From NCBI GenBank assembly GCA_008690995.1, contig VRMN01000001.1, forward strand, positions 806,001 to 870,000: DNA of 64,000 nt. The letters run 5' to 3'. Below, one piece after another: positions 1-64,000 of this stretch. The translations under genes and the position numbers were made by a program. The notes below the pieces were generated by a model, which was given only the letters and a program-made list of their open reading frames with translations, did not search any database and had not been told where the DNA came from. Origin of the DNA: Porphyridium purpureum (taxonomy: Eukaryota > Rhodophyta > Bangiophyceae > Porphyridiales > Porphyridiaceae). Within the stretch, counting starts at the first letter, position 1; each line of letters opens with the position of its first letter.

Positions 1-2930
1 GTCGGCATCAGCATAGCCCAAGACGCTTACGTCACCGACCTTCAATGACGTCATCCGCAAATACTCAAGTGGCTCACGAGGAACCTTCAAGTATTGCATG
101 ACGCGAACCAGGAGTCTCTCAGCTGCGACGTTCCAGCTATCCACATACCGAGCCACCACTCCAACTGCGTAGGAGATATCCGGTCTGACCGTCCTGGCCA
201 ACCACAGCAGCCTCCCAACATGCTCGCGTATTTTCAGATGCCCATGTTCGACTTGAACATCCAATACAGCGTCAGCATTCATCTTCTCGCCTGGTGACTT
301 CACTGCTCGCAGCACCTGCCCAAGCTCTTCTTCAAATTCCTTCACCACCAAGGTTTGGTAGTGATCATGATCCAACGAAAACCGTGTCGCCGACTCCGAG
401 ATCATGAGACCTAGGAACCTTAACGGGGCTCCTTCCGAGAGGACTTCTGGCTCCTTCTCAATGAGGAACTCTGACCTCAACTCTCGAAATATCTCACCCC
501 GATCCTTCTCGGCACACGCGAGCAGGCCATCGTCGACATACAAGGCCAAGAGTGCAACAGATGCACTTCCCGCCATCTTTTTCACGTATACGTTCTTCTC
601 GCCGTGAATCAAATCCCACCCGAACTTTTGAAGTCTTCTGCGGGCATCGATGGAAAAGTCAGACCCGCTTCTTGGTAAGCCATAAAGCGCCCTCCTTAAG
701 CGAACGACAAGTCCATCACCTCCTCCTGGAACGTGACGGGGCAACATGGCAAACGTCGGTGGTCCTGACAAGTCAGCGTGTAAGTACGCCGACGTCACAT
801 CGAACGACACGATTTTCAATCCCAGGATCGCGGCCAAAGCTATCAACATTCTGATTGCAGACAGGCCCGCGGGCACCTCATAGTCAAACACATCCTGAGT
901 GACCTTCCCTGAGGCATCCCAAATCCTATTTCCACCAGCAACAAGCCGACACTTGACCTTGCGAAACTCCTCCGGAAGCTCAGCGAACTTCAATCCGAAT
1001 ATAAAGTGTGTCCGCACAAATCGTGCGCCTGGGACCTTGAGAGCTTCTTCCCTTGAAATAGGTTGCTCATCCCATACCTTGAATCGAATCATCAAGTCCA
1101 CTTCTTTTTGCATGGCTTCTCTTCCAGCCGAAGAAGCCAGAGCTTGGCTCGTCTGCAACAAAGTTGTCAAGTTCAATTGCGGTGTTTCTGGAGCAACTCC
1201 TGCGCGTTGCTTCCAATTTTCCTCCGAGAGGCCCATATTATGGGCCCGGGCTCGCACATCCTTTCCGTTTCTTGAATTGCGGAACACTGCCTTGTATTCT
1301 TGCAGAGTTCTTTCCCACTTCCCCCAGCCAAAGAGCCGTAAGCCATCCATGATGGCCTGATCCTCTTCCCGGCTCCAAGCTACACTGGGTTTTCGTTTCC
1401 CCCTTCTTCCAATAGGTAGGGGAACGTCCTCCTCCAAGTTCCCGGACACACGCGCCTCGGCCGTATTCGTAGGCAACACCATAGTCTCTTGACTATCCGG
1501 TTCTTCCTGCCTAGAGTGAAAGTCGATTTCACCCTCACGTGCCGAGACCTCCTCGTCATCCTTTGTTTCCAAAGTCCGCATTGGAAACACTTCAGGGAAC
1601 GCCTTGAAGTCCTGAGTGCGAGTCAGCCTCGGTACCGCACTCGTCCACTCCTCCTGAGGAAGGACCCAGATTGCCAGCGGATGCTCCGCAACTCCAACAA
1701 GGACTCCAATCTTTCCTCTGGGTGCATACTTGTTCTCAGGTTGATCATTCTTGAACACCACCTTGCATCCAAATGGTACTGCTACCTTCCCCCGCTTCCA
1801 TCTCTCACCGTACCTCATTTCATACGGAGACTTCCCAGACCTCTTGTCTGGGTGCAGCCGATTGAACATGAAGACGAAATGCTGAGCGGCATGCAAAAAC
1901 CACCGCTTTCCCAGCCCAGACTGCAGGAGATTTGCTCGTACCCCCTGATTCAAAGTATGATGGAAACGTTCCTGTTCAGCGTGGCTATTTGGTCTATGTG
2001 GGACGCCAATCTCATGCTTCACGAGATTCTCCCGTACCAAATTGCTCACATTTCCCCTGAACTCGTTTCCATCATCTGTCCTCAGTACCTTTGGCCATCC
2101 TCGCCCGGCTTGCACGCTTGTCCAAGCTTCAGCAACCGCCGTATGCGTTTTGGCTCTCAATCCTGCCAGTGTGGCCCACCTCGTCGCTCTATCGATGTGC
2201 GTCAGTATGTACTTTGCTCCATCGGTGGCTTCCACGTTACGTCCGGGCTCCACCAGGTCGATCCCAACTTCGTCATTGAACGACAAAGTGGACAAGTCCT
2301 TCTCCAGCCTTCTTGCTGGTCGGCTCTTGATCTTGGCCACAACACACGTCTCACAATCATCCCGCATCGGCATGTGAGTCAACGCATGTTCCATCCCGGC
2401 CATCTTTCCTTCGACCTCTTCACTGGCACTCTCCTCTTCTCCATCGCACGCTTGATTTCCGCTTGACTCGGAAAGAGCGTCCACGACATTCACCATCGCA
2501 CAATCTTCCACATTTTTAAGTCCCAAGTCCATCGAACCCCTCTGCCAATCAATCCTCGGGTTCACGCGACTCAGCCAGTCCCACCCGAGAATTGCATCCA
2601 TTTGCAGAGGCCCGACATAAAACTTGACCGGCCCTTTCCAGAACCCAAGATCAACATGCTGCAACACCGGGCCATGCACTAAGACACTTTGCCCACCCGC
2701 AAGCTTGACCATTCCGTTCTCGCGCCCTTCAAATCTGCCGACAAAGCGAGATCCAAGAAAATTGTGCGATGCTCCGCTGTCCACCAGAAATTGGACAGAC
2801 TCGCCATCTAAAGTTCCACGCTTGTAGAGCAACCTCGACGCCGCATCAGCGCGCCAGACCTCACCTACAAAGCCCATCCCGGGAGGTTCCGTTCCCCTCG
2901 AGTGCACCTCCCAACTTCTCCCTCGAGGTT
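1..2930 (-). CDS. pol: copia Pol polyprotein: protease, integrase, Myb/SANT-like segment, RT, RNase H (partial)
   Basis: The minus-strand frame is open to the left edge. Domains in order: aspartic protease with VDSGASHN (about 2781-2758) and a following ILGWDWL; an H-H-C-C zinc region (about 2390-2340); an integrase core with its acidic residues (GIDLV about 2260, RTDDGNEF about 2080, AEQERF about 1975); SPYEMRYG at about 1825. Next comes a Myb/SANT-like segment (about 1380-1207). RT follows, with FDVTSAYL (about 800), LYGLPRSG (about 680) and the catalytic YVDD (540-529). Last is the start of RNase H, GYADAD, at the window edge. The frame overlaps the end of gag. It is partial only because the window ends. 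Confidence 0.88.
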
Positions 2931-3887
2931 TTAGTTTTCCGGGCCTCCCGCCAAGTGCCCATTCCGCTTTGGGCAATTGGGTTTGATGTGGCCGCGCTGC
3001 CCGCAATGGTAGCATCTGACTTTGCCCACGTCCGCATGCTTGCGCTTCTCCGGCTGGCGTTTCTCCACGACGCCCAAATCCATTGGCGCCGTCCCGGCAT
3101 ACGACGAGCTGTTCCGGTAGTTTGGACTAGAGGCGCCATGAAAAGCCTCCCTCATGTCTCCTCCAAACCTACCAACCTGCTCCGCAGCCAACGCCGCCCT
3201 CAGCGACTCTTCCAGCGTCTTCGTGTCCTGACGCGCCACCTCAAGGCGAAGCTTCTCCTTCAGGCCGAGAGTGAAGATGGTGTTGAGCTCGGCATCCGTC
3301 ACACTATCCACTGACAGGGCCACCATCCTCAGGCGCTGCTCAAACTCAGCAACAGTCATCTTGCCCTGCTTCAGCTGATACAAGTTCGTTCGAGCAGTCA
3401 GGTATGCCTGCGGCGGCTCAAATGCCGTCCGCACGAAGTTCGCGAACGCATTCCAACCGGACTCGGCCAGTGCCATCCTCTGTTCCTCAGGGCGAGCTGC
3501 CCACAACAGCGCGGCATCCTTCTCAAAGAAGCGCGACGCTACGATCACCTTCTGAGACTCCAGCGCTCCAGCTGGCATGCACATGTCCAAGTCTTGCTTC
3601 ATCCTCGACAACCACTCGTTCACAACGAGTTTGTCGCGCTGTCCGTCGTATTTCCTCAAGCTGCGTCCAATCAGCGATGCAACGGTCCTTTCCGTTTCGC
3701 CGGGACCAGCTGACACAGATGCCTGATGCATCACATTCTGCAGCATCTCCTGCAAGAGGCGATTTCCCTCCTGCAGCTGCACAATCATCATTTCTTGTCC
3801 TCCGATACGAGCATGAAGCTGATTGAAAGCTTCAATCCACGACGCGCCGCCCTGCAGGCCCTGCACGTCCATTCCCTCAGAATCCAT
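2931..3887 (-). CDS. gag: copia Gag (nucleocapsid) protein, 318 aa
   Basis: This frame begins with ATG shortly after the primer-binding site. It contains a helical capsid-like region (about residues 20-230, with a Trp-Leu-Ser-Arg-Met motif and an ARTNLYQLKQG-like stretch as in copia/UBN2-type Gag). Near the C terminus is one CCHC zinc knuckle (Cys-x2-Cys-x4-His-x4-Cys, about residues 289-302) for RNA binding. Its end overlaps the pol frame, which lies in a different (-1) register. That is the geometry expected if Pol is made by ribosomal frameshifting, as many retroelements do. No gag-like host gene is implied. Confidence 0.85.
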   Translation of the reverse strand: MDSEGMDVQGLQGGASWIEAFNQLHARIGGQEMMIVQLQEGNRLLQEMLQNVMHQASVSAGPGETERTVASLIGRSLRKYDGQRDKLVVNEWLSRMKQDLDMCMPAGALESQKVIVASRFFEKDAALLWAARPEEQRMALAESGWNAFANFVRTAFEPPQAYLTARTNLYQLKQGKMTVAEFEQRLRMVALSVDSVTDAELNTIFTLGLKEKLRLEVARQDTKTLEESLRAALAAEQVGRFGGDMREAFHGASSPNYRNSSSYAGTAPMDLGVVEKRQPEKRKHADVGKVRCYHCGQRGHIKPNCPKRNGHLAGGPEN

Positions 3888-3894
3888 CTTCGCC

Positions 3895-3909
3895 GATGCG
3901 ATGATACCA
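3895..3909 (-). other. Primer-binding site of the copia element
   Basis: On the minus strand TGGTATCATCGCATC lies just upstream of the gag start. The first eight bases match TGGTATCA, the Met-tRNA-type primer-binding site common in copia elements. The remainder would be complementary to the host's own tRNA 3' end, which is not available here to compare. Confidence 0.6.
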
Positions 3910-3911
3910 CT

Positions 3912-4705
3912 TTAAATTCTCGCACGCTTGATGATGACAAGCGCACGAGCTCGGATGACACAACCCTTCTCAGATGACCGAACCCCAGCAACACGACGCA
4001 CACGGCACAGAGAACACAACCACACGACGCACACAACACAGACGACGAATACCCGGGGCGTGGAAAATCCAACGTATAGGGCCTCTACTATTGCCTTTCG
4101 CGTCGGCACAGACAGCACCGGTCTCGACAGGGGCAGGGTGTCGTAACGGACAAAGCCGCCGTCTGCCTTCAGTGCTCCAAGAGCACCGAAACCCCCCAGA
4201 CACGATGTGCTGCTGGCTCTGCTACACAGGCTCAGCAAAAGGCCCCACGTCTTCCGACGACCACGCCCAGGCACCCGACACCAAAGAACAACTCTTCCTT
4301 TATTCTCTGTGTCGTACTCCCTTGCCTCTTCTTCTTCCGCTCTAAAGAAAATCCGGGGAACCGCACAGGCCCGCGCCCATTATATACCCCGCCGTCCTTG
4401 CTGTCCTTGACGCGGAAGGGAGAAATTATTTCTCCCAAAAGGCTGGGCTTTCCTCCGTTCGTTCCACGGAACGAAGCCACAGCCAGCCACGTCAGCAAGC
4501 GGCTCAATGGGTGCCGGCCGGCCGCCAAGCGGCTCCTGCTTCCCTCGGACACGCGACTCCGGCTCCTCGGGGCGAAAGACAACAATGCACAAAACCAGAG
4601 GTACAGGGTAAAAAACCACGCGGGCGAAAAAGCCCCTGTACCTCAAAGAATTCCGAGACGCCGTACCTCTAGGTGTACACCCAGGGCGTCTCTCGGACCG
4701 GAACA
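3912..4705 (-). repeat. 5' LTR of the copia element (approximate bounds)
   Basis: The outer end is placed where the minus strand begins TGTTCCGG, a typical TG start. The inner end is approximate, next to the primer-binding site at about 3909. Reading the minus strand, a TATA box (TATATAAT, 4386-4379) is followed about 80 bases later by an AATAAA signal (4304-4299). This is the U3/R arrangement expected of an LTR. The partner LTR is outside the window, so neither the ends nor a target-site duplication can be verified. Confidence 0.6.
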
Positions 4706-4770
4706 CTTTTAATCCATGCGGAAACCGAATTTGGCAAAAGGGTATCGGAATCTGATGGACGTGCGTGGTG

Positions 4771-4812
4771 GAAGAGAGAGAGGGAGAAAAAGAGAGAGAG
4801 AGAGAGAGGGGG
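4771..4812. repeat. (AG)n-rich simple repeat
   Basis: A purine tract dominated by AG dinucleotides sits about 50 bases upstream of the ATG at 4862, between the copia LTR and the dioxygenase gene. It probably lies in the 5' leader or core promoter of that gene. Confidence 0.8.
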
Positions 4813-4861
4813 ACGATCGCATGCGTGTGAGGTCAAGGTGGATGGATAGCGCAGTGGGAGC

Positions 4862-6358
4862 ATGAAGTCGTATACAAAGACGCTGCTGGAGCATTGCAGG
4901 AAGTACCTGACGCCGGTTGTGCTGGTGGTGGTGTTTGTGCTGTACCGGTTGTACGGCGCGCATCAGCAGGTGCGCCACGACGCGCGATGTTATGAGGAGT
5001 GGCACACGCGCTTCACGTTGGACGAGCTGCGCGAGTTTGAGACGCTCGAATGGACCGCGGAGCCGCTCCCTTCAGGGCTTGGTGGAAAGGGAAAGATGAA
5101 GGCGCAGCACGATGGAGGCGACGGCGTTCAGCCCGTTCGGAACCCGTTTGCGACATTGGCCGTGTGTGGCTTCCTCATGGTGGATAAGGCGTACGATCCG
5201 CAGGTGCTCTCGCAGATCAACGCGACCGTGCGGCCCTTGGTCGATGATCCGACCCGCTTTGAGCCGCTCAAAAACACCGCCGGGCTCCGCGGCAAGCGGG
5301 TCGAGTTCAGCGTGCCTCATGAAGCGCCGTTCCTGCAAGCCATTCCGCCACAGCCCGTGATGGACTTTGTGCGCGATTTCGTGTCTGTGTTGGGTGACGG
5401 CCGCGCACTTCGCCAGAAGGAAACCACCGATCCGGAGATGTTTGCCGCTAAATACGACGCTGGTCGCTTTCCGGCGCTCGAGCAATTGACGGTGATTCTG
5501 GCAGAGGCACGCGAGGACACGGATCAGGGCTTACACCCGGATGCTAGCTTCAGATACGGCATGAAAATCCACGTGCCTCTGGTGGACGTGACCGAAGAAA
5601 TGGGACCCGTGCGCATCTACCCGCAATGTCTTGATGACGCGGACGGCGTATTCAATCGCCTCTACGATTGGTACTCATCGCTTTTGAATGTGAGGCCCTC
5701 AGTGCTGGGTACTGTGCCAGTTGGCACAGCGGTCATTTACCAACAGTTTCTTCTTCATCAGGGAACGGGGAACAAGAGCCCGCTGGACCGACCCATTTTG
5801 GATTTCAGCCTGCTCCCCGCACATTACATCAGGGAGCACAACTACACCAAGGAGTTTCCGCAGGATATTTTGCCGCACCTGAAGAAATATCGCCAGGATT
5901 GGCACGCGCGTTTAGTGAATGGCCTGGCTGACCCCAGTGGCCGCCACAAGAAGTTGTTTGAGAGCCTGGTCTCTCGCGACTACTCAATTCGCCCAGAGGA
6001 TCAAAAGCCTCATGCCTGGATTGACGCAGGAAAGCGCAAGAGTTTTTGTGGCCAGAACGTAGACTTGGTGTCGTGCCTCAATCAAACGATCTTAACGCCA
6101 AAGATCATTGCCCTAATCTGCGGTTTCCTATTGATCACAGCAGTTCGTTCGGCGCAGCGCGACTGGGAAGAGGCGTTCACGAAGGAGAAGCGCGCAGCCG
6201 CCGCGGCTGCAACGGCGCCTGCGTTGACCAAGAAGAAAACCAAAGTGAAGAAGACAGCCACGAATGACTCGGTAAAAGGTGTCGTGGCGGGCAAAGGCGG
6301 AGGGCCGCTGGAGGCGGTGGATGATACAGTTTCGGAAGATCAGAAAAAGGCACAGTAA
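4862..6358 (+). CDS. Membrane-anchored phytanoyl-CoA dioxygenase (PhyH)-like 2OG-Fe(II) oxygenase, 498 aa
   Basis: The core resembles PhyH-type dioxygenases, which use Fe(II) and 2-oxoglutarate to hydroxylate substrates. The iron ligands are visible as His225-x-Asp227 (GLHPDASF) and a distal His299 (LLHQGTGN). Arg310 eleven residues later (DRPIL) is the expected 2-oxoglutarate anchor. A hydrophobic segment at residues 16-31 and another near residues 418-435 suggest anchoring at both ends, and the C-terminal tail is Lys/Ala rich. Characterised PhyH proteins are about 300-340 aa and soluble, so the anchors are unusual. The substrate cannot be told. The start is the first ATG. The 3' end is convergent with the cyclopropane synthase gene, 147 bases away. 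Confidence 0.72.
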   Translation: MKSYTKTLLEHCRKYLTPVVLVVVFVLYRLYGAHQQVRHDARCYEEWHTRFTLDELREFETLEWTAEPLPSGLGGKGKMKAQHDGGDGVQPVRNPFATLAVCGFLMVDKAYDPQVLSQINATVRPLVDDPTRFEPLKNTAGLRGKRVEFSVPHEAPFLQAIPPQPVMDFVRDFVSVLGDGRALRQKETTDPEMFAAKYDAGRFPALEQLTVILAEAREDTDQGLHPDASFRYGMKIHVPLVDVTEEMGPVRIYPQCLDDADGVFNRLYDWYSSLLNVRPSVLGTVPVGTAVIYQQFLLHQGTGNKSPLDRPILDFSLLPAHYIREHNYTKEFPQDILPHLKKYRQDWHARLVNGLADPSGRHKKLFESLVSRDYSIRPEDQKPHAWIDAGKRKSFCGQNVDLVSCLNQTILTPKIIALICGFLLITAVRSAQRDWEEAFTKEKRAAAAAATAPALTKKKTKVKKTATNDSVKGVVAGKGGGPLEAVDDTVSEDQKKAQ

Positions 6359-6505
6359 GAATGCTTCGATTCCTGGCGTGCGCCAGTGAACAAGCGTGCT
6401 GGACAGGGGCATGTAAAACATGATTTTATCGAGCTTTCACCACGACGTCCGCAGGGCATCGCCATCCTCCTGTCTCTTTGAGCAAGATTCGATGAAACGC
6501 GTCAG

Positions 6506-9334
6506 CTACAACTGCTTGATACCTTTCCCAAGGACAGCCGTGTTTCCCGGATAGGTCAAAGTGATCTGCAAGTCTCCAAGCGTTCGCGTCGCAAAGCCTG
6601 CCTCACAATAACGGAAATAATACTCCCACTTGCGGATAAAATCGTCGTCAAAGCGACCGCCCTCGAGCGCCTTGATGTGGTCTTTGTTCTTCATGAATCG
6701 AGCACACCACTCGTCCAGCGTGCGCGCGTAGTGAATACCGATGTTTTCAACGTGCTCAACCGTGAGCTCTGGCGCGCTACGATTTAGCGCCTCCACCATG
6801 GCCGCAAAGCTTGGACAGCAGCAACCGGGGAATATGTGCTTAGAAATGAAGTCTGCGCTGGTCCGGTAAGCATCGTACCGCACCTCCGGTGTCGTAATAA
6901 CTTGAATCACCGCCACACCAACGCGCGGCTTGAGCAAGCGCTGCACGTTTCCGAAAAACTCACCCAAAAATTCGTGGCCCACGGCCTCAAGCATTTCCAC
7001 CGACACGATTCGGTCAAACGTCTCACCATGCAGTAGGCGATAATCGCACAAGCGCAAGTCAATCAAATGGCTTAGTCCTGCCACTTCGATCCTCTTGTTG
7101 GCCAACTCGAGCTGTTCCACAGAGAGTGTGACGCCTGTCACGCGGCAGCGAAACCGCTCTGCGGCACGAATCGCCAGCGTGCCCCAGCCGCAGCCAATCT
7201 CCAGCAAGTGCATCTCAGAATTTAGACAAAGTTTGTCAAGAATCATGTCCACCTTGCGGTACTGCGCTACATCTAGCTCATCGCTCGTGAGACCAGTACT
7301 GTCTGCTTCAAACAGGGCGCAGGAGTACGTCCATGAGTCTCCCAGAAACATTGAGAATAGGTCATTCGACAAGTCATAGTGAGCAGCAATATTCTTGCGG
7401 GAACCAGACACGGTGTTTCGTTTCCACAAGAGGTGAACCAAGCTGTTGACAAGGGATCCAACCACTGATAGAAACGGGCTCTTCGCGGTACCAGCGCTTG
7501 CGTGCTGATCACGATTGGAAATAAGCAACTCAAAGAGATGCGTCAATTGCCGAGAACCTCCCACAACCTCGAAATCGCCGTAGATATACGCCTCTGCGAG
7601 GCCGATATCTGCAGAAGTCAAAATTCGAACGTAGAAGTCCAGTGGTCGCACGATTCGTAAAATGACGTGCCGTGCGGCGTCTGGATCCTCGCTTTCGAGT
7701 TGAGCGAGCGGCTGGCCACATGAAAAGCTGCAGTCCTCTTCAACAATCGTGAGCCGTCCCACAAAAATGAAAGAGCGCATAAAGGAGCGCACTGAGGATC
7801 GGCAGAAGCGCAACAGAGAAGACCCGCTGGACATTCTATCACGAACATCAGCGCTTGCGTCACATACAAGCTTTCTCACCACTTTGTCTTGCTCTCGATT
7901 ATACTCATAGCCAGTGTCCCACGGAACGGACACACCACAAATTTGCTGTGCCACTGAGAGTCCAGAAATTAGCCCGTCCTCATGGAAGCCGTATCGCGTG
8001 TAAGCGCCACAGTAGTAGACGCCATGCTCGCCCTGAGCGTCAAGCAAAGCTTTCTGTGCGCGAACCGCCGCTACAGTGTACTGCGGGTGGTCGTACTCGA
8101 GCTCCATGAGAACTTTGCTTGCATCAATGGGCCGGATAGGGTTTAGCGTCTCCAGCACATTCATCGTATCAGCGGGAAGATTCTGCAGTCGGTTATTCCA
8201 GTAGGTTACACATATATTGGACTCCAGATTCCCCTCATGAAGGACATTCCAGGACGACCACGCGTGACGCTTCACGGGCAGGAACGATTGATCGGTGTGG
8301 ATCACAATTTTGTTTCTCGAGACCTGGAACGCGGCTAGTGCCCCTCTGGCGCGCGTGAATTCCTTGTGCGTCGCTAGGAGTGAGAGCGCAGTCGGCGCGT
8401 GCGTGGCAACGACAACCCGGTCAAATGTCAGCTCTCTCGTGCCGGCAGGAGGTAGACCATTCGAGTCCAAAGCGTTAGATGCCGCAAGCTTCACGCAAAT
8501 GGAGGTATCGCCAGCACCAGAAGGGGCAATACCCACCACTCGAGTCGAGAGAAGAATTTCTGCTTGGGCCTTGTCAAGCTCCTGACCGACCCGGTCTACG
8601 TAAGCACGTGAGCGGTTCGTGACAGTTCGCCACTGTGGCCTGCCAAAGATTTGCGCAAAGCGATGGTTGTGGAAAAACCGGAACAGCGTGACAACGGGAA
8701 AGTCTGCCGCTATGCTGTATGAGCACGACCACACGGCAGCAATGGTTGGTAGCAAATACCACTCGATAAAGGGCTTTGAGTATCTACCACGCACGAGAAA
8801 TTCACGGAGCGTCGGCACCTCGTCCATGCTGAGCCGACCGGTGTCAAACAAACGAAGCACGCGCACGACCTGTCGATTGAATCGAAGCATATCGAACAGC
8901 ATGAGATAAAATGACGGACGGAACAGATTCTTCCACTGCACCAAAAGGCCTTGGAGTCCTCTCGAGCTCCATTCCATTATCCTGCGGTCAGCCAGGTCAC
9001 CGCTGCGCACCGACACCGACAATGACATTTCTGACGCTTCTGTCTCGACGCCTAGGCGCGCAAACCACTGCACCAGATTGGGATACGTCAGTTCATTATA
9101 TACAATGAATCCTGTATCAACAGGCACCGCCGCACCCCCAGGCAACCCGACTTGCATGCTCTGTGTATTAGCGTGCCCGCCAAGCCTTGCGGCCCGCTCG
9201 ATCAAAGTCACTTGCGCTCCTCCATGCACTTGCAGGTGCCACGCCGCGGCCAAACCGGAAACCCCGCTCCCGATCACCGCCACGCGCAGCTTTCTTCCCA
9301 CCACGGGCCCGGCGGCTGCCTGATCCGTGCCCAT
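6506..9334 (-). CDS. Bifunctional FAD oxidoreductase / cyclopropane-fatty-acid synthase, 942 aa
   Basis: The N-terminal half is an FAD-dependent amine-oxidase-type flavoprotein with a dinucleotide fold GSGVSG at residues 22-27. The C-terminal part (about 570-942) is a cyclopropane-fatty-acid synthase. Its S-adenosylmethionine motif I is EIGCGWGT (GCGWG at 714-718), followed by VTGVTLSVEQL. The synthase adds a methylene group from S-adenosylmethionine across a double bond of a phospholipid acyl chain. The same two-domain order is known from plant cyclopropane synthases such as that of Sterculia, and the length fits that class (about 860-940 aa). The role of the oxidase half is unsettled even in plants. 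The gene is divergent from 9464, with 129 bases between the starts. Confidence 0.9.
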   Translation of the reverse strand: MGTDQAAAGPVVGRKLRVAVIGSGVSGLAAAWHLQVHGGAQVTLIERAARLGGHANTQSMQVGLPGGAAVPVDTGFIVYNELTYPNLVQWFARLGVETEASEMSLSVSVRSGDLADRRIMEWSSRGLQGLLVQWKNLFRPSFYLMLFDMLRFNRQVVRVLRLFDTGRLSMDEVPTLREFLVRGRYSKPFIEWYLLPTIAAVWSCSYSIAADFPVVTLFRFFHNHRFAQIFGRPQWRTVTNRSRAYVDRVGQELDKAQAEILLSTRVVGIAPSGAGDTSICVKLAASNALDSNGLPPAGTRELTFDRVVVATHAPTALSLLATHKEFTRARGALAAFQVSRNKIVIHTDQSFLPVKRHAWSSWNVLHEGNLESNICVTYWNNRLQNLPADTMNVLETLNPIRPIDASKVLMELEYDHPQYTVAAVRAQKALLDAQGEHGVYYCGAYTRYGFHEDGLISGLSVAQQICGVSVPWDTGYEYNREQDKVVRKLVCDASADVRDRMSSGSSLLRFCRSSVRSFMRSFIFVGRLTIVEEDCSFSCGQPLAQLESEDPDAARHVILRIVRPLDFYVRILTSADIGLAEAYIYGDFEVVGGSRQLTHLFELLISNRDQHASAGTAKSPFLSVVGSLVNSLVHLLWKRNTVSGSRKNIAAHYDLSNDLFSMFLGDSWTYSCALFEADSTGLTSDELDVAQYRKVDMILDKLCLNSEMHLLEIGCGWGTLAIRAAERFRCRVTGVTLSVEQLELANKRIEVAGLSHLIDLRLCDYRLLHGETFDRIVSVEMLEAVGHEFLGEFFGNVQRLLKPRVGVAVIQVITTPEVRYDAYRTSADFISKHIFPGCCCPSFAAMVEALNRSAPELTVEHVENIGIHYARTLDEWCARFMKNKDHIKALEGGRFDDDFIRKWEYYFRYCEAGFATRTLGDLQITLTYPGNTAVLGKGIKQL

Positions 9335-9463
9335 TTTGTCAGGTTCGCTCGTCCCCGCTCCCGATCCCCGTGTCCACCACCTAGACCGTTACCGGACACG
9401 TCCCAACAATTCCTGGTTCGCGTGCAAGAAGAGGGTCGGCTGCTGCTCGGCTGGCTTAACAGC

Positions 9464-10078
9464 ATGCAAACGGCAACCTTTGTAGCGCTCCTGCATGCTA
9501 GTACGACCCGCTTGGTGTACGAATTTGCCGGCGCTGGCGTCGAAGCGTTGAGCGCGCTGCACGCGGTGAGCGGGTCATCTAGGACCGTGCTGGAGGCAAG
9601 CGATTGGTATTCAAAGGCGTCTTTGGAGCTTGCGGTTGGTCAGAAATCGTTGCAAAGTGGTGCAGCGTCTGTTGAGGTAGTCACAGCACTCGCATGGCAT
9701 GCGTATGAGCGTGCCGTGTTGCTCAGCGGTATAGAAGACGCGCGTGTGGCTTCCGAGGATGAGGGTCCTCCGGTGAAGCCTGTACTCGGCGTGGCGTGCG
9801 TAGGTGCCATTGCCACGGACCGTGTGCGTAGAGGTGCAGACCGCGCGCTCGTGGCCATTGCGTCTGGGCCCACACAGCCCCTAAGATTGCGCTCAATTCA
9901 CTTCCCGCCCTCATTTCGAGGCGACCGTCCGGCGCAGGAGCGAGCCGTGAGCGATCTTGTGATTCTTGCGACATGTTGCGAGGCAGGAGTGGTGCCGGCA
10001 GACGCTGTTTTGTCGCACATGTTTGCTGAGCACGGTGAACTCGAACTGCTTCAGACCGAACAGACAGGTTTTATTTGA
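9464..10078 (+). CDS. CinA-like domain protein, 204 aa
   Basis: The frame is open further upstream, but its first useful ATG is 9464; the upstream part is antisense to the flavoprotein gene. Residues about 20-60 (FAGAGVEALSALHAVSGSS, then VLEASDWYS) and about 105-135 (GVACVGAIATDR followed by RRGADRALVAI) resemble the CinA fold. In bacteria this fold includes nicotinamide-nucleotide deamidase. In plants and fungi a similar module is fused to a nucleotidylyltransferase. Here it stands alone with no second domain. An NAD-metabolism role is inferred from the family only. Catalytic residues were not assigned. Confidence 0.55.
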   Translation: MQTATFVALLHASTTRLVYEFAGAGVEALSALHAVSGSSRTVLEASDWYSKASLELAVGQKSLQSGAASVEVVTALAWHAYERAVLLSGIEDARVASEDEGPPVKPVLGVACVGAIATDRVRRGADRALVAIASGPTQPLRLRSIHFPPSFRGDRPAQERAVSDLVILATCCEAGVVPADAVLSHMFAEHGELELLQTEQTGFI

Positions 10079-10742
10079 CTCTGCCGCGAATACGTAGACA
10101 GGCATTTGCGAGTGGTGCAGGGCATGGTTTGGGAAGGTCGGTGATCCCGCGCACGAGAAGAATGGGACAGGGCATCCCGTTTTCGTTGTCTCAGGACCTG
10201 TGCACAGACGTAGCGCATCGCGCGTGGTTGATTTCTCGTCTCGCAGCGTGCGGAGGCGTCGCGGAAAGTGCACAGCTTTGACGGGGATCAGGAGATGCAG
10301 GCTGAGTCGCCATGAACTTATTTGGTATTTCTCAATGTTGAAGGTTCGCTATTCGTGTGCACCTTGGATTTAGGTGACGTATGATCGCCACTCCAGTACT
10401 ACTCAATCTTCGCTGTGTCAAGTCCCATGCGAAAGCATGTGGGACGTCGTCAGTCAAGCCTTTTGCGGCAAGCTGTCTGCCTCTCAAGTGGGAATCGGAC
10501 ATGAAGAGTGTCCCAAGTTCTCATTCTCCGTGAACAGTTCTCTGTGCAAGTTTTGTCCAGCGTTGGGTCCACCCCAGGAAATTGCGACTTGAGTCAGAGC
10601 TTCAAAGTTCCGACAGCAACTACTGGCATTTTTGAGAATAAACCGAGATCCAAGATGTGTCCAACGAGCGCATCGGTCCGCGAGATTCTTTTATCACCGT
10701 AAATTTCTCACTAGAGCGCTGATCGGAACACGCGTCGCGCGC
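10079..10742. other. Convergent 3' intergenic stretch, no gene seen
   Basis: This stretch lies between the 3' ends of the CinA-like gene and the eL37 gene. Open frames in it are short, lack recognisable motifs and mostly do not begin with ATG. No RNA gene was recognised. Confidence 0.5.
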
Positions 10743-11024
10743 TTACTGTCCCAGCGCGGCCGACTTCTTGGTGGCCTGCGTGCCCTCGCGGAAGCCGTTC
10801 TTAAACCTGCGCGCGATGAGCTTGACGTATTGCTGGCGACCGGTTCCGGTAGTCCTTCGCCTCTTCGACTTGGCGCCCCAGTTGTACGTTCGCTTGCGCG
10901 CGGCCGGGAACGCGCAGCTGGCGCACCGGCTCTTTTGGATATGGAACGCGCGGCGTCCGCAACGCACGCACAGCGTGTGCGTCTTGGACGTGCGCTTACC
11001 GAAACTCTGCGTACCTTTCGTCAT
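10743..11024 (-). CDS. RPL37: 60S ribosomal protein eL37, 93 aa
   Basis: The sequence is that of the small basic zinc protein eL37 of the large ribosomal subunit: an N-terminal [11 protein letters not shown], four zinc-binding cysteines (Cys19, Cys22, Cys34, Cys37), the conserved YNWG and a strongly basic C terminus. The length matches the usual 90-97 aa. The start ATG sits at the expected place and no intron is present. The gene is divergent from the TPR-like gene at 11443. The pyrimidine-rich sequence upstream of the start may be its leader. Confidence 0.96.
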
Positions 11025-11442
11025 CTTTCCCTCGTAACACCCACTACCTTCTCCCGCAAGTCCTTCCTTCCCCTCCCCAACTTCACCACCCCTCTACTCC
11101 CTTCTCGCTCGCCGCCAATCAACTAAACCAACCAAATCCGCAACACTAACAAGAGCGCTTGTCTAGAAACATATGTTTTTTGTTTGACTCGGTCTTGTGT
11201 TCTACTAAACCAGCATCGTTTGACTAGGGCCCCCGCACGCGCGGCGCCGTCGATCGGCGTCGACGCGCGTCCCGCATTCCATTGTCATCTCCAGCTCCCT
11301 TTTCAACACTTTGGTGTGGTACAGTTCCTTGCAATGGGTGTTCACTTTACTTCTATGGACATTGGCGGGTTTGAGCGGGAGTGTAGAGGTTGTGCGAGTG
11401 GAGAAGGGGAAGCGATGTGCATGGTGGAGGAGAGAAGACGGG
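11025..11442. promoter_or_regulatory. Divergent promoter region of RPL37 and the TPR-like gene
   Basis: Both flanking genes point away from this 418-base stretch. The RPL37 side (11030-11130) is a CT/CA-rich tract on the plus strand. The frame of the gene at 11443 extends upstream into this region from a TTG only, so it is treated as non-coding. No TATA box was assigned. Confidence 0.5.
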
Positions 11443-12579
11443 ATGGGGGTCATGTTTGTGTTGGCTCCGAGCGTGAGCACGGCAGTAAGCGTGGCAGGGT
11501 TAGTCCCGCTCGCTAGAGCAAAAGATGGGAGATGCGCGCTACTTCCACAGAAGGCGGCGCTCGGGCAGGTGAATGGTCGAGCGTGCGCTCCGGGAAAGTG
11601 CGTTCGCGTGCGGAATGGTCGGAAGACTGCAGTTGCTGCGCAGGCAGGTGCGGGTGCCGAGGTGGACGACGATGCCAAGCTGAGGGAACAGTGGATCTGG
11701 GTGCAAGGGCAAGGTACTGAGCAGGAGCAGATGGACGCTGTTGACGCGTTTGCAAAGCAGCTTGAGCTCGGATCGGTCAATCCGTGGCCGGTCTTTTTGC
11801 ACGGGCTTATATTTGAGCGGTTTAACAAGGTCGATAATGCACTGGAGCGCTTGCAGAAGGCGATTGAGTGGGGATTTGATTTGCCAGACACACGCAATCA
11901 TCTTGCACTCAATCAGCTTCGGAACGGCGATTTTGCGTCAGCGCGAAAGCATTTTGTTGAGGCACAACGCCACCGCGAACGCGCGCTCGGAAATGAAAAC
12001 CACATCTTGCACGAGTACGACAGTAACTTGAGCCAAGTCACTCCGCCGTGGCCAGCGCAGCCGCTTCCATTCCTCCAGGCGCTTGTACAGTATCGCTTCG
12101 GTGACTATGCTTCCGCGCGCCGCGTGTTGCGGCTGGCGCAAATTGCGGGCACGTTTGCAGAATCAGAGCACAGCGCAGAAGCCACATTGCTGCTGCTCGC
12201 CGCAAGCGCCAGGAATGACCGTACATTGGCCGTCGTCGAAAATGAAGAAATGCAGCGTCAGGTCGAATCCTTGGCCCCATCCTTTGCGCTCGTCGCGCAA
12301 ATGTACACGTGCAACTCCAACGAAATCGAGCATGTCTTTGGTTCAATCCAAAGCCAGATTTCTCAAGCGTCAATGGAGCCAGGCGATGCTGCAACATTAG
12401 GTTTTTTGGTCGCGCTTGCTTGCCACGCCATGCCTGAAAAGACCGCCGCGATTTGCGAGAACGCGTTTGAAAGATCTCGACAAGCGTTGCATCGCGCCAA
12501 GTCTTTGAGAATGCAAGACAACGCCGCACTTGACGTTTACGAGCAGGTGCTTTTGTGGATAGAGAGCGGGAAACAATAA
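11443..12579 (+). CDS. TPR-like helical-repeat protein, possibly plastid-targeted, 378 aa
   Basis: From the first in-frame ATG the N terminus (about 70 residues) is rich in Ala, Val, Arg and Lys, poor in acidic residues, and reads like a transit peptide. The rest is helical with repeat-like pairs: FAKQLELGSVNPWPVFLHGL, then LERLQKAIEWG (about residues 100-145), RNGDFASARKHFVEAQ (about 155-175) and YRFGDYASARRVLRLAQIAG (about 220-245). The spacing of Gly, Ala, Tyr and Leu suggests tetratricopeptide repeats, usually protein-binding. No catalytic domain is visible. Family and partner are unknown. Its 3' end is convergent with the zinc-finger gene, 94 bases away. Confidence 0.6.
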   Translation: MGVMFVLAPSVSTAVSVAGLVPLARAKDGRCALLPQKAALGQVNGRACAPGKCVRVRNGRKTAVAAQAGAGAEVDDDAKLREQWIWVQGQGTEQEQMDAVDAFAKQLELGSVNPWPVFLHGLIFERFNKVDNALERLQKAIEWGFDLPDTRNHLALNQLRNGDFASARKHFVEAQRHRERALGNENHILHEYDSNLSQVTPPWPAQPLPFLQALVQYRFGDYASARRVLRLAQIAGTFAESEHSAEATLLLLAASARNDRTLAVVENEEMQRQVESLAPSFALVAQMYTCNSNEIEHVFGSIQSQISQASMEPGDAATLGFLVALACHAMPEKTAAICENAFERSRQALHRAKSLRMQDNAALDVYEQVLLWIESGKQ

Positions 12580-12673
12580 CGCAAGGAATACGCGGAAACT
12601 TTTTACCCGACATTCTATAAAGACTCTAAATATACACACTCGAGTCCACAATCCTGTGGACTTTTTCATTCTG

Positions 12674-14830
12674 TTAAGCAACCGGAGCGGTGCTGTGACG
12701 CCCTTCACCAAGCGAAGTGCTAGGGCTCAAGACGCCCTGCCCCACGTCCGTGTGCATGGTGACATGCCTCGTCAAGCTGAATTTGCTTCTGAATTCCTTG
12801 CCACATTCTGCGCATCGATGGGGCATGATTTTCTCGTGAGTTTCGCGAATATGGCGAAGCAGGTTGCTGCGGGTCAAGAACGTAACTGTCCCATCGCAGC
12901 GATCGCATTTAAACTCGTGTCGCCGGCTCGCGCCGTGCGAAACACGAATATGCTGCTGTAGATGATCCCGTACTTTGAAGGCGAGGTCACACTGGTTACA
13001 ACCGAACGGCCGCGCCTCGCTGTGGACGGACTGCATGTGTCGTTTGAGATTGAATCTGCTCGTGAAGTTCTTATCGCACATCAGACACCTTAGACTTGCA
13101 AGATCAGCCCCTTCGAACACGGAAATCTCATGAGACCCTGGCTCTGAACCGCTTGTCGTCATCGAGAACGTGTGGCGGTCAGATTCAGCCGCAGCCTCAA
13201 TCCACAGCTCTTCACTCATCGGCTCAGTATCAGCAAAGGACAAGCTTTCCAAGCTGTTCGACGCACGACCTCGGAGTACAAAGGGGTCCTCCTCCAGCTC
13301 CATTTTATGACTCGCCGAGGATTCTGATTCGTCGGACAGCAGCAGCGCCCGGTCTGACATGGGCGAGTTGATAAACTTCCCCGGTGTTTTGGAGTTCGCG
13401 AAAAGCACTCTGAACAAGTCGGCTTCAACATTCTCAACGGGATGTACGTTCGATACCATCATCTTGTACTCCTCCATCCACAGCCGACCTTTCATGCTGA
13501 AGTTTTGCACACGAAACCATGACAGCGATGCCATTTTTTCGTACGCGTTACACGCCCAAGCAGTCTTGCATTGTTCCGGAATCTTGTTGCTGAGCTTCGC
13601 CAGCAAGATAGAAAGCGCGTTCATATTCCACGGCTGCAATTCTTCAATATCGTATGGTAGCTGTTCCCGCTTTGCTATTAGATCTCGAAACTTCCGGTCA
13701 AGCTCTTTCTCGCACGTTTCGTAGAACAAGTTTGAATGTGCTACTCCACCAAGCGCGAGTTCGTTCCTGGGACATGTGCAAACCTGGTCATTGCGAGTTC
13801 GGCACTCGCAACACTCTGACATATTAATCATGCGCGTGCGCCCGAGCATAACACCGCCATCGGGAAGAAATGATGGACGACCCTTGTAAGCAATAAAGTC
13901 GATTACCAGAGGCGTAGCCACGCCCATGAGGCCGTACACGAGCACAGAATGACCCGTGCTAAACTCAATATACTCCAGCTTGCTGCCCCTTCTTGTGTCT
14001 GCTACGAGTCGACCATTGACGCGTTCAAAGTCATGGATACCAAGCTTGGCGAGGAATGGACCCAGACACACTTCGTCGTTCGAGGCAAATGTTTCTGCAC
14101 AAATCCAGCCCCCAAACACCATGGACGGAGTGCACATGGTGACCGCGCTCAAGCCTTCTACAGTTTTCTGCGGCTGCTGGTACGGCGCGAGAACACTTGC
14201 AGGATCAGCTCGCGGGTAGCGAACACTATCTATCCTCGCCGCGTCTGCCGTGTCCAACGGATCCGGAAGGCGCAAGTCACTGGTGCTGTCCAGGCCGATT
14301 TCTTGCAGGATTTCTTGAGACAACGACTGCGAGACAACCAAGTCTGGCCCAGAGTCCTCTTCATCCATGTCAGAAGAGCATTTTCCGTAGGTGAAACCCG
14401 GATCCCGCCTGACTTCTTTTCGATGCGTGTTCGACTTTGTGTCCGGGGCCAGTGGCGTCGCCACGGCGCAATCAGTCTGTACCGGGTTCGCAATGGAAAA
14501 TCCAAAGTGCTTGGCGCGATGCCCAAGCGACGCGCGCAGCTCCGCGACCTGCTGAGCGCTCACGACTGGCACAGAGAGCTCAAGCGCGACCGGCTTCATC
14601 ATTGGTATTCCCTTGGATATGCTTGGCCCCACGAAGACGCCCGGTCCGGTCGAGGTGACACCGTCAAAGAGAAATGCGCGCAGCACGCTAATATCCAGCA
14701 CCATATCCAGAAACTGCTCCATACTCGACGTATCCCGCACCTGCTTTGGCTGCGCATGCTCTGGCTCTTCCTGCATACCGGCGCCTTCCGCCGCCATGTC
14801 TGCCACGTCCACTTCTACCATCCCAACCAT
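12674..14830 (-). CDS. C2H2 zinc-finger protein with a novel N-terminal region, 718 aa
   Basis: Four tandem C2H2 fingers lie at the C terminus (about residues 580-693): CLMC...HMQSVH, CNQC...HIRVSH, CDRC...HIRETH and CAEC...HVTMH. They predict nuclear DNA binding. The large N-terminal part has a compact region (about 260-460) containing a cysteine cluster, Cys340-Cys341-x-Cys343 and Cys351-x-Cys353, that could bind another metal; I recognise no family for it. A Ser/Asp/Glu-rich linker (about 490-570) precedes the fingers. The frame extends upstream from a GTG; the ATG at 14830 was chosen. A transcription-factor role is inferred from the fingers. Confidence 0.8.
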   Translation of the reverse strand: MVGMVEVDVADMAAEGAGMQEEPEHAQPKQVRDTSSMEQFLDMVLDISVLRAFLFDGVTSTGPGVFVGPSISKGIPMMKPVALELSVPVVSAQQVAELRASLGHRAKHFGFSIANPVQTDCAVATPLAPDTKSNTHRKEVRRDPGFTYGKCSSDMDEEDSGPDLVVSQSLSQEILQEIGLDSTSDLRLPDPLDTADAARIDSVRYPRADPASVLAPYQQPQKTVEGLSAVTMCTPSMVFGGWICAETFASNDEVCLGPFLAKLGIHDFERVNGRLVADTRRGSKLEYIEFSTGHSVLVYGLMGVATPLVIDFIAYKGRPSFLPDGGVMLGRTRMINMSECCECRTRNDQVCTCPRNELALGGVAHSNLFYETCEKELDRKFRDLIAKREQLPYDIEELQPWNMNALSILLAKLSNKIPEQCKTAWACNAYEKMASLSWFRVQNFSMKGRLWMEEYKMMVSNVHPVENVEADLFRVLFANSKTPGKFINSPMSDRALLLSDESESSASHKMELEEDPFVLRGRASNSLESLSFADTEPMSEELWIEAAAESDRHTFSMTTSGSEPGSHEISVFEGADLASLRCLMCDKNFTSRFNLKRHMQSVHSEARPFGCNQCDLAFKVRDHLQQHIRVSHGASRRHEFKCDRCDGTVTFLTRSNLLRHIRETHEKIMPHRCAECGKEFRSKFSLTRHVTMHTDVGQGVLSPSTSLGEGRHSTAPVA

Positions 14831-16037
14831 CCACACCGCATCGAACCTCACGCCCTCCACTCTTCTTCCCGCCACACTTTATGCTTCTTCTCACCGCCAC
14901 TGTGGTCTAAGCTCCTCTCCAACTCCACCATAAGCTTCCTTCTCCTCCTCCTCCATCCGCTCGTCTAGTCAACCTGTCACGTCGTTTATATACACACCCA
15001 CCCCTATCATACTCATACTCACTACGTCTATCTATTGCGTCACACACACATCTCCTTATTATCAATGTGCTGTTCTTTACTCTTAACTACAACTACCGGC
15101 TCAGTTCTAGTCAACCACCACCACCAGTACTTCTCCTAGTCGTTCTTGTTCTTCGTATGATTCGGTTCTATTACAAAAGACGACGATGACCCATCAATCA
15201 GATTTTGAGTGTTAAAAACACACCCAGGAAAAATTAAAGGACCGAACAGAAAAAGAAAAGATTGTTGCTCCCGGGGGGCCGACAGATGTGGAGCCGGAGC
15301 AGTCGCTCGAAAAGAAAGAAAGACGCCAAACAAAAAAAAAAAACGCTGTACGCGGCTTTAAAGTTTTTCGTGCGGCGACCTTTTCTGCGCCCATGTTTGT
15401 TAGTAATTTCTGCCGGTCGGATGGTTGTGGTGGGGAGCGTGGAGTGAGCTGTGTATTGTGTAAGCGTCCGGCCATATACACACAGATTCCTCGCGCGAAT
15501 CAACCGAGCGAATGACCCTTGACCCTGAGATAAGGCGTGGTGGATGGATGGTGGTGGTGGTGTGAGTGGGAATGTGAGAACTGGAGCGCGATGATTCATT
15601 CAGTGAGGATCATGCCGTCACGCGCGGCGGGCAGCGGTGGTGCTGGCATCGGTACCGGCGGTGGTGAGCGCGAGAATGTCGGCGGGGGAAATGCAGTGCG
15701 ACTTGCATACTCACAACGACATCACGCGGGTCAACAACGCTCGGCGTACCGTTCGTCCGTGCGGCATCTCGCGCGACACGATGACCACGTGAATGACCCT
15801 CCGGCAGCTCGTTGCTGGCAGCACCAGGCGGTGTGCTTTTGCGGGCGTAGCACGCTGCTGCAAGGAGGAACGCGCGTCGATCGCGCTGAAACGCATTGCT
15901 GTTTTGGAAGGCGGAAACAAGATGCGAAAATTGGCTGAACGGCTTCGTATTCAACGGCTTGTCGAGCTGGCACGGCGCCGTATCTGTACACTCCCCGCTG
16001 AACAAAGTGGAGAAATAGGCGCGCGAGCAATCTTGCT
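14831..16037. other. Intergenic stretch between zinc-finger and topoisomerase genes
   Basis: The left part is the 5' flank of the zinc-finger gene, with CT/CA-rich sequence and A-rich tracts near 15310-15350. The right part (15600-16037) lies at the 3' side of the topoisomerase gene. It holds two short plus-strand ATG frames in the same register, about 15674-15790 and 15793-16176, separated by one stop codon. The second runs 139 bases antisense into the topoisomerase gene. Neither shows a known domain, so no gene is called. Confidence 0.4.
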
Positions 16038-19000
16038 TTACTCTGGCACAAAGTCATCTTCGTCCTCGTCACCCTCCACGCTGCTTGCGTCCGACTCACT
16101 ATCCAGAGCAAGCGCATACTTTGTGGGGCGACGTTCGCGTTTGCTACGCTGCACAGGCGTCACCCCGCGCCGTTGAATGGCTTCCAAGACTTTGGCTTCC
16201 TCGTCGCTGCTCAGCTGGTCGTCGTCCAAATCCGCGTCGCTTTCATCACTGGACACCTCAACGCGCTTCTTCAGCTTGGTGCGCTTTGCTTCAGGTGTCT
16301 TGGTTGATGGCGACTCGTGCACCGCGGCGCCGCTGCTGCTCCCCGCCGCGGCGACCGCCCCTCCATTCGCTTTCTTCTTGGTCATGCCAGCAGCGGCGCG
16401 CGACCGTTTCGGCTGCGCCGCCGTCTTCTTGGCAGCACCTGGCCCTTTCTTTGCCTTGGGAATCGGAATCGCCGCGCCCACCGAACTCATGGAGAATAGC
16501 CCATCATCGTCGACCAGATTCACAACGCCGACATGCTTCTCCTGAGCCTGTTGCACTAGACGTTGGGACAGAGACAAACCGGAGGACGGTGCGGCTTCAG
16601 ACACGGCACCGGCTGCTTTCTTCGGCGCAGCTTTCTTCGCATGCTTCTCTGTAATGGCAATGGACATCACATCATCTGCCAGGACACCGTCAATGCCCAT
16701 CTCCAATGCGCTGTCCATGTCCAATTCTGTACCAGAGACGCCTGTCATTTTGGCTCCCACAATCTTGCTGGGTACTGCACGAGACTTGCGCACAGCCGCC
16801 ATGCGCGCAGAGGGAGCCGGAATCGGCTCCAGCGTCGCCAGTTCGCGCTCCAGATCGACCTTTCCAGTCCCCGAAGACTTGCTCGTCCCTGAAGCAGGCT
16901 TCTTCGATTTTCCTCTCGAAGGAGCAGCCTCAGAGGCCTTCTTGGACTCCTCATACTCTCGCTCATCCTGCTCTAGGGCTATCATCAAGGCATCCAAGTC
17001 TGCATTCCACAGATCTTGCGGGGACAGCATGCGCATGGCCTGCGCCTCGGCAATCTTTGCATCACGCTCCTGGATAAGAGCATTCACTCTCTCAAGCGTC
17101 AGCGACCAGAGTTGCATGCCAAGCAGGTAATCGTATGCACCTGCCCCAACATTGCCGTTGCCGTCGCCTTCTTCATCATCTTGCTCATCGTCCGGTGTCT
17201 GCTCGGCGACCGGAGCCCTTCGTGGAGGAAAAGGCTTGAACTTGAGCTTCACCAAATCATCCAAGATGGCTGCCTTGCTCCGCTTGGACACCTTGAGTTT
17301 ACCTTCGGCAACCATGAGGATGAAGCGCGCCTTGTTCTCCAACTTGGCCTGCTCCATTTCGAGCTCGGCCAGAATCGCGGCCTTGCGCTTCTCGTACATG
17401 CTCAGGCGCAGTGAAAAGTGCTCCAATACAATATCATACGTTGAGTCATACTTGCGGATGCGGCCGCTCGGATCAAAGAAAACCATATTGCTTGTCGCAA
17501 CAGACCCAGACAGGCGCAACTTCTTGAACAGATCCTCAGTGTCGGCCGTAGAGCCAGGAGTCACGGTCACTGTGAAATCAACTTGATCCTCTGTGCTCAG
17601 GTCGCGAATGTCTCGAACAAAGGCACTCTTGGCTTGAGTATTGTCCCCGACGCTTGGTGCGCCCACAACATTACTCTCCAGCCATTCCTTGTACGATGAA
17701 GTCCACGACCGAATGGGCAACTCGACGACGCGGAGCGTGTCCGCGTCAACGCGGTAGACGCGGCCATGCACATCAAATGACGTCGAATTTTCGACAGCAT
17801 GCACGCTGCCCTTGAAGCCGCGGTACCAGGGTACTAGGTCAATCCCATAGATCGTTCGCTGAAGTTGAGTTTCGTCAGTGCTCGACGAAACCGCCAGCAG
17901 AGAGCGTATGATTTTGACAAGATCCCGCGGGTTGTAGCAAGGCACAGACGTTGACCAGCCAGTGCCGATCCCATCAGCACCGTTCACCAGAGCGAGCGGA
18001 ATAATTGGACAGTACCATTTCGGCTCAATGCGCATGCCATCTTCGTCGAGGTACTCCAGAATTTGGTCGTCCTTTTCTGGAAACAAAGCACGCGTGACCT
18101 TGGCCAATCGTGTAAAAATGTAACGCGCCGACGCTGCGTCTTTACCTCCTTGCAGCCGGGTTCCGAATTGACCAGACGGCACAAGCAAGTTAATGTTGTT
18201 GGCACCGACAAAGTTCTGCGCAAGCCCGACGATCGTCGACATGAGTGAAGCCTCGCCGTGATGATAAGCCGCATGCTCCGACACATAACCGGCGAGCTGC
18301 GCCACCTTAATTTCAGTCTTGAGTTTTCTCTTGAAGCACGCGAAGAGCACCTTGCGCTGGCTGGGCTTTAGCCCATCGACAACGCTAGGAATGGAGCGCT
18401 CGTTGTCTGCAAGCGAAAAGAGCACCAGTTCCTTATTGATAAAGTTCGAGTAGGTAAGCTCATCCCGTGCGTAGTCAAGAAATGTGTTCGGCTCGGACTC
18501 CGCGAGCCACACCTTGCGGTCTGCGACGCGTTGCTTCGAAAAAGCCAGGTCAATCATTTGATTGCAATTGGAGCCGGCGTGCTTGAAGGTCAGCAGATGT
18601 GTGTCGAGGTCGCCAAAGTATTGCTTCGCTTCCGAACTCGTGGAGGTACCCAAACCCTTGTAGTACTTGATGTTCCAGCGCGACCGCGCGCCCGAGCCCA
18701 TCTCGGCTTCAAACCAAGTCTTGTACTCTGGCATAGTGAAGAAGATTTTCTGGTCCTGCCCCCGAGTGCACTTGACAATCGGGGTAATAAATTCCTGCAG
18801 GAAGCCAGGCACCTCGAGTAAACTTGGCCAAAAGTGCTCCAGGAAATTGATCAGGAGACCTTTGATGTGACTACCATCGTGGTCTTGGTCCGTCATGATC
18901 AAGACATGACCGTACCGCAACTGCTTCACGCTTTCAGCATCATACGTCTTGTTTTGCTGGAGCCCGAGAATCTTTTTCAGGTTCGACAGCTCTGCATTGT

Positions 19001-20477
19001 CCATGATCTGCTTGTGCGTGGCTTCGCGCACGTTCAGAAGCTTGCCGCGAAGCGGGAACACGCCATAGTAATCGCGACCGATGACCGAAAGGCCTGAAAT
19101 CGCGAGCGCTTTGGCAGAGTCACCCTCCGTCAGAATCAAAGTGCACTTGCAGGACTCGCGAGAGCCGGCCTTGTTTGCATCGTCCAGTTTAGGCACGCCA
19201 AGAACCTTGATCTTCTTGCCGCCGTCTGTCTTGGACAGCTCCTTCTCCTGCTTGAACTTTGCAAATGCCAGGATATTTTCGACGACGCCACTCTTGATGA
19301 CCTTCTTCATGAGTTCTTCGGACAACACGCACTTGCTTCCAAAAGAGCTCGGCTTGGACGTCAGTGTCTCCTTGGTTTGTGAGTCAAAGGCCGGGTTCTC
19401 TACCAAGCAATTCACGAAAATGGACAGGTGGCTCTTGATCTGGAACGGCTTTGGCGCTACAGTCTTGCTCTTTTTGGCGATATGTTCGGACAACTTGGCC
19501 ACGATCTGGTCGGCAACGTGCGTCACGTGCGTTCCACCTTTGATGGTCCAGATTGAGTTGACGAAACTAACTTGGTTGAACTGGCCATCAGATGCAGTAA
19601 CCACTACTTCCCAGCGCTCGCCGCAGCGCTCGTGTACAAGCGGAACGTCCGGCTTTTCGTGCATGTACAGGTTCACATAGTCTTTGAACGTACGAATTGG
19701 AATGCGCTCGCCATTGAACCAGACCTTAATGCCCGGATTCGCACCAGCAATGTCGTATACGCGTTTCTTAAACAATGCGAACGTGTCGGTGTCAAGGTGG
19801 GTCGCGCCAAACTTGGCAAGGTCAGGCGAAAACGACAGCCTGGTCCAGTCCTCTTTTTTGGCACCCATGGACTTGACCGTGGGCGGTTCCTTTTGCTGCA
19901 TGTTATCACGGAACACTTGCCTGTACTTGAGCCCGCGCGCCGAGTCGGCCGTCTCGACCACAAACTTGGTCGAGAAAATATTCGCAAGCTTTGCGCCATA
20001 CCCATTGCGCCCGCCCACCACTTTCTTCTCACTGTCATTGTAATTGGAGGACGTGAGCAGCTGTCCAAAAATCATTTCTGGCACGTACACACCTTCCTTC
20101 TTGTGCATCTCGACCGGAATGCCAGATCCATTGTTAAACACGCTGATAAGGTTGTTCTCCGTGTCTATGTCCACTTTGATCGTATCCAGCGACGCGTCAC
20201 GCTGCTTATGATCAGCCGCATTCACCAGAATCTCGTCAAAGATCTTATACAGCCCAGGGACATAATGCACCTCGCGGTACACCATCTTACCTGCCGGCTC
20301 ATCCCAAACCCACATGGTCTGCGCTACGCGCTCCGCAGATCCAATGTACGTATCTGGACGCAGCAGCACGTGCTCCAGCTGCGACACCTTTTTGTACATC
20401 TCTTCCACATTCTGACCGGGCCCGAGCCGCTTGTTCTGATTCGAGTTGCCAGCCTGCGCTGGATGCAGCGCCTCCAT
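16038..20477 (-). CDS. TOP2: DNA topoisomerase II, 1479 aa
   Basis: This is a full-length eukaryotic type IIA topoisomerase, which passes one DNA duplex through a transient double-strand break using ATP. In order: a GHKL ATPase domain (DEILVNAADHKQRD; GGRNGYGAKLANIFS), a transducer domain, the TOPRIM domain with EGDSAKAL and the metal site DQDHDGSHIKG, PLRGKLLNVREA, and the winged-helix domain with the catalytic Arg785-Tyr786 pair (SARYIFTRL). The last 300 or so residues are a divergent charged tail of Lys/Ala and Ser/Asp blocks, probably nuclear localisation and regulation. Length is usual (1400-1600 aa). The frame continues seven codons upstream from a TTG, so ATG at 20477 was chosen. No intron is visible. 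Confidence 0.97.
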   Translation of the reverse strand: MEALHPAQAGNSNQNKRLGPGQNVEEMYKKVSQLEHVLLRPDTYIGSAERVAQTMWVWDEPAGKMVYREVHYVPGLYKIFDEILVNAADHKQRDASLDTIKVDIDTENNLISVFNNGSGIPVEMHKKEGVYVPEMIFGQLLTSSNYNDSEKKVVGGRNGYGAKLANIFSTKFVVETADSARGLKYRQVFRDNMQQKEPPTVKSMGAKKEDWTRLSFSPDLAKFGATHLDTDTFALFKKRVYDIAGANPGIKVWFNGERIPIRTFKDYVNLYMHEKPDVPLVHERCGERWEVVVTASDGQFNQVSFVNSIWTIKGGTHVTHVADQIVAKLSEHIAKKSKTVAPKPFQIKSHLSIFVNCLVENPAFDSQTKETLTSKPSSFGSKCVLSEELMKKVIKSGVVENILAFAKFKQEKELSKTDGGKKIKVLGVPKLDDANKAGSRESCKCTLILTEGDSAKALAISGLSVIGRDYYGVFPLRGKLLNVREATHKQIMDNAELSNLKKILGLQQNKTYDAESVKQLRYGHVLIMTDQDHDGSHIKGLLINFLEHFWPSLLEVPGFLQEFITPIVKCTRGQDQKIFFTMPEYKTWFEAEMGSGARSRWNIKYYKGLGTSTSSEAKQYFGDLDTHLLTFKHAGSNCNQMIDLAFSKQRVADRKVWLAESEPNTFLDYARDELTYSNFINKELVLFSLADNERSIPSVVDGLKPSQRKVLFACFKRKLKTEIKVAQLAGYVSEHAAYHHGEASLMSTIVGLAQNFVGANNINLLVPSGQFGTRLQGGKDAASARYIFTRLAKVTRALFPEKDDQILEYLDEDGMRIEPKWYCPIIPLALVNGADGIGTGWSTSVPCYNPRDLVKIIRSLLAVSSSTDETQLQRTIYGIDLVPWYRGFKGSVHAVENSTSFDVHGRVYRVDADTLRVVELPIRSWTSSYKEWLESNVVGAPSVGDNTQAKSAFVRDIRDLSTEDQVDFTVTVTPGSTADTEDLFKKLRLSGSVATSNMVFFDPSGRIRKYDSTYDIVLEHFSLRLSMYEKRKAAILAELEMEQAKLENKARFILMVAEGKLKVSKRSKAAILDDLVKLKFKPFPPRRAPVAEQTPDDEQDDEEGDGNGNVGAGAYDYLLGMQLWSLTLERVNALIQERDAKIAEAQAMRMLSPQDLWNADLDALMIALEQDEREYEESKKASEAAPSRGKSKKPASGTSKSSGTGKVDLERELATLEPIPAPSARMAAVRKSRAVPSKIVGAKMTGVSGTELDMDSALEMGIDGVLADDVMSIAITEKHAKKAAPKKAAGAVSEAAPSSGLSLSQRLVQQAQEKHVGVVNLVDDDGLFSMSSVGAAIPIPKAKKGPGAAKKTAAQPKRSRAAAGMTKKKANGGAVAAAGSSSGAAVHESPSTKTPEAKRTKLKKRVEVSSDESDADLDDDQLSSDEEAKVLEAIQRRGVTPVQRSKRERRPTKYALALDSESDASSVEGDEDEDDFVPE

Positions 20478-20871
20478 CCTGGGCACCACGCAATCCAATC
20501 TAATCTGTCACACACAGACGCACTTTCTTTCCCGTTCTTGTCCTCTTTGCCTTGCGTCTTCGACAGCCCTTCTTCGCACCTGATTGTGCAACTCCGTACT
20601 CAATAAGAGCCTCCCTGCAAGACTCCTTCGTCCCTTGCTGCATACCTTTCCGAGCTCCACATGGTGCTGTGCTTCTTCTGTGCATGGCCTCCCTCTGCTC
20701 CTTCCCAGCTCCTGCTTTCAAATTTTCGAATTTTCAAATCGCTCCATCGCCTTTTGAAACCCTCAATCTAACCCGATTGGTGTGAACATCAAACCCTCAT
20801 TCTAACTTGGGGGTCTGCGCCACTGAGTGGATCCCTGGAATGCGATTCGGGTGTGAGCGCGCTCATGCGGC
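20478..20871. promoter_or_regulatory. Divergent promoter region of TOP2 and the UGT-like gene
   Basis: The two flanking genes are transcribed away from this 394-base stretch. It includes an AT-richer patch near 20718-20750 (AATTTTCGAATTTTCAAATC). No further element was assigned. Confidence 0.45.
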
Positions 20872-22962
20872 ATGGAGACTTCACGGGCGTCAAGGACGGC
20901 CTCGTCGCTTGTCCTGCCGCGATACAATGCACGAAGATGCGCTTCGTGTTCCGGCCTTTTGCCATGGTGGCTCCTGATGGGCGCAATCGTCGCGTCCTTG
21001 GTCGTCCATGTGGACGGCTGGCAATGGCCCTTTCCAGCGCCGTCCGAAGAGCTTGCCCAACTGGAACGTGACGCAGGGCTCTGCATTGACGAGCTAGCGA
21101 ATGCAAGTAGAGCCGCGATCAAAAGGCATGTGTTCAGTGACATCGAGGACGTTGACGATAATGTCGTGCGCGTGCTTGTTGTGATGCCGGGCAAGCCGGC
21201 AAGCATGCGTGACCGGACGCTTTGGGAGTTTGTCGCAGCACTAATTGAACGGAAGGGCTGCACATCTGCAGAATCGCGCACTCAGTCGACACGGCATTTC
21301 CGCGCCATGGTCGCTGTGAGCGGCGCCGATGAGGAAGCGCGAGAATGCGAGCGACTTGCGAGCGAACACGGAGTGGCGCACGCGGTCCAGTGCGTTCCTG
21401 GCGGCGCGATCACCCTCGATACATGTCTATGGCATCGTGACACACGCTTTCGTACTCTGCTGCAAGATGACGCTGCGGATACGCGACTCAAGATTGAGAA
21501 GGAGGCTGTGAGGTCATTTGAGGTGTTGCACGATCTACTCAGAAGCCTAGCCGATCAGGATCTCCTACCGCATCTCGCGCTTGTGGACTCAAAGAGCATT
21601 GGGTCAATCCTCGCATTGCATCAGAAGCTTTCGCCCCGTCAAGTGATTGTTAGTCACGCATCACTATTAGGGGGATTCCGGGAGCCCATGGAGGGCATGT
21701 TTTTGCCCCGCTATCTACCCATTCACGGTCATCTTCGTGAATACCCCATCGGGCTCATGTTTGCACAGCCGACCTTTCATGTGCTTGCGTGGCTGGCACG
21801 ACAATCTCTGCGACGGCATTTGAATTCTGCGTTCCTGAAAGCCAAGGTGGGCAGTGTGGGCGCGTTCGGGTCCGTTGTCGTACCGCCTACTCCAGTTGTA
21901 TCATCGCTCTCCGAGCTGTACAGCAACTCGACGCTGCTTCTGAACACTGTCTTTGGGATTGAATACTGCTTTCCGCAGACGGGACTCGACAACATGATCA
22001 TCACTGGAGCATGGCTGCCGTCTTCGTCACGGCCGCCCGTCATCGACCCACCTAGTCTGCGCGGCGACATCATTGTGTGGTTTCACAGTGAATTGGACAT
22101 GCCCGAATTTATGATTCGTAAAGTGCGTCGGGCAGTCTGCAGCTGGCGCTCCACGGCAAACGACGCACCCCACGTCGTCACCTGGCTGCTGTCCAACTCA
22201 AGTCTAGCAGCATCGGTGTCAGTATTCGAAAGATCGATCGAGGAGCTCTTGCGCGATGGTTCTGAATGCGATGCCTCGAACGTCCGTCTGCAGTTTGAAT
22301 GGCTGAGTCATGTGGAAGACTTGAGCGCGCGACTAGAATTCTGCGCTCCTTCCGTGTTCATCTCATCCTGTGGGTTGGATGCCGCTCATGTAGCGCTCGC
22401 GCAGGCCATCCCGCTGCTGTGCATGCCGCTGGAGAGCGAGCAGTTGGACGTGGCGTTTCGGCTGTACGACGCTGGCGTTGCGGAGATTGCGCGCGTGGAA
22501 GAAGGTACAGAGTCAGCGGAAATAATCTCTTCTTTGAATGTGCTCCGTTCTGTTGATGCCGATACGATGCGTGACCTTGCTCAGCTCCTGACCAACGCAG
22601 ACCCCGTGGGAACATTTCTGTGTGCAGTGGATGAACTGCTGGACGAACCTGATCGGTCCCTTCGCTTACCAGACCATGACGCATGGGGCCGAAGTCACTT
22701 GTCTGTTCCAGCCGCATTACAGGATCGCGTCTGCACGAGGCAACTGCACGGCATCCATGCCGGAAGCCCGCGCTGGTTGCTTTGGTGGACGCTCGGCTGT
22801 GCGGGTCCATTATTCTTCCTCTTCTTTGCTGTGCAGCGGTCTCTGCGCAGATTGTCGCACGACGCCTACACCTGGCTCTCCCGAACGCGCCACAACGTGC
22901 TCGCCTGGCGCGACGCCCGTGTCGTGCGTGCCACGAGCGCACGTGAACGCAAGACCCAATAG
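20872..22962 (+). CDS. UGT-like (GT1) membrane glycosyltransferase, divergent, 696 aa
   Basis: The topology matches UDP-glycosyltransferases of the ER/Golgi membrane: a hydrophobic N-terminal segment (about 29-48), a long lumenal part, one transmembrane helix near the C terminus (about 635-654, WLLWWTLGCAGPLFFLFFAV) and a basic cytosolic tail. Residues about 490-530 (FISSCGLDAAHVALAQAIP, then PLESEQLDVAFRLYDAGV) align by eye with the UGT donor-binding signature FxSHGGxxS...P...DQxxNA. The HGG is replaced by SCG and the DQ by EQ. Donor and acceptor sugars cannot be told, and activity is uncertain given these changes. Confidence 0.55.
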   Translation: METSRASRTASSLVLPRYNARRCASCSGLLPWWLLMGAIVASLVVHVDGWQWPFPAPSEELAQLERDAGLCIDELANASRAAIKRHVFSDIEDVDDNVVRVLVVMPGKPASMRDRTLWEFVAALIERKGCTSAESRTQSTRHFRAMVAVSGADEEARECERLASEHGVAHAVQCVPGGAITLDTCLWHRDTRFRTLLQDDAADTRLKIEKEAVRSFEVLHDLLRSLADQDLLPHLALVDSKSIGSILALHQKLSPRQVIVSHASLLGGFREPMEGMFLPRYLPIHGHLREYPIGLMFAQPTFHVLAWLARQSLRRHLNSAFLKAKVGSVGAFGSVVVPPTPVVSSLSELYSNSTLLLNTVFGIEYCFPQTGLDNMIITGAWLPSSSRPPVIDPPSLRGDIIVWFHSELDMPEFMIRKVRRAVCSWRSTANDAPHVVTWLLSNSSLAASVSVFERSIEELLRDGSECDASNVRLQFEWLSHVEDLSARLEFCAPSVFISSCGLDAAHVALAQAIPLLCMPLESEQLDVAFRLYDAGVAEIARVEEGTESAEIISSLNVLRSVDADTMRDLAQLLTNADPVGTFLCAVDELLDEPDRSLRLPDHDAWGRSHLSVPAALQDRVCTRQLHGIHAGSPRWLLWWTLGCAGPLFFLFFAVQRSLRRLSHDAYTWLSRTRHNVLAWRDARVVRATSARERKTQ

Positions 22963-23291
22963 TCCGACCGAGCTCCAACATTAAATAGTCCAATCTGCGC
23001 CCGCACCTGCACCGTACACACTGTACACCTCACCAAGTTCTATTTTAGGTATTGGAAGCGCGACAGGAACGCCCGACACGCGCGCAGCAGCGTGGGGCCT
23101 CAGTGGACTGCTCTCGAACGAGCGGCAGGGCGAACAAGGGAGCGGGGACGGAGTGTGCGGCTGTTGTCCGGGGGGGAGAGCGCGCGGGGCACTCTCGACG
23201 TTGTACCCCGCCGGCTGAGACAAAGGGCGAGGCGGCTCGCGGGTTGTTGTTGCCGGGCAACCGGGGCGCCGGCGCTCCGCCTGCGGAAAAC
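22963..23291. promoter_or_regulatory. Upstream region of the Pro/Glu/Ser-repeat gene, with palindromic element
   Basis: This 329-base gap follows the UGT-like gene. The frame of the next gene is open through part of it (from a TTG at 23052), but the first ATG is 23292, so it is treated as leader and promoter. It contains the palindromic element at 23012-23029, listed separately. Confidence 0.5.
23012..23029 (-). promoter_or_regulatory. Palindromic GTACAGTG-type element
   Basis: On the minus strand this reads GGTGTACAGTGTGTACGG. Sixteen consecutive bases (GGTGTACAGTGTGTAC) are identical to the element at 44740-44755 upstream of the FKBP gene. It lies about 265 bases before the ATG at 23292. 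A protein-binding role is inferred from the recurrence only. Confidence 0.45.
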
Positions 23292-24977
23292 ATGGAGAGG
23301 AGTATTCTGGACCAGAGCACCTCGACGATGAATGCGAGTTCGTCCTCGATAGGTATGGTCAAGCGGTTTGCGGATCGAGGGGCAGGCATAGAATATGAAG
23401 ACTTTGAGGAAGAGCACCGCGATGATGACGTGCCAGACCCGGTGACGGAGCATGAACCGCTGACGGAACCGCTGATGGAGCCATTGACGGAACCGTTGGC
23501 GGAATCGCTGACGGGACGAATGTCGGAACCACCGTCGGAACCCCCGTCGGAACCCCCGTCAGAACCACCTTCGGAACCCCCGTCGGAACCACCTTCGGAA
23601 CCACCTTCGGAACCACCTTCGGAACCACCGTCGGAACCCGAGACCAAACCACTGCCAGAACCGCAGCCCGAGCCCAAGCCCGAGCCCAAGCCCGAGCCTA
23701 AGCCAGGGCAAGGGCGGGCATCGAATCCGGCAAACCAGGAAGGGCCGCCGGATAGAGGGGACTCAGAGTATCAGCGACAGACGAAGCCTAGGATGAGGTT
23801 GCAAGCAGCGATGCTGTCTCCACACGCACAGAGTCACGGAAGTAGTCTCAACGGCGTGCTAGACGACGAAGAAACTTCCTTTCCGGCGCCCGGTCGAGTG
23901 AGCCTTGACCTCAGAAGCCTGTCCAGTATGCAGCTAGCAGAAAAGGAAGAGCGCTTTGTCGAAATGCTTGCACCTGGACACATCCGTGCTGAGATGGGCA
24001 GTCTTGCGGGCCTGAGGTCACGGCCACAGGCAACGACTGGCTCGTTGGACTCGTCGATCGATAAAGATGCGGGCGAAACAGAGCAAGCAACCAGCGAAAC
24101 ACAACCTCCAGCAGCTGCTGAAGAGGCAGCAGACATCTTGAAACCAGAAGCTGTGCCGACATCAACGCTTAAGTCCAGCGCTTCTCCCGTACCGGATCCT
24201 CCGACGCACGTCGGTGCAGGTGGCACCGCCGGAGACAAAAAGGAAACAATGATTCCGCGATCGAAAAGCAAACCTCGTTCGGAAGCAAGTTTGAGCCGTG
24301 AGAACACAGCTGAGAAAGATGCGAGCACGCCGACGCGGTTGCGCAAACTGACCAAGGTTTTCCGGTCAAAAACGGACGAGGACTTGGCCTCTCGCACGAC
24401 GCACCAGCCAAGCTCTGCGAGTTTGGCCCTCAAAGAAATGCAAAAACAGCAGAAGCGGCGGGAGACTAAGATTCGAAGCATTGATGAGGCGCAGCGAAAC
24501 ACATTTTCGTTTCTGTCCGGGATGACCGCACTGGAAGTGCATGAACACATCAAGCGTATTCTTGGCGAGCTGCATATTGCATTCCTGGCGTCGGATAACA
24601 TGATACGGGCCGCGTTTATGGTGGACGACCACAATCATGAGATGCGCGTTCTTTTCTACATGTCCCCGGCAAAGCTTATGCATGGCGCGGAGCCGCAAAC
24701 CTCCCAGGCGGCCAAGGTGACAAGCGCAGTATCTCGCAAGATGAGCGCCAGGAGCGAAGGTCCGAAAGAGAATTTCGAAGAGGCTGTGGATGCTGTGCGC
24801 GTTGAGTTGCGGAACATGGCCCAAAGCCGGAAAGACGCAGTATACGCTTCATTTCTTGAATTTTACCGCATGTTTCTGAAACACTTCATACAAAGTGATG
24901 AACAGGCCATTTTGGGTCCTGCCACGCAGGGCTCGAAACTGAAGCGGATTGTAACCAATTCAGCCATGCCCATTTGA
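23292..24977 (+). CDS. Pro-Ser-Glu repeat protein with a conserved-looking C-terminal domain, 561 aa
   Basis: I do not recognise the family. The N-terminal third is disordered: acidic, then about ten PSEP units (about residues 77-118), then PKPEPKPEP. The middle is Ser/Thr/Lys rich. The last 190 residues look folded, starting with a charged helix (KEMQKQQKRRETKIRSIDEA). The segment FLSGMTALEVHEHIKRILGE, followed by hydrophobic strands and DDHNHEMRVLFYM, resembles in outline the KA1-type domain found at the ends of some kinases. A helical FLEFYRMFLKHFI segment follows. There is no kinase domain, signal peptide or membrane segment. A membrane- or protein-binding adaptor is possible. ATG 23292 was chosen; the earlier open frame has no ATG. 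Confidence 0.55.
   Translation: MERSILDQSTSTMNASSSSIGMVKRFADRGAGIEYEDFEEEHRDDDVPDPVTEHEPLTEPLMEPLTEPLAESLTGRMSEPPSEPPSEPPSEPPSEPPSEPPSEPPSEPPSEPPSEPETKPLPEPQPEPKPEPKPEPKPGQGRASNPANQEGPPDRGDSEYQRQTKPRMRLQAAMLSPHAQSHGSSLNGVLDDEETSFPAPGRVSLDLRSLSSMQLAEKEERFVEMLAPGHIRAEMGSLAGLRSRPQATTGSLDSSIDKDAGETEQATSETQPPAAAEEAADILKPEAVPTSTLKSSASPVPDPPTHVGAGGTAGDKKETMIPRSKSKPRSEASLSRENTAEKDASTPTRLRKLTKVFRSKTDEDLASRTTHQPSSASLALKEMQKQQKRRETKIRSIDEAQRNTFSFLSGMTALEVHEHIKRILGELHIAFLASDNMIRAAFMVDDHNHEMRVLFYMSPAKLMHGAEPQTSQAAKVTSAVSRKMSARSEGPKENFEEAVDAVRVELRNMAQSRKDAVYASFLEFYRMFLKHFIQSDEQAILGPATQGSKLKRIVTNSAMPI
23519..23645 (+). repeat. In-frame 12-base tandem repeat coding for PSEP units
   Basis: Near-identical 12-base units based on CCGTCGGAACCC/CCTTCGGAACCA repeat about ten times within the coding sequence of the gene at 23292. 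They differ mainly at third codon positions. Every unit keeps the frame, so copy number could vary without disrupting the protein. Confidence 0.85.
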
Positions 24978-25218
24978 TGCGTGTCGTCGAACGTCACCGA
25001 AAGAGCCGGCGAGGCAGAATAGTCCTGCAACGAACGGCTTTGAGCAAAAGTTGGACGATCAAAATCAAGCTGCCTTGGAGGCACGTTTCTGCCTCACAGA
25101 CTCTATTATGAACCCTGTAACCCATCTCGACGAAGGACGGTGTAAAGTCAACTTTGTTTATTGCAGAACGTCTTCCACTACAATGGTCCGCTCACGCGGT
25201 TTTGTGTGCGTGCAAAAC

Positions 25219-27417
25219 TTAGGACAACAGTTTCGCAAACTCCTTGATCTGATCTGGACCACGCACTTCGAGTGGCAACAGTGGCACCCGCGTAACGTGA
25301 AAATCTGAGCCCGGATACAATTCGTCCACTTGGTGCAAATACTTGGCCTGCATCTTTGCGCGCGTCTCAAGCAATGGGATTTTGTCTTCTGTTTTTCTCG
25401 CGACCATCAATTGATTTACAACAACGTTGCGAATATCCAGATCCAGCTCGGCAAGCTGCTGGATCAGGCGCTCAGTTTCATAAACCGACAGCAGTTCGGC
25501 GATGGATACTGCCACGAAGGTGCATCTATCCGGATCGCTTAGCTGGCGGCTAACATCTTCCACCGTGGACTTGAGCTCGCGGATCTTAGAACTGGCAAAA
25601 TCAATAGACGCAGCACCGTTCTGGCCCGGGGGCGCACCTCCCATCGACCCGGCCATCATGGCTATCATCGGACCCATAGGCTCCATAGCGGCGCGCAGAC
25701 TCTCCAGCTTGTCTAGTGCCTGTTCGAGCAGGGCCGGGAACTGCAATAATCGAAGCGTATGTCCAGTCGGCGCAGTATCAAAGACAATCTTCGCGAATTC
25801 CATGTCTGCCACCAACTGCAGCATATGAGCAAACGCAATGGCTTCGTCAATGCCCGGAACAGAAGATGCAATTTCACGCACCGTGTCCTCACCGACGAGC
25901 TGGGGCGGGAGCACCTGGGCCATCAGCATGGCAGCCGACTCCCCGGCTTCGATTTCGAGGGCGTACAGTCGGTCCAGGCCAGACAATTTTTTGGGCGTCG
26001 CACCCACTGCGATTTCTTCCGCAAAGGCGTCCGATAGGTTGTGCGCGGGATCTGTTGAGATAATCAGCACCTTGCCCTGCGTTTCCTCCAGCTGATCGTG
26101 CAGAGCAACCGCCAGGCTGCAACTGGTCGTGGTCTTGCCAACTCCGCCCTTGCCACCAACAAAAATCCACCGCAGTGACTCTTGCTCGACAAGGTTATGC
26201 AGCGATGGCTCGAACATGATGTCATCTGGAGACGGCACATTCGTGCCGCCGGTCATCAGGCAGGTACCAAACTCGCGTAAGCTCGTAATCCCACGCACCT
26301 CGTTGTCAAAAATGGGCACCTGCGTCACGTGAAAGTCTTCGCCATACAATTCGAGCAACTGCGAGACGTACTTCTGCTGTATAGCAACGCGGGCGTCACA
26401 CAGCGCCATGAGCTGCAGATCACGCTGCCGCGCGTCGTTCGCTGTGCGGGAGGCTACGAGCTCCATCGACTCGCCCAGGATCTGATTCAGCACGATGTTC
26501 TTCACATCAATACCGAGCTTGCCGAGCTGCCGAATCATGCGCTCCGTTTCAAAAACAGAGAGATACTCTGGAATTGCCACGGCCACAAAAGTGGTCTTCT
26601 GCGGATCGCGAAACTGGCCCACAACTTCGTCCACAAGCGCGGAGATCTCATTCAGCCGTGATGCGAGCGTTTCCTGCATACTTGGTATCCCCGACGCTCC
26701 GCCTGCACCTCCACCAGCAAGCGCCGAAAGAGACGACATCATCGGTCCGTACTGGTCGTGCAGACTGCGCAGCTTTCTGACAGCCTTCTGAAGAAGCGAC
26801 GGGAAAGCGAGTAGGCGTAACGTGTGGCCAGTAGGTGCAGTGTCGAACAAAAAGCGCTCAAAGTCCATCTTGAGCACACTCTGCATAAGGCCGGCAAAGG
26901 CCAACGCCTCGTCTATGCCAGGCACCATGTCCAGTAACTGGTTCATCATAGACACGGCGCCCTGGTCGCCTGCACCGAGCAGCTGCTGCAGCTCTGGGGG
27001 CAAGATTGCCATCATCTGCTGCCTCTGAGTGTCCGACACGTCTGACCATGTGGAAGCAGTCATACTAGACGCCGCGCCGCCATTTGCGTTGCCATTCATG
27101 AGCCCTGCAGCCGCGCTACGAGTCCCGGCGCGATCAATCTCCACCTCCATAGCACTCAGGCCCGGTACACCTGCCACCGGCGTAGGTGTTGTGCCCATGC
27201 GCTGCGCAAATGCGTCAGACACATTGTGTGCAGGGTCGGTGGAGATCAACAACGTCTTGCGCCCCTTTGAAACTGCGAGGGCATATGCCAGCGAGCACGA
27301 CGTCGTCGTCTTGCCGACCCCGCCCTTCCCTCCGACGAAAATCCACCGTAGCGTTTCCTTGTTCAGAATATTCTCAAGCGTCGCGGCACGCATTGCGCCG
27401 TCTATGGGTGACCCCAT
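25219..27417 (-). CDS. Tandem-fused GET3/ArsA-type ATPase, 732 aa
   Basis: Two complete GET3/ArsA-like halves are joined. Each has a deviant P-loop GKGGVGKT (30-37 and 422-429), the switch I STDPAHN-(V/L)-SDAF, and the switch II FDTAPTGHTLRLL. GET3 (TRC40) delivers tail-anchored membrane proteins to the ER or to plastid membranes; ArsA powers arsenite export and is also a two-half protein. The CxxC zinc motif of cytosolic GET3 dimers is absent from both halves at the place just before the conserved Arg/Gln-Lys-Tyr region. Plant plastid and mitochondrial GET3 paralogues also lack it. The ATG at 27417 is the first in frame and there is no clear transit peptide. Targeting is therefore unclear; tail-anchored protein insertion is the likelier role. 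Confidence 0.85.
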   Translation of the reverse strand: MGSPIDGAMRAATLENILNKETLRWIFVGGKGGVGKTTTSCSLAYALAVSKGRKTLLISTDPAHNVSDAFAQRMGTTPTPVAGVPGLSAMEVEIDRAGTRSAAAGLMNGNANGGAASSMTASTWSDVSDTQRQQMMAILPPELQQLLGAGDQGAVSMMNQLLDMVPGIDEALAFAGLMQSVLKMDFERFLFDTAPTGHTLRLLAFPSLLQKAVRKLRSLHDQYGPMMSSLSALAGGGAGGASGIPSMQETLASRLNEISALVDEVVGQFRDPQKTTFVAVAIPEYLSVFETERMIRQLGKLGIDVKNIVLNQILGESMELVASRTANDARQRDLQLMALCDARVAIQQKYVSQLLELYGEDFHVTQVPIFDNEVRGITSLREFGTCLMTGGTNVPSPDDIMFEPSLHNLVEQESLRWIFVGGKGGVGKTTTSCSLAVALHDQLEETQGKVLIISTDPAHNLSDAFAEEIAVGATPKKLSGLDRLYALEIEAGESAAMLMAQVLPPQLVGEDTVREIASSVPGIDEAIAFAHMLQLVADMEFAKIVFDTAPTGHTLRLLQFPALLEQALDKLESLRAAMEPMGPMIAMMAGSMGGAPPGQNGAASIDFASSKIRELKSTVEDVSRQLSDPDRCTFVAVSIAELLSVYETERLIQQLAELDLDIRNVVVNQLMVARKTEDKIPLLETRAKMQAKYLHQVDELYPGSDFHVTRVPLLPLEVRGPDQIKEFAKLLS

Positions 27418-27555
27418 CGTCTCACGCAACTCAGGCACAGACACACACTTCTACCCCTTCGACAACTCCGCCCTGCCCTCAAAGGGTTTGAAGTCGTGGA
27501 GAACTCGAGCGTGCTGGCGCAAGTTGGCAGCGTTGAAACGCGAGTATTGGTTGCG

Positions 27556-28659
27556 ATGGGAGATAACGAGCGAGTGGCAGAGCACTATAATCGCGTGGAG
27601 CAGCGCGGGCTGAGGGAGCGGCGTGAATCGCGGATCATCCGGCTGCGGAAATTTAACAATTGGGTGAAGGACGTGTTAATCCAGCAATACTCGCGACCGG
27701 GCTACACGGTGCTGGACTTTGCGTGTGGCAAGGGCGGCGACTTGCTCAAATGGCAACGCGCAATGGCGCTGCACTATGTCGGCTGCGACACGGCGTTGGT
27801 GTCTCTACAACAAGCAGTGGGCAGATATAGCGAGATAACGGGGCCAAAGTTTACGTGCTCGCTATTGTGGGGTGATTGCTTTGCGGTGGATTTGGACTCG
27901 TATCTTGAGCCGGGGCTGACCTTTGATCTCGTGAGCTGCCAGTTTGCAATCCACTATGCGTTTGAGAATGAGGCACGCGTACGCCAAATGCTGACAAATG
28001 CGACTGCTCGACTCAAAAAGGGCGGGTACTTTCTGGGCACGACCACAGACTCGAATGTACTGCTCCGCAAACTATACGCGGTGCAACATCTGACATTTGG
28101 AAATCCGGTATACGCGGTCCGTTTTACCGATGAAAATGCGAGAAAGTGCTTTCGGAAGGATCAGCCGTTTGGGCACAAGTATTTCTTCACGTTGGATGAA
28201 CAAGTTGAAGATTGCCCAGAGTTTGTTGTCCACATGCCAGCATTCGCCCGCATTGCCGAGGAATACGGCCTCAAGCTAATCGAGGCAAAGAACCTTCACC
28301 AATTTTGGGTGGATCAGCAAACTGTCGACGCCTCTATGAAAAGTTTTGAGCGGAACAAGGTTCTAGGCCATGACCGCAGTTTTCCTTGCGACGAGTGGGA
28401 CGCAATTTATTTGTACACAACGTTTGTCTTCCAGAAGACTGGTGACATGGCGCCGCTTGGTCTCGGTGCTGTTGATGCTCTGCAGAGGCTCTCTGATTTA
28501 AATGAAGACAAACTCCGCCTGGAGCCGTCTCAGATCATCCGTATGACAGTGCAAGGGTCTATGACAGTCGACGACACCGTGGACAGTGTACCACAAGTGA
28601 ATGCCATGTCGGACTCGCGAGACTCGCCAGAATCGCCGGACTCGAGCAGTAGACCTTGA
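27556..28659 (+). CDS. mRNA cap guanine-N7 methyltransferase, 367 aa
   Basis: This enzyme transfers a methyl group from S-adenosylmethionine to the cap guanine of nuclear mRNA. The hallmarks are VAEHYNRVEQRG at the N terminus, LRKFNNWVKDVLI, the SAM motif VLDFACGKGGDLLKW (residues 52-66), DLVSCQFAIHYAFE (cap-pocket region) and KKGGYFLGTTTDSNVL. These match the Abd1/RNMT family, and the length is usual for a catalytic-core protein. The frame is open 20 codons further from a GTG; the ATG at 27556 starts directly before the conserved region. It is divergent from the GET3 fusion with 138 bases between starts, and convergent with HemK2. Confidence 0.93.
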   Translation: MGDNERVAEHYNRVEQRGLRERRESRIIRLRKFNNWVKDVLIQQYSRPGYTVLDFACGKGGDLLKWQRAMALHYVGCDTALVSLQQAVGRYSEITGPKFTCSLLWGDCFAVDLDSYLEPGLTFDLVSCQFAIHYAFENEARVRQMLTNATARLKKGGYFLGTTTDSNVLLRKLYAVQHLTFGNPVYAVRFTDENARKCFRKDQPFGHKYFFTLDEQVEDCPEFVVHMPAFARIAEEYGLKLIEAKNLHQFWVDQQTVDASMKSFERNKVLGHDRSFPCDEWDAIYLYTTFVFQKTGDMAPLGLGAVDALQRLSDLNEDKLRLEPSQIIRMTVQGSMTVDDTVDSVPQVNAMSDSRDSPESPDSSSRP

Positions 28660-28717
28660 CCGATAGGAGACTCGACATGGTAAAAGCTTTGCGGAAGTAC
28701 ACTTTCACCGCCGCAGA

Positions 28718-29536
28718 TCAACGTGATCGTAGAATTTCTCGCGTGGAGTGTGAAGCGTTGGATTCCACGCTCGAGTACGTAAAACGCCACACACTCAACC
28801 TCTCGATGCCTGTCGTGCGCGTCTCAATGCACTCACCTTGGAAGCCATTCGCCTTCATGAGTTCTGCAATTTGCAGCGGCCGATTCACATCGAGCATCAG
28901 CAAGTACACAAGCCCGCCGTCAGCCATAACGTTCGCGATTTGTTGGACGAAGCGCAGGATCACCTGCGCACCGTTCTCGCCACCAGCCCATGATGCATAG
29001 ATGTCGCGCTGCTCCAGTGCATGAGCAAACTCCTGCTGGTCTGTTGCCACGTAGGGCGGATTGAAGACCAGCACATCAAGTTGCACATGACGTTCAAGTG
29101 AGACACACGATGCAGAACCTGCGCCTGCGCTTGCAACCGCAGACTGGGGCGCTGCCCAGAACTCGAGCAGATCAGCCTGCACAAGCTCTACGTCAGTGAG
29201 CTGGCAGCGACACTGCATCTCACGGAGCTTCGCCATGGCGGCCGAATTGACATCTGTGGCAAAAAACAGTGGGCGGCACTGCGTCAGCTCATCATCGAGC
29301 AGGCGCGCTCGACACTCGTCCGGTGGAGCGCCGCAGGTGCGCTGGGTACACGCCAACGCATGCAGCACAGCGCCCGAACCGCTTCCAAGTTCTACGATCA
29401 CGCTCGCGCCCACGGGCCGAGCACGGCAAGTGGCGCGCAGGCGTGCAAGATCAGCACGGAGCGCGTCGATGAGGAGGTCTGTGTCCTCGCTGGGCGGGTA
29501 AAATTCGGCGGTTTCGTAGGACACACTGTCGCCCAT
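28718..29536 (-). CDS. N6AMT1: HemK2/N6AMT1-type glutamine methyltransferase, 272 aa
   Basis: The protein has YPPSEDTDLLIDAL at residues 13-26, the SAM motif ELGSGSG (49-55) and the catalytic NPPY at 159-162, which is diagnostic of Gln/Asn/N6-type methyltransferases. With its partner TRM112 this eukaryotic enzyme methylates the Gln of the GGQ motif in release factor eRF1, tuning translation termination. Length is slightly above the usual 210-230 aa because of loops around residues 67-85 and 133-150 and a short C-terminal tail. The ATG is immediately before the conserved start. Its 3' end is 58 bases from that of the cap methyltransferase. Confidence 0.9.
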   Translation of the reverse strand: MGDSVSYETAEFYPPSEDTDLLIDALRADLARLRATCRARPVGASVIVELGSGSGAVLHALACTQRTCGAPPDECRARLLDDELTQCRPLFFATDVNSAAMAKLREMQCRCQLTDVELVQADLLEFWAAPQSAVASAGAGSASCVSLERHVQLDVLVFNPPYVATDQQEFAHALEQRDIYASWAGGENGAQVILRFVQQIANVMADGGLVYLLMLDVNRPLQIAELMKANGFQGECIETRTTGIERLSVWRFTYSSVESNASHSTREILRSR

Positions 29537-29762
29537 TGCGGTTGCTGGGCGTGCTGCTTTAAATGTTCTCCAAAAGGAAATTTTTGGGACTAGACCGTGA
29601 TGATGTAGAAGGAACCGATAGATAGCTGGCCTTTCCAGCTCCGGCAGAGAAAAGCAGGCCGCAAGTCTCGCAACTCCGATTGCTACACAGTTGGAGGTGT
29701 CGCCGGAACGTCAGGCCAACAAAGGAATAATAGGGAGCTCAAGATTAAGTAACTGTGTGAAT

Positions 29763-30986
29763 CTACACCCAGTCGACCGGGTTTTTCATGCACTCGAGCG
29801 TCTTGGCTTCCCACGAGCCCTCCTCGGGATGGTGGTCGTACTCCCACCGCGCAGTTTCGGGGAGCGACATGAGAATCGATTCAATGCGCCCACCGGTCTT
29901 GAGCCCGAAAATAGTACCGCGATCGTACACCAGATTGAATTCGACGTAACGGCCACGGCGTATTTGCTGCCACTCTTTCTGCTTTGGCGAGTACTCCAAG
30001 TCCTTGCGGCGCTGCACGATGGGAACATACGCGTCCAGAAACGCGTTGCAAGCGTCGGTTGAGAACGCCAGATGCTGCTCCGGGCTGCGGTCGTTGAAGT
30101 CGTCGAAGAAAATCCCGCCCATGCCGCGCATTTCACCGCGATGCGTGATGGTGAAGTATCGGTCGCACCATGCCTTGAACTTGGGGAAGAGCTCCGGATC
30201 ATGCTTGTCGCACACCTTCTTGTACGTTCCGTGGAAATGTTTGATATCGTCCTCGAACAAATACGACGGCGTGAGATCAGTTCCACCGCCAAACCACCAC
30301 ACTCCGCCGTCGGTCTCAAAGTAGCGATAATTAAAGTGGACCGTCGGCGCCATCGGGTTGCGCGGGTGCATCACAGACGAAATGCCGCACGCGAAATAGG
30401 GCACTGGCTCACCCTCCTTGAAGCCTGCATCGCGCGCAACGCCACGTTCGGTCGCGGCCTTGATGGCCTCTGGCGGCATGACGCCGTACACGACACTTAC
30501 GTTGACTCCTGCTTTTTCGAACACGGCGCCATCGGTGAGTACGCGCGCGATTCCGCCGCCGCCGCCGCTGCGCGACCACGCGTCTTGGCGGAACTTGGCC
30601 TTGCCGTCGAGCTTTTCAATGGCGGCGCAGATCTCGTCCTGCGCGGTGCGGATCATACGCTCGAAGCGCACGCGCATGCTCTGCGCGTCTTCCGAGCCAC
30701 TCGCAAGCAGCTCTGGCACCTCATGCGGAGCCAAGTAGGTGTGGTTGCTGAAGAATGCGGCGGATTTCTTGCTCGCGTCTGGCTGCGCGTCGGCGTGCTT
30801 CCCCGCAGACGAGGCGGGCGACGACGTTGTCATCGCGAGGTCCCGCACCGCCGCCTTTCTGCACGTCCGACCGGCGGCCACGCCGACACGCACGGCGCCA
30901 TTCTGACTTGGACCTTGCGCCGAGCGAACCACCGGGCGGACGCACGCACCAGAGCTCACGCCCACAAACCCAACTGGCGTCTTCAT
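29763..30986 (-). CDS. CPOX: Coproporphyrinogen III oxidase (oxygen-dependent), plastid-targeted, 407 aa
   Basis: HemF-type oxidase that decarboxylates two propionates of coproporphyrinogen III to vinyl groups with O2, a late step of heme and chlorophyll synthesis. Conserved stretches include [62 protein letters not shown] and the ending [20 protein letters not shown] with ETARWEY. About 75 N-terminal residues precede the catalytic domain; they are rich in Ser, Ala, Arg and Val, consistent with a plastid transit peptide. The ATG at 30986 follows eight codons open from a TTG. The gene is divergent from DPE2. Confidence 0.95.
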
Positions 30987-31865
30987 CTTCTCTGATCGCT
31001 CTCCTTCCAAATATCTCGCTCACACAGAATAATCCCCTTGCCCCACGTTTCTGCTGCACCCCCACCTCCCAATCTCACAGAGACAAGTGGACCCACCCAC
31101 ACACGTCACTTGCCCTTCAGCGCAGAACCAGTCACCAACTCGCGACCGGTAAGCCTCTACCTCGCTGTCGTCGTCGTCGCGGTGACTGCGTTGCGATATC
31201 TCGTGCCTGTCTGTGTGTATCAACCGCGGCATCACCTCCGCAGACGACATGGCCGCGCGCACGAGCTCACACCCACACACGCGCTTATTGCGGCGCACGG
31301 AAGGAAGCGCGTGTAACCAACATCACAAACTGAGCTCAAAAAACATACAAGCACAAAACGAACAGTACACAAAAGTACACGGAGTCTCTGCAATGCGGCA
31401 TGCAAAAGACATTCCGCATTCCGAACACCGCGCGCTCTTTGTGTCACTCCATTCTGTGCACTTCCTATGAAAAAACAGCAACTGGATTAGGTCAAAACGA
31501 CGCACTGTACACCCCTCTGAGGCATGATCCGCTCGATGCCCAAACTGTGCGACCGGATCGACTTTGATACAGAAACAGAGCGGTTTTGTTATGAGGCGAG
31601 GTGGTTGATAAGGGACGCTGCTGTACTTTTTGAGTGCGGTTTGTTGGTCAAGGGGGAAAACCAAGGTGGGGCTTGATGTGGGGAGGGAGGCGGGTTTGAA
31701 CGGAAGAAGAGCGAACGAGCAGGAAGAGGAGAAGCGGGAAGCGAGTGGGAGTTTGGGAGGGAGGGGAGGGGAGTAGCACGAGTGGAGCGCTGAGGTAGGG
31801 TACGGCGACAAGGTGTGTGTTTGTGATTTTGTGTGTGACACGGGTACTGAGAAGGGGTGCCCCGG
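30987..31865. promoter_or_regulatory. Divergent promoter region of CPOX and DPE2
   Basis: An 879-base region between two genes pointing away from each other. It holds a CACTGTACACC copy of the recurrent palindromic half-site (31503-31513) and a CAGTACAC/AGTACACG pair near 31362-31382. A purine-rich tract spans about 31670-31800. Plus-strand frames here are short and without motifs; the long minus-strand frame is antisense to DPE2. Confidence 0.45.
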
Positions 31866-34739
31866 ATGATTGGAGCGATCCGCGGTCTGATGGGACAGAA
31901 GGGACAACAAGGTAAGGTGACCGTGATTCTCCGCATTCATTATTATGCAGAGTTTGGGAGTTCGCTGGTCGCCGTGGGCCCACACCCGGCGTTCGGGAAG
32001 AATGATGTAGACCAGGCGCTCAAGCTGCACTTCAAGGAGGGAGGGTATTGGGAGGGCTCCACCGAAATTTCGCTCGCTCTCGCGCAGCCCAATGACCGGC
32101 TCGTGTACAAGTACGTCGTCGTGTGGCCGCACAAGAAACGGTACGAGGCCGTGCAGACAATTCGGTACGCCTCGCTGCAGGGATTGCAGGACGGCGACGT
32201 GCTCGAGTCTCACGACTCGTTCCGCGCGCCGGACACCAACGTATTTGTAACCACATGCTTCACAGATGCCATTTTCGGTCCGCACGGTATTCCCAAGATG
32301 GACTCGATGCTCGGGGACAAGTCGCTCGGCAACCATTGGCGCCAACGCGGTGCATTTCCGGAAGGCGTGGTCGCGGTGCGATTCGTGGTGCTCGTGCCGC
32401 GGCTCATGCACGGGCATACCGTCCACATTACAGGAGGGCACGACGTTGTCGGTAATTGGAATCCAGACCTCAAAATACACATGCTCAATTTGGGCCAGCA
32501 CCTGTACGGCTGCGTTTTGTACTTTCCTCGGGAGGAAATGGACTTTGAGTACAAGTACGCCGTGTTCGACGAAAAGGACGAGCTCGTGTTCCGTGAGCGA
32601 GGCACAGCGCGCCACATGACGCCGCCTCGGAATCCAAAGACAAACTGTCTCAATATTGACGAGACATTCGAGTACGCGCATCCTTGGAAGGGTTCCGGCA
32701 TCGCAGTACCGGTCTTCTCATTGCGTTCCGAGCGCTCCATGGGCGTCGGTGAATTCCTCGACCTGCAGGAAATGGTAGATTGGTGCGTCCTCACAGGCAA
32801 CAAGATCATCCAGGTCCTCCCAGTCAATGACACGGGTGACGACCCTTCCCCATACTCGGCGAATTCCGTGTTTGCCCTTCACCCAATCTATATGCGCATT
32901 CTTGAGACAGCGATAGTTGCGTACAGTGGCGGACCAACCGGTGGATCGCTGAAGCGCTCCGCTTCCAATGTGCACCGCTTCGCTCATCTGGACAAGCCGG
33001 ACCTCAGTAGCGTGCCTCCGGAACTCGTGACTGAAATTGAAGCAGCCGTGCAAACACTCAACCAGGCGCCAGAGGTCGAGTATACTGACGTGATTCGAAC
33101 AAAGCTGTTGCTTTTGCATCGCATTTATCGTGACACATGGCAAGAAACGGCGCGCTCTGCGGACTTTCGAAACTGGTGGAGCAAAAATATGGACTGGCTG
33201 CCGGCGTATGCAACTTGGAAGGCTCTGCTGGATCAGACAGGCGAGTGGAATTTCACCAAGTGGTCAAAAACAGTCAAGGACGTGCCGGAACTGATTGAAG
33301 AAAAGTCATCGTTGTATGACAAGATTTGCTTGCACTATTTTGTGCAGTATCATCTGCATCTTCAGCTCAAACGCGCTTCGGACTATGCGCGCGATCGCGG
33401 GATCTCAATCAAGGGCGACCTTCCAATTGGTGTTGCGCGTTACTCGGCAGACACGTGGACAAACCCAAAGAACTTTTTGATGGATTGGTCGGCCGGCGCG
33501 CCTGCATTCATGGGCAGCGCGCAGAACTGGGACTTTCCGCTGTATGACTGGGACGCCATGGCAGAGGACAAGTATTCCTGGTGGCGTAAACGACTCAGCC
33601 ACATGGCGCAGTATTTCCAGGCGTTCCGCATTGATCACGTTCTAGGTTTCTTCCGAATATGGGCCATTCCGGCGCACAATTGGACAGGCATGCTGGGTCA
33701 TCTGGAGCCTTGCAAGCCTGTGCACATTTCGGAGCTTCACAGTTGTGGTGTTCACGATATGGATCGCATAACCAAGCCCTATATTCGTTGGTGGATGCTG
33801 GAGAAGGCGTTTGGCAACGAGGCGGCTGAGGTTGCCAAAATGTTCATGGTTGACGCTGGATCTGGCGTGTTTCATTTTAAGCCAGAGTTCAGCACGGTCG
33901 CGGCCATAGGCGAAGCACTGCCCGTGAGCAGTCTGCCGCCTGAGCGCGCAGAGGAAGGGAAGCGCAATCAGCACTGGAGAAATGAGCTTTGGGGTCTGGT
34001 GGATAATGTGATTGCAATTCCTTCAGAGAAGAATCCAAAGACGGAATTTTATCTGACCTGCCATATGTATCACACATCGTCGTACCACCATTTTGGGCCG
34101 CAAGAGGCCAAAGACCGACTGGCTGGGTTGTGGCACAACTTCTTCTGGGAGCGGCAGAACTGGCGCAAGGAAGGTGAAACGCGGCTGGGTGCTTTGCAAG
34201 ACGCAGCCAAGATGATGGTGTGCGCAGAAGATCTTGGCGCTGTTCCACCCGAGGCGTACGAGGTTCTGGACGAGCTCGGGATTTTGGGCCTGCGCATTCA
34301 GCGCTGGCCAAAGGACGGAAGCTTTGGCGACCCTGCGCGTTACTCGTATCTCACCGTCGCAACGCCTTCGTGTCACGACTGCTCTACCGTACGGGGATGG
34401 TGGACCGAGGACCGCGGGCGTTGTGAAGAGTTTTACCGTACCTTTTTTGGGTCAAACCCGCCCGCTCAGTGCGAGAGCTGGGTTTCGCGCAAGGTCGTCG
34501 AGCAGCACCTGAAGAGCTCGTCGATGTGGGCCATCTTCCCCATCCAGGACTTGATGGACATGGAACCAGCGCTGCGCACAAAGGACCCGCTCAAGGACGC
34601 CATCAATCGACCGGGCGAGAAGGACGGGTGCTGGCGGTACCGCATGCCCCACAGCATTCGAAGTTTGATTGAGAACACCGAGTTCACGAAATCACTTGAG
34701 GCCATGATTATTGCGCTTGGCCGCGCGAGTACGTACTGA
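31866..34739 (+). CDS. DPE2: DPE2-type 4-alpha-glucanotransferase with two CBM20 domains, 957 aa
   Basis: Two starch-binding CBM20 domains (about residues 15-115 and 160-260) precede a GH77 domain (about 300-945). This is the architecture of plant cytosolic disproportionating enzyme 2, which moves a glucosyl unit from maltose to a glucan during starch breakdown. Catalytic residues are visible in their usual settings: the nucleophile Asp in FRIDHVLGFFRIW, the acid/base Glu in CAEDLGAVP, and the third Asp in TPSCHDCSTVRG. There is no transit peptide, consistent with cytosolic floridean starch in red algae. A long GH77 insertion, as in DPE2, is present around residues 390-490. ATG 31866 was chosen over an upstream GTG. 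Confidence 0.95.
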   Translation: MIGAIRGLMGQKGQQGKVTVILRIHYYAEFGSSLVAVGPHPAFGKNDVDQALKLHFKEGGYWEGSTEISLALAQPNDRLVYKYVVVWPHKKRYEAVQTIRYASLQGLQDGDVLESHDSFRAPDTNVFVTTCFTDAIFGPHGIPKMDSMLGDKSLGNHWRQRGAFPEGVVAVRFVVLVPRLMHGHTVHITGGHDVVGNWNPDLKIHMLNLGQHLYGCVLYFPREEMDFEYKYAVFDEKDELVFRERGTARHMTPPRNPKTNCLNIDETFEYAHPWKGSGIAVPVFSLRSERSMGVGEFLDLQEMVDWCVLTGNKIIQVLPVNDTGDDPSPYSANSVFALHPIYMRILETAIVAYSGGPTGGSLKRSASNVHRFAHLDKPDLSSVPPELVTEIEAAVQTLNQAPEVEYTDVIRTKLLLLHRIYRDTWQETARSADFRNWWSKNMDWLPAYATWKALLDQTGEWNFTKWSKTVKDVPELIEEKSSLYDKICLHYFVQYHLHLQLKRASDYARDRGISIKGDLPIGVARYSADTWTNPKNFLMDWSAGAPAFMGSAQNWDFPLYDWDAMAEDKYSWWRKRLSHMAQYFQAFRIDHVLGFFRIWAIPAHNWTGMLGHLEPCKPVHISELHSCGVHDMDRITKPYIRWWMLEKAFGNEAAEVAKMFMVDAGSGVFHFKPEFSTVAAIGEALPVSSLPPERAEEGKRNQHWRNELWGLVDNVIAIPSEKNPKTEFYLTCHMYHTSSYHHFGPQEAKDRLAGLWHNFFWERQNWRKEGETRLGALQDAAKMMVCAEDLGAVPPEAYEVLDELGILGLRIQRWPKDGSFGDPARYSYLTVATPSCHDCSTVRGWWTEDRGRCEEFYRTFFGSNPPAQCESWVSRKVVEQHLKSSSMWAIFPIQDLMDMEPALRTKDPLKDAINRPGEKDGCWRYRMPHSIRSLIENTEFTKSLEAMIIALGRASTY

Positions 34740-34900
34740 GTGAGCTAGCATGAAAACAAGGCACCTCGAATTGGTGATTACGATTGTTGTGCCGAGATTT
34801 ATGTACCATAAGGATGTCGCGTCCTATAGCTTTTCCCGTTTATAATCAACAGAATCGTACGTGATCTGTGAAGGTGTTCTCCCTTCGGCTTGCTCCAGCC

Positions 34901-37900
34901 TCATCTCCTGCTTGATAGAAAGAGAGTCGTGGTCGTATTCTCAGTCGCACGCGCATTGTAGATCATCATGTTCTGGCGCATCAGCGTATTTTTGAGTGTG
35001 CGTGTCTTTGACGTTTGCGCTGCGAGCACGCTTTCCAAGCGATTCGCCATGGAGATGTAGTCGATTTGCGGACGATCAGCAGGGTTATCCTGTTTCCTTT
35101 CCAAACCCTTGATAACCTGTCGAATAGCCTCGGTCAGCTGCACCTGCTCCTCGTCGTCTTCGTCGTCCATGTCGCTCCCCTCACCAAGGCAACTGATTTC
35201 CAGCATCTCATCCATGATCCGAGCCAGAGCCTTTGCGTCACGATCAAAGTACCAGTTGTGAGACTCGCGAGCATACTTGAAGCGGGTGCTGGTGTCAAAT
35301 AACGTCACGTCAATGGCACGGTGGAAGTCATCCAAGATCAGACCCTTTGACCACCAGCCTGATCGTTCCTGCGGCTCCCATGCACCCCATTCACGCGTGG
35401 ATATCGACTGATTTCTTACAATGAAGCTTCCGAGGTTGAGCCCGGTGTGGATGATGGAACATCTTTGCAACGTGTCAGCCACGCGCAGCATCTCAATGGC
35501 ATAAAAGGCCACGAGTGCCGGTGGCATGTGGCGCTGTTCTTGCACGTACAGATCAAGTGCGAATTGCAGAGAACACTGCTCGCCGCTCAGGCTCGTCAAG
35601 AGGTATGACGCAGACTCCGAGTCGTAATGCGCCTCGGGACGAGGAAATCTCTGTGCCATCGATGCAGAAAATGCGTCCTTGGCCGATCCACTTCCCATGC
35701 GGTTATGAAGCATGCTGAGCACGTAAAACTCCCAGGCAGAATTACCTCGCACCACCTTCATTCGTAGCGAGGCATCTGACGCCAGTCCTGACGTGCCGTG
35801 GTCGTCGACCGAGGCATCGACATCCATCATCATGACGTCGTCGACTTTCTCTACCGCGTAGAGCGCGTGCGACGCTTTGTCTCCAGACGCCGCTTCATCC
35901 AACTTGCGATGCACAAAGTACGTCGAGTTCGGCTTGTCATCACGATCCATCACAACCAACTCGCCAACGAGAAGTGCCGGTGAGCCTTCAATTAGCTTGT
36001 ACGCGTGCTGCTCCGCAAACCACGGCGTGATTTTTTCCTCCACTGCATAGCTCACCTCCTCATTTTGAGGGTCAATAGTCTTCACGAGGCTGGGATTACC
36101 GCTGCTGCTCCTGCTGCTCGTCTCCATCGGCAGCGCCGCCTGCTCTGCTGCTCTCATGGTCGGCGCATTGTTGCAAGGTTGCTGGTTTCTGAACGGAAGC
36201 GGGGGCTTCGCACCAAAGGTCCCTGCCACAGCCGGATTTCCTGCATGCGAAAAGGGTTGTGACTGAGGCGGCTGTTCCATAAGAGCCTTGCGCGCAGAAG
36301 ATGGTGGCAGAGGTGGTCGCGCTGAATTCGCTTGCTGTCGTTCTTGATATTCTCGCTCCAGCTGCTGAGGGGCCTGTTGTGGTGGTATTGCCGTCCACGT
36401 TAAGTCGTCCTGCGTGACGTCATCTGCGGCATGCTCGAAAGGAAGAGGTGAACTGAACATGGCCTCGATCTCCTGCATTGCTTCCTTGGTATTAATGGTC
36501 GGCTCGCTGACATCAAACGCAAGCTTGCGCGCCAGTGGCGTGTTCTTGACACCCGGAGCAGGCGGTTGTGAACGCGTATCGGGACAGTCGTGACCATTCT
36601 CTGCTTTTGGTGTCTCGACGACAGGTCCGGGTGGATACGCTTCAGGTCGTAGTTGATCACCTTGTTCACTGTGTGATTTGAGACCCATTCGAGATACTTC
36701 TGCAACCAGCTCATCACCGGGTGTCTTTTGTGAACTTGACAATCTCGCAGGAGACGGTTCAGGTAGCCGGACTTCAATCTTCTCAGGCTCTTCGGTTCGA
36801 ACTTTGAGCACCGAAGTGTTCCGCACACTTCCCGTTCCAGCGCCGGAACCTTGTGAGAAACTTGAGGGCACCGTCGAGTCTGTGTAAATTTGGAAGGATG
36901 CTGCCGGAGGAGGTTCCACACGACCACTACGGACGCCAGACCCCGCTCTCGACGAGAGGTTTGGGGTGGTAGCGGCATCTTCAAAGCCCTCATTCCACTT
37001 TGTCGGTAATGCAGAATTTTCTTTGGCCGACAAGGAAACCGCTGGAAATCCTGCGCGCGGATTCTTTACGTGCACTTGTGGGACTTGAACCTCACTGGCT
37101 GCAGCCGAATCGTGAAAGATCTGGAAACCACCAGCGCTGCCATCACGGGGCCCAGAAACTGCGGGTTGCACTGAGGTCCTTGACTGAGCATGCCTGGCGT
37201 GGTTCGCTGACGCAACCGTTCCGCGCGCATTGCTATTGCTCATAGTGCTGCTTCCGCGACCGGCGGAGCGCTGAAGTTCTTCTAATGCCGTTGTACCGTT
37301 CCTTGATGCCGGCGGCTCGGCGTATGCCGCCAGTCTTTTCTGCTCATTCTGCCGCTCCACGCGCAATGCCATTCGATGTTGAAATTCCTTGTGTCGATTC
37401 TCGAGGCGCTCAGGCGGCTTGGCGCTGCGCGCAATGCCTTCTTGGTATAATTTGTCTGCCATGGCATACTGTCGCTTCTTCTCTAGGACGATGGCGTAAG
37501 CCTCGTAGAACAGCGCAAGGTCGAGTCCAATCTGATTCGAGTACATGTACGCAAAGATATCCGAAGGATCAGGCGATGCAAGGTCAGCGTACAAGATCCA
37601 AATCCGGAGGTAACGGATATCATTGGCGACTTGCGCGTCATGTGCGAAGTACTTGGTGCATCTTTCGAGCAGCTTGATGGTTGCAATGTCGCCAGCTGGA
37701 TGCTCGTCCTGTGACCACTTTATGTACTCCCTCCATATGGCCAAAATGCTCTCGCTGGGCTGCCTGCTGCTGGTGGCGATATCGATACGATGCTCGAACG
37801 CCGCTCGGGCGGCAGCGCGTGCTTTCTCCTCAGACCTCCCGGTGCCCTGGTGCTGTGCGGGCGTTCCTACATTGGGCGCGAGCTTTTCGTTCAGGACCTG

Positions 37901-37966
37901 CACGTCCCTTCCGCGTGCCAGCGGCATCACATTCTCCTTGCTCAGCTCCCACTGATGGCTATCCAT
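34901..37966 (-). CDS. MadBub spindle-checkpoint protein (BUB1/BUBR1-like) with a degenerate kinase domain, 1021 aa
   Basis: The N terminus has a KEN box (10-12) and the Mad3/Bub1 TPR region (about 50-205, including SILAIWREYIKWSQ, IWILYADLASPDPSDIFAYM and FYEAYAIVLEKKRQYAMADKLY), which binds KNL1 and the anaphase-promoting complex. The middle is disordered, with a helical stretch near 495-515. The C-terminal kinase fold (about 640-1000) has lost the catalytic loop: in place of HGDIKPDNF it reads HTGLNLGSF from His840, so Asp, Lys and Asn are all replaced, while an Asp remains in the DFG-like ILDDF. It is thus more like BUBR1 than BUB1. Role: delaying anaphase until chromosomes attach. Confidence 0.87.
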   Translation of the reverse strand: MDSHQWELSKENVMPLARGRDVQVLNEKLAPNVGTPAQHQGTGRSEEKARAAARAAFEHRIDIATSSRQPSESILAIWREYIKWSQDEHPAGDIATIKLLERCTKYFAHDAQVANDIRYLRIWILYADLASPDPSDIFAYMYSNQIGLDLALFYEAYAIVLEKKRQYAMADKLYQEGIARSAKPPERLENRHKEFQHRMALRVERQNEQKRLAAYAEPPASRNGTTALEELQRSAGRGSSTMSNSNARGTVASANHARHAQSRTSVQPAVSGPRDGSAGGFQIFHDSAAASEVQVPQVHVKNPRAGFPAVSLSAKENSALPTKWNEGFEDAATTPNLSSRAGSGVRSGRVEPPPAASFQIYTDSTVPSSFSQGSGAGTGSVRNTSVLKVRTEEPEKIEVRLPEPSPARLSSSQKTPGDELVAEVSRMGLKSHSEQGDQLRPEAYPPGPVVETPKAENGHDCPDTRSQPPAPGVKNTPLARKLAFDVSEPTINTKEAMQEIEAMFSSPLPFEHAADDVTQDDLTWTAIPPQQAPQQLEREYQERQQANSARPPLPPSSARKALMEQPPQSQPFSHAGNPAVAGTFGAKPPLPFRNQQPCNNAPTMRAAEQAALPMETSSRSSSGNPSLVKTIDPQNEEVSYAVEEKITPWFAEQHAYKLIEGSPALLVGELVVMDRDDKPNSTYFVHRKLDEAASGDKASHALYAVEKVDDVMMMDVDASVDDHGTSGLASDASLRMKVVRGNSAWEFYVLSMLHNRMGSGSAKDAFSASMAQRFPRPEAHYDSESASYLLTSLSGEQCSLQFALDLYVQEQRHMPPALVAFYAIEMLRVADTLQRCSIIHTGLNLGSFIVRNQSISTREWGAWEPQERSGWWSKGLILDDFHRAIDVTLFDTSTRFKYARESHNWYFDRDAKALARIMDEMLEISCLGEGSDMDDEDDEEQVQLTEAIRQVIKGLERKQDNPADRPQIDYISMANRLESVLAAQTSKTRTLKNTLMRQNMMIYNARATENTTTTLFLSSRR

Positions 37967-38428
37967 ATCACCTGCTCTGCAGAGCGCCCGTCAATGCCTC
38001 GTCGCAGGACCGCGTGTGTTGCCCAGCCTCACGTAGGCGCAGCCGTCATCGGCGGTACAGATCCAGTCTTCGGCCACGAGCTTATACCCTACCAACGTGG
38101 TCTACACCCGCTTGCATGCGAGCTCTTCTTCCGCTCAAAGCACATCTCTGCTCGACATGCACTGCCGCCATGGCGCATTTCTTATTTTGAAAATTCAAAC
38201 ACAACCGGCTTCTCGCTGCAGGTTTATGAGCCAGATGGCCGGGAAGTGAAACGGTCATTTTTGCTGCGATGTTCGCTGTACCCTTGTGTGTAAGGTACAC
38301 TCTACTGTACTTGCTTCTTCTCCACCGCAGAGTCTCCAGAGCGTAGAATCTGGGACACTGGTGTCGGAGGGTGGGTGGGTCAGTCGCGTGACGTGACGAA
38401 AAGGTGGGGTAGCGGAGAGGACCCGAGG
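37967..38428. promoter_or_regulatory. Divergent promoter region of MadBub and the secreted Cys-rich gene
   Basis: A 462-base stretch between genes pointing away from each other. It contains an ACTGTAC half-site at 38304-38310 close to a GGTACAC at 38294-38300, about 120 bases before the ATG at 38429. The short plus-strand frames here show no motif. Confidence 0.45.
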
Positions 38429-39295
38429 ATGACAATGACGACGAGGCGTGCGAGGCGCTGCGTCCCGTGGCTGTCGGCGCTGCTGGTCGCGCTATTGACG
38501 GTGAATGTGGTGGACGCGCAGGATGTGGAAATGTGTGTATACAATGGCGGGTCTTGCGTGGCCAGATCAGGGGAACCCCAACCAAAGTGCTACTCGGAGA
38601 CAGAGTTCTTGGACAATAAGGCGTGCATGACGCCACCGGAGAAGAACCAAAATAGTATTCGGGTGCTTGCGTATGACTGCCCGTCCGCAAACGATAGCAG
38701 CAGGGCTTTTTATCAGTATGAATGGACGGCATTCAACGATAATTGCAGAGAGTCCAATTCGGATGGCAGAAGCCGGTATGACGAGGAGAACGGATTCGCG
38801 TTCACCCGTCACAAGACGCCGACTGGAGAAATTTGCGTGCGACTTTCATGTGATGGGATTCCGAACGACGTGCCCGACCCGGTTTGCGTGGACGCCGAGT
38901 GGATCGAGGCGCGTGGGCTTGAGAAAGTGCACGTTTCCGATGGTGTTGGGAAGCTGTTGTGTATTTCGGCACTGGGCGACCTGCCATGCGGCACGCCCGA
39001 TCATGTGCTGGAAATGGCGTCTGGCAGCCTGCGCACGTATGCGGAAGTGTGCGCAGAACGCGAGTGTACGAGTAAGGTCGGGCGCTTCAACGGCGTGCTG
39101 CACTCGGATGCGCACATGATGCCAAGCCAGGACGGGCTGCGCGTGACCACGGTATCCCATCGCGGAACGTGGTGGAGCGGCGTGGAGAACCGTCTTGTGG
39201 TGAGCTTACAAAAGCTGCGCATTCGTCACATCGACAGTGCGCTAGCATACATGCAGCGCAAGAACAGTGTGTCGTACCTGTCTCGCGAACGGTAG
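38429..39295 (+). CDS. Secreted cysteine-rich protein, 288 aa
   Basis: I do not recognise the family. An N-terminal signal peptide is clear: basic RRARR, hydrophobic LSALLVALLTVNVV, then a likely cleavage after VDA (residue 30). The mature part has about thirteen cysteines in roughly 200 residues, suggesting disulfide bonds and export. The C-terminal 70 residues are basic and contain GRFNGVLHSDAHMMPSQDG and SHRGTWWSG. These are recognisable in a decayed copy 4.4 kb away on the opposite strand (43640-44060), so the gene belongs to a small duplicated family. The start is the first ATG; the frame is open upstream only from a GTG. A wall or mucilage role is possible but unsupported. Confidence 0.65.
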   Translation: MTMTTRRARRCVPWLSALLVALLTVNVVDAQDVEMCVYNGGSCVARSGEPQPKCYSETEFLDNKACMTPPEKNQNSIRVLAYDCPSANDSSRAFYQYEWTAFNDNCRESNSDGRSRYDEENGFAFTRHKTPTGEICVRLSCDGIPNDVPDPVCVDAEWIEARGLEKVHVSDGVGKLLCISALGDLPCGTPDHVLEMASGSLRTYAEVCAERECTSKVGRFNGVLHSDAHMMPSQDGLRVTTVSHRGTWWSGVENRLVVSLQKLRIRHIDSALAYMQRKNSVSYLSRER

Positions 39296-39843
39296 GAACT
39301 TTCACCGATGCCGCACTGCACTCGCTGAGTTGACGAATGCGCGGTCGATGTGCGCTGAATGCTGTTTCTATTGCGCAAGTGCGAGATGGGGTGTACTGGA
39401 ACGTAGTCGTGTCACTGCACGCGAGAGCCACCAGCCACCACATCGGCAGCGGTTTGTGCGCGGTGCGGCGTGGAGCCAACACACCCCTTTATCCTTTCGA
39501 AACGCTACGGTGTCTCTCGCATTGGGTTGACAACACCGCACCAACGCTAGTAATGAACCGGACACCACCACCACCACCACCACTGCTACTACTCCAGTGG
39601 CCCCCCTGCCCTTATTTTCAAGTGTAGGTTTCCTAATAAAACGAATTATTTTGATATCGCGCTTGTGTTCTAGGCGAAGCAACAGCGACTTGCTCTTTTG
39701 GTTGCGGTGTGATCTGACAATCGCAGTAAGGGGTGTATCTAGGAGAAAGTAGGGAGAGAAAAAGGTGTGAGCAGGGCGAAGGAACAGCGAGGCAGTAAGC
39801 GGGGTGACGGTGGTGCGGGCTCGCGCACCAAAGGAAGAGGGCT
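39296..39843. other. Intergenic stretch between the Cys-rich and CK2 genes
   Basis: A 548-base stretch with a (CCA)n trinucleotide tract at about 39564-39582 and an AT-rich patch near 39620-39660. A 96-codon plus-strand ATG frame at 39337 shows no domain and is not called. The right part is the probable CK2 promoter. Confidence 0.45.
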
Positions 39844-41802
39844 ATGAAGGGGGTGGCGGACGCGCGTCGCCGGTCGCTTCGTCGTGCGGTGGTTGTGTGC
39901 GTGTGGGTCGCGGCCGTGTGCACGGCAGGGTGGGCGGGTCGCGCGGCGCATGTGCACGCAGCCGCGGCGGCCGCTGCATACGACGACGCCGCCTCGGCGT
40001 CGCCAGCAACAGCAGCAGAAGTAGGAGCAGAGACTGCGGCTACCTGTGCAGTCGATGCATCGAGTGCTCAGCGCTGCACAGAGGATGCCGCCAGGAGGTC
40101 CGGTGGAAGTGTCTCGGATGATGAAAAGTCGGCCGGGGTCGAATCGTTGTCGCCGCACATTGACCTAGCACCCCCGTTAAACGACGCAGGCGCCTCCAAG
40201 TCGGGAACAAGCGATACAGGCGCCGATCAGAAAAGAAATTTGCAGGGATCCGGGGCAATACAGGGTGGAGAAGAAGAAACGACGTACGAGCGTTTGAGTG
40301 CTGCGCTCGTGCATACGTTGGCATCGGCAGAGGCCTATTGGACACAGAGCGTGTACCCGTTGACACTTGAATTAATTGGGCCTCGCCTGACACCCGTGAA
40401 GTCCCTTGCCGCGTGCTTCTACGACTGCGTGGCAACAAGCAAAATAGGTTGGGGTTTGAAGGACGCCTGCCTGCCATGCTTTGGCGGGCAGGAAGCAGGC
40501 GCCAAAAAAGCAAAGACCAAGAAGTCCAAGAAAAAGAAGTCAAAGCGGAAACCCAAAGCAGAGCCCGCGCCGCCGAGTGGCAGGGAAGGCGAAGACTTGG
40601 AAGGCCCTCTCCCGTCAGTGATATCTGTTCTTCGCGATGCGTCTGAGTTTTGGAGCGATGAAGAAAGTGGCGACAACGATTTTCTGGAAGGCGACGCGCC
40701 TGACGTGCGCGTAATGACCGTGTACAAACGCCCGCCAGGGGCCATCATGTATGACCCGCACGGATCTGGGCCCAAGGGCACTCCGTCATCCGACATGGAA
40801 GAGCGGCTCGAATCGGGAGGGCAGGCGTCTGTGGCCAGAGTGTATAAGGACATCCATGCTCGTTCACCCGTCAGCACATGGGATTATGATCGCTTGCAGA
40901 TCATTTGGGCGAGTCCGGAGCCGTACACAGTGGTGAACAAGCTTGGCAGCGGGAAGTACTCGGACGTGTATGAGGTTTGGGATAAGCTCAACAATCGCAA
41001 GGCGGTCGCGAAAATATTGCAGCCTGTGAAGAAAAAGAAGTACAAGCGCGAAATTCGCATTCTGGAGGAGCTGAGAGGCGGCCCGAATATTATTGAGCTG
41101 TACAACGCGGTGATGGATCGGGAGAAAAAGGTACCCGTGCTCATTTTTGAGTACGTCGACAACCACCCGTTCCGCAACTATTATCCGAAAATGCAGCTTA
41201 GAGACCTGCAGTACTACATGTACCAGGTCCTGAGAGCGCTCGAATTTGCGCATTCCAAAGGCATCATACACCGTGATATCAAGCCGCATAATATCATGAT
41301 TGACTCGTCGACTAAGCAGGTGCGCGTGGCTGACTGGGGTCTTTCGGAATTTTATCACGAGGGTAAGGAATACAACGTGCGTGTCGCGTCGCGGTACTTC
41401 AAGCCACCTGAGCTGCTTCTAAATTTGCGTGACTACGACTACTCTCTCGACATGTGGAGCCTCGGCTGTGTTTTGGCGCAAATGATGTTTGGACGGGATC
41501 CCATGTTCAAAGGTGCAGATAATGATGACCAGTTGGTCAAAATTGTTGCTGTCAAGGGAATAGATGCGTTTGAAAATTACATGGACAAGTATGGACTTGC
41601 AATGAGCGAGAAGCAGTGGAATAGAATACCTGATACCCCTGGTCGTACCTGGAAGAGCTTTGTGACGGCAAATAACGAGCATCTTGTTTCTGACGCTGGG
41701 CTTGATCTGCTGGATATGATGCTTCAGTTTGATCACCAAGACCGTGTTACTGCCAAAGATGCCATGCAGCACCCGTTCTTTGACCTTGTGAGAGATCTCT
41801 AG
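39844..41802 (+). CDS. CK2-alpha-type protein kinase with a secretory or plastid leader and long extension, 652 aa
   Basis: Residues about 345-650 are a near-complete casein kinase 2 catalytic subunit: GSGKYSDVYE, the ATP-site Lys390 (VAKILQPVKKKKYKREI, with the CK2 basic patch), the catalytic HRDIKPHN with Asp478, CK2's unusual DWG at 497-499, and GCVLAQMMFGRDPMF. The first 335 residues are not CK2. They begin with a basic then hydrophobic leader (RRAVVVCVWVAAVCTAGWAG) ending near AHVHAAAA, followed by an acidic region, a short hydrophobic stretch and a Lys-rich block (KKAKTKKSKKKKSKRKPK). Normal CK2-alpha is about 330-390 aa and nuclear or cytosolic. The leader implies ER entry, and possibly plastid targeting; targeting cannot be settled from sequence alone. 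Confidence 0.88.
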   Translation: MKGVADARRRSLRRAVVVCVWVAAVCTAGWAGRAAHVHAAAAAAAYDDAASASPATAAEVGAETAATCAVDASSAQRCTEDAARRSGGSVSDDEKSAGVESLSPHIDLAPPLNDAGASKSGTSDTGADQKRNLQGSGAIQGGEEETTYERLSAALVHTLASAEAYWTQSVYPLTLELIGPRLTPVKSLAACFYDCVATSKIGWGLKDACLPCFGGQEAGAKKAKTKKSKKKKSKRKPKAEPAPPSGREGEDLEGPLPSVISVLRDASEFWSDEESGDNDFLEGDAPDVRVMTVYKRPPGAIMYDPHGSGPKGTPSSDMEERLESGGQASVARVYKDIHARSPVSTWDYDRLQIIWASPEPYTVVNKLGSGKYSDVYEVWDKLNNRKAVAKILQPVKKKKYKREIRILEELRGGPNIIELYNAVMDREKKVPVLIFEYVDNHPFRNYYPKMQLRDLQYYMYQVLRALEFAHSKGIIHRDIKPHNIMIDSSTKQVRVADWGLSEFYHEGKEYNVRVASRYFKPPELLLNLRDYDYSLDMWSLGCVLAQMMFGRDPMFKGADNDDQLVKIVAVKGIDAFENYMDKYGLAMSEKQWNRIPDTPGRTWKSFVTANNEHLVSDAGLDLLDMMLQFDHQDRVTAKDAMQHPFFDLVRDL

Positions 41803-42247
41803 GGTATGCTCGGGCTTTCTCATCCAGGCTACGAAAAGAGTTGTGTGACGGCGCGAGAATAGGAGACTTGGACATGACGGGTGAGCCTTTCCGCACCTTT
41901 GTGGAAGCCGCATCTGCGTGCGTGTGTGTGTCTGCAATCTGAAAAGGACAGGACCAGCGACTAGTAAGCAAGCCAGAGCACAGTAGGAATGTTTAACTTT
42001 CGGTCACGCGGAGTGTCGGAAGCTTCTAATACAGCGGCTCGATGCCCAAGGACGCAAACAGGAAAAAAGATACATCCAAATCACGATTGACCTCTCAGAC
42101 GATCTGAATTATGTGTTTTATGTTTTGTTAGAGGAAGAAGAGGAGAGCACTCAGCACAAGACATTGTACGTCGGGAAAGACATACGAGTGTGAGAAGGAA
42201 GACTGAGTGTGCCGAACTCCAAGCATATATATCGACGCGGACACTGG
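41803..42247. other. Convergent 3' intergenic stretch, no gene seen
   Basis: A 445-base stretch between the 3' ends of the CK2 gene and the HHE-like gene. It has no open frame with a recognisable domain and no RNA gene that I could identify. Confidence 0.5.
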
Positions 42248-43072
42248 TCATTCGCTCAGTATCTCATCTTCTTTGTCCACGACGGGAGGGTACTTGGAAA
42301 ATGCGTCAATCAAAGGAAGGATCCCTGCGCGTTGCTTGTCGTACTGTTTTTCTGCGGTTTTCAAAGCCATGTTAGTCTTCATCTTGCCCAGCATACCACC
42401 AGACCTCTTTTTCTCCACTCCGTCGGCCATGGCCTTATCGCCTAGGAAATTGACCAATCCAATGTCCTTTCCGTAAAATTCCTGCAGACACTTTTCTAGG
42501 CGCTTCAAATCCTCATCTTCCTTGCCGTGGTGAAACAGAAGCATCGCCTCGTTGCGCTCTTCGGAGCGTAAATTATCAAGCGCAAGCAAAAGAAAATTGG
42601 TGCTGACGCGCTCGAGCTCGGACGCCACCTTGTGCGGCTTCTTCGCCCCGACGAGCGCCTCCACGGCGCGTACCTTGTTCAACTTTAGGCCGACCTGTAT
42701 ATGATCATCTTCGGAGGGCAGCGACTTTGGGCGCGGCTGGATTTTGCTCTTCAGATTTGGAAACACGTTCATCTCCTCGAACTCGAGGTGCTGGATAAAG
42801 ACGCGCTCGAAATGCTTGAACCACTCGAAGAACGCGCGAATGAGTTCATCTGTGGCGTCCTTCTTCATCCGCCGCAAACCCGTGACAGCATGGTACATAT
42901 CCTGCAGCTCCAGGCGAATGCCATTATGCAAGTATGCCCACCACGCCAGCGCCCAATTGCCCTTGCCCTCGCACATGCTGAAATCGACGCCGCGCTCCAT
43001 CATCTCCAATTGCTCCATGCCCTTCTGTAGCCGCGCGTCCAGCACTTCCGGCTTATCCTCCGTCGCCGCCAT
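42248..43072 (-). CDS. Hemerythrin/HHE-like helical protein, 274 aa
   Basis: The first 120 residues form a helical bundle reminiscent of hemerythrin HHE domains: WAYLHNGIRLELQDMYHAV (His49 and nearby Glu), then EWFKHFERVFIQHLEFEEMN, in which His and Glu recur on one helix face as in HxxxE iron sites. HHE proteins bind di-iron for oxygen, nitric oxide or iron sensing. The full ligand set was not confirmed. The C-terminal half is charged and helical with no motif. The frame is open 40 codons further upstream from a GTG, giving a Gly/Arg-rich stretch that was left out; ATG at 43072 was used. Confidence 0.6.
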   Translation of the reverse strand: MAATEDKPEVLDARLQKGMEQLEMMERGVDFSMCEGKGNWALAWWAYLHNGIRLELQDMYHAVTGLRRMKKDATDELIRAFFEWFKHFERVFIQHLEFEEMNVFPNLKSKIQPRPKSLPSEDDHIQVGLKLNKVRAVEALVGAKKPHKVASELERVSTNFLLLALDNLRSEERNEAMLLFHHGKEDEDLKRLEKCLQEFYGKDIGLVNFLGDKAMADGVEKKRSGGMLGKMKTNMALKTAEKQYDKQRAGILPLIDAFSKYPPVVDKEDEILSE

Positions 43073-43271
43073 GCTGAGTACCGGATGCTTTACCACCCCG
43101 CCCGCTTCAACCCCACCTCCGCCCCGTCCGTCCCTCCCCTCAACCACCCACTCCGTACTCCCACGATCATTCCTCCCCTCAACCTTCCCCACCCACCAAA
43201 GAAACAGACCGGCGCCATCAGTTCCACCCGTTGTGCTGACAGGAAGTCAGAAATTGCGCTTGAGCATAGGC

Positions 43272-43297
43272 ACATACAGTGTACCCACTGTACTGAG
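43272..43297. promoter_or_regulatory. Palindromic GTACAGTG-type element
   Basis: TACAGTG and CACTGTA form a perfect inverted repeat with a four-base spacer (43275-43292). It is about 200 bases upstream of the HHE-like gene's ATG. The half-site is the same as in the elements at 23012, 44741 and 44761. Confidence 0.45.
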
Positions 43298-43639
43298 ATC
43301 CCAACATCGACTGCGACACCAGGAAACAAGGCACGGTGCCATGCTGGTCACTGGGGTGGTGCGTGCCATGGTGAGCGAGGCAAATGCCGGCGTCGGCAGC
43401 GACGTGGAACATCATGGTGTCGCGCTAGGTTATGCCGCAGCCAATAGGCACGCACGTGGTGTCCCAGCTGGAAAACGTGGTCTTCCTGGCGGACAAAGGT
43501 GGCCCGCAAGCCATGCGGTCTGACCCCCGTCAGCCGAGTCTCTTACTGGAGCACCAGTTCTTGCTTGAATGAGTTACCCGCCAATTCATGAGGATAGCGA
43601 GACGCGTGACGTTTGGATCAGCCGCAATCACATTTACTG

Positions 43640-44060
43640 GTCATCCTGCGGAGAAAGATACTCGGCGCTGATTCGGCGCTGCGAGAACGCCGGCAGGCCG
43701 TTCACACGCGCCAAGCGCGTCGCCTGCACAGACCACAAGGGCTGGCTCTCGATGAAGCTCCACGTGATGCCACGGTGCGCCGACGCGGCTAAACGATGGC
43801 TATCTTGAGCGGGAAGCAAGTATACGTCCGAGTGCACCATCCTGTTGAAGCGGCCAGACTTGGTCTTGCCGTCACGCTCGGTACGCACCTCGGCGTGCGT
43901 GCGCTTGCATTTAACTACTCTATGCTTCCACCTCGGTCGCGTGGTCTGGCTTGTCGCACGGCATCTGGCGAAGACCTCTGATGCATGGCAGCGCGCAAAC
44001 CCTGTCACTGGTGTGCACTCTCCCGCAATCCGCGTGCTTGGATCGACTCATCACCCATGC
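43640..44060 (-). pseudogene. Decayed copy of the secreted Cys-rich gene
   Basis: Two overlapping minus-strand frames carry pieces of the protein encoded at 38429 in the right order: HTSDRVCALPC and LRQMPCDKPDHATE (compare HVSDGVGKLLC and GDLPCGTPDHVLE), then GRFNRMVHSDVYLLPAQD and AHRGITWSF (compare GRFNGVLHSDAHMMPSQD and SHRGTWWSG), ending ISAEYLSPQ (compare SVSYLSRE). The match covers the C-terminal 130 or so residues. The frame changes within the match, and no N-terminal signal-peptide part was found upstream, so this is a broken, probably truncated duplicate in inverted orientation relative to the intact gene. Confidence 0.7.
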
Positions 44061-44936
44061 AAACGGGAGTCGAGGCCGACGTCGGAATCTAGAGCTGGCC
44101 GATGGAGCAGCTGTCGGTTGGTCAGCACAACAGTTGGACACGAGCATTTCGCGGACCTGCTGGTTCTGGTCTTCACTGGCGCGGAACGCTGCTACAATTG
44201 AGCACCATATATTCCAGTGGCCTTGGTGCATGCCATCTTTGAAAGTTACCTCACGCTCGCGATGCACTCCGCCGGACCCTAGCGCGCCTCGCACGAGACT
44301 GACACTTTTGACAAGCGCAGTTGCGGTCGGATCTGCGCATGCAAAGTCCTCACTGCCGGTGCCATCTCAACCGAGAGGCCTGATGCATCCTTCATAACCC
44401 CTCTGCGGGTGCACCCCAACCCTCGCGAATTGGGCACTCATCTCTCTCTCGCCACCAGCAGCACAAGCACACCGCATCAGCGTCCAGTTCCGCTCGACCA
44501 ACCACTCAGCGTCCAGACCCCGCTCGCCTCGCAACGCCAGGCACTTATCACGACCGCTGCATCTCGCAGGACACACCCACTCTCTCTGCGTGTCTGTCTC
44601 GATGCACAGCCTGCCGCTCTCCCGCCCTTCAGCTCGCGTTGCAAATCCACACACATCGACCATCAAGCTCGACGGCTCCGCCACTTTCCCGGCGCCGGTT
44701 TGGTTTTGAGCCGGTTTTTTTTTCAGTGATTCATTGCCGGGTGTACAGTGTGTACAGGATCACTGTACATGAGGTACAGTGTATGTCTCTAAGCAACGGC
44801 GCGGCCGCGAGGACCAGAGAAGGAAGCATGGCGGAAGAAGGTGGCAGTGGAGCGCAGGGCGGGGAAGGGGGAGTGGAGTGAGGAAAGGGGCGGGAGGAGT
44901 GTTCTGGGGGTTGGTGGTGGATGGTTTGTGTATGCG
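44061..44936. other. Gap with possible remains of the pseudogene and the FKBP promoter
   Basis: The left part (to about 44300) may hold more of the decayed Cys-rich gene but I could not align it. 44400-44700 is C-rich with frames lacking known motifs. 44741-44781 holds palindromic elements listed separately. The frame of the FKBP gene continues upstream of 44937 only from a GTG. Confidence 0.4.
44741..44781. promoter_or_regulatory. Cluster of palindromic GTACAGTG-type elements
   Basis: GTGTACAGTGTGTACAGG (44741-44758) is followed at once by an inverted repeat whose perfect 8-base arms are CACTGTAC (44761-44768) and GTACAGTG (44774-44781). The cluster lies about 155-195 bases before the FKBP start, so it is well placed for a promoter element. 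Confidence 0.5.
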
Positions 44937-45887
44937 ATGATTCCCGTGACGAATGATGGGGGCGTGCGGAAGAGCGTCGTGACCAAGGCCGAGGGCAGCA
45001 CGCGGCCGGGATTGGGCAGCCGCGTGTGGTTGTGGTACACGCTGCGCCTGCAGGACGACAGTGTGCTGGAGAGCTGCCAGGAGACAGACGCCGCCGCGGA
45101 GCACAGGCGGCGGCCGTTCTCGTTTCGGATTGGGAGCAAGACTGTGATCCGGGGGTTGGAGCTCGCGGTCATGTCGATGAGCGTCGGCGAGGCGAGCGAG
45201 TTTGTGCTCGAGCCAGACTATGCGTTTGGACAGCGCGGCAAGGGGCATGTGATTCCACCCGACGCAGCAGTCAAGCTCGACATCAGGCTGTTGAAGACAG
45301 AAGGCGGGGATCAGACCCAGAACCTCATGGCCATGAGCCCGCAGGAGCGGTTCCAGCTTGCCTTGACGCTAAAGGAGGCCGGCAACGAAAAGTTCAAATG
45401 CACAGACTATGCCGCGGCGGCCGAGTGCTACGAACAAGCGCTTAATGCGGTCAGCTATGTCCGAATGCACGTACAGGACCAGGACTCATACTATGCGAGT
45501 GCGAAGAACGACGCAGAGGTAGATCACAAGGTCGACATGGAAGGCGTGGTCATTCCAGACGAGGACGTGCAGCAGTTGCGCCTAGCGTGTCTCAATAATC
45601 TTGCGTTGTGCAATTTCAAGGAAGGAGACCACGCACAGGCCGAAGAAATCGCATCCAAGGCGCTCAGTATCGATCCCGAAAATGCAAAGGGTTTCTTTTA
45701 TCGAGGGCGGGCTCGATACGCGTCCGGAAAGTTCAGCGAAGCTCGTGACGATTTGCGCGAGGCGGCGCAGCGGAACCCTGACAACAAGGGCATCCGGTTA
45801 GAGCTGGACCGCGTCGAGAAGAAACTATCCGCACAATCGCACCAAGAACGACGGGTTTACGGAGCCATGTTTAGCGGAAGGGCTTAG
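44937..45887 (+). CDS. FKBP-type peptidyl-prolyl isomerase with C-terminal TPR domain, 316 aa
   Basis: Residues about 25-125 form one FKBP domain (WYTLRLQDDSVLESC, then IGSKTVIRGLELAVMSMSVGE, EFVLEPDYAFGQRG, GHVIPPDAAVKLDIRLL). The isomerase core and the YxFG...IPP signature are kept. Residues about 145-290 hold three TPR motifs (LKEAGNEKFKCTDYAAAAEC; LACLNNLALCNFKEGDHAQA; NAKGFFYRGRARYASGKFSE). This is the layout of immunophilin co-chaperones such as FKBP38/42-like proteins that dock on the Hsp90 C terminus. No membrane anchor is visible. ATG at 44937 is the first in frame. Confidence 0.88.
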   Translation: MIPVTNDGGVRKSVVTKAEGSTRPGLGSRVWLWYTLRLQDDSVLESCQETDAAAEHRRRPFSFRIGSKTVIRGLELAVMSMSVGEASEFVLEPDYAFGQRGKGHVIPPDAAVKLDIRLLKTEGGDQTQNLMAMSPQERFQLALTLKEAGNEKFKCTDYAAAAECYEQALNAVSYVRMHVQDQDSYYASAKNDAEVDHKVDMEGVVIPDEDVQQLRLACLNNLALCNFKEGDHAQAEEIASKALSIDPENAKGFFYRGRARYASGKFSEARDDLREAAQRNPDNKGIRLELDRVEKKLSAQSHQERRVYGAMFSGRA

Positions 45888-46032
45888 CCGTGCCCCAAGT
45901 TGTAGTCCAGCTGAGGTATCTGTATTTCAAGCATGCGCATTTGCTGTGCAGAAAAGAAGGCTGCTGATTCTCTCTCTCCTTTTTGGCTAGATCCGACACT
46001 CGATCAGAGCAAGAAAGCGCAGGGACTTGTTT

Positions 46033-49000
46033 CTATGGACTGGACGCGTCGGGCTCGAGACCCTCCAGTGTGCGGATGTCAACGTCATTTGGCACGAGAA
46101 AGTCCTCAAGATCCTCATACTCATCCTCGCTAGAATGCCCATCACTCTCCAGGCACGCTCGAATGTACTCGTGGCGGGTTGATACGTGACGCCGTTTCCG
46201 CTTTCGAGCCTTGCGCAGATTCCCGGCGTCCGATTCGTCCGAACCACTTGTCGGAGCGTTGTGCGAAGCCGCGGGCTCGTCCATTTGTGGATCTTCCGCA
46301 TCTACTTCGACATGCGCTCCGTACACAAGTTTCCATTGATCCGAGCCATTCTTGACGGCCTCCAACAAAGCCAAGAGGCTGGCGCACCGCGTGCGCCCAA
46401 GCTGCGCACTTAGTCCGTCGACAAAGTCCTTCTGACAAGCTAATTCAGCAGCAGCCAAGCACAGTCGCGAGCCTAGGCGCAAAAGAGCCCCTCGCAGACG
46501 AGGCATAGAGTGCTCAAATCTAGACACAGTGTCCTCTCCAGTTCCGGAAAACAGGGAACAAACAGCCGCCATGTTGGCCAAGTGTTCGGTTGCTGACAAA
46601 ATCAACTCTGCCGTCGACATGGTTGGAGACTCCCAATTCTTGGCTTCTTTAGTCGCGCGCAATATCAGCGCACAGACATCCTCGCCGAACAATCCCAGAC
46701 GAACCACGACGCCTTCGAGGGTCAGCCAGGCCTGAGGGGGAAGCACAACTTTCAGAGCCTTTTGTCGCGATCCAATCCAGGCCGACGCCGAGCGACCTGT
46801 TTTGCGCGCCTTGCTTTTTCGCAGCTGAGCCTTGGCGGGACCCTTTCGACGTGTGGCAGCAGTCAATACCTCATTCTCATGCTGAAAAAGTCCTGTCAGA
46901 ATCTGTAACACAATCTTCCAGCACACATCATTCCGGCGTCCCACGTCCCTTCTGCCCAGAACATTAGACAACTCTTTGCCATGACGTACTCGCAGATCGT
47001 TCCGGGGTAGCCCAATCAAGTCCGTAACGACACAGTTCGATATGACGTCAAAAGCCACACACAATGCCATTTGCCGTACATGTTCACTTCGCAGAAGGCC
47101 CATGTCTCTGACCGTATTTCTGATTGCACTCGAGTCACGGGCCTCTCCACCTACGACCTTTTCCTGGTCGGGCGCGGCTGCACGATCAGATGAAGCGATT
47201 CCCATGTCCAGCTCCTCTGCCCATTCAAGAATTTCGTCATCAAACTCATTGACACCTGTCCGAAGTTTTCCTGTCGATGAATGTGCATGCTCTCCTTCAC
47301 TGGCATCGGAGTCGTCGCTTCTTCGGACTGAGCGCATCGTGCGCTCAGCGTCTGCCAGTTTGCAACTGTCAATGATGCTGCGACAAGCCTCAAGCGCAAA
47401 TGTTGGCTCTGAGGAGAACAAGAGCACACGGAGAGCACATTGCAGTACCTGCGCGTCTGTAATCACGCATGCAGTTAGAACGTTTTGAAAAACGCATGCA
47501 ATCGCATCTGCTACGCGATCTGCCTCCGTACCCATAGATGCGGATTTCTTCAAGTGGCGCAGGATCAGCTCAGTGTACGCGCGAGCCATTTTCGCTGAGC
47601 AGGACGAGGAAGAGCGCATGTCAAAGACAAAACACGAGGCTGTCCACGCGGCCACAAAGCGCGAATCTGACAGCGTTGCCTGTCTCGGTGTGCTTCTCTT
47701 GCACGCATGCGACGATGGTGTAAATTTCTCATGGTTATGGTGATCAAAGACGTTTGCACTCAACGCTTGGCATACATCGACAGAAAACGATCCGACGCAT
47801 ACCTCCAGATGACAAGCGCCGTCCCTGGGACAGGCTTCTTGTCCACAGAGCATCGAAAGCCATGCAAGACTTTCTTCTCGCGCCTGCGAGAGCCAAGTCG
47901 GCTCGAGCGATAGGGACAGCGCGGAGGAAGTCCCCGTCTTCTTTGCGCGCAATGAGGAAATGTCCACTTCCAGCACATAGCGAGCCGCGACTGCGCACCA
48001 ATCTGCCTCTCCATCCTGAGATGGAGGTAAATTCACTTTTGTTGTCTCACCCAGATCTTTCAAGTACCGGAGCCTTCGCTCCGTGTAGACCATGGTTTGC
48101 AAGCACAACGATGCCATGGTGTGGCGCTGATCACGACTCAGACGGCCATTGCAAAAGCGACGCAGAATTTGCATCAAAGGTGCAACATAGTACATGTTCA
48201 GATACTGCCCGCGATGCAGGTCGCACGATTCGAGTAACGCTGACGAGACCGCAAGCAGAGCATCAATGATACGCGTCACAAGATCAACATGCAACCCATA
48301 GGTGTCCTGAGTGACTGGAATACTTCTGACCGACGTCGATACATACGGAGGCACATACGCAGCAACGCAGCCGTTCTCAAGCTGGTTTGCAAGTAATGCA
48401 CAGACGTACAAGAGCGAAGGCACTGCCGTAATCGATGCCTTTTCGAGCTGTGCAAAAAACAAAGCCATGCATGCAATATCGTTCACTGCTGGATACCCCG
48501 AAAATAATTGCTTCTGATTTGGAAGATGCGGTGTCAGACCCGCCAGCCACTCAAGGCAAAAGACAAGGCAAGCATGGAGCGACTTGAATTCACGTGGAGA
48601 ATTGCCCGCCGTTGAGATGCCGAAGCACGTAAGGACATGTCGAATGGACAAGCAGTGTTCCGACACGTTCAAGATATGCCGGTGCGCCGTCGCCGCATGC
48701 GGGCATGAATATGCCACTTGCAAAATAAGACTAGTCAGGCCGGGACTGAACGATACAGGCAGGTACGCGAAAGACCGGTCCAGCTTCACAATGCTGTTCA
48801 TGTCCGAGACCTTCTCATTCTCCTTCCTCAAAATACTGGCAAAGAGTCGCACAAGATCAGCTACGATTTGCTCTGAGTGAGCACCCTCCTTGCCACAGAG
48901 TGGGCCACACCGGCTCTTTGAAGTGGACGAGGATGCGCTCGCGCCGCCCGCCTTTTGATGAGTTTGTGAGTTAGCATCTACCATGGTATCCAGCAAACAA

Positions 49001-50856
49001 GCGAGAGCAAAGCGAGTCACCCGGTCACCATCCTTTGACGAGAAGTTGTTTAGATTCTTCTTCAGCGTGATGCTTATTTCGGAAGGCACAGTGCTGGATG
49101 TTACGCCACCAAGTGCCAAGAGCTCTGAGAAACCAGCCACCGCCGCCAAGTCGAAGTACAGGGCGCTCATGTGCGCAAGCTTTCTTAAACGAATTTCCAA
49201 CGTACTGAGCAACGTCTTGTTAGCCAAAAGAAGTGGCCGCAGACTGCGAAGCACGTGTCGCATAGCGCTGAGCTCGTCCCAGTCTTCCATGTCCATTTCT
49301 TCACGCAAGAGATTATCCGAATCCCGTTCGCGCAAACAGCTAGCGAACAGAAAGCGCTCAATGAGACTCACATGCTGACTGATGCTGGAGAGTTGTTTTG
49401 AGCACAGTGAAAGCAACACAGCGCCACAAGGACCAGCAATGCTCCAGTCGCAACTTGAATGCGCATCTTTGAAATCAAATTTGAACATTCGAGATAGCAC
49501 GAAATTCAGGATTTCAGACTGGGACCAGTGTGGCCCCTGCAGGAAGCAGTCTTCCATAAGCGCTTTGCCTGCCAACATCAGGGTCTCTTTTCCTGTGCGC
49601 CACCACTGTTCAATTATCATAATTGTGCCACCAATGAAATTTTCGTTGGACACAATCGCGGCAACGCACGAAAGGAAGCCACGCCTTGACTGAGGGAATC
49701 TTAACTCGGGACGCATGGCGAGCACGCAACTCACCATGTGAGAAACGAGTCCGAAGCCGCGAGCTCTATCGCGCGTGCTTGCGTTCCGAAGACCTCTCAG
49801 CATGGATACGAGTAATGCAAAGTCCTCCGGATGGACGCGATACAAAACATCATTTTCATCATGGCTTTGGCGCATGGCTGGGACGTGGTTCGTTCTCTGC
49901 CAGAGCGTGTAGTAGCGACGAAGCAGTGTTTCCACAACGAGGTTTGAATTGTTGAACGACGACGGTGATTTTGCAAAATTCGCAGAGCTATACCCGTCCA
50001 TCATTTCGAAGTCTAATATCACAAAGGCATCCTGCAGAAGGTTTCGATCACGGAACGATCGAATCGCCGTTCGAAGAAAGCAAAACCAGATGTCTACGTT
50101 TGCTGTACTTGCCTGCGAGCTCCCATCAAAACGCACTAGAAGTCTGATCAAAGACCGCCACAACGCTAAAATGTCTTCAGCGGAACCCGGCGCTCGCATC
50201 GCAGACGCCACTAATGCACTCATCGACCTAAGCTCCGCAGCATCTTGGCTGAGCACGTACGCTGCCAACATACTGTGAAGCTGTATTGATTCGTCTGCAA
50301 ACAAAGGCAACGCATATCTCAGCGCTGCCGGAAATTGAGACAAAAATGTGAAATGTAAAGCGCGCTCCACGGTCTGCTTGACCGCGACGTCGAGCTCGTG
50401 TCGCACATGTTCAAAATCGCCTTGTTCGAGCTGCGTCGTGGCTTGCTGCAGCTCTGGAAGAAGCGCTGTTTGAACCAAGGAACACAACCTTAGCGCGAGA
50501 AAGATTAGCCGCCTCGTCGCGTCATCCAGCAACTGCAGCTGTCGTGGTTCCTTTTGCACGGAGCGAAAATTCCTCACCAGAACCTCTAGCTCAAAGGTAT
50601 CCAGCAGAGCGCGTACGTGAGCGGCCCGCTTCTTCGCAGCCGAGGCGGTTCCCTTTCCCGTGCGTTCAAACAGCCTCAATAGCTCGTCGCCGGTCGGCCA
50701 TGCACCATTCGCACTGCGAATGTCCCCATCATCACAAAGGGCCGGCGTCTCACACAAGGCACGAAGCGCGCGCAGTTTACCCAGCAACTGCTGAAAGTGT
50801 CCTTCCTCACCGTGGCGAGGATTACAAAGCGTGCCTGCCCTGCGTATCGTCATCAT
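46033..50856 (-). CDS. Large helical (HEAT-like) protein of unknown family, 1607 aa
   Basis: The protein is almost wholly alpha-helical, with leucine-rich amphipathic segments like a HEAT/ARM solenoid; no enzyme motif was found. The C terminus has basic clusters (KAQLRKSKARKTGR near 1420; RKARKRKRRH near 1555) suited to nuclear import, and an acidic ending around DEYEDLEDFLV. Large nuclear solenoids of DNA-repair or ribosome-assembly complexes have this composition; a FANCI-type protein is one candidate, at low confidence. The same frame is open a further 239 codons upstream, but that part is antisense to the IND1 gene and was excluded. The start ATG overlaps the ATG of that gene on the other strand. 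Confidence 0.7.
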   Translation of the reverse strand: MMTIRRAGTLCNPRHGEEGHFQQLLGKLRALRALCETPALCDDGDIRSANGAWPTGDELLRLFERTGKGTASAAKKRAAHVRALLDTFELEVLVRNFRSVQKEPRQLQLLDDATRRLIFLALRLCSLVQTALLPELQQATTQLEQGDFEHVRHELDVAVKQTVERALHFTFLSQFPAALRYALPLFADESIQLHSMLAAYVLSQDAAELRSMSALVASAMRAPGSAEDILALWRSLIRLLVRFDGSSQASTANVDIWFCFLRTAIRSFRDRNLLQDAFVILDFEMMDGYSSANFAKSPSSFNNSNLVVETLLRRYYTLWQRTNHVPAMRQSHDENDVLYRVHPEDFALLVSMLRGLRNASTRDRARGFGLVSHMVSCVLAMRPELRFPQSRRGFLSCVAAIVSNENFIGGTIMIIEQWWRTGKETLMLAGKALMEDCFLQGPHWSQSEILNFVLSRMFKFDFKDAHSSCDWSIAGPCGAVLLSLCSKQLSSISQHVSLIERFLFASCLRERDSDNLLREEMDMEDWDELSAMRHVLRSLRPLLLANKTLLSTLEIRLRKLAHMSALYFDLAAVAGFSELLALGGVTSSTVPSEISITLKKNLNNFSSKDGDRVTRFALACLLDTMVDANSQTHQKAGGASASSSTSKSRCGPLCGKEGAHSEQIVADLVRLFASILRKENEKVSDMNSIVKLDRSFAYLPVSFSPGLTSLILQVAYSCPHAATAHRHILNVSEHCLSIRHVLTCFGISTAGNSPREFKSLHACLVFCLEWLAGLTPHLPNQKQLFSGYPAVNDIACMALFFAQLEKASITAVPSLLYVCALLANQLENGCVAAYVPPYVSTSVRSIPVTQDTYGLHVDLVTRIIDALLAVSSALLESCDLHRGQYLNMYYVAPLMQILRRFCNGRLSRDQRHTMASLCLQTMVYTERRLRYLKDLGETTKVNLPPSQDGEADWCAVAARYVLEVDISSLRAKKTGTSSALSLSLEPTWLSQAREESLAWLSMLCGQEACPRDGACHLEVCVGSFSVDVCQALSANVFDHHNHEKFTPSSHACKRSTPRQATLSDSRFVAAWTASCFVFDMRSSSSCSAKMARAYTELILRHLKKSASMGTEADRVADAIACVFQNVLTACVITDAQVLQCALRVLLFSSEPTFALEACRSIIDSCKLADAERTMRSVRRSDDSDASEGEHAHSSTGKLRTGVNEFDDEILEWAEELDMGIASSDRAAAPDQEKVVGGEARDSSAIRNTVRDMGLLRSEHVRQMALCVAFDVISNCVVTDLIGLPRNDLRVRHGKELSNVLGRRDVGRRNDVCWKIVLQILTGLFQHENEVLTAATRRKGPAKAQLRKSKARKTGRSASAWIGSRQKALKVVLPPQAWLTLEGVVVRLGLFGEDVCALILRATKEAKNWESPTMSTAELILSATEHLANMAAVCSLFSGTGEDTVSRFEHSMPRLRGALLRLGSRLCLAAAELACQKDFVDGLSAQLGRTRCASLLALLEAVKNGSDQWKLVYGAHVEVDAEDPQMDEPAASHNAPTSGSDESDAGNLRKARKRKRRHVSTRHEYIRACLESDGHSSEDEYEDLEDFLVPNDVDIRTLEGLEPDASSP

Positions 50857-51793
50857 GATGATGTGCGTAAGACCGACAGTCCATACGCCTGCCGCGCTGC
50901 GCTGGGCGCTTTTGCTCTCTCGCTTTTCGCGAGCTTCATCTACTTCATCGAGCGCGCCGGGTGGTCCGACTGCAGGGAACGAGCAAGTGCAGCATGTGAT
51001 TGCGGTAGCGTCCGGAAAGGGCGGCGTGGGCAAGTCGACCGTGGCAGTGAATCTGGCTGTAGCCCTAGCGCAGCGCGGGCTGCGTACCGGACTGCTGGAT
51101 GCAGATGTATACGGGCCCTCGGTGCCTGCGATGATGGGTGTTGAAGGAAAGCCCGAACTGACGGCGGACGGCAGGCTTATGATTCCGAAGACCGGGCATG
51201 AGGGCGTCAAGGTCATGTCAGTTGGCTTGTTACTGCCGGGAAAGGCAGAAGGAGATAAACACGGCGACCAGCCGGTCGTGTGGCGGGCGCCATTAGCGCT
51301 GAAACTGCTCGACCAGATGGTGAGGCAAGTGGATTGGGGCCCTTTGGATATCATGGTGATAGACATGCCGCCTGGCACTGGCGATATCCAATTATCCATG
51401 TCGCAGCGCGTATCGCTCAGCGGTGCGCTCGTGGTGTCGACTCCGCAGGAAATTGCACTGCTGGACGCGCGGAAGGCGGTGAACATGTTTCGCCGCGTCG
51501 ACGTGCCCGTGCTGGGCTTTGTCGAAAACATGAACCGATTTGTGTGCAGCAAGTGCGGCGAAGAGGAGTACATCTTTGGCAGCGATGGACTGCAAGCTGA
51601 CGCTTTACGGCTTCAAGTCGAACTACTGGCCAGTATTCCGCTGTCCACCGGACTGCGAAAGGCATGCGACCAAGGGGTACCCACAGTCGTTTCAGACCCA
51701 CAGGGACCGGTCGCCCATGAGTTCCGGGAGCTCGCGCGCAAAGCATTTTTAAATCTTGGCCTTCATGCCGGCCTCGCACCACATGTCCAATAA
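50855..51793 (+). CDS. NUBPL: Mrp/NBP35-type P-loop ATPase, IND1/NUBPL-like, 312 aa
   Basis: The deviant P-loop GKGGVGKS is at residues 54-61. It is followed by LLDADVYGPSVPAMMG, the MVIDMPPGTGDIQLS region and a CxxC (Cys231, Cys234; FVCSKCGEEE) that ligates a bridging iron-sulfur cluster. IND1/NUBPL delivers clusters to mitochondrial complex I; the related HCF101 serves plastid photosystem I but carries extra domains, absent here. The first 40 residues are Arg/Ser/Ala rich without acids and fit a mitochondrial presequence. Three ATGs in a row (50855, 50858, 50861) could start it, and an upstream GTG was ignored. Length matches NUBPL (about 310-320). Confidence 0.88.
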   Translation: MMMCVRPTVHTPAALRWALLLSRFSRASSTSSSAPGGPTAGNEQVQHVIAVASGKGGVGKSTVAVNLAVALAQRGLRTGLLDADVYGPSVPAMMGVEGKPELTADGRLMIPKTGHEGVKVMSVGLLLPGKAEGDKHGDQPVVWRAPLALKLLDQMVRQVDWGPLDIMVIDMPPGTGDIQLSMSQRVSLSGALVVSTPQEIALLDARKAVNMFRRVDVPVLGFVENMNRFVCSKCGEEEYIFGSDGLQADALRLQVELLASIPLSTGLRKACDQGVPTVVSDPQGPVAHEFRELARKAFLNLGLHAGLAPHVQ

Positions 51794-52049
51794 AGCATTT
51801 GCACAGAGGAAAGAGGTAGCCGGCTACACAGGCGATCAGGTTGGACGGAGCAGCGCTGCACGATACGTGAGCATTCGCATCCTCCTGTCCGCGTTCAAGC
51901 GGGACACCAGGACACTGACATTCGAACGCTGGCGCACACTGGCAAGGAGCTTGCGCACCGAGATTCAGAACCACTCATCAATCCAAACGCAATTTGCAGT
52001 TCCGCGCTTCACGGCAGGTTTCGCGGTGGCCATTCTCTCTTGATCCGAG

Positions 52050-52775
52050 ATGGAGGTTGCGAGGAGTCAGATGGTGCCATTGTTTGTTTCGGTGTTTGGT
52101 GCGCGTGCAAGCACATGGTTACTGTTGCCGCCGCAAGTGCGGCTAAGGCGACGGCTCTATGCCAATGAGATAACGTTGCGCCGAGCTAATGCCGTGAGCG
52201 TTCGCATGGCGCTGCCGCGCCTTTTCGTACAAATTGCAGAGCTCGCGTTCCCTCATTCTCGGCGGGGGGCCGTGCAGGTCCTTTCTGAAGACGGACGCGT
52301 GTACGATATTCTCAAATCTCATTTGCCGCGTGTGCCCGCGGACTCGTCCTCGCCGTGTGGCTGTGGCAGCGGCGCGTCGTATCGGTCGTGTTGCGAACCG
52401 TTTCATTCGGGCACCGTGGTGGAGCGAACTGCGGCCGATGTGTTGCGTGCGCGCTTCTGTGCGTACAAGTATAGGCTTGTGCGCTACCTGATCAAGTCAG
52501 TTTCGCCTTCAAGTCTGCTGGCCAAGCAACAAACGCCGCGACGGTGGGCGGCCGAGATCGCTTCGTTCTGTGATGACTACCAATTTGTCGAGCTCGAGGT
52601 ACTGGAGACCAAGGTCGCTGGTCCGCGTACTACCTTTATCGTGTTCCGGGCAAACCTCTTGAGCTCGGGCGAGCCGGTCAGCTTCACAGAGAACGCACAG
52701 TTCGTCGAGCTGAATGGACGGTGGTATTACGATAATGGCTACTTGTTCGACGTGGATGCTGGCGACGCGTTCTAA
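52050..52775 (+). CDS. YchJ-like (UPF0225) SEC-C motif protein, 241 aa
   Basis: About residues 100-116 read SSPCGCGSGASYRSCCEPFH, the SEC-C zinc motif. It is followed by RTAADVLRARFCAYKYRLVRYLIKSV, as in bacterial YchJ (where LMRSRYSAY is typical), then a compact alpha/beta part ending in LNGRWYYDNGY. The function of the family is unknown. The first 95 residues have no bacterial counterpart and are Arg/Leu rich without acids at the start, which fits an organelle transit peptide. The gene lies 256 bases downstream of the IND1-like gene on the same strand. Confidence 0.75.
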   Translation: MEVARSQMVPLFVSVFGARASTWLLLPPQVRLRRRLYANEITLRRANAVSVRMALPRLFVQIAELAFPHSRRGAVQVLSEDGRVYDILKSHLPRVPADSSSPCGCGSGASYRSCCEPFHSGTVVERTAADVLRARFCAYKYRLVRYLIKSVSPSSLLAKQQTPRRWAAEIASFCDDYQFVELEVLETKVAGPRTTFIVFRANLLSSGEPVSFTENAQFVELNGRWYYDNGYLFDVDAGDAF

Positions 52776-53001
52776 TGACGCTGGTGGTGCACTGCGTGCG
52801 CATGCCGCGCATTCTTTACTAATAGCTCTTATTGAGCAGGATGACATCATGAACTCAAAAGCCCTGTTTTCGGCGGACACACAGCCGTCCAGAGCTCGTA
52901 ATCCATTGGACTTCAAAGTATGATTGTAATTTCACAGCACCTGGCGAATTCCGAAGGGTATCAGGACGGCTACTTCGTGCATTCCAGATGGTTTCTTTCT
53001 C

Positions 53002-55815
53002 TCAAGCCATAGTAATTCCTTGAACCTCAATACGGGAGGGCATCATGGCAGCGAGCTCGGACCTGAAGCCGTGGACATAGTTTGTAGGCTTTCCGTCCCT
53101 CGACAAAATCGGCAAGGACGCATGGGTCCAAGCAATCATTCCTCCCTTGAGCACTTTGATCTCCATGTCGCCTGGCTTGACATGTTCCGAATGCTTCAGG
53201 TTCTTGGTAAATTCTGCGGCAAAAATACCGGCGCGCCCTCCCGCGGTACAACAGAATACCACTGTCTTGTTCACGTAATCGACAGTGGAAGCACGGAAAT
53301 ACTCGACTGGGATTGCTCCGGGCAGTCTGCTCACATCACTCTCTTCACGAGCGCGCACATCCACCAACACCCACTCAGACTCTCCTCCTGCATCAAGACG
53401 GTGTGTGAGCACGTCCTGTACATTCACATCAGCAATGTTAGGGAAACGAGAAGCCTTGACCTTATCGTAAAGAGCAAAGCAGGCGTCGAGACGATCCGCG
53501 TTGTCGTCGGCCGTCATTGCTGGCACGGAAGCCTCCGCCACAGCCGTCGAAGAGACGGGCTTTCTGTGACTTCCTTCTGCAATTGACCTTGAGGCCGAGC
53601 GCGGCGTGCACAGCGAGCTCAGCAGCTTTGAAAGACTTCTTCTTTTCGTGGATTGTGGAGCTTCCATTGCGTTCGGGTCGCTGCGCAATTGAACATAAGC
53701 TCCGTCAACCCAGTGCGACTCCCGAATTGAGCTACGCTCAATAAGTTCGAGCAGCGCTTGCTCATCATACGTTATATTCTGCTGGCCAAAGCGCAGCACA
53801 ATGATGGTCTGCTTTGCACGAACCATCGTTGGTGCGCGAGACAACAGATCTTCTGTGGGCGAGTACTTCTTTGGAACCACCAATATTGGCACCGATGCCA
53901 TTTCTCGAGCGATATCGAAATCAAGCATACCTTTCCGAATAGCGGGAACGGCGTCCGCCGGCAACATTGAGCTAAACAGCTCGCGATGTTCGTCGTTGTC
54001 GAAAGTCTTGTCTGGGAGGTGATAGGTAGGGTCGCAAACTTTTTCTGTGACAGCTTGGAGCGTAAGGTATGCATCACGCATGGCAGTCACAAAAATTGTC
54101 CGGGATGCGTCTTTTGTATGATTGGACACAAATTCCATCGCACCGGTGTCATACTTGATATCGTGAAGTGTTCGAATGAGGTTTAGATCTGCAACCTGGC
54201 TCCTGCCATACCTGTACGACCACATTCCAGTCTTCACATTGAGCGAGTACTCTGGAAGAAAGCGCCAACCATGCCGCGCAACAAAGATAACAGCATCAAT
54301 AATGTAGTCGGCGATGAAATCCGTGAAAAAGTACTGAAAATTGATACGGAACCAGCCCAGCTTAAATGCCGCCGATGACGAGGACAATTCCATACACCGC
54401 ATACCCTTGGCCTGATCGATACGTAAGAGGCGCAATGCGTACGGTCCTGCACAGTTGCATCCGCCACGTGCCTGAATACCAAACAGATCATTCAGGAGTG
54501 CGACAACAAAGTTGTAGTGTAGGCCGTCAATCACCATGCTCACAATGCCCACGCGCTTCGCGTCGCACACACCTGGGCCTAGCATGTGCAAATTGGGCAC
54601 CTTCTTCCAGCGGTCAAACGCACGCTGCAAAAAGTGTTCTTCCGCTTCCTCAATGTTGCGAGCACCAACGGCGTCTTTGAGCTGAAAAACCAGTCCGCAC
54701 CGAATAGACTCTATTATCGCCGGTGTACCGGCTTCCTCACGCTCGTCGTGCCTGTTCACATACAGGCAAGTGGTGTCTGTCACTAATTGCACTGTGCCAC
54801 CACCAGGGATGGTTGGTTTCTTGCCTTCAAACATGTGCTTTTTGGCAATCAGCACACCAGGTGTCTGTGGCCCGCCAATGAACTTGTGCGGCGAAATAAA
54901 CACTGCATCCTTATGTGCGCCAGGAAAGCGCACGCCCTTGTCATCCACGGGATTCATTTCGAACCGTACATATGGACCTGCAGCAGCAAAGTCCCACCAA
55001 CTCAATGCTGAATACTTGTGCAGCAACTGCGCAATCTTCACTGTGTCTGCCATCACGCCAGTTACATTCGACGCCGCACTGAACGAGCCAATTTTGAGCG
55101 GATGGTCCTTGTACTCGTCCAACTTGAGCTCAAGGGTCCGCTGGTCCAGCTGCCCAAACTCGTCCTCCTCGACCTTGACCACAATCGCAGCCGACTCGCG
55201 CCATATCAACTCGTTAGAATGGTGTTCGTACGGACCAATGAACACCACTGGCCGCTCCTTGTAGGGAATTTTGGCTATGAAATCATACTTGTCGGTGAGC
55301 TTGTGCGGCAGAAGCAGCTCCATCAGCTGAGCCGCCTTGTAAATTGCGGCGGTTGCTCCCGAGCCAGTAAATACGGTCACATCCTCGTGCGGGTCCGCGC
55401 CGCACGAACGCGCCACCAACTCACGCGCCTGCTCGCGGAACATGGTGGTCTGCTTGCCTGTGTATGATGCCTCAGTGTGGCTGTTGGCGTACAATGGCAT
55501 TACCTCCGTGCGGATGTAGTCCTCAATGAAGGAAAGCGGCCGGCCACTCGCGGTGTAGTCACAGTACACCATGCGCCGCATCCCAAATGGCGTCGTGATC
55601 ATCTCAGAATCCCCAATGACGCTGTTGCGAATAGTCTTGAGCAGCGGAATGCGACCATCGAACGGGTGCACATCCACAAGCTCGACGCATGCGCCGAGAT
55701 CCTCCATGTCGAACGGCGAGTCGCCTAGCACACCCACTTCAGCAAGGTGCGAGGCCGCGCTCTGCGTGGGCGTCAACGCGGGTTCCAGCCGCTCCATCGC
55801 TGCCGGCTCTGTCAT
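53002..55815 (-). CDS. Class V aminotransferase / cysteine-desulfurase-like protein fused to rhodanese, 937 aa
   Basis: Residues about 60-570 are a PLP-dependent class V aminotransferase: TGSGATAAI, the Schiff-base Lys311 in SPHKFIGGPQTPG, and a GGCNCAGPYALRLL loop of the kind that carries the reactive Cys in desulfurases. After a middle region of unknown fold (about 570-780), a C-terminal rhodanese domain (about 800-930) has WVLVDVRAREE and the active-site loop CTAGGR with Cys856. Cysteine desulfurases strip sulfur from cysteine as a persulfide and rhodanese domains pass persulfide on, so the fusion suggests internal sulfur relay. The acceptor is unknown. ATG at 55815 was chosen; the frame is open 45 codons upstream from a TTG. 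Confidence 0.8.
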   Translation of the reverse strand: MTEPAAMERLEPALTPTQSAASHLAEVGVLGDSPFDMEDLGACVELVDVHPFDGRIPLLKTIRNSVIGDSEMITTPFGMRRMVYCDYTASGRPLSFIEDYIRTEVMPLYANSHTEASYTGKQTTMFREQARELVARSCGADPHEDVTVFTGSGATAAIYKAAQLMELLLPHKLTDKYDFIAKIPYKERPVVFIGPYEHHSNELIWRESAAIVVKVEEDEFGQLDQRTLELKLDEYKDHPLKIGSFSAASNVTGVMADTVKIAQLLHKYSALSWWDFAAAGPYVRFEMNPVDDKGVRFPGAHKDAVFISPHKFIGGPQTPGVLIAKKHMFEGKKPTIPGGGTVQLVTDTTCLYVNRHDEREEAGTPAIIESIRCGLVFQLKDAVGARNIEEAEEHFLQRAFDRWKKVPNLHMLGPGVCDAKRVGIVSMVIDGLHYNFVVALLNDLFGIQARGGCNCAGPYALRLLRIDQAKGMRCMELSSSSAAFKLGWFRINFQYFFTDFIADYIIDAVIFVARHGWRFLPEYSLNVKTGMWSYRYGRSQVADLNLIRTLHDIKYDTGAMEFVSNHTKDASRTIFVTAMRDAYLTLQAVTEKVCDPTYHLPDKTFDNDEHRELFSSMLPADAVPAIRKGMLDFDIAREMASVPILVVPKKYSPTEDLLSRAPTMVRAKQTIIVLRFGQQNITYDEQALLELIERSSIRESHWVDGAYVQLRSDPNAMEAPQSTKRRSLSKLLSSLCTPRSASRSIAEGSHRKPVSSTAVAEASVPAMTADDNADRLDACFALYDKVKASRFPNIADVNVQDVLTHRLDAGGESEWVLVDVRAREESDVSRLPGAIPVEYFRASTVDYVNKTVVFCCTAGGRAGIFAAEFTKNLKHSEHVKPGDMEIKVLKGGMIAWTHASLPILSRDGKPTNYVHGFRSELAAMMPSRIEVQGITMA

Positions 55816-56767
55816 CACGCCACCAGTCCCCGTGCCGCTCGAACTCTCTTCACCGCCAGAAACCCGACCACCGTCCGCACTTGCAGGCTCCTTCTCTCGA
55901 CACCACGCAGACGCACCACTGCTCCAACTTACCTCGCGCGCACCAGCCAACTTGCTTGCGGAACACCGTGTTATATCTAGCCCATGCCTCTCACACCTTC
56001 ATGCACCATGCCGTCTGTCACACCAACACGCGCACACACATGCACATGTCCGCAGACACCACACACGCAGCCGAGCCACATGCGGATCGCCTCTCACGAT
56101 CCTCAATTTTTTCGCTTTTTTTTCAGGTTTTACAGCGCGTTTCTTTTTTTTTTTGTTTTTTGTTTTTTTACACGCGCATGTGGAATGTCTGAAAGTCCGA
56201 GCAGCAACACGGCAAGGACTTTAAGATTCGCGCCCAACTTTGTTCTTTCTTCCTTTTTAATTTTTTTTTGGTGGGGGCTGGATGGAACGTGGAGTATTGT
56301 AGATTGATCAATAACGAAATGCACACAAACACATGAGCACGCAGGCGCCGATCTTTTCGCACTTTATTGGCGGTGGTGGCGGCGGTGACGGCGGTGGCAG
56401 CAGCTGCAGTGTTGACGTACAGTAACCACAAGAGACGAAGAGAGAGAGTCGAACACAAACGCACGTTCAAAGACCGCCCCACGGAAAGGGTCCTGCTCGG
56501 GCTCATGGGTTTAACGTCACCAATTGTTATCCGATGCGTTGTGTGAAAGACAAGCACGTATGGCAGAACTTTTGACAATCTTTTCGCAGCCCGCCCGGTT
56601 TTTCGTCCTCCGTGTCGAGTGGAAGCTGCATTTGGACTTGCCCGGTCCTCTTTCTCAGCTCGCCCGAAAGGCGCGTGCCGCACGCCGCTCTAATGGTCGC
56701 GGCACTAGACAAAATCCTGGAGATAGTTTACTACATTACGCCCGCACAAACAGTCTGGTACTACAGC
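55816..56767. other. Upstream flank of the desulfurase-rhodanese gene with T-rich runs
   Basis: Contains CA-rich sequence (55980-56100), long T runs (56106-56170 and 56258-56270), a GGC/GGT-rich trinucleotide patch (56368-56402) and a GTACAGT half-site at 56418. A CACGTATGGCAG...TTTTCGCAG arrangement at 56556-56590 looks like a very short intron, but no gene could be built with confidence. Confidence 0.4.
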
Positions 56768-57487
56768 AATGATAGCGCTCCAGTCGTCTTCGATCGTACG
56801 AAATTCAACTTTCGGACGCGGACCCTTCTCCCAGCGTTTGCAATCGGCGGATTCGCAGACCGTCTACCGCTAGTCAACAAAAGGGCTCAAAGTATACGCG
56901 ACAGCAAGTCTTGGAAACCACCGAGCCTGCCAACACAAGCTGCTTCATGACTGGCGGCAGTATCTCCGTGGAACAGGCATACGCTTGGTGCATAAAACGC
57001 CTGTGCCGGCATACGTTCGACTGCACCTAGCATCCCAAGTGCTCTTGCCAAAGCGCTCCGCTTGTGTTTTTTTGCCAGCCGCATTCGAATTTGACAACGT
57101 ATGTGAAAATTATCCGGGTCTTCGCATTTGACTGGGAGTGTGACGCGCAGTGTGCGATCGATTTATTCCGCACGCCTGCTTCACAGAATACACAAAGCGT
57201 GCTCTGCACTTGCTTGCCAGTGCCAACGTCTCTGCCAGCTCGGCTCTTGCAATCCAGCAAGGTGAGGTAATGCACATGTGTGGAAGCTTTATTCACAAAG
57301 TAATCCAGGAAAATTTATGCACAGTTCCAAGCCAGCACCCATTGGACAAGCATGATGGCTGCAATGAGAACTGTGACGCAAGAATCCGGCCACCGCGGGA
57401 CGCTCGCTGCGCCTCACGTAGTAGGATAAATCGGGCGGTCGGAACCCTTCCTTCATAATGTACCACGTAGCTTCTTAAAGATCGCAG
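56768..57487 (+). other. Possible spliced gene, exons unresolved
   Basis: Protein-like open segments occur in differing frames. From an ATG at 56769 the reading frame gives a Ser/Arg-rich, transit-peptide-like start, meets one stop at 56871, then continues as a convincing segment (56874-57098) including LLHDWRQYLRGTGIRLVHK and PVPAYVRLHLASQVLLPKR. It then meets a GTATGT donor at 57099 and a possible acceptor ending CAG at 57150. The next segment ends at AAG before a GTGAGG donor (57262). Introns appear rare in this window, which makes this stretch stand out. No family recognised. Confidence 0.3.
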
Positions 57488-57517
57488 GTGAAAGTAGCCA
57501 TTGTTCTTCTGTCATGA

Positions 57518-57769
57518 ATGCCTGTGACCCGCCATCGTCCGGGGCTTGCTGCCACGCCAATGCGCGCACGCGGCGAACCCGATTGCGCCTCAAAGGACAC
57601 TATTGACATCCATTTTCACATTAAACGTCCCCGTTTCAACAGGAAGATCCGCAGGACCAAACAGGAGAACGCTGCGATGGCACGCTTTGAACAAGCTCGC
57701 TTGAACGAGCCGCACAGCAAGTGGATGCGACGTCAGCGAGCTGACACGACGATGGAAACAGTCGCTTGA
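57518..57769 (+). CDS. Small basic protein or 3' exon, 83 aa
   Basis: An ATG frame whose last 55 residues look like real protein: IDIHFHIKRPRFNRKIRR, then TKQENAAMARFEQARLNEPH and KWMRRQRADT. The basic helical pattern recalls organellar ribosomal proteins, but I cannot name one. It may be a free-standing gene or the last exon of the possible spliced gene upstream; an AG at about 57595 just before GACACTATT keeps the frame. Its end overlaps the 3' end of the GH5 gene by 37 bases, tail to tail. Confidence 0.35.
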   Translation: MPVTRHRPGLAATPMRARGEPDCASKDTIDIHFHIKRPRFNRKIRRTKQENAAMARFEQARLNEPHSKWMRRQRADTTMETVA

Positions 57770-59832
57770 TGGTCTGACGCCTGGTTCTCAGTCTGTTTCC
57801 GGTTCCGAGTCTCATTCTGGCCTTGAACATCAGTCCTTGGATGGGAAACGGTGAGAATGAGCATCGGCGAGGCACTGCTGCTTGCCGGGTCTTCAGCAAA
57901 CTCTACACCGTGTGTCAGCTTGAGCATTGAGGCCGGTTCGACCGACACGGATACTCGTAGGGCTTGTCTGTCTGGAAAATGGACGCTGGGCAGCTGGATT
58001 TGCGTCTGACAGCCACCGAAAGAGGCGTCCGTTTTGTAAGCGTAGTGCAGCGTGCTCCTCTTGATGTTAAAGCTCCATGAGCGCGGAGAGCCCGCCGTTA
58101 CAAGCGGCACTGGCCGCGCGAGAGCCTTTAATGCACGCCCGGGCTCACCGTGGCTGCTGGAGCACACCGAAAGATCCTCACCGCACCAGTGGTCGCCGTG
58201 TTCGTAAGTATTACTCGGCACATAAGTCCACCAGCAGAAATTTAGGAGACTGCTTTCCATGGCGTTCATGTGCGCGTCGATTTGCACCGTCTGGACACTG
58301 TAGTCATTGCGCCGAAAGCCCTCGCCGTTGTTGCGCAGATCGTACGGAATACCGATTTCACCGATCATGCACGGGTGGTTTCCAATGCGCTGCAACCCCG
58401 TTGCCTTGAGGTATGCCATGGACTGAGCAAATACACGCCGAATCCCAAAAGAGCCGACCCCAAAGGCACGAAACAATACAAAGTCGAGCACGTTCGCCGA
58501 ATGGTGAGCGATTTTGGTCAGGTCTGCGTTGAATGGAAGCCATCTTTTCGCCGCCAGGGTCGCACCGTCATACCAATGAGGACAGTACACTATACGCTGC
58601 TCATGACCCTTTGTTTCCTCATCCGGCGAGTAAATTGGGGGCATCTCAAATGGTTCGGGTTCAAGGAACATGATGGCTCTGGGGTGGAATATGCGCAAAG
58701 CGCGCGCAAAACGATGCGCAAACGGGAGCCAAAAATCGGCATGAAAATCAACCGGTTGACCCTTTTTGGCGCTCTCACGTTGGAATACCGAGAAGTAGTT
58801 TGGCTTGAGCAGGGTGCGAGTTTGAGCATCCCACACGCCATGTTGTGCCCATATGCAAGACCGACCATCGCTCCACGCTCGAACGTTCGACGCGTTCAGC
58901 TGCATTTTGCCCTTGGTAAAGCGACCATACCATTCAGTTTGGTATACTGTACAAGACTGCTCGATGCCTTCACCGAGAAGCATGCCCTGAAATAAAGACG
59001 GCGTGGGGCCCACGCGGTACGCCTGCTTGGCGTGAAACCCGGCCAGGTCTCGGACGCCAACATAGCCGCAGCTTGGCTCATTCAGTGTATCATATCCAAG
59101 TACAACATCATCGTGGAGCCCCGCTTGGACTATCTGCTGCACCAGTGCGCCCACGGCGTTGATATAGTGATCCTGAAGGTACTGCTGGAAGCTACGTCCA
59201 TCCGGCGCGCGCGCGTCTGGTGCAAACTCGTCACCCGCGAAGAACAAGGTAAACATGGTAGCACACGCAAGGCGAAATAAGTTAGTGGACCAGCACATTC
59301 TTGGGTAGATTTTGGACTGGTTATGCACGACCGCTGCTTCTGCTGCGACCAGATTCCGAACTTCGAATCCTACGATCTCCAAAGTCCATCCTGGTGCGCC
59401 CGACCCGCCCGTAAAGCGACTCCACACATCTTGGTGGGGATCCACGAAGCACTTGAATCCGTGTGCCTTCACCTTATGCAGCATCTGAACCACATACTCA
59501 ATGTATGCATGGTCATACACACCGGGCGCCTCGTGTTCGATCGCCTCCCAGATGATGACGAAGCGCAGGTAATTGAATCCCCAGCTACGCAGTCGGTGCA
59601 AGTGCACATCAGCCTCTTCGAGCTCCAGAGGCCGCCCCACGAAGTTTACCCTTCTGTGGTCGAAAAACAGCTCCAGGTTGCTTTCGTACGTCGTCACTTC
59701 GGGGTGCTTAGGAAGCTTGCTGATCCCAGACAGATTCATGCCACGGAACAGCCGCGCACATCCGCGAGCATCCCGGAAAAACTCGCCGTCAACTGCCAGC
59801 TCATCATGAGCCTCGGAGCTCCCCATCATCAT
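57733..59832 (-). CDS. GH5 glucosylceramidase / sterylglucosidase-like hydrolase (EGCrP type), 699 aa
   Basis: A (beta/alpha)8 glycoside hydrolase of family 5 resembling the fungal EGCrP1/EGCrP2 group, which remove glucose from glucosylceramide or steryl glucoside. The N terminus has FFRDARGCARLFRGMNLSG, with FVDPHQDVWSRFTGGSGAP further on. The acid/base Glu252 lies in YDTLNEPSCG and the nucleophile Glu492 in MIGEIGIPYDL. A C-terminal beta-sandwich-like part follows to about residue 640, then a polar tail. There is no signal peptide, in line with the intracellular fungal enzymes. Length (about 650-770) fits. The ATG is the first of three in a row. A (CT)n run lies immediately upstream. Confidence 0.87.
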   Translation of the reverse strand: MMMGSSEAHDELAVDGEFFRDARGCARLFRGMNLSGISKLPKHPEVTTYESNLELFFDHRRVNFVGRPLELEEADVHLHRLRSWGFNYLRFVIIWEAIEHEAPGVYDHAYIEYVVQMLHKVKAHGFKCFVDPHQDVWSRFTGGSGAPGWTLEIVGFEVRNLVAAEAAVVHNQSKIYPRMCWSTNLFRLACATMFTLFFAGDEFAPDARAPDGRSFQQYLQDHYINAVGALVQQIVQAGLHDDVVLGYDTLNEPSCGYVGVRDLAGFHAKQAYRVGPTPSLFQGMLLGEGIEQSCTVYQTEWYGRFTKGKMQLNASNVRAWSDGRSCIWAQHGVWDAQTRTLLKPNYFSVFQRESAKKGQPVDFHADFWLPFAHRFARALRIFHPRAIMFLEPEPFEMPPIYSPDEETKGHEQRIVYCPHWYDGATLAAKRWLPFNADLTKIAHHSANVLDFVLFRAFGVGSFGIRRVFAQSMAYLKATGLQRIGNHPCMIGEIGIPYDLRNNGEGFRRNDYSVQTVQIDAHMNAMESSLLNFCWWTYVPSNTYEHGDHWCGEDLSVCSSSHGEPGRALKALARPVPLVTAGSPRSWSFNIKRSTLHYAYKTDASFGGCQTQIQLPSVHFPDRQALRVSVSVEPASMLKLTHGVEFAEDPASSSASPMLILTVSHPRTDVQGQNETRNRKQTENQASDHQATVSIVVSAR

Positions 59833-59836
59833 CCGT

Positions 59837-59865
59837 TCTCTCTCTCTCTCTCTCTCTCTCTCTTT
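59837..59865. repeat. (CT)n simple repeat
   Basis: A run of CT dinucleotides just upstream of the GH5 start codon, inside the 227-base divergent region shared with the four-TM gene at 60060. On the GH5 strand it is a GA tract in the presumed 5' leader, similar in position to the AG tract before the gene at 4862. Confidence 0.9.
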
Positions 59866-60059
59866 CGTCGCGGTGATATAGTGCCGGCTACCGGCTACTG
59901 CTGCCCGTGTTCATGAACCCGCAAAACGGAAAAACATGAACTTTTTCCTTTGCGGTTCAACGGTTTAACGGTCTATCAGCTTATCGGTTTGATTTGAAAA
60001 GACTGCGCGCTCGGCCCAAAGGAAGAGCGCGGTTCAAGCGTGACAGACACAAATGGCAC

Positions 60060-60992
60060 ATGCGTGGCGCAACAGGAGCAGCGGGTTTGGACGTCTGGAA
60101 GGATAAAATGGAACCCAGCAAAGCGTCACGATCGCTGCCGCGAGCAGTTGCGCTGGATGATGATGCCTGGATGGCCGGACTGACACCATACGAGCACACG
60201 CGCGACGCGCCGGGCTTGCACCAGTGCACGCTGTCTGCGTTTTTTGTCAACTCGTGCATGCTGATGCTGGGTGTGACCGTCATTATCAACACGTACAGCT
60301 ACCAAGGCCGAGCAGATCGCGTACTCGTCGATGCGATTAATAATGACGTCCAGTTCGAGTTGTTTTATGCGACTGGCACGTTCGTGCTCGGCACCGGCGT
60401 GATTGGCTACTTTGTGTCGTGTTTCCAGCGCTACCACTGGACATGGTTCCTGCTCCTGTTCACCGCTCTCGGGCTGCAGATTGCGCTCATTCTCAATGCA
60501 GCTCTGTACAAGGTACCAACCACTGAAGAATTGCAAAATGGTTGGAGCAGGCTACTGGCCGAGAATCCCGAGAAATTGTGCAGTATCGAGGCACAGTCAA
60601 GTTGCGCTGGTTTGTTTGACTTGGATTGCTTTGCTTGTGCGATAGAGTATGCAGACGATTGTATTGCGCTTAATATAACAAACCCCACCGGAGAGCCATG
60701 CGGAGGCGTGTTCGGAACGTGCACGGCCCCCAATGTTACGAATTGCCCGGTTATATCCGGGCGCCTAAAAAATCAGGAGCCCAATGTTTTTCAGGCCGAG
60801 GTCGCAATTTGTCTTTTTGACGAAATGACGCGATGGAACGGGTGTTCCGATCATGTTATTGATAACGCTGCCTATTTTGTGCGAGTGAACTTGTGGGTAA
60901 CGATCTCGTCCCTGATCGTAAGTGTCGGCTGGATCTTAATCACGATGCTTACTCGATGCGTCTCTTTTCGAGGCGCGTACGCGTCGTTCTAG
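60060..60992 (+). CDS. Four-TM tetraspanin-like membrane protein, 310 aa
   Basis: Four hydrophobic helices are visible: about residues 57-80 (FFVNSCMLMLGVTVIINTY), 102-124 (ATGTFVLGTGVIGYFVSCF), 129-149 (WFLLLFTALGLQIALILNA) and 275-298 (ITISSL-like, VGWILITML). A 125-residue loop between helices 3 and 4 carries about nine cysteines. That spacing, with a short first loop and a large Cys-rich second loop, is the tetraspanin layout. The CCG signature is absent, so it is only tetraspanin-like. A NxT pattern in the loop (NITN, NVTN) suggests glycosylation. ATG at 60060 was chosen; a later one at 60108 is possible. Its 3' end is 43 bases from the diflavin reductase gene. Confidence 0.65.
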   Translation: MRGATGAAGLDVWKDKMEPSKASRSLPRAVALDDDAWMAGLTPYEHTRDAPGLHQCTLSAFFVNSCMLMLGVTVIINTYSYQGRADRVLVDAINNDVQFELFYATGTFVLGTGVIGYFVSCFQRYHWTWFLLLFTALGLQIALILNAALYKVPTTEELQNGWSRLLAENPEKLCSIEAQSSCAGLFDLDCFACAIEYADDCIALNITNPTGEPCGGVFGTCTAPNVTNCPVISGRLKNQEPNVFQAEVAICLFDEMTRWNGCSDHVIDNAAYFVRVNLWVTISSLIVSVGWILITMLTRCVSFRGAYASF

Positions 60993-61035
60993 ACCGTATG
61001 TCGTGTTTAGTTAATGTAAAAATACGGGTGAGGGA

Positions 61036-63312
61036 TCACGATGCCCACACATCGCGCTGGTACCGATGTTCCTTTTCCAGACCTGCCATGTACATTTCAG
61101 CACCGACCTGCGACATCTCGCCGTGCTGCTTAAAGATATCCAGAAGAGCGGTATGCACGTCTGCAGCCATTTTACCAGCATCGCCGCACACATAAACGTG
61201 CGCGCGTCCCGTGTCAATTTCCTTCCACAATGCAAGTCCGTGTTCTTTCAATCGATCCTGCACGTAAACTTTTCGGTCTGCCTGGTCGCGAGAAAACGCC
61301 GTGACAAGGCGCAATCCTCCTGATCGTTCGTACGCCAGCAGCTCATCCGCGTACAGAAAATCCCGCGCCTCGTGGCGGCAACCGAAGAAAAGCCAGTTGC
61401 TTGCCTGAATTGTGGCGCTGCTACTCTCAGAAGCTCCGTTCTCAGAACCATATGCGCCAAAAACAGACTTGCCCTGTGGGGCAAGCGGAGCTGGGCCCAA
61501 CCGCTCTTGGAGGAAAGCGCGGAAAGGCGCTACACCTGTGCCAGGCCCTATCATGATCACAGGGACGCTTGGGCTCGCGGGGAGCCTGAAATCCATGTTG
61601 CGGGATACAAAAATGGGCACCTTGCCGCCAACCTGCACACGGTCTGCCAAGAACGTCGTGGCAACGCCCTTGCGCTGCCTGCCCAGCGTTTCGTATTTCA
61701 GAACGGCAACCGTCGCAGCCAGACGTGCAGGCAGCTGTGTTGGTATAGCCGCACTGTGATCCAGGGCTGCTCGCGGCGCGCTCGATATGGAATAGTATCG
61801 CGGAAGTAGGGGTTTCAGGTATGGAACCAAATCTCCTAGCTGCAAGTTTGCCGAAGAAAAATCTGCAAGCACATCACCAATCTCGCGCTCATGCAAATAC
61901 GAAAGAACCTTTTCGGACTTCCCATGGGGGTCCGCACCGTCCAATAAATCATCCAGCAAAGCGCGTTGCGTACTGTTTACGCGCGTGCGGATGAACAAGA
62001 GCAAGTCTGGTTTCAGATTTTTCAGGTCAAAGTGGAAGGTGAGAGCTTCCTGCACAGACATTTCCTCTCCGTTCCGCATTTGAATTGTGTCATGGCTGTT
62101 CGCAGCGAGCTCGACCAAGAGATCCGTAACAATGTCGGGGCAATTTGCAGGTAGGACACCCACGGCGTCACCACAACGATAATCCAGTCCGGAGTTGCCC
62201 AAATCAAATTCAATGTGGACAGTTTCCTTGTCGCCATGTTCCAACACTTTTGTGAGCATTCTGCGCTCTGCCACGGCGGCGATATAAGGCCGGCTTCTTG
62301 TGTAGTTCACCGCGAGCTCTGCGGGATTGTCATTTGCAAATGCTGATTTGGATACAGAAGTTTTGGCCGTGGAACTCGAGTCCAGCTCAAGAACCGAAGA
62401 CAAAAGATAGTCGTCATCATCGCCCTGACGCAGTACCGGCTCTTTGTCCAACGCACAGACCAACGAATCTATCCACGCGTCAATAGCGGACCAATCCTCC
62501 TGGTTAATCATGCCTGTCGAAACCAATGGCGAGCTGGATGTGTGTGCTCTGAACAGCCGCTCGAAAACGAGGCCCCCCCGACAGTAATGTGCGTATGCTC
62601 GGTCGCCGAGTGCAATTACTGCAAACTTGTTCTGCTCGCTCATGCCTTTAAAGAGGGGGTTCGCCTGATGCTTGTCGCATCGAGGGGCCGCGCTCTGGGT
62701 ATCGTCGGCCATTTTCTCGGCCGCCTCGGACGGCATGGCGATCACCTCTTCTTCGACGCCGGCGCTCATGGCCTCGTGCAAGTCACGAGCGTCATTGGGC
62801 ACGACGCCGTCGCCCGTTGTGGAGCAGGCCATAACAATAACGTTCTCTCTAGCCGGCTCAAGAACGTTGAAAAATGCCGTTGACAAAACGCGCGGGGCGC
62901 AGTCCGCTACTCGTTCCGCAAGTGTCTCTGCAATTTTCCGCGCCACTTCCTTGGAGAATCCGTACTCGGTTCCGTACAAGACAAGCACGCGCCGAGTGCC
63001 TTCGCCGTGTGTGTCTGAGTAGTCGTGCGGGCAGAATTCGAGCGCTTCCTTTAGCACTCTCTGGCCGCGTGACGTCTGCTTCATCCGCCGCGCGGAGCGC
63101 TGCTCCATTGCCAACTTGGCGCGCGCTTCGGCTTCGACGCCGCGCGCCCTTTCGTTTTCATTCTTGGAGACATTACCGGCGAGCCAGCCCCAAACCGAGA
63201 AAGGCGCACTGTGCGATTCCGCTGGCGGCGAGCCGTTCTTCCTCCCTCGTGACACAACCACAAGTGCCCAAACCAGTAATAGCGCGAGCGCCACGGGCAA
63301 TGCCAACCCCAT
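61036..63312 (-). CDS. Membrane-anchored diflavin NADPH reductase (CPR / CysJ-like), 758 aa
   Basis: A single N-terminal anchor (about residues 2-20, LALPVALALLLVWALVVV) is followed by an FMN flavodoxin domain (LVLYGTEYGFSKEVA; about 105-265), an FAD domain with the connecting region (RYYSISSAP; about 340-600) and an NADPH domain (MIGPGTGVAPFRAFLQERLG, VYVCGDAGKMAADV). The protein ends ...RYQRDVWAS. The layout and anchor are those of cytochrome P450 reductase, which feeds electrons to ER P450s. The FAD/NADPH half, however, reads closer to the bacterial sulfite reductase flavoprotein CysJ (NMDFRLPASPSVPVIMIGPG; RYQRDV). The Trp near the end is the CPR type. ATG at 63312 was chosen over an upstream TTG. 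Confidence 0.87.
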   Translation of the reverse strand: MGLALPVALALLLVWALVVVSRGRKNGSPPAESHSAPFSVWGWLAGNVSKNENERARGVEAEARAKLAMEQRSARRMKQTSRGQRVLKEALEFCPHDYSDTHGEGTRRVLVLYGTEYGFSKEVARKIAETLAERVADCAPRVLSTAFFNVLEPARENVIVMACSTTGDGVVPNDARDLHEAMSAGVEEEVIAMPSEAAEKMADDTQSAAPRCDKHQANPLFKGMSEQNKFAVIALGDRAYAHYCRGGLVFERLFRAHTSSSPLVSTGMINQEDWSAIDAWIDSLVCALDKEPVLRQGDDDDYLLSSVLELDSSSTAKTSVSKSAFANDNPAELAVNYTRSRPYIAAVAERRMLTKVLEHGDKETVHIEFDLGNSGLDYRCGDAVGVLPANCPDIVTDLLVELAANSHDTIQMRNGEEMSVQEALTFHFDLKNLKPDLLLFIRTRVNSTQRALLDDLLDGADPHGKSEKVLSYLHEREIGDVLADFSSANLQLGDLVPYLKPLLPRYYSISSAPRAALDHSAAIPTQLPARLAATVAVLKYETLGRQRKGVATTFLADRVQVGGKVPIFVSRNMDFRLPASPSVPVIMIGPGTGVAPFRAFLQERLGPAPLAPQGKSVFGAYGSENGASESSSATIQASNWLFFGCRHEARDFLYADELLAYERSGGLRLVTAFSRDQADRKVYVQDRLKEHGLALWKEIDTGRAHVYVCGDAGKMAADVHTALLDIFKQHGEMSQVGAEMYMAGLEKEHRYQRDVWAS

Positions 63313-64000
63313 GGGACAAACGCCACTCCTTTCTTCTCTGCTTCGCTGGCTCAATCAAAACGAAACAAGTTGTCTCGTGCCGGTCAATGCAGCCGAAAGC
63401 CGTGCGCACTTCCTTGGAGCCAAGACCAACGCCCAAAGAACGCTGGTGCGGGATGCACAACTCTGGACGTCTGGCCGAGACGAGACGAGACGTGACGTGA
63501 GGACGCGCGCAACAGACTGCTCTGCGCGATGGCCTTTCCGAAGCGCCTTTGCGCAAGCCCGTGCTCTCACGCCCCACCGCAAACGTCCGCACTGCCCACC
63601 TCTGCTGGGTGTGCGCTCCACGCAAAAAATTGTGCGGCTTGGGCGAACCCTGTACCTAACCCGTTCCCCGCAGTTAGATCCAGGGTTCCGGCGTTCGTTG
63701 TCGGTTGGGCCGTTCTCGCTGCCGGTACAGTGGTGCCGCGCATAGGTACAGTTTCTGCCTGCACTGTGTTTTGTGGCCGGCAGCGAGCATGCTGTGTTTG
63801 GGCCAATCTGCGCACGCAGCATCGCACGTGCTCTTTGTGTGTGTGTGTGTGTGTGATCTGTTCTAGGTAAATGGTCCCATTTTAGACGATGCGTGCGTGG
63901 ATACTGGTGTGCGGGCGGGTTGGCGGTGGCTTGCGGCTGTTGTTGTTTTGTGATTGTGTGATTGCGGAATAGAGGCGCACATGTGAGATCATTTTTGGAC
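63313..64000. promoter_or_regulatory. Upstream region of the diflavin reductase; no gene seen to the right edge
   Basis: Contains the half-sites CTGTACC (63650-63656), GGTACAGTGG (63724-63733) and GGTACAGTTT (63745-63754), related to the palindromic elements elsewhere, and a (TG)n run at 63836-63855. Open frames in this stretch show no domain. The final bases could belong to the promoter of a gene beyond the window. Confidence 0.45.

Follow-up and report, generated by a model that had tools for sequence, protein, structure and literature searches.

Results

Organization of the locus

The stretch of Porphyridium purpureum DNA analysed here (the window) comprises 64 kb of a 5.7-Mb contig, within a genome totalling 22.2 Mb. 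At its left edge, on the minus strand, lies a young LTR retrotransposon that we assigned to a family designated A (Table 1). Its integrase is encoded upstream of an RVT_2 reverse transcriptase (RT) in one frame, which is the copia order. Self-comparison gave 99.75% identity between the two LTRs across 811 bp, and beyond the left-hand target-site duplication (TSD) the sequence reads TTCAA, followed by ACTGTAC (C43:804700-804706, coordinates by arithmetic). An ORF at 4862-6358, which by eye has the look of a membrane-anchored dioxygenase, begins about 140 bp from this copy and reads away from it, so that the element lies upstream of the ORF.

Table 1. Features of the family A copy at the left edge of the window.
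Feature	Position in window	Strand	Evidence and remarks
pol open frame (protease, integrase, Myb, RT)	1..3126, continuing left beyond the window	-	1042-aa frame
Reverse transcriptase RVT_2, residues 702-932	331..1023	-	59.9 bits
Myb/SANT (telobox-like) domain in pol, residues 583-640	1207..1380	-	Pfam PF00249, 28.2 bits; PDB matches; family alignment
Integrase SH3-like domain PF25597, residues 451-482, upstream of Myb	1681..1776	-	Weak: 14.7 bits, cutoff 27
Integrase core PF00665, residues 301-379	1990..2226	-	22.3 bits, under the Pfam cutoff of 32.6
Aspartic protease PF13650, residues 104-187	2566..2817	-	25.3 bits, cutoff 24.3
gag ORF, start taken as first in-frame ATG; Ty3-type capsid, CCHC zinc knuckle	2931..3887	-	
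5′ LTR	3910..4718	-	Self-comparison; ends from copy comparison
TSD TTCCG, 5 bp	4719..4723	-	Second TSD copy left of the window
3′ LTR	Left of the window, about L009 1717-2526	-	

The SH3-like integrase domain is matched more clearly in families E and F than in family A. In the Pfam search, the family A gag gave no match to the copia-type gag model PF14223 and matched Retrotrans_gag and Ty3_capsid instead; a Ty3-type capsid (PF19259) and Retrotrans_gag, in place of a copia gag, are likewise found in the copia-order families C and H. The gag and pol frames of family A overlap at 2931-3126 in different frames, so that frameshifting or splicing would be needed, whereas family C has a single long gag-pol frame. 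The stretch behind the 5′ LTR (3895-3909) opens with TGGTATCA and then diverges; we take this start to resemble initiator-tRNA primer sites.

The complete 601-bp query stretch of family A occurs at 17 places in the genome, and an 18th copy is split by another element. No fewer than two of these 17 places hold an incomplete copy (that on C45 has a shortened 3′ LTR, and that on C8 a broken 5′ part). Sixteen family A rows had both flanks; an identical 5-bp TSD was found in 14 of these, including L011, whose altered LTR end was placed by hand, a TSD with a one-base difference was found in one, and the remaining row (L025) had unlike ends. An element of Ty3/gypsy order (L026, C18:502003-508228), 6,226 bp long with identical 291-bp LTRs and the TSD TTCTT, sits in a family A copy immediately upstream of Myb. 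Five copies (L010, L019, L020, L021 and L024), some of them close to contig ends, have a common flanking repeat, which suggests duplicated regions.

A Myb-type segment between integrase and reverse transcriptase

The initial annotation had proposed a telobox-type Myb/SANT segment in the open pol frame between integrase and RT. The residues quoted for it are present on the minus strand at that place, and the proposed profile search bore out the Myb assignment, in that the 58-residue segment scored 28.2 bits (E=2.1e-6) against PF00249 (Myb_DNA-binding), the curated cutoff of which is 24.4. A 97-residue version of the segment also exceeded the cutoff (27.3 bits), and when the entire 1042-residue frame was scanned the score fell slightly below it (22.6 bits, E=1.2e-4). 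Among structures in the PDB, human TRF1 was the top match in a search with the single family A sequence (E=0.0014), and a profile built from six families matched c-Myb (1.6e-10) and telomeric trf1 (1.1e-7). The AlphaFold2 models were of low confidence (mean pLDDT 47 and 52, from runs of 3 and 8 sequences); the first contained three helices and the second had the first two helices merged, and a Foldseek search with the first, low-confidence model returned no match.

Telobox and TRF1-type Mybs figure among the nearest relatives in the PDB and likewise in the host genome, where the best matches beyond family A were L090 (38% identity) and L089 (34%), followed by family G; L090 and L089 are apparently non-transposon frames with the motifs VDIKDR and VDLKDR. 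The helix-3 motif of telobox proteins is of the VDVKDKWRT kind, Trp included, but it was not found in family A, where the corresponding sequence is KDVRARAHNM, without Trp. Across six families W3 and W23 of the segment are invariant, and the presumed third Trp position is Ala in all six. Many family A copies lie near contig ends, and we considered telomere targeting as the sense of the telobox-like similarity; we rejected it, because assemblies break at repeats and the recurrent motif at the insertion sites is ACTGTAC.

Conservation within the genome, which the initial annotation had named as a check, was evident: the segment is found in the 17 copies and in the split 18th, with 86-100% protein identity across the aligned part. 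In the segment pN/pS was 0.19, from 4 synonymous and 3 nonsynonymous changes, compared with 0.59 in the linker preceding it, 0.17 in the integrase and 0.13 in RT, all from 17 copies and small counts. Two copies, L024 and L025, carry a one-base insertion at the first codon of Myb or just before it (pol nucleotides 1749 and 1729, respectively), which splits pol into two frames and is possibly an assembly error.

Related families with and without the segment

A search of the RNase H region, in which 150 of the 202 candidate matches were scored, revealed at least ten copia-order families in the genome (A-J). Families C, D, E, F and G have an alignable Myb segment between integrase and RT, that of family E being divergent, and yet their pol stretches are merely 32-42% identical to that of family A. 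When the segments of these six families were scanned alone (E up to 1), five, including that of family A, matched PF00249. Families H and I also have an alignable segment at this place, with a weak Pfam match in H (12.6 bits) and none in I, and a Myb-like segment was recognised by eye in the partial sequence of family J.

Family B, which is 64-70% identical to family A in pol, has no Myb at the integrase-RT position. At the place of A's linker and Myb it has about 58 residues with a coiled-coil look (judged by eye, with weak Pfam coiled-coil matches). An RT tree of 13 rows, two of them distant outgroups, joined A and B with support of 100/100 inside the Porphyridium clade, and the absence of Myb from family B is therefore most simply explained as a loss of the domain. 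All near relatives in protein-database searches (>40% identity) were from Porphyridium purpureum or were the window itself, and the other matches were distant copia or gypsy proteins of 25-31% identity; scoring was in part confined to candidates sharing most words, with length limits. Among these distant relatives, no Myb was seen on reading P0007, P0009 and P0018, in the Pfam search of P0018, or in the domain lists of P0007, P0009, P0010 and P0011.

Might the segment be a captured domain with no function in integration? The moderate single-sequence scores and the low-confidence structure models would fit such an origin, as would its absence from family B, which is as abundant as family A or more so. 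We nevertheless think this explanation very improbable, given that diverged families have an alignable segment at the corresponding place and that pN/pS is low, albeit from few changes.

Insertion sites and the position of ACTGTAC

We read flanking sequences in 21 rows for family A, 21 for B, 7 for C, 3 for D and 8 for E, together with six one-sided flanks of families H and I. The distance d is the start of the motif counted outward from the element end, with both sides considered. ACTGTAC and the offsets for families A and C were chosen post hoc, with the flanks already inspected; families D, H and I were examined only once d=7 was known from family C.

In family A, exact ACTGTAC starts at d=11 in six of the 21 rows, and eight have at most one mismatch, the other 13 having two or more. 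The subset with both flanks and a TSD gave similar counts (n=15; five exact, seven with at most one mismatch). The mean mismatch to the motif at d=11 was 2.24, compared with 4.69 ± 0.49 across offsets 1-44. In family C the motif is located at d=7, being exact in 4/7 rows and within one mismatch in 6/7, and in family D it is exact at the same distance in 2/3, giving six of ten sites for the two families jointly. Half of the six 3′ flanks of families H and I also have exact ACTGTAC at d=7 (ends without TSD check). When unselected flanks were pooled, information peaked at bases 13-16 in family A and at bases 7-13 in C and D, with no comparable peak in family B.

No row of family B has the motif at d=11 or d=7 (0/21), and the motif nonetheless lies within 60 bp in 13 of them, a per-position density 38 times that of the genome. 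The flanks of family E showed no motif in any of the eight rows, and hence none at either distance (0/8; only three of the eight with a matching TSD). For family J a register had been predicted, and the prediction failed on the 3′ side, the side that was read: among 31 LTR matches, 11 of them extending on from pol, ACTGTAC followed three LTRs, at d=15, 24 and 3, and so at no fixed distance.

Position permutations (20,000), which keep the motif count of each flank and account for the choice of offset, never reached the top exact offset of family A (six rows); the peak of family C was reached in 4, that of D in 327, and the top offset of B (two rows) in 17,560. With motif and offset picked post hoc, the binomial probabilities against the local motif density of family B were 3.8e-8 for A, 3.6e-7 for C and 3.6e-4 for D, and Fisher tests against B, subject to the same choice, gave p=0.010 for A and p=0.0003 for C and D together.

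Several rows were dropped before counting. For family A these were L019 and L024 (flanks identical to those of L010), L021 (a chimera of two sites) and two truncated LTRs on C13; for family B, C3:741 (3′ flank equal to that of C3:59796) and the copy on C40 (inside an A LTR). Also dropped were C14:46036 (flanks equal to those of C14:490407), C17:144910 (equal to C27:123133) and L129 (divergent, with an unclear LTR end). Among the 21 rows of family A, five sites are one-sided and another has unlike ends. Site ends were set by judgement for L011 (altered LTR end), for C40:337403, which was read from the 3′ flank alone with one base supplied from the match, and for L013 and L017. The last two are insertions 11 bp apart in a run of tandem LTRs (C43:4071-4088 kb), and in both the motif is absent from base 11. 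The 21 rows of family B were taken from a larger set of copies, seven being 3′ only. Two of the eight rows of family E probably represent the opposite ends of a single copy, and C40:298492 has on its 3′ side what resembles internal sequence. Of the H/I ends, that of L136 was taken from family H, the shared stretch extending one base past it, and that of L138 was set by alignment.

ACTGTAC in the host genome

On both strands of the genome ACTGTAC occurs 6,320 times, twofold more often than the reversed control (3,088). The window holds 15 occurrences against 3.1 expected; 11 lie outside the kept ORFs (≥200 codons), a compartment of 24% of its bases, and eight lie within 400 bp upstream of the start of a kept ORF (11% of bases). 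Because it is found mostly outside ORFs and upstream of their starts in the window, ACTGTAC is probably a promoter element. The titles and abstract openings available for a small part of the matching papers mention no known element of this sequence. A likely promoter element of P. purpureum is thus indicated, in a species that, according to an excerpt of one paper, is used for transgene expression (PMC10866757).

This distribution also raises the question of whether open promoter chromatin is the mere target and the spacing a by-product of a motif that is common there. The upstream position of most motifs in the window is consistent with that explanation, and so is the enrichment of the motif around the insertion sites of all four families A-D. 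A preference for promoters alone, however, yields no single-base register, and the family A peak did not arise in the permutations that kept the number of motifs per flank; we therefore give this explanation very little credence.

Discussion

How might a fixed distance between ACTGTAC and the insertion point have arisen? A single-base register requires a DNA-reading part that is fixed relative to the strand-transfer complex. We propose a Myb-type DNA-binding function for the segment, which would read ACTGTAC and fix the insertion base through its link to the integrase, and we put the probability of this reading at about two in three. In a clade of copia-order LTR retrotransposons, the Myb at the C-terminal side of the integrase would bind the 7-bp motif, and the integrase link would bring about strand transfer at a fixed distance, made up of the TSD and a further 5 bp in family A, or a further 1 bp in families C, D, H and I. 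The intasome would thus insert about one DNA turn from the motif in family A and beside it in the others, and the motif could lie on either side of the insertion, as a symmetric intasome would give. We infer that the Myb of family A itself touches ACTGTAC, that it remains attached to the integrase once the enzyme is mature, and that the element benefits from landing at promoters. We also lean towards the broader proposal that, in this red-algal copia-order clade, each element's own Myb reads a host promoter element with a family-specific single-base register, and that loss of the domain in one lineage relaxed the precision to the neighbourhood of the motif.

The initial annotation had suggested that a module at this position could steer integration. 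The support for this is correlative, namely the fixed spacing of ACTGTAC in families A, C, D, H and I and the lack of a register in the Myb-less family B, but the relationship is not universal, in that families E and J carry Myb-like segments without a register. Because family B is drawn to the neighbourhood of the motif without a Myb, the regional preference appears not to require the domain, and the results from B, J and E limit the role of Myb as register-setter to some families. The situation is best seen as one in which Myb sets the register in some families and a second factor draws A-D to promoter-like regions.

The same observations bear on the alternative that a host factor at ACTGTAC, for example a host Myb or telobox protein, recruits and positions the intasome, the Myb of pol having another role such as a chromatin or protein contact. 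The attraction of family B to the motif without a Myb, the absence of a register in J and E despite their Myb-like segments, and the telobox-like Mybs in the apparently non-transposon frames L089 and L090 are all compatible with it, and there is a precedent in the integrase C-termini of yeast Ty1 and Ty5, which, as described in part of PMC5911963, contact host factors. We regard this alternative as rather unlikely, since the absence of Myb in family B coincides with the absence of the register, and since two registers among Myb-bearing families are more easily explained by a reader inside the element. Our analysis thus suggests that the element carries its own address-reader for the choice of insertion site; if this is true, it is an LTR retrotransposon whose insertion point is taken from the DNA sequence by the element itself.

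Comparison with known systems

GalEa-like Ty1/copia elements, CoPorcru1/2, have been reported from Porphyridium cruentum in an excerpt of PMC3587641. Family A has in common with Ty1/copia elements (Pseudoviridae) the order protease-integrase-RT, the RVT_2 reverse transcriptase, a 5-bp TSD and LTRs. It differs from them in the Ty3-type capsid domain of gag and in the Myb between integrase and RT, and the LTRs of families A-D lack TG..CA ends.

Targeting parts on integrases are already known, and to our knowledge LTR retrotransposons and retroviruses are, in the known cases, aimed via host-protein contacts or histone marks. In Ty5 and Ty1, the C-terminal part of the integrase is described as targeting insertion via Sir4 and RNA polymerase III, respectively (PMC5911963, in part). 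In family A, too, the targeting contact would lie C-terminally on a copia integrase; Ty1 and Ty5 contact host proteins, whereas family A has a domain of a DNA-binding type and shows a base-pair register relative to a DNA motif.

The chromodomain is a histone reader, and the initial annotation had compared the segment with the chromodomains of some gypsy elements. This comparison fits the position and purpose of the segment but not its apparent target, which here is a DNA sequence. Excerpts on chromoviruses describe Ty3/gypsy elements with a chromodomain (PMC3605345, PMC2864245). What family A has in common with them is an additional integrase domain thought to aim integration; in chromoviruses this is a chromodomain in a gypsy element, and in family A it is a Myb in a copia order together with a DNA motif. 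The Pfam search of the part of pol within the window gave no chromodomain match.

The non-LTR retrotransposon R2 reads rDNA with a Myb and zinc fingers and inserts by target-primed reverse transcription. In R2, as proposed for family A, a Myb-type DNA reader encoded by the element sets the insertion site; family A differs in being an LTR element with an integrase and in having a dispersed 7-bp motif as its target. With the telobox and TRF Mybs, family A shares the single-sequence match to human TRF1 and the host relatives with VDLKDR or VDIKDR, and it differs from them in its Trp-less helix 3 and in the motif at its sites. The titles and abstract openings of the literature surveyed describe neither a Myb in the pol of an LTR retrotransposon nor an LTR element that encodes its own sequence-reading domain and inserts with a single-base register. 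Because natural families with, with changed and without Myb occur together in one small genome, the link between domain, motif and insertion base is directly testable.
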